A stretch of 9,634 nucleotides of DNA, from the NCBI GenBank assembly GCA_021820645.1, contig JAKADJ010000067.1, positions 1 to 9,634 of the forward strand, given 5' to 3'. The stretch's first letter is position 1; each line of letters begins with the position of its first letter. This stretch comes from Bacillota bacterium (lineage in GTDB: Bacteria > Bacillota_E > Sulfobacillia > Sulfobacillales > Sulfobacillaceae). The position numbers and the translations under genes are program-made. Below, one piece after another: positions 1 to 9,634 of this stretch. The notes below the pieces were generated by a model, which was not told the DNA's origin, did no database searches, and saw only the letters and a list, made by a program, of their open reading frames with translations.

Positions 1-17
1 ACAAAATTAGGCCGAAT

Positions 18-46
18 TTTACCCAACCTAGACCCCATGCTACAAT
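18..46 (+). promoter_or_regulatory. Sigma-A type promoter of the DUF190-crcB operon
   Basis: TTTACC at 18-23 and TACAAT at 41-46 are separated by exactly 17 bases. Transcription would start near 53, leaving about 25 bases before the DUF190 start at 78. That is too short to hold a crcB-motif fluoride riboswitch between promoter and gene. The same hexamer pair with the same spacer recurs before folE. Confidence 0.6.
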
Positions 47-77
47 GAGCGAGTATCGAGTACCGGAGGTGGCAATC

Positions 78-416
78 ATGTCGGCTACAATCTCAGGGCA
101 AGCTCAACGATTAAGAATTTTTATCGGGGAATCCGACCACTATCATCATAAACCCCTCTATCACGCGATAGTCCTAAAGGCTCGTGAAATGGGTATGGCC
201 GGAGCCACGGTGATGCGGGCGTTCGAAGGTTTCGGTCCTTCGAGTCGGATTCATACGCAAAACCTCTTGGACTTATCGACGGACTTGCCTGTCGTCATCG
301 AAATCGTTGATAGTGAAGAATATATCAACAAGTTTCTACCCGTTCTCGACACGATGGTATCCGCTGGTCTCGTTACCGTGGACCCCGTCACTATTTATAA
401 ATATACACACACCTAA
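78..416 (+). CDS. DUF190 family protein (PII-like fold), companion of CrcB
   Basis: A 112-residue protein of the DUF190 family, usual length about 100-120. Family members have a PII-like ferredoxin fold and are often encoded beside crcB; their biochemical role is not settled, and a regulatory or ligand-sensing role in ion handling is only inferred. The start at 78 is chosen because GGAGGT lies at 65-70 with a 7-base spacer. The upstream in-frame ATG at 45 falls inside the -10 hexamer and has no ribosome site. Family-like features are the opening strand (RLRIFIGESD), the Gly/Ala-rich turn (MGMAGATVMRAFEGFG, about residues 38-53), the PVVIEIVD strand and a short C-terminal strand. It is the first gene of a four-gene plus-strand cluster; the next gene follows after 28 bases. 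Confidence 0.85.
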   Translation: MSATISGQAQRLRIFIGESDHYHHKPLYHAIVLKAREMGMAGATVMRAFEGFGPSSRIHTQNLLDLSTDLPVVIEIVDSEEYINKFLPVLDTMVSAGLVTVDPVTIYKYTHT

Positions 417-444
417 GGCATACGACATAAGGGGGCCCCGTGGT

Positions 445-807
445 TTGGATATCGTGTACGTGTTCTTGGGCGGAAGTGGCGGCGCCATGGCACGCTTTGG
501 GTTGAGTCAATACGTCGGTCAAAGAACCTCCGCTACCCTGCCTGTGGCCACGATGGTCATCAATAGTCTCGGATGCCTCCTGATTGGATTTCTTATAGCG
601 AGCCCTCTCGTGCATACCGTCGGACTCCTGTTGCTCGATGTGGGGTTTACGGGTGCGTTCACAACCTTTTCGACCTTTTCTTATGAGACGATCCGACTCG
701 TGGAACAAGGCGAGTTCTGGGCCGCGGTAACAAATCCAATCCTCAGTGTCGGTCTAGGACTCCTGATGGTGGTCGTGGGCACCTGGTTGGGTGGGAATTT
801 TTCGTGA
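445..807 (+). CDS. crcB: CrcB/Fluc fluoride channel subunit 1
   Basis: A 120-residue membrane protein of the CrcB/Fluc family, which exports toxic fluoride as small four-helix channel subunits in antiparallel dimers. The family signature GFTGAFTTFSTF lies at about residues 67-78. The conserved Asn of the second helix (N40 in MVINSLGCLLIGF) and the N-terminal GG..GA..R motif (residues 9-17) are present. The start is a TTG at 445, preceded by AAGGGGG at 429-435 with a 9-base spacer. The open frame extends upstream into the DUF190 gene, but that part is non-homologous and lacks a ribosome site. The stop overlaps the GTG start of the second crcB by four bases (GTGA), so translation of the two subunits is probably coupled. 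Paired unequal crcB genes usually encode the two subunits of a heterodimeric channel. Confidence 0.92.
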   Translation: MDIVYVFLGGSGGAMARFGLSQYVGQRTSATLPVATMVINSLGCLLIGFLIASPLVHTVGLLLLDVGFTGAFTTFSTFSYETIRLVEQGEFWAAVTNPILSVGLGLLMVVVGTWLGGNFS

Positions 808-1214
808 TCCGTTCGTATTTATGGGTAGGTTTAGGGGGGGGCATTGGGGCTGTCTTGCGGTATAGCCTCAGCCTAATTATTCCGAGTCAAACATTCCCTT
901 GGAGTTTTTTTGTGATCAACCTGTCCGGATCCCTCGTGATTGGTGTGGTAATGACGCTCGTAATCGATTACGCGATCCTGTCGCAAGATGCCCGTCTATT
1001 CATTGCGGTGGGAATCCTCGGGGGATATACCACGTTTTCTACGTTCACCTATGGGCTCTACCATCTCCTATTACAAAACTTAGTAGGGCGGAGTATTCTA
1101 TATGGAGCAGGAAGTATTCTCGGTGGGCTCTTGGCCACGGTGCTGGGCATGTCACTAGCCCGAGCCTGGATCGAGTGGCGTCAATCCGAATCGGAGGATC
1201 CTGATGAAACCTAA
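804..1214 (+). CDS. crcB: CrcB/Fluc fluoride channel subunit 2
   Basis: A 136-residue second CrcB/Fluc subunit, starting at the GTG of the GTGA overlap with the first crcB; GGGTGGGA just upstream can serve as ribosome site. It carries GGGIGAVLRY (residues 11-20), FFVINLSGSLVIG with the conserved Asn near residue 39, and ILGGYTTFSTF at about residues 71-81. Four hydrophobic segments are visible. It diverges clearly from its partner and has an acidic, hydrophilic tail (last 15 residues, ESEDPDET) that the first copy lacks. Such asymmetry is expected of opposite-topology partners, although charge-bias topology was not calculated. It is co-transcribed with DUF190 and the first crcB. No terminator is seen before the methyltransferase gene that follows. 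Confidence 0.92.
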   Translation: MIRSYLWVGLGGGIGAVLRYSLSLIIPSQTFPWSFFVINLSGSLVIGVVMTLVIDYAILSQDARLFIAVGILGGYTTFSTFTYGLYHLLLQNLVGRSILYGAGSILGGLLATVLGMSLARAWIEWRQSESEDPDET

Positions 1215-1262
1215 ATCTAGAAGCCCGTGGTGGGTCTACCCACGACAAGGACTGATGCTCTC

Positions 1263-2093
1263 ATGATGACCGATCCGGATTTCTTAGAAAGAGCCTACGG
1301 TACGACGGATGGTCTGACGATTCGGATCCGGGCTCAAGAACTCTACGGGACCGGAACAGGCTCGATCTTTGATGAAATGACAGCATGGGCCTTAGCCGCT
1401 GCCCCCTGCCACGCCATCTTAGATATCGGCATGGGAACCGGCAAGTGGTACCAAAGCGTGCGTAGCCTTTGCCCTCCCACTGTACGCTATACCGGTTTGG
1501 ATGCGTCGATGGCGATGGTATCCACGATGCAACAAGAAACCGCAGGCGATTCCCGGTCCACACTGTGTCATGGCGATGCCGAAAATTTACCGTTCGAGGA
1601 TGACTCTTTTGACTGGGTCGGTCTACACTTCATGCTCTACCATGTAAAGCATCCCCGAGTGGCATTGCGTGAAGCGTGGAGAGTGACTAAGCCCGGTGGC
1701 TTGGTGTTGACCCTAGCCCATGGATCCAACTCGCTACAAAGTCTCCTCGCGATCCATACTCAAGCCGTAGAACATTGCCTCGGCCGCCCGCTTCCCTTAA
1801 CCATCCACACCTACAACTTGGATCATGGAGCCGATAATTTTCCCGACCCTTCCATGGTGGCTTCGGAGCGCCGGGCATCTGGCCTACGGTTCCCCGATGT
1901 CAACTCAGCCCTAGCCTATTATGGCAGCGGTTTTTGGCAACGGGGTTTGACAGACCCAGAACTACAAGATCCCGGTGTGAAACGCTGTCTTTTCGATTTC
2001 GTCGCAAAGACCTTACACACCATCATCGGTCAAGTTGGCTACTTTGACGTCCCGGGCCATAGCGGATGGCTATGGGTGCGCAAACCCACTTAA
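1263..2093 (+). CDS. Class I SAM-dependent methyltransferase (UbiE/Methyltransf_11 type), substrate unknown
   Basis: A 276-residue Rossmann-fold methyltransferase. Motif I is LDIGMGTGK (about residues 53-61), the acidic residue after strand 2 is the D of TGLDAS (residue 80), motif II is GDAENLPF followed by DSFDW (about 104-118), and TKPGG at 142-146 is the usual post-motif. The C-terminal third (HGADNFPDP to the GHSGWLWV end) is specific and I do not recognise its substrate. The start is uncertain. ATG codons at 1263 and 1266 follow AAGGA at 1247-1251 with an 11-base spacer, while an in-frame GTG at 1227 would add 12 residues but has only a weak site. A small hairpin, GTGGG-TCTA-CCCAC (1230-1243), lies just before the ribosome site. 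It probably shares the crcB transcript (48-base gap), but a role in fluoride resistance is not established. Confidence 0.8.
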   Translation: MMTDPDFLERAYGTTDGLTIRIRAQELYGTGTGSIFDEMTAWALAAAPCHAILDIGMGTGKWYQSVRSLCPPTVRYTGLDASMAMVSTMQQETAGDSRSTLCHGDAENLPFEDDSFDWVGLHFMLYHVKHPRVALREAWRVTKPGGLVLTLAHGSNSLQSLLAIHTQAVEHCLGRPLPLTIHTYNLDHGADNFPDPSMVASERRASGLRFPDVNSALAYYGSGFWQRGLTDPELQDPGVKRCLFDFVAKTLHTIIGQVGYFDVPGHSGWLWVRKPT

Positions 2094-2094
2094 C

Positions 2095-2440
2095 AAACTC
2101 TGGTCGCGTGAGTCGCCACTCCCGCGTGGGGTGTTCGAGGACTTTGGTTTGACTCGCGGACTAGCCCCTGGCGAGTATGTGGCAGGAATCGGCGGGGGAT
2201 TAATTTTACCCTACACAGTTCGTGGCGTTAGCCGACACCATCGAAGCGGGGATGGTAGGCACTGTGATTCGGCCCACCCCGATCACCTGACACCCAGGTC
2301 TTCTCGGCGCGACTCGATGCGAACCTACCGCAAACCGTTCAGGAGGCGCTGGCTCCCAACATTAGTCCATACACCCCCCGAGCCTGCGACACGGCCGGAC
2401 CGTCGGGAGCGCTCCCCCTGTCGGACACGAAGGATTCCTA
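2095..2440 (+). pseudogene. Possible decayed gene remnant, frameshifted, unidentified
   Basis: No intact gene is present, yet plausible coding text continues across frame changes. One frame gives FEDFGLTRGLAPGEYV followed by GIGGGLILPYT up to about 2215. The next gives FVALADTIEAGMVGTVIR (about 2219-2275) up to TGA at 2288-2290. A third gives TQVFSARLDANLPQTVQEAL and APNISPYTP (about 2292-2375). The Gly-rich hydrophobic stretch and the following segments resemble, weakly, the end of a drug-proton antiporter (DHA2-type MFS), but that is only an impression. It would need at least two frameshifts and has no start or promoter. Non-coding DNA read by chance remains possible. Confidence 0.25.
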
Positions 2441-2542
2441 GATTCCTGGTTTTCATGAATGATGTGTGGAACTCTTTGAAGATTCGCATAGGATGGGGAT
2501 ACATTCTCTCGAGAGGAATTTCCCGAGGACCAAGCCATCAGA

Positions 2543-2571
2543 TTTACCCCTCTCTTGAGTTGTAGTACAAT
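2543..2571 (+). promoter_or_regulatory. Sigma-A type promoter of folE
   Basis: TTTACC at 2543-2548 and TACAAT at 2566-2571 are separated by 17 bases, identical in hexamers and spacing to the promoter before DUF190. Transcription would begin near 2578, about 195 bases before the folE start. Confidence 0.5.
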
Positions 2572-2577
2572 TTTTAA

Positions 2578-2772
2578 GCGTCATCGTCCTAGTTGTACGT
2601 GTATGGTTAGAATTTGAGATTTCGGAACGTATAGTGCCCACATTGAGCCACGACTCTCCCTAGCGAATCCAATCTCATGAAGCCATGCTCGTTGTGGCAT
2701 GGAAACTGTGATGCGTCATCTAAATGCGTGGCATGCCGTAATACACTACACCAAGAGAGAAGGAAAGATTCC
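2578..2772 (+). other. Long untranslated leader of folE with inverted repeats
   Basis: Between the predicted transcription start and folE lie several self-complementary segments. TGAGATT (2615-2621) pairs with AATCTCA (2671-2677). CCATGC (2683-2688) pairs with GCATGG (2697-2702). The palindrome GGCATGCC (2730-2737) could also compete for the GGCATG segment. I do not recognise a known riboswitch class: the tetrahydrofolate and preQ1 consensus motifs were not seen. An in-frame ATG at 2677 would add 32 residues with four cysteines to FolE, but it lacks a ribosome site. Confidence 0.3.
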
Positions 2773-3396
2773 ATGTCACAACGTTTGGGAGTACATCCGT
2801 CGCGGGCCAGTGCACTCGCACCAGTGACCGCTGTAGACCACGAAAAATTGGAGCACGCGGTCCGTCTAATTTTAGAAGCGATCGGTGAGGATCCCGACCG
2901 CGAAGGGCTCATGGACACCCCAAAGCGGGTCGCTCGGATGTACGAAGAGATTTTTTCCGGCCTTCACAGTAATCCAAGCGATGAACTATCAGCGCGCTTC
3001 CACGTCGAGCACAATGAGCTGGTTCTGGTCAAAGATATTACGTTTTATTCGGCGTGCGAGCACCACTTACTTCCCTTTTACGGTCAGGCCCACGTCGCCT
3101 ATCTTCCTGCCGATGGTGTGGTCACCGGACTATCGAAGTTGGCCCGCCTCGTAGACCAAGTGGCTAAACGCCCTCAAATACAAGAACGCATGACCAACAC
3201 CATCGCGACGGTTCTTCACGAAACCCTAGAGCCCCAAGGCGTCATGGTTGTCATTGAAGCGGAGCACCTCTGTATGACCATGAGAGGCATTAAGAAACCT
3301 GGAAGTCAAACTATTACCATGGCTTCACGTGGGCTATACGACCATGATCTGAATAAACAGGACCAGGTACTGCGGATGTTAAACCTCCGTGCCTAA
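2773..3396 (+). CDS. folE: GTP cyclohydrolase I
   Basis: A 207-residue type I GTP cyclohydrolase. It converts GTP to 7,8-dihydroneopterin triphosphate, the first step toward folate (and, in many bacteria, a precursor for queuosine). The zinc-site signature [12 protein letters not shown] is present, with ligands C95 and H98, and the third ligand is C167 in [18 protein letters not shown] and the RPQIQERMT helix are also typical, as is the N-terminal [19 protein letters not shown]. The length is normal for the family. The start at 2773 is chosen for GAAGGA (2759-2764) with an 8-base spacer. An upstream in-frame ATG at 2677 is not supported. No other folate gene is adjacent, so folE seems to stand alone behind its own promoter and long leader. 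Its 3' end faces darA with only 12 bases between stops. Confidence 0.95.
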
Positions 3397-3408
3397 CCCA
3401 TCAGGCCG

Positions 3409-3732
3409 TCAAATTTTACGAAATTGGTCCAGATTCATCACGAAGATTGTGGCACCGCCAATGAGCACTTTTGCTGGAGCCGCATAGGCGTCGGCATGGA
3501 GTGCTCCATGGCCAGGTCGGTGCAATTGCTCGCGTTCTTTACAAGATTTTTCGACGATCCCCAGCACGGTATCCACCTGGTCGTCTTCAATTCCGATGAC
3601 AAGGGTGGTATTCCCGGCGCGAAGAAACCCTCCCGTAGTATTCAGTCGGGTGTGAGGGATTTTAGCCTCTAATAACGCAGCGGTCAGGTTTTCTCGATCC
3701 GCATTTTGTACAATGGCGACGATCATTTTCAC
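3409..3732 (-). CDS. darA: Cyclic-di-AMP receptor, DarA/PstA (YaaQ) family
   Basis: A 107-residue PII-like protein of the DarA/PstA family (formerly DUF970), a trimeric cytosolic receptor that binds cyclic di-AMP in Firmicutes. The match to the Bacillus protein (about 109 residues) runs the full length: MKMIVAIVQ at the start, TTGGFLRAGNTTLVIGIED in the middle, KEREQ, and GGATIFVMNLDQF at the end. I choose the GTG at 3732, because GGAGG (3742-3746, read on the minus strand) is 9 bases upstream and the resulting VKMIVAIVQ matches the family's usual first residues. An ATG two codons later and an upstream ATG at 3786 are less well placed. In Bacillus the gene lies near tmk and holB. Here it is alone, convergent with folE, so the usual context is lost. 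Its effector is unknown. Confidence 0.93.
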   Translation of the reverse strand: MKMIVAIVQNADRENLTAALLEAKIPHTRLNTTGGFLRAGNTTLVIGIEDDQVDTVLGIVEKSCKEREQLHRPGHGALHADAYAAPAKVLIGGATIFVMNLDQFRKI

Positions 3733-3790
3733 GATTTGAGGCCTCCTGGTGTGGGTCACGGCCACTATGAGCCGTGTGGCACTCACAGAA

Positions 3791-3819
3791 ATCCTATGCG
3801 TTCCCCCAAAATATCACAA
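3791..3819 (-). promoter_or_regulatory. Candidate sigma-A promoter of darA
   Basis: Read on the minus strand, TTGTGA (3819-3814) and TAGGAT (3796-3791) are separated by 17 bases. Each hexamer matches four of six consensus bases. Transcription would start near 3784, giving a leader of about 52 bases before the GTG start. The 186-base gap between darA and the TPR gene holds nothing else I can identify. Confidence 0.35.
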
Positions 3820-3918
3820 AATTTGTAAGCGAGTCCAGTCACCACGATCGCATCCGTGGCCCAAATGAATTAGTAACCCGCAGTAAGAGCTAGTAGATTT
3901 TAGCCCGTCGCGACATTC

Positions 3919-4443
3919 CTAGTCTTTCGACGGCACCGGCCAGGATTCCGTCAGGTGATCGCAATAGTACTGAAGGGTTTTGCGGTATGGCGTGAACTCC
4001 GTGTGCGTGACTTCTCGAATGGTCACCTCTAATATTTGGCGGAGCGCATCAGCTGGGTTACCATCTTGAAACAGCGTTAAACCATAAAAGACACGCATAC
4101 TGGGATGACTCGGGAATTCGGCCAGTCCCTCTTCCAGCACCTTGCGAGATTCCCAGGTTCTTCCTAACACTTTTAGACTACTCCCAAGCCCAATGTAAGC
4201 GTCCGCCCTTTGGCTGATATCGAGTCCAAGATCAAAAGCTCGTTGGTAGTATCCGATGGCCTCCATTTCTTCGCCGAGATTATCCAGAGTAAATGCCATC
4301 TCCAGCACCAATCGTGGATTATCTCCTTCAGCCTCCAACCATGCAGCCAGCTGATCCTTGGCTTCCTGATACCGACCCTTAGACTTCAAGTGGCGAATAA
4401 TGGTTAAGTCCGGCCCTTCAGGCATTCCATATCCCCCGATCAT
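3919..4443 (-). CDS. Tetratricopeptide repeat protein (TPR_5-like)
   Basis: A predicted 174-residue soluble protein made mainly of TPR-like helix pairs. Visible repeats include GRYQEAKDQLAAWLEAEG, LGEEMEAIGYYQRAFDLG, LGRTWESRKVLEEGLAEFP and FQDGNPADALRQILEVTI. The segment YIGLGSSLKVLGRT to YGLTLFQDGNPADAL resembles the TPR_5 family (short Firmicutes proteins). There is no signal peptide or membrane segment. TPR proteins act as binding scaffolds; the partner is unknown. The start is uncertain. ATG at 4443 follows AGAGGA with an 8-base spacer on the minus strand and is preferred. ATG at 4425 also has GGGGGA upstream, and ATG at 4521 has no good site. It is divergent from the DsrE-like gene across a 186-base region. 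A -10-like TAGAAT at 4475-4470 (minus) lacks a well spaced -35. Confidence 0.8.
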   Translation of the reverse strand: MIGGYGMPEGPDLTIIRHLKSKGRYQEAKDQLAAWLEAEGDNPRLVLEMAFTLDNLGEEMEAIGYYQRAFDLGLDISQRADAYIGLGSSLKVLGRTWESRKVLEEGLAEFPSHPSMRVFYGLTLFQDGNPADALRQILEVTIREVTHTEFTPYRKTLQYYCDHLTESWPVPSKD

Positions 4444-4546
4444 CCATGCTATCCTCTCCATTTTACCCAATTCTATCCAACACCGATAGGGGGGGTGCCA
4501 ATTGACGCCGGGAACAGCCACCAGAGGCCTCTTGGGGAGACTGTTT

Positions 4547-4576
4547 TTGAGTTATGGTCTACTTGCACGGTATAAT
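4547..4576 (+). promoter_or_regulatory. Sigma-A type promoter of the DsrE-like gene
   Basis: A perfect TATAAT (4571-4576) lies 18 bases after TTGAGT (4547-4552). Transcription would start near 4583, about 47 bases before the start codon at 4630. A strong ribosome site GAGGAGGT (4617-4624) follows. Confidence 0.6.
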
Positions 4577-4629
4577 TGCTCTGAGTAATATGAAGCCGAT
4601 CCATTGGATTCCTTACGAGGAGGTCTCTC

Positions 4630-4974
4630 ATGCCATCTCCGGGTGTTGTAGTTCACATTAATGAATCGAGCTCCGCCAAACAGGGGGCCGTGTTGCGTAA
4701 CGTAAAGAATTTAATCCGTGAAATGCCCGATCTTCCCGTCGAACTCGTCGTTCAAGGAGATGCTATCTCCATAGCTCTCATGAAAAGCAATCCCTACCTA
4801 GAAGAGGTTCAAAACCTTCAAGAGCAGGGGCTCCAGGTCTCCGTGTGTCACAATACCATGCGGGCCAAACATATTGACGAGTCCGACTTGCTGCCGCACG
4901 CCATGGTCGTGCCGTCGGCCATGGGACGATTAGTGACGCAGCAACAGGCCGGATTCGCCTATATAAAGCCCTAG
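4630..4974 (+). CDS. DsrE/DsrF-like family protein
   Basis: A 114-residue protein of the DsrE/F-like family, a small alpha/beta fold related to proteins of sulfur relay and sulfur oxidation. The layout is typical: strand GVVVHINES, a helix with LRNVKNLIREMP, strand VELVVQGDAISIAL, NPYLEEVQNLQEQGLQV, then VCHNTMRAK with the conserved cysteine at residue 73, and a final VVPSAMGRLV...GFAYIKP. In sulfur-transfer members an equivalent cysteine carries persulfide. Whether this one does is an inference, though a sulfur-handling role would suit a sulfur-metabolising host. The start is certain: ATG at 4630 with GAGGAGGT just upstream, behind its own promoter. It appears monocistronic. Its stop is 10 bases from that of the convergent ABC-F gene, with no terminator visible between. 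Confidence 0.85.
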   Translation: MPSPGVVVHINESSSAKQGAVLRNVKNLIREMPDLPVELVVQGDAISIALMKSNPYLEEVQNLQEQGLQVSVCHNTMRAKHIDESDLLPHAMVVPSAMGRLVTQQQAGFAYIKP

Positions 4975-4984
4975 TCACCCCGAT

Positions 4985-6349
4985 TTAGGGTACCGAGGTA
5001 ACCGCCACGGTGCCCTGATCCACGTGCCATCGAATGCTAAGACCTAAACTATTACATAGCGTCTCGTGGTGAGATACCACCACCAACGTTCCGGGATATC
5101 GCCTAAGCCCGCGGCAAATGGCCTCTAAACTATCCTCATCAAGATGATGTTCCGGTTCATCCAGAATGAGCGTGGGTACCCCCGTCGCGGTGAGGCGCGA
5201 GAGGTTTAACCGCATGCGTTCCCCATCGCTTAACTCAGATACCTGTTGGGACAAGTGTTTCGCACTAAAACCATAGGCTTGCAGCCAGGCGCGGTCGCGC
5301 CCCATCGGAAGCCGGATGCCTCGTCTAAAATAGGTCAAGACATCCGTCGTTTCAGCATCTACCACTTGATAAAGTCGGCCTATGGTCCCGAGTGGCCCGT
5401 GAAAATACCCGGCGCGGCGTCCAACATTTCCACACATGGCGCCGAGTAAAGACGTCTTGCCGCTTCCATTAGGTCCCGTTACCCGAACACGATCACCGCC
5501 CTTAAGGGTCAACCAGAGATGGCGAAGCAGCGGATGCGTCCACCCCACCTCCCCATCCTCTACCCGCCACACCACCCGGGGCACGACTTCTATATGGTCC
5601 CAAGTAAAGCGTAGCGAATGGGCATCTAAGGGCGCTTTTAGGTACTCCTCAGATTCCATGCGATGCGTCAAACGCATCTCCCGACTCTTAGCTTTTTTGG
5701 CAACCTTTTTTGCCAGACGCCGTTGACCACTGTCGATAGTCCCAGATTCGGTCCGCCTCGCCTGCTCTTTAGTCGCTTGAATGTCTGTAAATAGCCTTCT
5801 GGTCTCCCGTTCTTGGGCCTCAAAGGCGCGTCGATAGGCCTGTTCTTGCTGTTCCACCATCTGAAGCGCAAATTCTGGAGGGCCGCCAAAGTCTTCAATG
5901 ACGTGATTGCGGATCCACCAAGTGCGTGTAGCCACCTGGTTTAAAAACGCCAGGTCGTGGCTGACAATGATTTGTAGGCTATGGCTTAATCGCAACAGCC
6001 ATCGGGCTAGCGCTTCTTGATGGGTGTCATCCAAATGTCGAGTCGGTTCGTCCAGCAAGATGAATCGGGGGTCGGTTCTGAGGCATGCCTCAAGGGTCAT
6101 CCAGGCTCGTTGTCCCCACGAGCCAGTGAGTCCTGGATCGGGGTCGTGGTACCATGCCGGATCGCCGAAAGGGTTCCGGATCGATCCCTGGTCGGGACGC
6201 AATGCCCCGGCGAGGATTTTTAGCAGAGTAGTCTTACCGGTGCCGTTGGCGCCGATAAGGGCAATCGGTTCTCCAGCTTCCGCAGTCAGAGAAACCTTCT
6301 GATACAAGTTCACGCCGTCGATCTGTTTGGTTATATTCGATAATCGCAA
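4985..6349 (-). CDS. ABC-F family ATPase, antibiotic-resistance (Vga/Msr/Lsa-like) architecture
   Basis: A 454-residue soluble twin-ATPase protein without membrane segments, so of the ABC-F class that works on the ribosome. In the first domain Walker A is GANGTGKT (about residues 33-40), Walker B FILLDEPTRHLD (96-107) and the H-loop SHD (near 131). In the second domain Walker A is GPNGSGKT (292-299), the signature LSDGE (373-377), Walker B LILDEPEHHLD (394-404) and the H-loop SHH (near 427). Both catalytic glutamates are present. The linker (about 164-239) is charged and helical, with a basic tip (RRLAKKVAKKAK), as in the P-site tRNA interaction motif. Only about 34 residues separate Walker A from the signature in domain 1, against about 74 in domain 2; Vga and Msr proteins show this shortening. 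The domain 1 signature is degenerate (LTGSWGQ). The preferred start is TTG at 6349, six bases after GGGGTGAT. Confidence 0.88.
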   Translation of the reverse strand: MRLSNITKQIDGVNLYQKVSLTAEAGEPIALIGANGTGKTTLLKILAGALRPDQGSIRNPFGDPAWYHDPDPGLTGSWGQRAWMTLEACLRTDPRFILLDEPTRHLDDTHQEALARWLLRLSHSLQIIVSHDLAFLNQVATRTWWIRNHVIEDFGGPPEFALQMVEQQEQAYRRAFEAQERETRRLFTDIQATKEQARRTESGTIDSGQRRLAKKVAKKAKSREMRLTHRMESEEYLKAPLDAHSLRFTWDHIEVVPRVVWRVEDGEVGWTHPLLRHLWLTLKGGDRVRVTGPNGSGKTSLLGAMCGNVGRRAGYFHGPLGTIGRLYQVVDAETTDVLTYFRRGIRLPMGRDRAWLQAYGFSAKHLSQQVSELSDGERMRLNLSRLTATGVPTLILDEPEHHLDEDSLEAICRGLRRYPGTLVVVSHHETLCNSLGLSIRWHVDQGTVAVTSVP

Positions 6350-6365
6350 CAAATTATCACCCCAC

Positions 6366-6399
6366 AAAAAGGGGCCGTCCACATCCGTTGTGGCCCCTT
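6366..6399 (-). terminator. Intrinsic terminator (attenuator) in the leader of the ABC-F gene
   Basis: On the minus strand AAGGGGCC (6399-6392) pairs perfectly with GGCCCCTT (6376-6369) around a 15-base loop, and the 3' arm runs straight into TTTTT (6370-6366). The ABC-F ribosome site GGGGTGAT begins two bases later (6363-6356). A terminator between promoter and gene, next to the ribosome site, implies regulation by premature termination. A short reading frame ends on its first bases. Confidence 0.7.
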
Positions 6400-6427
6400 A
6401 GGATTTGATGTGGGCTGAAAACTTCAT
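6398..6427 (-). CDS. Candidate leader peptide MKFSAHIKS of the ABC-F attenuator
   Basis: A nine-codon reading frame, MKFSAHIKS then TAA. The stop codon uses the first two bases of the terminator's 5' arm, so a ribosome halted anywhere in this frame would touch the hairpin. GAGGGG (6444-6439) lies 11 bases before the ATG, and a closer GGTG lies at 6436-6433. Leader peptides of similar length regulate msr, vga-like and erm genes by drug-induced stalling. This sequence matches no leader peptide I can recall. It is coding only if translated; the evidence is position and ribosome site. Confidence 0.45.
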   Translation of the reverse strand: MKFSAHIKS

Positions 6428-6443
6428 GTTGACACCATCCCCT

Positions 6444-6473
6444 CTATCGTGACCAGTGCCGCTTCTTTCTCAT
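6444..6473 (-). CDS. Candidate upstream reading frame MRKKRHWSR in the ABC-F leader
   Basis: A nine-codon frame, very basic (MRKKRHWSR, stop TAG). Its ATG lies one base after the stop of the preceding short frame, so re-initiation is possible. Its own ribosome site is weak. Its stop overlaps the ribosome site used by the MKFSAHIKS frame. It could be chance. Confidence 0.25.
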   Translation of the reverse strand: MRKKRHWSR

Positions 6474-6474
6474 T

Positions 6475-6501
6475 CTAACGGGTACTAACCGGCTTTACCA
6501 T
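6475..6501 (-). CDS. Candidate upstream reading frame MVKPVSTR in the ABC-F leader
   Basis: An eight-codon frame (MVKPVSTR, stop TAG). GGTGA (6512-6508) lies six bases before the ATG, an adequate site, and overlaps the stop of the preceding 23-codon frame. The chain of closely spaced short frames is its main support. Confidence 0.25.
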   Translation of the reverse strand: MVKPVSTR

Positions 6502-6508
6502 CTCTATC

Positions 6509-6580
6509 TCACCACGCGGGCACCCACGCAAATCCTGTCGATCGCACGGGACATCCCATCACATTCCCGTCGGTGGTCAC
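6509..6580 (-). CDS. Candidate 23-residue upstream reading frame in the ABC-F leader
   Basis: A GTG-initiated frame of 23 codons, beginning VTTDGNVMG and ending GFAWVPAW, stop TGA. It has the best ribosome site of the leader: AGGAG (6590-6586) five bases before the GTG. Its codons for GFAWV contain GGATTTGCGTGGG, which is complementary to part of the last leader frame. No promoter with clear sigma-A hexamers was found upstream. Confidence 0.3.
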   Translation of the reverse strand: MTTDGNVMGCPVRSTGFAWVPAW

Positions 6581-6597
6581 CTTTTCTCCTCGATTAA

Positions 6598-6613
6598 CGT
6601 TACGTCAGTAACG
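6598..6613. repeat. Inverted repeat CGTTAC-GTCA-GTAACG
   Basis: A perfect 6-base inverted repeat with a 4-base centre (6598-6603 and 6608-6613). It lies upstream of the first ABC-F leader frame and about 140 bases before the serine hydrolase start. Size and symmetry suit a dimeric regulator, but no regulator gene is adjacent. Confidence 0.4.
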
Positions 6614-6716
6614 ATAGGGGTCAACGTCAGTCTCCAATGTCGAGTCGTTTCTGCACGCTTGTCCCAATTTTTGTCATTTATGCCGTTTGCTGTAACCTCC
6701 GTGGGATTCCTGACGT
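6602..6716. repeat. Three copies of ACGTCAG in the divergent intergenic region
   Basis: ACGTCAG occurs at 6602-6608 and 6624-6630 in direct orientation exactly 22 bases apart (about two helical turns), and as its reverse complement CTGACGT at 6710-6716. The last copy overlaps the -10 element of the ECF-like promoter. The first copy overlaps the inverted repeat at 6598-6613. Confidence 0.35.
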
Positions 6717-6719
6717 TAT
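6691..6719 (+). promoter_or_regulatory. ECF-sigma-like promoter of the serine hydrolase
   Basis: TGTAAC (6691-6696) is followed after 17 bases by CGTTAT (6714-6719). This resembles cell-envelope ECF promoters of Bacillus, such as the sigma-X type (TGtAAC, about 17 bases, CG-rich -10). No good sigma-A pair was found at this position. Transcription would start near 6725, shortly before the ribosome site AGGAGG (6735-6740). Confidence 0.4.
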
Positions 6720-6749
6720 AGAGGTAAGAACAGCAGGAGGCGATACCCT

Positions 6750-8528
6750 ATGATTAGTCCACGCATCCCAGAACCCAAGGTTTCGGTGCGCTCGAAAAAG
6801 AAAACGGCTTGGCCTTGGCCCGTCACCGCCTCGGTGTTAGGAGTCTCGGTACTAGGAGGCAGCCTCGGCCTCTGGATGCACCAAAATGCCGCACAAGCCT
6901 TAACCGCAGAGACCCAAATCCAGGCGCGGTTATCCCGAGATCAAAGTTTAGGTGTGGCTCCGACCGTCCTGCGTACGCTGCGTCAAGACCTATCGCGCAT
7001 CCAAAGTGCGCATGTCTTACTATTACCCGCCACCTATTTTGGGGCTCTATCGGGTGTACCGGCTAAACTTTCTACCCTTCAGAGTTCCAGCGCTCATCTG
7101 CTGGGTCAGGATATGCACAATGAACGTCAACTCGCCCTGACGTGGGGTAACCGTGTGGTCACCATAGAAGGCAAGTTCGCAACACTCAGTGCTCCACAAG
7201 TCCACCAAGAAGTAACGACAGCCACCACGCCCTCCCAACTGACCGCTAAAATTAAAACCTGGCAGTCCCAGTACCAAACCTGGGAAGCAACCCTTCATCA
7301 GCTTTCCTCAGTCGGAGGTGGTTTGACGAATAATGAGCCCCGTAATGTTCTCCAAGATGTTGAGTCGTTACAAACACACCTCAATAGTGCCGGTGCCTAT
7401 TGGCAAGGGGTCACGACCGCTAAAGATGCCCTGTCCCAAGCTAACACTTATTTGGCGACGTCCCCGCCACACGAACTTTCGGGGTACCACACCATGATGA
7501 ATACTCTTACAGAAGCGCTCCAAGGACTCCAGCCCCCCACCACGGCTCAACTGTTGCAGATATTAGGCCAAGTCAGCGACGGGCTCGAAAGTAATCAGCC
7601 TCAAGACGTGGTAACGGCCTTATCCGGCCTGAAAGCCCAATTAAGTCATGCGACCAGCCAATGGTCAGGCTATGGCCAAGCCCAAGCCGCTGTCACCGCG
7701 GCAACCTCTTATCTTCATCGTGGACTGTTCACCCAAATTACCGAGCATTCCGCTATCATCCAACTACTTAATGAAGCCGCAAAGGACCTAACAGCACCAT
7801 CCCTAACATTCCCGGTCGGAGTCGGAAATCCCTTTGGAAGTGCCTTTACGCAATATCTGGCGACTAGACAGTCCGTCGTCTCGGTAGCGGTCTATAATGC
7901 CAACACGGGGGCTACCTATACGTATAACCCTGGGTTGAGCTTCGATACCGCCAGTATTGTCAAAGCCACGATTATGTCGACGCTGCTCTGGCAATCCCAG
8001 AAGTCGGGAAGACCCTTGACGACCCAGGAACAGTCTCTTATGATTCCGATGATCGAAGATAGTAGCAATTCGGCGGCGACGTCCTTGTGGGATGCCGCAG
8101 GGCGTTCGGCAGGGATTGAAGCCTTTCTCCAGGCGGCGGGGATGACGGCTACTGTTCCTGGCAAAGGAGGTTATTGGGGCCTGACCGAGACCACCGCAGC
8201 CGACCAGGTGGCTTTACTTAAACTATTAAGTTATCCCAATAATGTCTTGACCGCCGGGTCACAGACATATGCCTTGAACCTGATGCAACACGTGATTGGC
8301 TGGGAAGCCTGGGGAGTGTCGACGGGCCCCATCCAGGGAAGCACTGTGGCGCTTAAAAATGGATGGTTACCCATTGGCGCCGCCGGTTGGGAAATCAATA
8401 GCATTGGGCACGTCGTCGGTGGCGGGCGGAACTATGTGGTGGCCATTCTGTCCCACAATAACCCGTCGGAGGCGTATGGCATTCAGACCTTAGACACCGT
8501 GTCACAATTCGTCTGGAATGCCGAATAA
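6750..8528 (+). CDS. Membrane-anchored class A beta-lactamase-fold serine hydrolase with duplicated helical module
   Basis: A 592-residue protein. The N-terminus is basic (RSKKK, residues 14-18), then a single membrane helix (about 21-43), so the rest should face outward. Residues 50-360 are Gln/Ala/Thr-rich and helical, with a tandem repeat at about 190-260 and 277-347. The C-terminal domain (about 375-592) is a serine hydrolase of the class A beta-lactamase/D,D-peptidase fold: SIVK with S402 and K405, SSN at 438-440, and KNG at 536-538 in place of KTG. The omega-loop glutamate motif (ExxLN) of true class A beta-lactamases is not visible between SSN and the TETTAADQ helix. A penicillin-binding or peptidoglycan-related hydrolase is therefore likelier than antibiotic hydrolysis. 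The start is clear: AGGAGG nine bases before ATG. It is monocistronic, divergent from the ABC-F leader, with a terminator after the stop. Confidence 0.85.
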   Translation: MISPRIPEPKVSVRSKKKTAWPWPVTASVLGVSVLGGSLGLWMHQNAAQALTAETQIQARLSRDQSLGVAPTVLRTLRQDLSRIQSAHVLLLPATYFGALSGVPAKLSTLQSSSAHLLGQDMHNERQLALTWGNRVVTIEGKFATLSAPQVHQEVTTATTPSQLTAKIKTWQSQYQTWEATLHQLSSVGGGLTNNEPRNVLQDVESLQTHLNSAGAYWQGVTTAKDALSQANTYLATSPPHELSGYHTMMNTLTEALQGLQPPTTAQLLQILGQVSDGLESNQPQDVVTALSGLKAQLSHATSQWSGYGQAQAAVTAATSYLHRGLFTQITEHSAIIQLLNEAAKDLTAPSLTFPVGVGNPFGSAFTQYLATRQSVVSVAVYNANTGATYTYNPGLSFDTASIVKATIMSTLLWQSQKSGRPLTTQEQSLMIPMIEDSSNSAATSLWDAAGRSAGIEAFLQAAGMTATVPGKGGYWGLTETTAADQVALLKLLSYPNNVLTAGSQTYALNLMQHVIGWEAWGVSTGPIQGSTVALKNGWLPIGAAGWEINSIGHVVGGGRNYVVAILSHNNPSEAYGIQTLDTVSQFVWNAE

Positions 8529-8546
8529 CCCGCATATCCCCACCCA

Positions 8547-8586
8547 GCAAAGAACCGGGCGCCATGGTTCAGCCCCGGTTTTTTGC
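8547..8586 (+). terminator. Intrinsic terminator after the serine hydrolase
   Basis: AACCGGG (8553-8559) pairs with CCCGGTT (8574-8580), followed by a run of six T (8579-8584). Pairing can extend outward to GCAAA (8547-8551) and TTTGC (8582-8586). Read from the minus strand the flank is also T-rich, so it may also end the hemerythrin transcript. Confidence 0.75.
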
Positions 8587-8616
8587 TCGGTCTTGCCCCC
8601 CCTTCACGCGCTTGAC

Positions 8617-8958
8617 CTAGCCCTGGCCTTCCACCAAGGGGAATACCAGTAGCTCTTCCGCGGAAAAGTGCTCGCGGACCTGTTGGCCGAACCGCTCCCA
8701 GGATTCTCGGTTTTGCACCGATTCCTTAAAATTCTGGCGCAAAGTTTGATGTTGATACCTAAGTTCGGTGACCGCGCTGCCCCCGGTCCATCCAGCGGCC
8801 TGAGCCATAGGGTAGAGTTCCCGTTCCTCTTGAGCAAAATGATCCGTGAGGTGCCCTAAAAATGCCTCGTTAACGTCCATCGATGCCGTGGGCCCCGCCT
8901 GGTTGAGTTCTCTTAGCATGGAGCCGTGTTCATTTTTCATGGCCTCCACCACTGTCAT
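8617..8958 (-). CDS. Hemerythrin-like HHE cation-binding protein
   Basis: A 113-residue four-helix bundle protein of the hemerythrin HHE family, which binds a di-iron centre and may sense or carry oxygen or reactive species. Candidate metal ligands are H11 (NEHGSM), H36 or H40 with E44 (GHLTDHFAQEE), H70 (RYQHQTL), and H97 with E101 (REHFSAEE), spaced as expected for the family. There is no signal peptide. The start at 8958 is chosen because AAGGGGGA lies 8 bases upstream on the minus strand. An ATG at 8994 would add 12 unmatched residues without a clear site. It is transcribed toward the serine hydrolase and probably shares that gene's bidirectional terminator. A -10-like TATTAT near 9094-9089 (minus) with a weak TTGTTC 16 bases before it could be its promoter. 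Confidence 0.85.
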   Translation of the reverse strand: MTVVEAMKNEHGSMLRELNQAGPTASMDVNEAFLGHLTDHFAQEERELYPMAQAAGWTGGSAVTELRYQHQTLRQNFKESVQNRESWERFGQQVREHFSAEELLVFPLVEGQG

Positions 8959-9110
8959 CGGGTTCGTCCCCCTTTCGCGCCCCGGAACCATCATGCGAGT
9001 CCCGGGCCCCTTCCCTTATCTTGTCACTGATAGACTACCTGAAGTCCCGGCAAAATGTTAGTCTACACGGTGCGTCTCTCGCATATTCCTATAATAGGGG
9101 GGCGATACAC

Positions 9111-9368
9111 ATGAACAATTATCGAGAAGCCTTAAGACAAGCCGTTTTGGAATGGCAACAAGCCGAAACAGCCTTTTTACAATGCGATCCGGAATACTGT
9201 GATTACTTTGTCTATCGACTACACGCGGCAGAAGAGAAAGTCGGCCTGATCATACGCCAGGCCAAAGGCGCCTTAGGCTTTCCGATGCACGGGCAGTTAC
9301 CATCCCCGTTGCTTTGGCGCAACGCGTTGTTGGCGGCGGATCAAATGGGCGAGGTGGGAGACCCATAA
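9111..9368 (+). CDS. YaaL/DUF2508-like small protein
   Basis: An 85-residue protein, mostly helical and without membrane segments. The pattern of the first 55 residues (AVLEWQQAETAFLQCDPEY, then VYRLHAAEEKVGLIIRQAK) resembles the DUF2508/YaaL family of Firmicutes, small proteins of unknown function whose motif is a helix ending in LREAK. The C-terminal 30 residues (GALGFPMHGQLPSP and onward) are not part of that pattern. The start is the ATG at 9111 behind AGGGGGG (9096-9102) with an 8-base spacer. The open frame upstream has no such site. The 3' end overlaps the convergent asparagine synthase gene by 28 bases. Family assignment is from memory of the motif and is moderate. Confidence 0.6.
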   Translation: MNNYREALRQAVLEWQQAETAFLQCDPEYCDYFVYRLHAAEEKVGLIIRQAKGALGFPMHGQLPSPLLWRNALLAADQMGEVGDP

Positions 9369-9634
9369 TATTGGCCTTGCCGTTGGCGCACTTGTGAGGG
9401 ACCGGCTTCGACTAATTCTTGCATCCACAATTCCAGCATCAATAGGGAGTACACCTGACGTGCCGCATTCGGGTGGTCGGGACCGACTCGGCTGAGGAGT
9501 TCTTCCACATAAGCTTTTTGAAACCAATGCCGGTTCGTCGCACGCTCGCCGACCAAGGTATCCCAGGAAATCTCCGATAACTTCCCCCCTAATAGGGAGG
9601 TGAGTGGAGTCGGAAACCCCTTCTTAGGACGGTT
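9341..9634 (-). CDS. asnB: Asparagine synthase (glutamine-hydrolysing), C-terminal part, cut by window end
   Basis: The frame is open to the window edge, so only the last 97 residues are visible. The visible part begins NRPKKGFPTPL, the conserved motif of the synthetase domain of asparagine synthases. It continues through NRHWFQKAYVEELLSRV and DHPNAARQVYSLLMLELW, which match the family's usual C-terminal helices (a final LLMFELWHRE-type motif). The enzyme uses glutamine and ATP to amidate aspartate; homologues also amidate cell-wall or natural-product precursors, and the visible part cannot decide between these. The catalytic N-terminal Cys and the ATP site lie outside the window. The tail (about 22 residues after ELWMQEL) is longer and more basic than the core motif requires. 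It overlaps the YaaL-like gene by 28 bases, tail to tail. Confidence 0.88.
   Translation of the reverse strand, partial: NRPKKGFPTPLTSLLGGKLSEISWDTLVGERATNRHWFQKAYVEELLSRVGPDHPNAARQVYSLLMLELWMQELVEAGPSQVRQRQGQYYGSPTSPI

What the first reader, a model, noticed from the sequence alone, without database searches (positions are those of the whole stretch)
6350..6600. Transcription-attenuation leader before an ABC-F ribosome-protection-like gene
On the minus strand the ABC-F start is preceded immediately by an intrinsic terminator (8-bp GC-rich stem, 15-base loop, TTTTT), two bases from the ribosome site. A nine-codon frame (MKFSAHIKS) ends on the terminator's first bases. Established knowledge: antibiotic-resistance ABC-F genes such as vmlR, msr(D) and the Listeria vga-like gene are induced by ribosome-mediated attenuation with exactly these parts. 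The leader peptide here matches none I recall, so this may be an undescribed drug- or stress-sensing attenuator in an environmental, probably acidophilic, lineage.
Basis: partly seen in the sequence, partly recalled or inferred. Interest (0 to 1): 0.75.

Follow-up and report, generated by a model that had tools for sequence, protein, structure and literature searches.

The report
Ribosome-sensing switch before ABC-F gene
A tiny leader gene and two competing RNA hairpins in front of a probable antibiotic-protection gene of a Sulfobacillus-like bacterium look like a switch that frees the gene's ribosome-binding site when ribosomes get stuck early, a new example of a known kind of control.

Summary
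The parts are real: 9-codon frame (6427-6398), 8-bp stem with 15-base loop (6399-6369), T5, a Shine-Dalgarno (SD) two bases on, ABC-F start TTG 6352. Nine of 154 genomes searched in the class hold this ABC-F clade, and all nine leaders carry an 8-9-codon frame with its own SD, then three alternating arms: 2 (GGGG-like), 3 (GCCCC-like), 4 (GGGGTGAT-like, the ABC-F SD). In the eight relatives 2:3 has no good U-tract, while 3:4 hides the SD and in several carries a U-run; so 2:3 looks like the ON hairpin. Folding with a modelled ribosome says that stalling on early codons opens the SD and finishing the frame closes it, above shuffled controls in eight of nine leaders. In the window a ribosome on codons 1-5 leaves 2:3 formed, so early-stalling drugs could not relieve a 2:3 terminator. 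Best reading: ribosome-mediated attenuation acting mainly on translation start, closest to C. difficile cplR and to ermC. The protein is VmlR/Vga-like but below curated cut-offs. New member of a known kind; stalling, inducer and resistance are untested.

The parts
6472..6477 (-). TAGAAT, possible -10 element; transcript start about 6465 (inferred)
   Evidence: By eye; also TAGAAT in L010; not in the consensus list (no good -35).
6439..6445 (-). AGAGGGG, Shine-Dalgarno of the leader frame
   Evidence: Anti-SD duplex of the upstream stretch -15.7 kcal/mol.
6398..6427 (-). Leader frame MKFSAHIKS, 9 codons + TAA
   Evidence: 8-9-codon frame in 9 of 9 leaders.
6410..6417 (-). Segment 1: leader codons CAGCCCAC that can pair with the ABC-F SD
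   Evidence: Minimum-energy folds of the window and L010; no covariation support.
6392..6399 (-). Arm 2, AAGGGGCC
6369..6376 (-). Arm 3, GGCCCCTT; pairs with arm 2 (ON) or, through GCCCC 6375-6371, with arm 4 (OFF)
6366..6370 (-).
   Evidence: not kept in L010.
6356..6365 (-). Arm 4, GTGGGGTGAT, Shine-Dalgarno of the ABC-F gene
   Evidence: Anti-SD duplex -11.3 kcal/mol; GGGGTGAT in 8 of 9 leaders.
4985..6352 (-). ABC-F gene, TTG start, 455 aa, VmlR/Vga-like

Best explanation
A ribosome-mediated attenuator whose main output in this lineage is access to the ABC-F Shine-Dalgarno. When ribosomes translate the 9-codon frame to its end, they cover arm 2, arm 3 pairs with the SD (arm 4), and little ABC-F is made; without a ribosome, leader-frame bases pair with the SD instead. 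When a ribosome is stuck on the first codons (P site about 2-5), segment 1 is masked, arm 2 holds arm 3, and the SD is left free, so ABC-F is translated. The ABC-F then protects or rescues ribosomes and the switch closes again. Shown by computation: conserved parts, co-varying 2:3 arms, early-open and late-closed folding. Inferred: that ribosomes really stall there, that a peptidyl-transferase drug (pleuromutilin, lincosamide or streptogramin A, by likeness to VmlR) is the trigger, and that the protein confers resistance. In several relatives 3:4 probably also terminates transcription.
For: Nine of nine distinct leaders have frame, SD and arms 2, 3, 4. Frame with SD: 0-3 of 500 shuffles per leader. 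Own 2:3 arms bind better than swapped ones (16 of 20000 permutations as good; the true pairing is the best of 720 on six less similar leaders; own partner is the best in its row for 4 of 9). SD-opening cost in the window: 9.2 kcal/mol with no ribosome, 3.9-5.9 with the P site at codons 1-5, 7.7-7.9 at codons 6-10; L010: 6.2, 0.7-3.4, 5.0-6.3. Late-minus-early contrast against shuffles: W 3/150, L010 0, L011 5, L012 0, L013 0, L015 1, L016 5, L029 0, L014 68; combined z 7.4. A covariance model gives E <= 1e-15 only for the 8 training leaders in 42 genomes of the order. Precedent: in cplR the SD lies inside the terminator stem and SD hiding alone keeps the gene off when the U-tract is mutated (PMC10201436, sections 20 and 21).
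Against: No RNA, ribosome or drug data. The 3:4 core never varies in eight leaders, so only L016 speaks to it. Segment-1 pairings show no matched-arm advantage (6895 and 3413 of 20000). SD hiding without a ribosome is only a little above shuffles (combined z 2.0), and the opened state is not clearly more open than shuffles (z -0.86). In the full-length window RNA, 2:3 falls to 0.61 and 0.43 with a ribosome at codons 2 and 4. L014 shows no late/early contrast; L016 gains 0.7 kcal/mol at most from codons 1-5. With the smallest footprint the open range reaches codon 7 in the window. The leaders are related, so combined z values are inflated. The window keeps a T5 after 2:3 that could end some transcripts.
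Confidence: 0.62

Rival explanations
1. Transcription attenuation: 2:3 plus T5 is an intrinsic terminator, removed by a ribosome stalled late on the frame or at its stop, in the MsrD way.
For: GC-rich stem directly followed by T5 in the window; the leader stop overlaps the stem; a ribosome at codon 7 or later reduces 2:3 to 0.000. In msrD a ribosome stalled at the stop blocks a terminator (PMC10314930, abstract and passages).
Against: Score -3.2 in the window, -19.0 in L010; no good U-tract after 2:3 in the eight relatives. Late ribosomes leave the SD buried (7.7-7.9 kcal/mol). Leader peptide ends are not conserved, unlike a stop-codon arrest peptide.
Confidence: 0.17
2. cplR-type dual control at 3:4 in the window too: the SD-hiding hairpin is also the terminator, and early stalling lifts both blocks.
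For: Terminator scores of 3:4: L011 +1.8, L013 +11.0, L015 +18.5, L029 +13.4; this is the published cplR layout.
Against: In the window the bases after arm 4 are ATAATTTG and in L010 TTATTTG; in both the top-scoring hairpin is 2:3, not 3:4.
Confidence: 0.14
3. Conserved leader without drug sensing: it reads general translation slowdown (starvation, ribosome assembly defects) or only tunes basal translation.
For: Leader peptides vary; vmlR is also induced by ribosome assembly defects (PMC9226507 abstract).
Against: Nearest proteins by profile and fold are resistance ABC-Fs.
Confidence: 0.05

Closest known systems
cplR leader of Clostridioides difficile (PMC10201436; sections 20 and 21 read, other passages seen)
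   Same: Short uORF, alternative hairpins, SD of the ABC-F gene inside the OFF hairpin, translation and transcription attenuation; relatives L011, L013, L015, L029 also score as terminators there.
   Different: The cplR uORF is Met-Arg-Ile/Met (3 codons); here 8-9 codons. In the window the OFF hairpin has no good U-run, so translation control should dominate.
vmlR leader of Bacillus subtilis (PMC9226507; abstract and passages)
   Same: uORF-sensing leader of the ABC-F whose protein is nearest by profile among solved structures; stem-loop SL-4 of vmlR hides the SD.
   Different: vmlR has an anti-antiterminator, a separate terminator hairpin and a three-residue MIN uORF in 219 nt; here about 110 nt (start inferred).
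msrD leader (PMC10314930; abstract and passages)
   Same: Leader frame running up to a terminator-like hairpin before the ABC-F start.
   Different: A stall at the stop codon removes a terminator; here that position would leave the SD buried.
ermC translation attenuator (segment scheme recalled; one remark seen in a passage of PMC6310831)
   Same: A stalled leader ribosome changes access to the gene's ribosome-binding site through alternative hairpins.
   Different: Other gene product (methyltransferase) and other leader peptide; no shared sequence was tested.

Membership tests
Resistance-type ABC-F (VmlR/Vga-like) | Two ABC domains joined by a long two-helix linker, ABC-F fold | tested here: met
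   Two ABC_tran stretches; model pLDDT 86.9, pTM 0.64, linker helices 169-214 and 218-242; top five fold matches VmlR2, VgaL, VgaA-LC, VmlR, PoxtA; profile best VmlR 5.2e-83, VmlR2 1.3e-81.
Resistance-type ABC-F (VmlR/Vga-like) | Reaches a curated NCBIfam cut-off for ribosomal-protection ABC-F | tested here: not met
   NF000355 256.4 bits against 380; Vga model 172.2 against 725. So it is like them but not filed as a member of those curated families.
Resistance-type ABC-F (VmlR/Vga-like) | Confers resistance to a ribosome drug | not testable with these tools
   Needs an experiment.
Ribosome-mediated attenuator | Short translatable leader frame with its own SD, kept in relatives | tested here: met
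   9 of 9 leaders; 0-3 of 500 shuffles.
Ribosome-mediated attenuator | Mutually exclusive hairpins, one hiding the SD or terminating | tested here: met
   2:3 and 3:4 share arm 3 in 9 of 9 leaders.
Ribosome-mediated attenuator | Ribosome position decides SD access | tested here: met
   Folding only: 8 of 9 leaders above shuffles, L014 not.
Ribosome-mediated attenuator | Drug-induced stalling and induction | not testable with these tools
   Needs toeprinting and reporters.
Transcription attenuator with intrinsic terminator at 6399-6366 | Strong stem directly followed by a U-tract, kept in relatives | tested here: inconclusive
   Hairpin kept, U-tract not: -3.2 in the window (0 as usual cut is recalled), -19.0 in L010.

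The most novel reading that the evidence does not exclude
A translation-only, ermC-like attenuator for a resistance-type ABC-F in an acidophile family: in the window's genus the OFF hairpin has lost its U-run, leader codons pair directly with the ABC-F SD, and the hairpin that looks like a terminator is the ON state. It guards an undescribed ABC-F subfamily with a shortened first ABC domain and altered motifs (SWGQ, DEPTRHLD, mostly DEPEHHLD), and senses an antibiotic or stress met in acid environments.
Probability: 0.3. Interest if true: 0.55.

Novelty: new member of a known kind. Interest (0 to 1): 0.4.

Why it matters
It extends uORF-controlled ABC-F genes to Sulfobacillus-like bacteria, hints that these hosts meet ribosome-targeting compounds, and shows how a terminator-looking hairpin can be the open state of a translation switch. 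Nine homologous leaders, some with and some without a U-run on the SD-hiding hairpin, make it testable how such switches move between transcription and translation control.

Tried and rejected
Rfam at gathering cut-offs: no match in the window or in eight relatives' loci. Consensus promoter/terminator scan: 8 promoter-like and 8 terminator-like sites, at the shuffled level. An antiterminator of leader CCACATC with loop GATGTGG looked attractive by eye, but its probability is 0.000-0.003 in every state computed for the window and L010. Segment-1 arm-swap tests gave nothing. Nine further covariance-model hits (E 3.9e-4 to 0.08): I looked at the longest frame starting near each match end; none is an ABC-F; judged chance (the search used stricter filters and scored at most 93 candidates a genome, and it missed L016). 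SD hiding within spacer plus SD alone was weaker than in shuffles (combined z -2.1), which fits 2:3 competing with 3:4 but does not prove hiding. PADLOC matches: 27 families with E-value to 0.001, best 25 seen, read as generic ATPase likeness. The six distant loci (L017-L022) were not examined for leaders. Paper searches: one search listed 8 of 1,438 papers, none useful; one search listed 12 of 1,545 and none of those 12 held 'sulfobacill'.

Full report
Observation. On the minus strand the window holds, in order: a TAGAAT that could be a -10 element (6477-6472; by eye), a leader Shine-Dalgarno (6445-6439), the frame MKFSAHIKS (6427-6398), the 8-bp stem with a 15-base loop (6399-6369), T5 (6370-6366), the SD GGGGTGAT (6363-6356) and the ABC-F start TTG (6352). 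Taken alone the hairpin is only modestly more stable than shuffles (12 of 200 as stable) and the 261-nt leader is not, so the case rests on comparison.

Relatives. The 455-aa ABC-F was searched in 154 genomes of the class: 9 have a match at E <= 1e-60, all in the window's own family (10 first-look candidates scored per genome; in the order, with 40 scored, the same 9 of 42). The contig scan gave 13 loci, 7 of them of this clade (L010-L016). Together, after duplicates were checked, these are nine distinct leaders: the window, L010, L011, L012, L013 (Sulfobacillus harzensis), L014, L015, L016 and L029. All nine have an 8-9-codon frame with an SD: MKFSAHIKS, MKDLTHIKA, MKNIPVAD (or one codon longer), VKNRVIHY, MVNFAPHT, LKKILVVC, LKKTPTVC, MFHGVKHRK, VKNIPVAH, the first letter as in the plain translation. 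Codon 2 is lysine in 7 of 9. Frames with as good an SD, length and place arise in 0-3 of 500 shuffles of each leader. By eye, L010 keeps the window's neighbouring frames while L014 has another upstream gene (it reads like formate-tetrahydrofolate ligase, not tested), so leader and ABC-F seem to travel together.

Arms. After the frame all nine leaders have arm 2, arm 3 and arm 4, where arm 3 can pair with either neighbour. In eight, arm 3 ends in GCCCC and arm 4 is GGGGTGAT; in L016 all three differ (CCGGGA, TCCCGG, CCGGGGG) yet still pair both ways. Own 2:3 arms bind at least as well as swapped arms in all but 16 of 20000 permutations, and the true assignment is the best of 720 on six less similar leaders, although the own partner is the best of its row in only 4 of 9. 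The 3:4 core never varies in the eight aligned leaders, so covariation neither supports nor challenges it there. Seven more relatives known only as proteins (P0003, P0005, P0007, P0008, P0011, P0018, P0019) have N-termini called too far upstream; those residues read back to codons compatible with the same SD region (inference).

Which hairpin is OFF? With a d'Aubenton-Carafa type score (formula recalled) the best hairpin of each leader is: window 2:3 -3.2, L010 2:3 -19.0, L011 3:4 +1.8, L012 3:4 -36.3, L013 3:4 +11.0, L014 3:4 -5.1, L015 3:4 +18.5, L016 2:3 -28.1, L029 3:4 +13.4. So the four leaders that score as terminators do so with the hairpin that buries the SD, and 2:3 is its competitor. 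The window's 2:3 is borderline, so some termination there cannot be excluded.

Ribosome position. I folded each leader with the bases under a modelled ribosome kept single-stranded. In the window, opening the SD costs 9.2 kcal/mol with no ribosome, 3.9-5.9 with the P site at codons 1-5 and 7.7-7.9 at codons 6-10; in L010 6.2, 0.7-3.4 and 5.0-6.3. In the transcript that ends at the U-run, 2:3 of the window stays at 0.88-0.98 for codons 1-5, is 0.10 at codon 6 and 0.000 from codon 7; in the full-length RNA it falls to 0.61 and 0.43 at codons 2 and 4. Thus early stalling opens the SD but would not relieve a 2:3 terminator; late stalling relieves 2:3 but leaves the SD buried. The best gain from codons 1-5 is 5.3 (window), 5.5 (L010), 3.2 (L011), 6.4 (L012), 3.0 (L013), 1.7 (L014), 2.8 (L015), 0.7 (L016) and 2.2 (L029) kcal/mol; the early/late pattern holds at 50 C, and with the smallest footprint the open range reaches codon 7 in the window. 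The late-minus-early contrast beats shuffles in eight of nine leaders (0-5 of 150) but not in L014 (68 of 150); combined z 7.4, inflated by relatedness.

Results against. Basal SD hiding is only a little above shuffles (combined z 2.0) and the opened state is not clearly more open than in shuffles (z -0.86), though the difference between them is (z 3.6; W, L010 and L012 carry it). Within spacer plus SD alone the SD is less hidden than in shuffles (z -2.1). Segment-1 pairings do not covary. L014 and L016 are weak cases.

Specificity. A covariance model of the leader over 42 genomes of the order returns the eight training leaders at E <= 1e-15 and nine weak hits (3.9e-4 to 0.08), none followed by an ABC-F in the frames I looked at; L016, not in the training set, is missed.

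The protein. Nearest solved proteins by profile are VmlR (5.2e-83) and VmlR2 (1.3e-81), then human ABCF1 (5.4e-66) and Vga(A)-LC (6.1e-66) (names where the table says ExpZ). The top five fold matches are resistance ABC-Fs, the sixth is EttA. It falls below the NCBIfam cut-off for ribosomal-protection ABC-F (256.4 of 380 bits). The first ABC domain is short: query 59-80 stands against VmlR 68-113. In 24 aligned clade proteins SWG and DEPTRHLD are invariant in the first ABC domain, and the second has mostly DEPEHHLD.

Literature. For cplR (PMC10201436, sections 20 and 21 read) the SD lies in the terminator stem, the uORF start is essential, and SD hiding alone keeps the gene off when the U-tract is mutated. 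uORFs reported there: CplR MR[I/M], VmlR MIN, VmlR2 MK[L/Q], LsaA MAGN. vmlR (PMC9226507), msrD (PMC10314930) and HflXr (PMC6310831) were seen as abstract and passages. No paper in the library holds both 'Sulfobacillus' and 'ABC-F'; a looser search listed 12 of 1,545 papers, none of those 12 with 'sulfobacill'. More than that about print I cannot say.

Mechanism and verdict. I judge that this is a ribosome-mediated attenuator (about 0.9) and that in this lineage it acts mainly by opening and closing the ABC-F SD (0.62). Shown by computation: conserved parts, co-varying ON hairpin, position-dependent folding. Inferred: transcript start, stalling, inducer, resistance.

Noticed in passing
window 3712, 5744, 6465, 6466, 6468, 7434: The window differs from the held genome copy G000 at six of 4365 compared positions; three lie together at 6465-6468, near the inferred transcript start.
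   Followed up: partly
window 4985-6352: The ABC-F clade (24 proteins aligned) has a shortened first ABC domain, invariant SWG at the first signature motif, invariant DEPTRHLD in ABC1, mostly DEPEHHLD in ABC2, and a very conserved linker stretch around RRLAKKVAKKAKSRE.
   Followed up: partly
window 6353-6382; P0003, P0005, P0007, P0008, P0011, P0018, P0019: Database gene calls start inside the leader (for example at the GTG of GGGGTGAT), adding false N-terminal residues that carry the switch sequence.
   Followed up: partly
window 6598-6613: Inverted repeat CGTTACTGACGTAACG in the spacer toward the divergent gene with a Beta-lactamase2 domain; only partly kept in L010.
   Followed up: no
window 45-1214: Three consecutive plus-strand frames that look by eye like a small DUF190-type protein and two CrcB-type fluoride exporters; not tested with a family search.
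   Followed up: no
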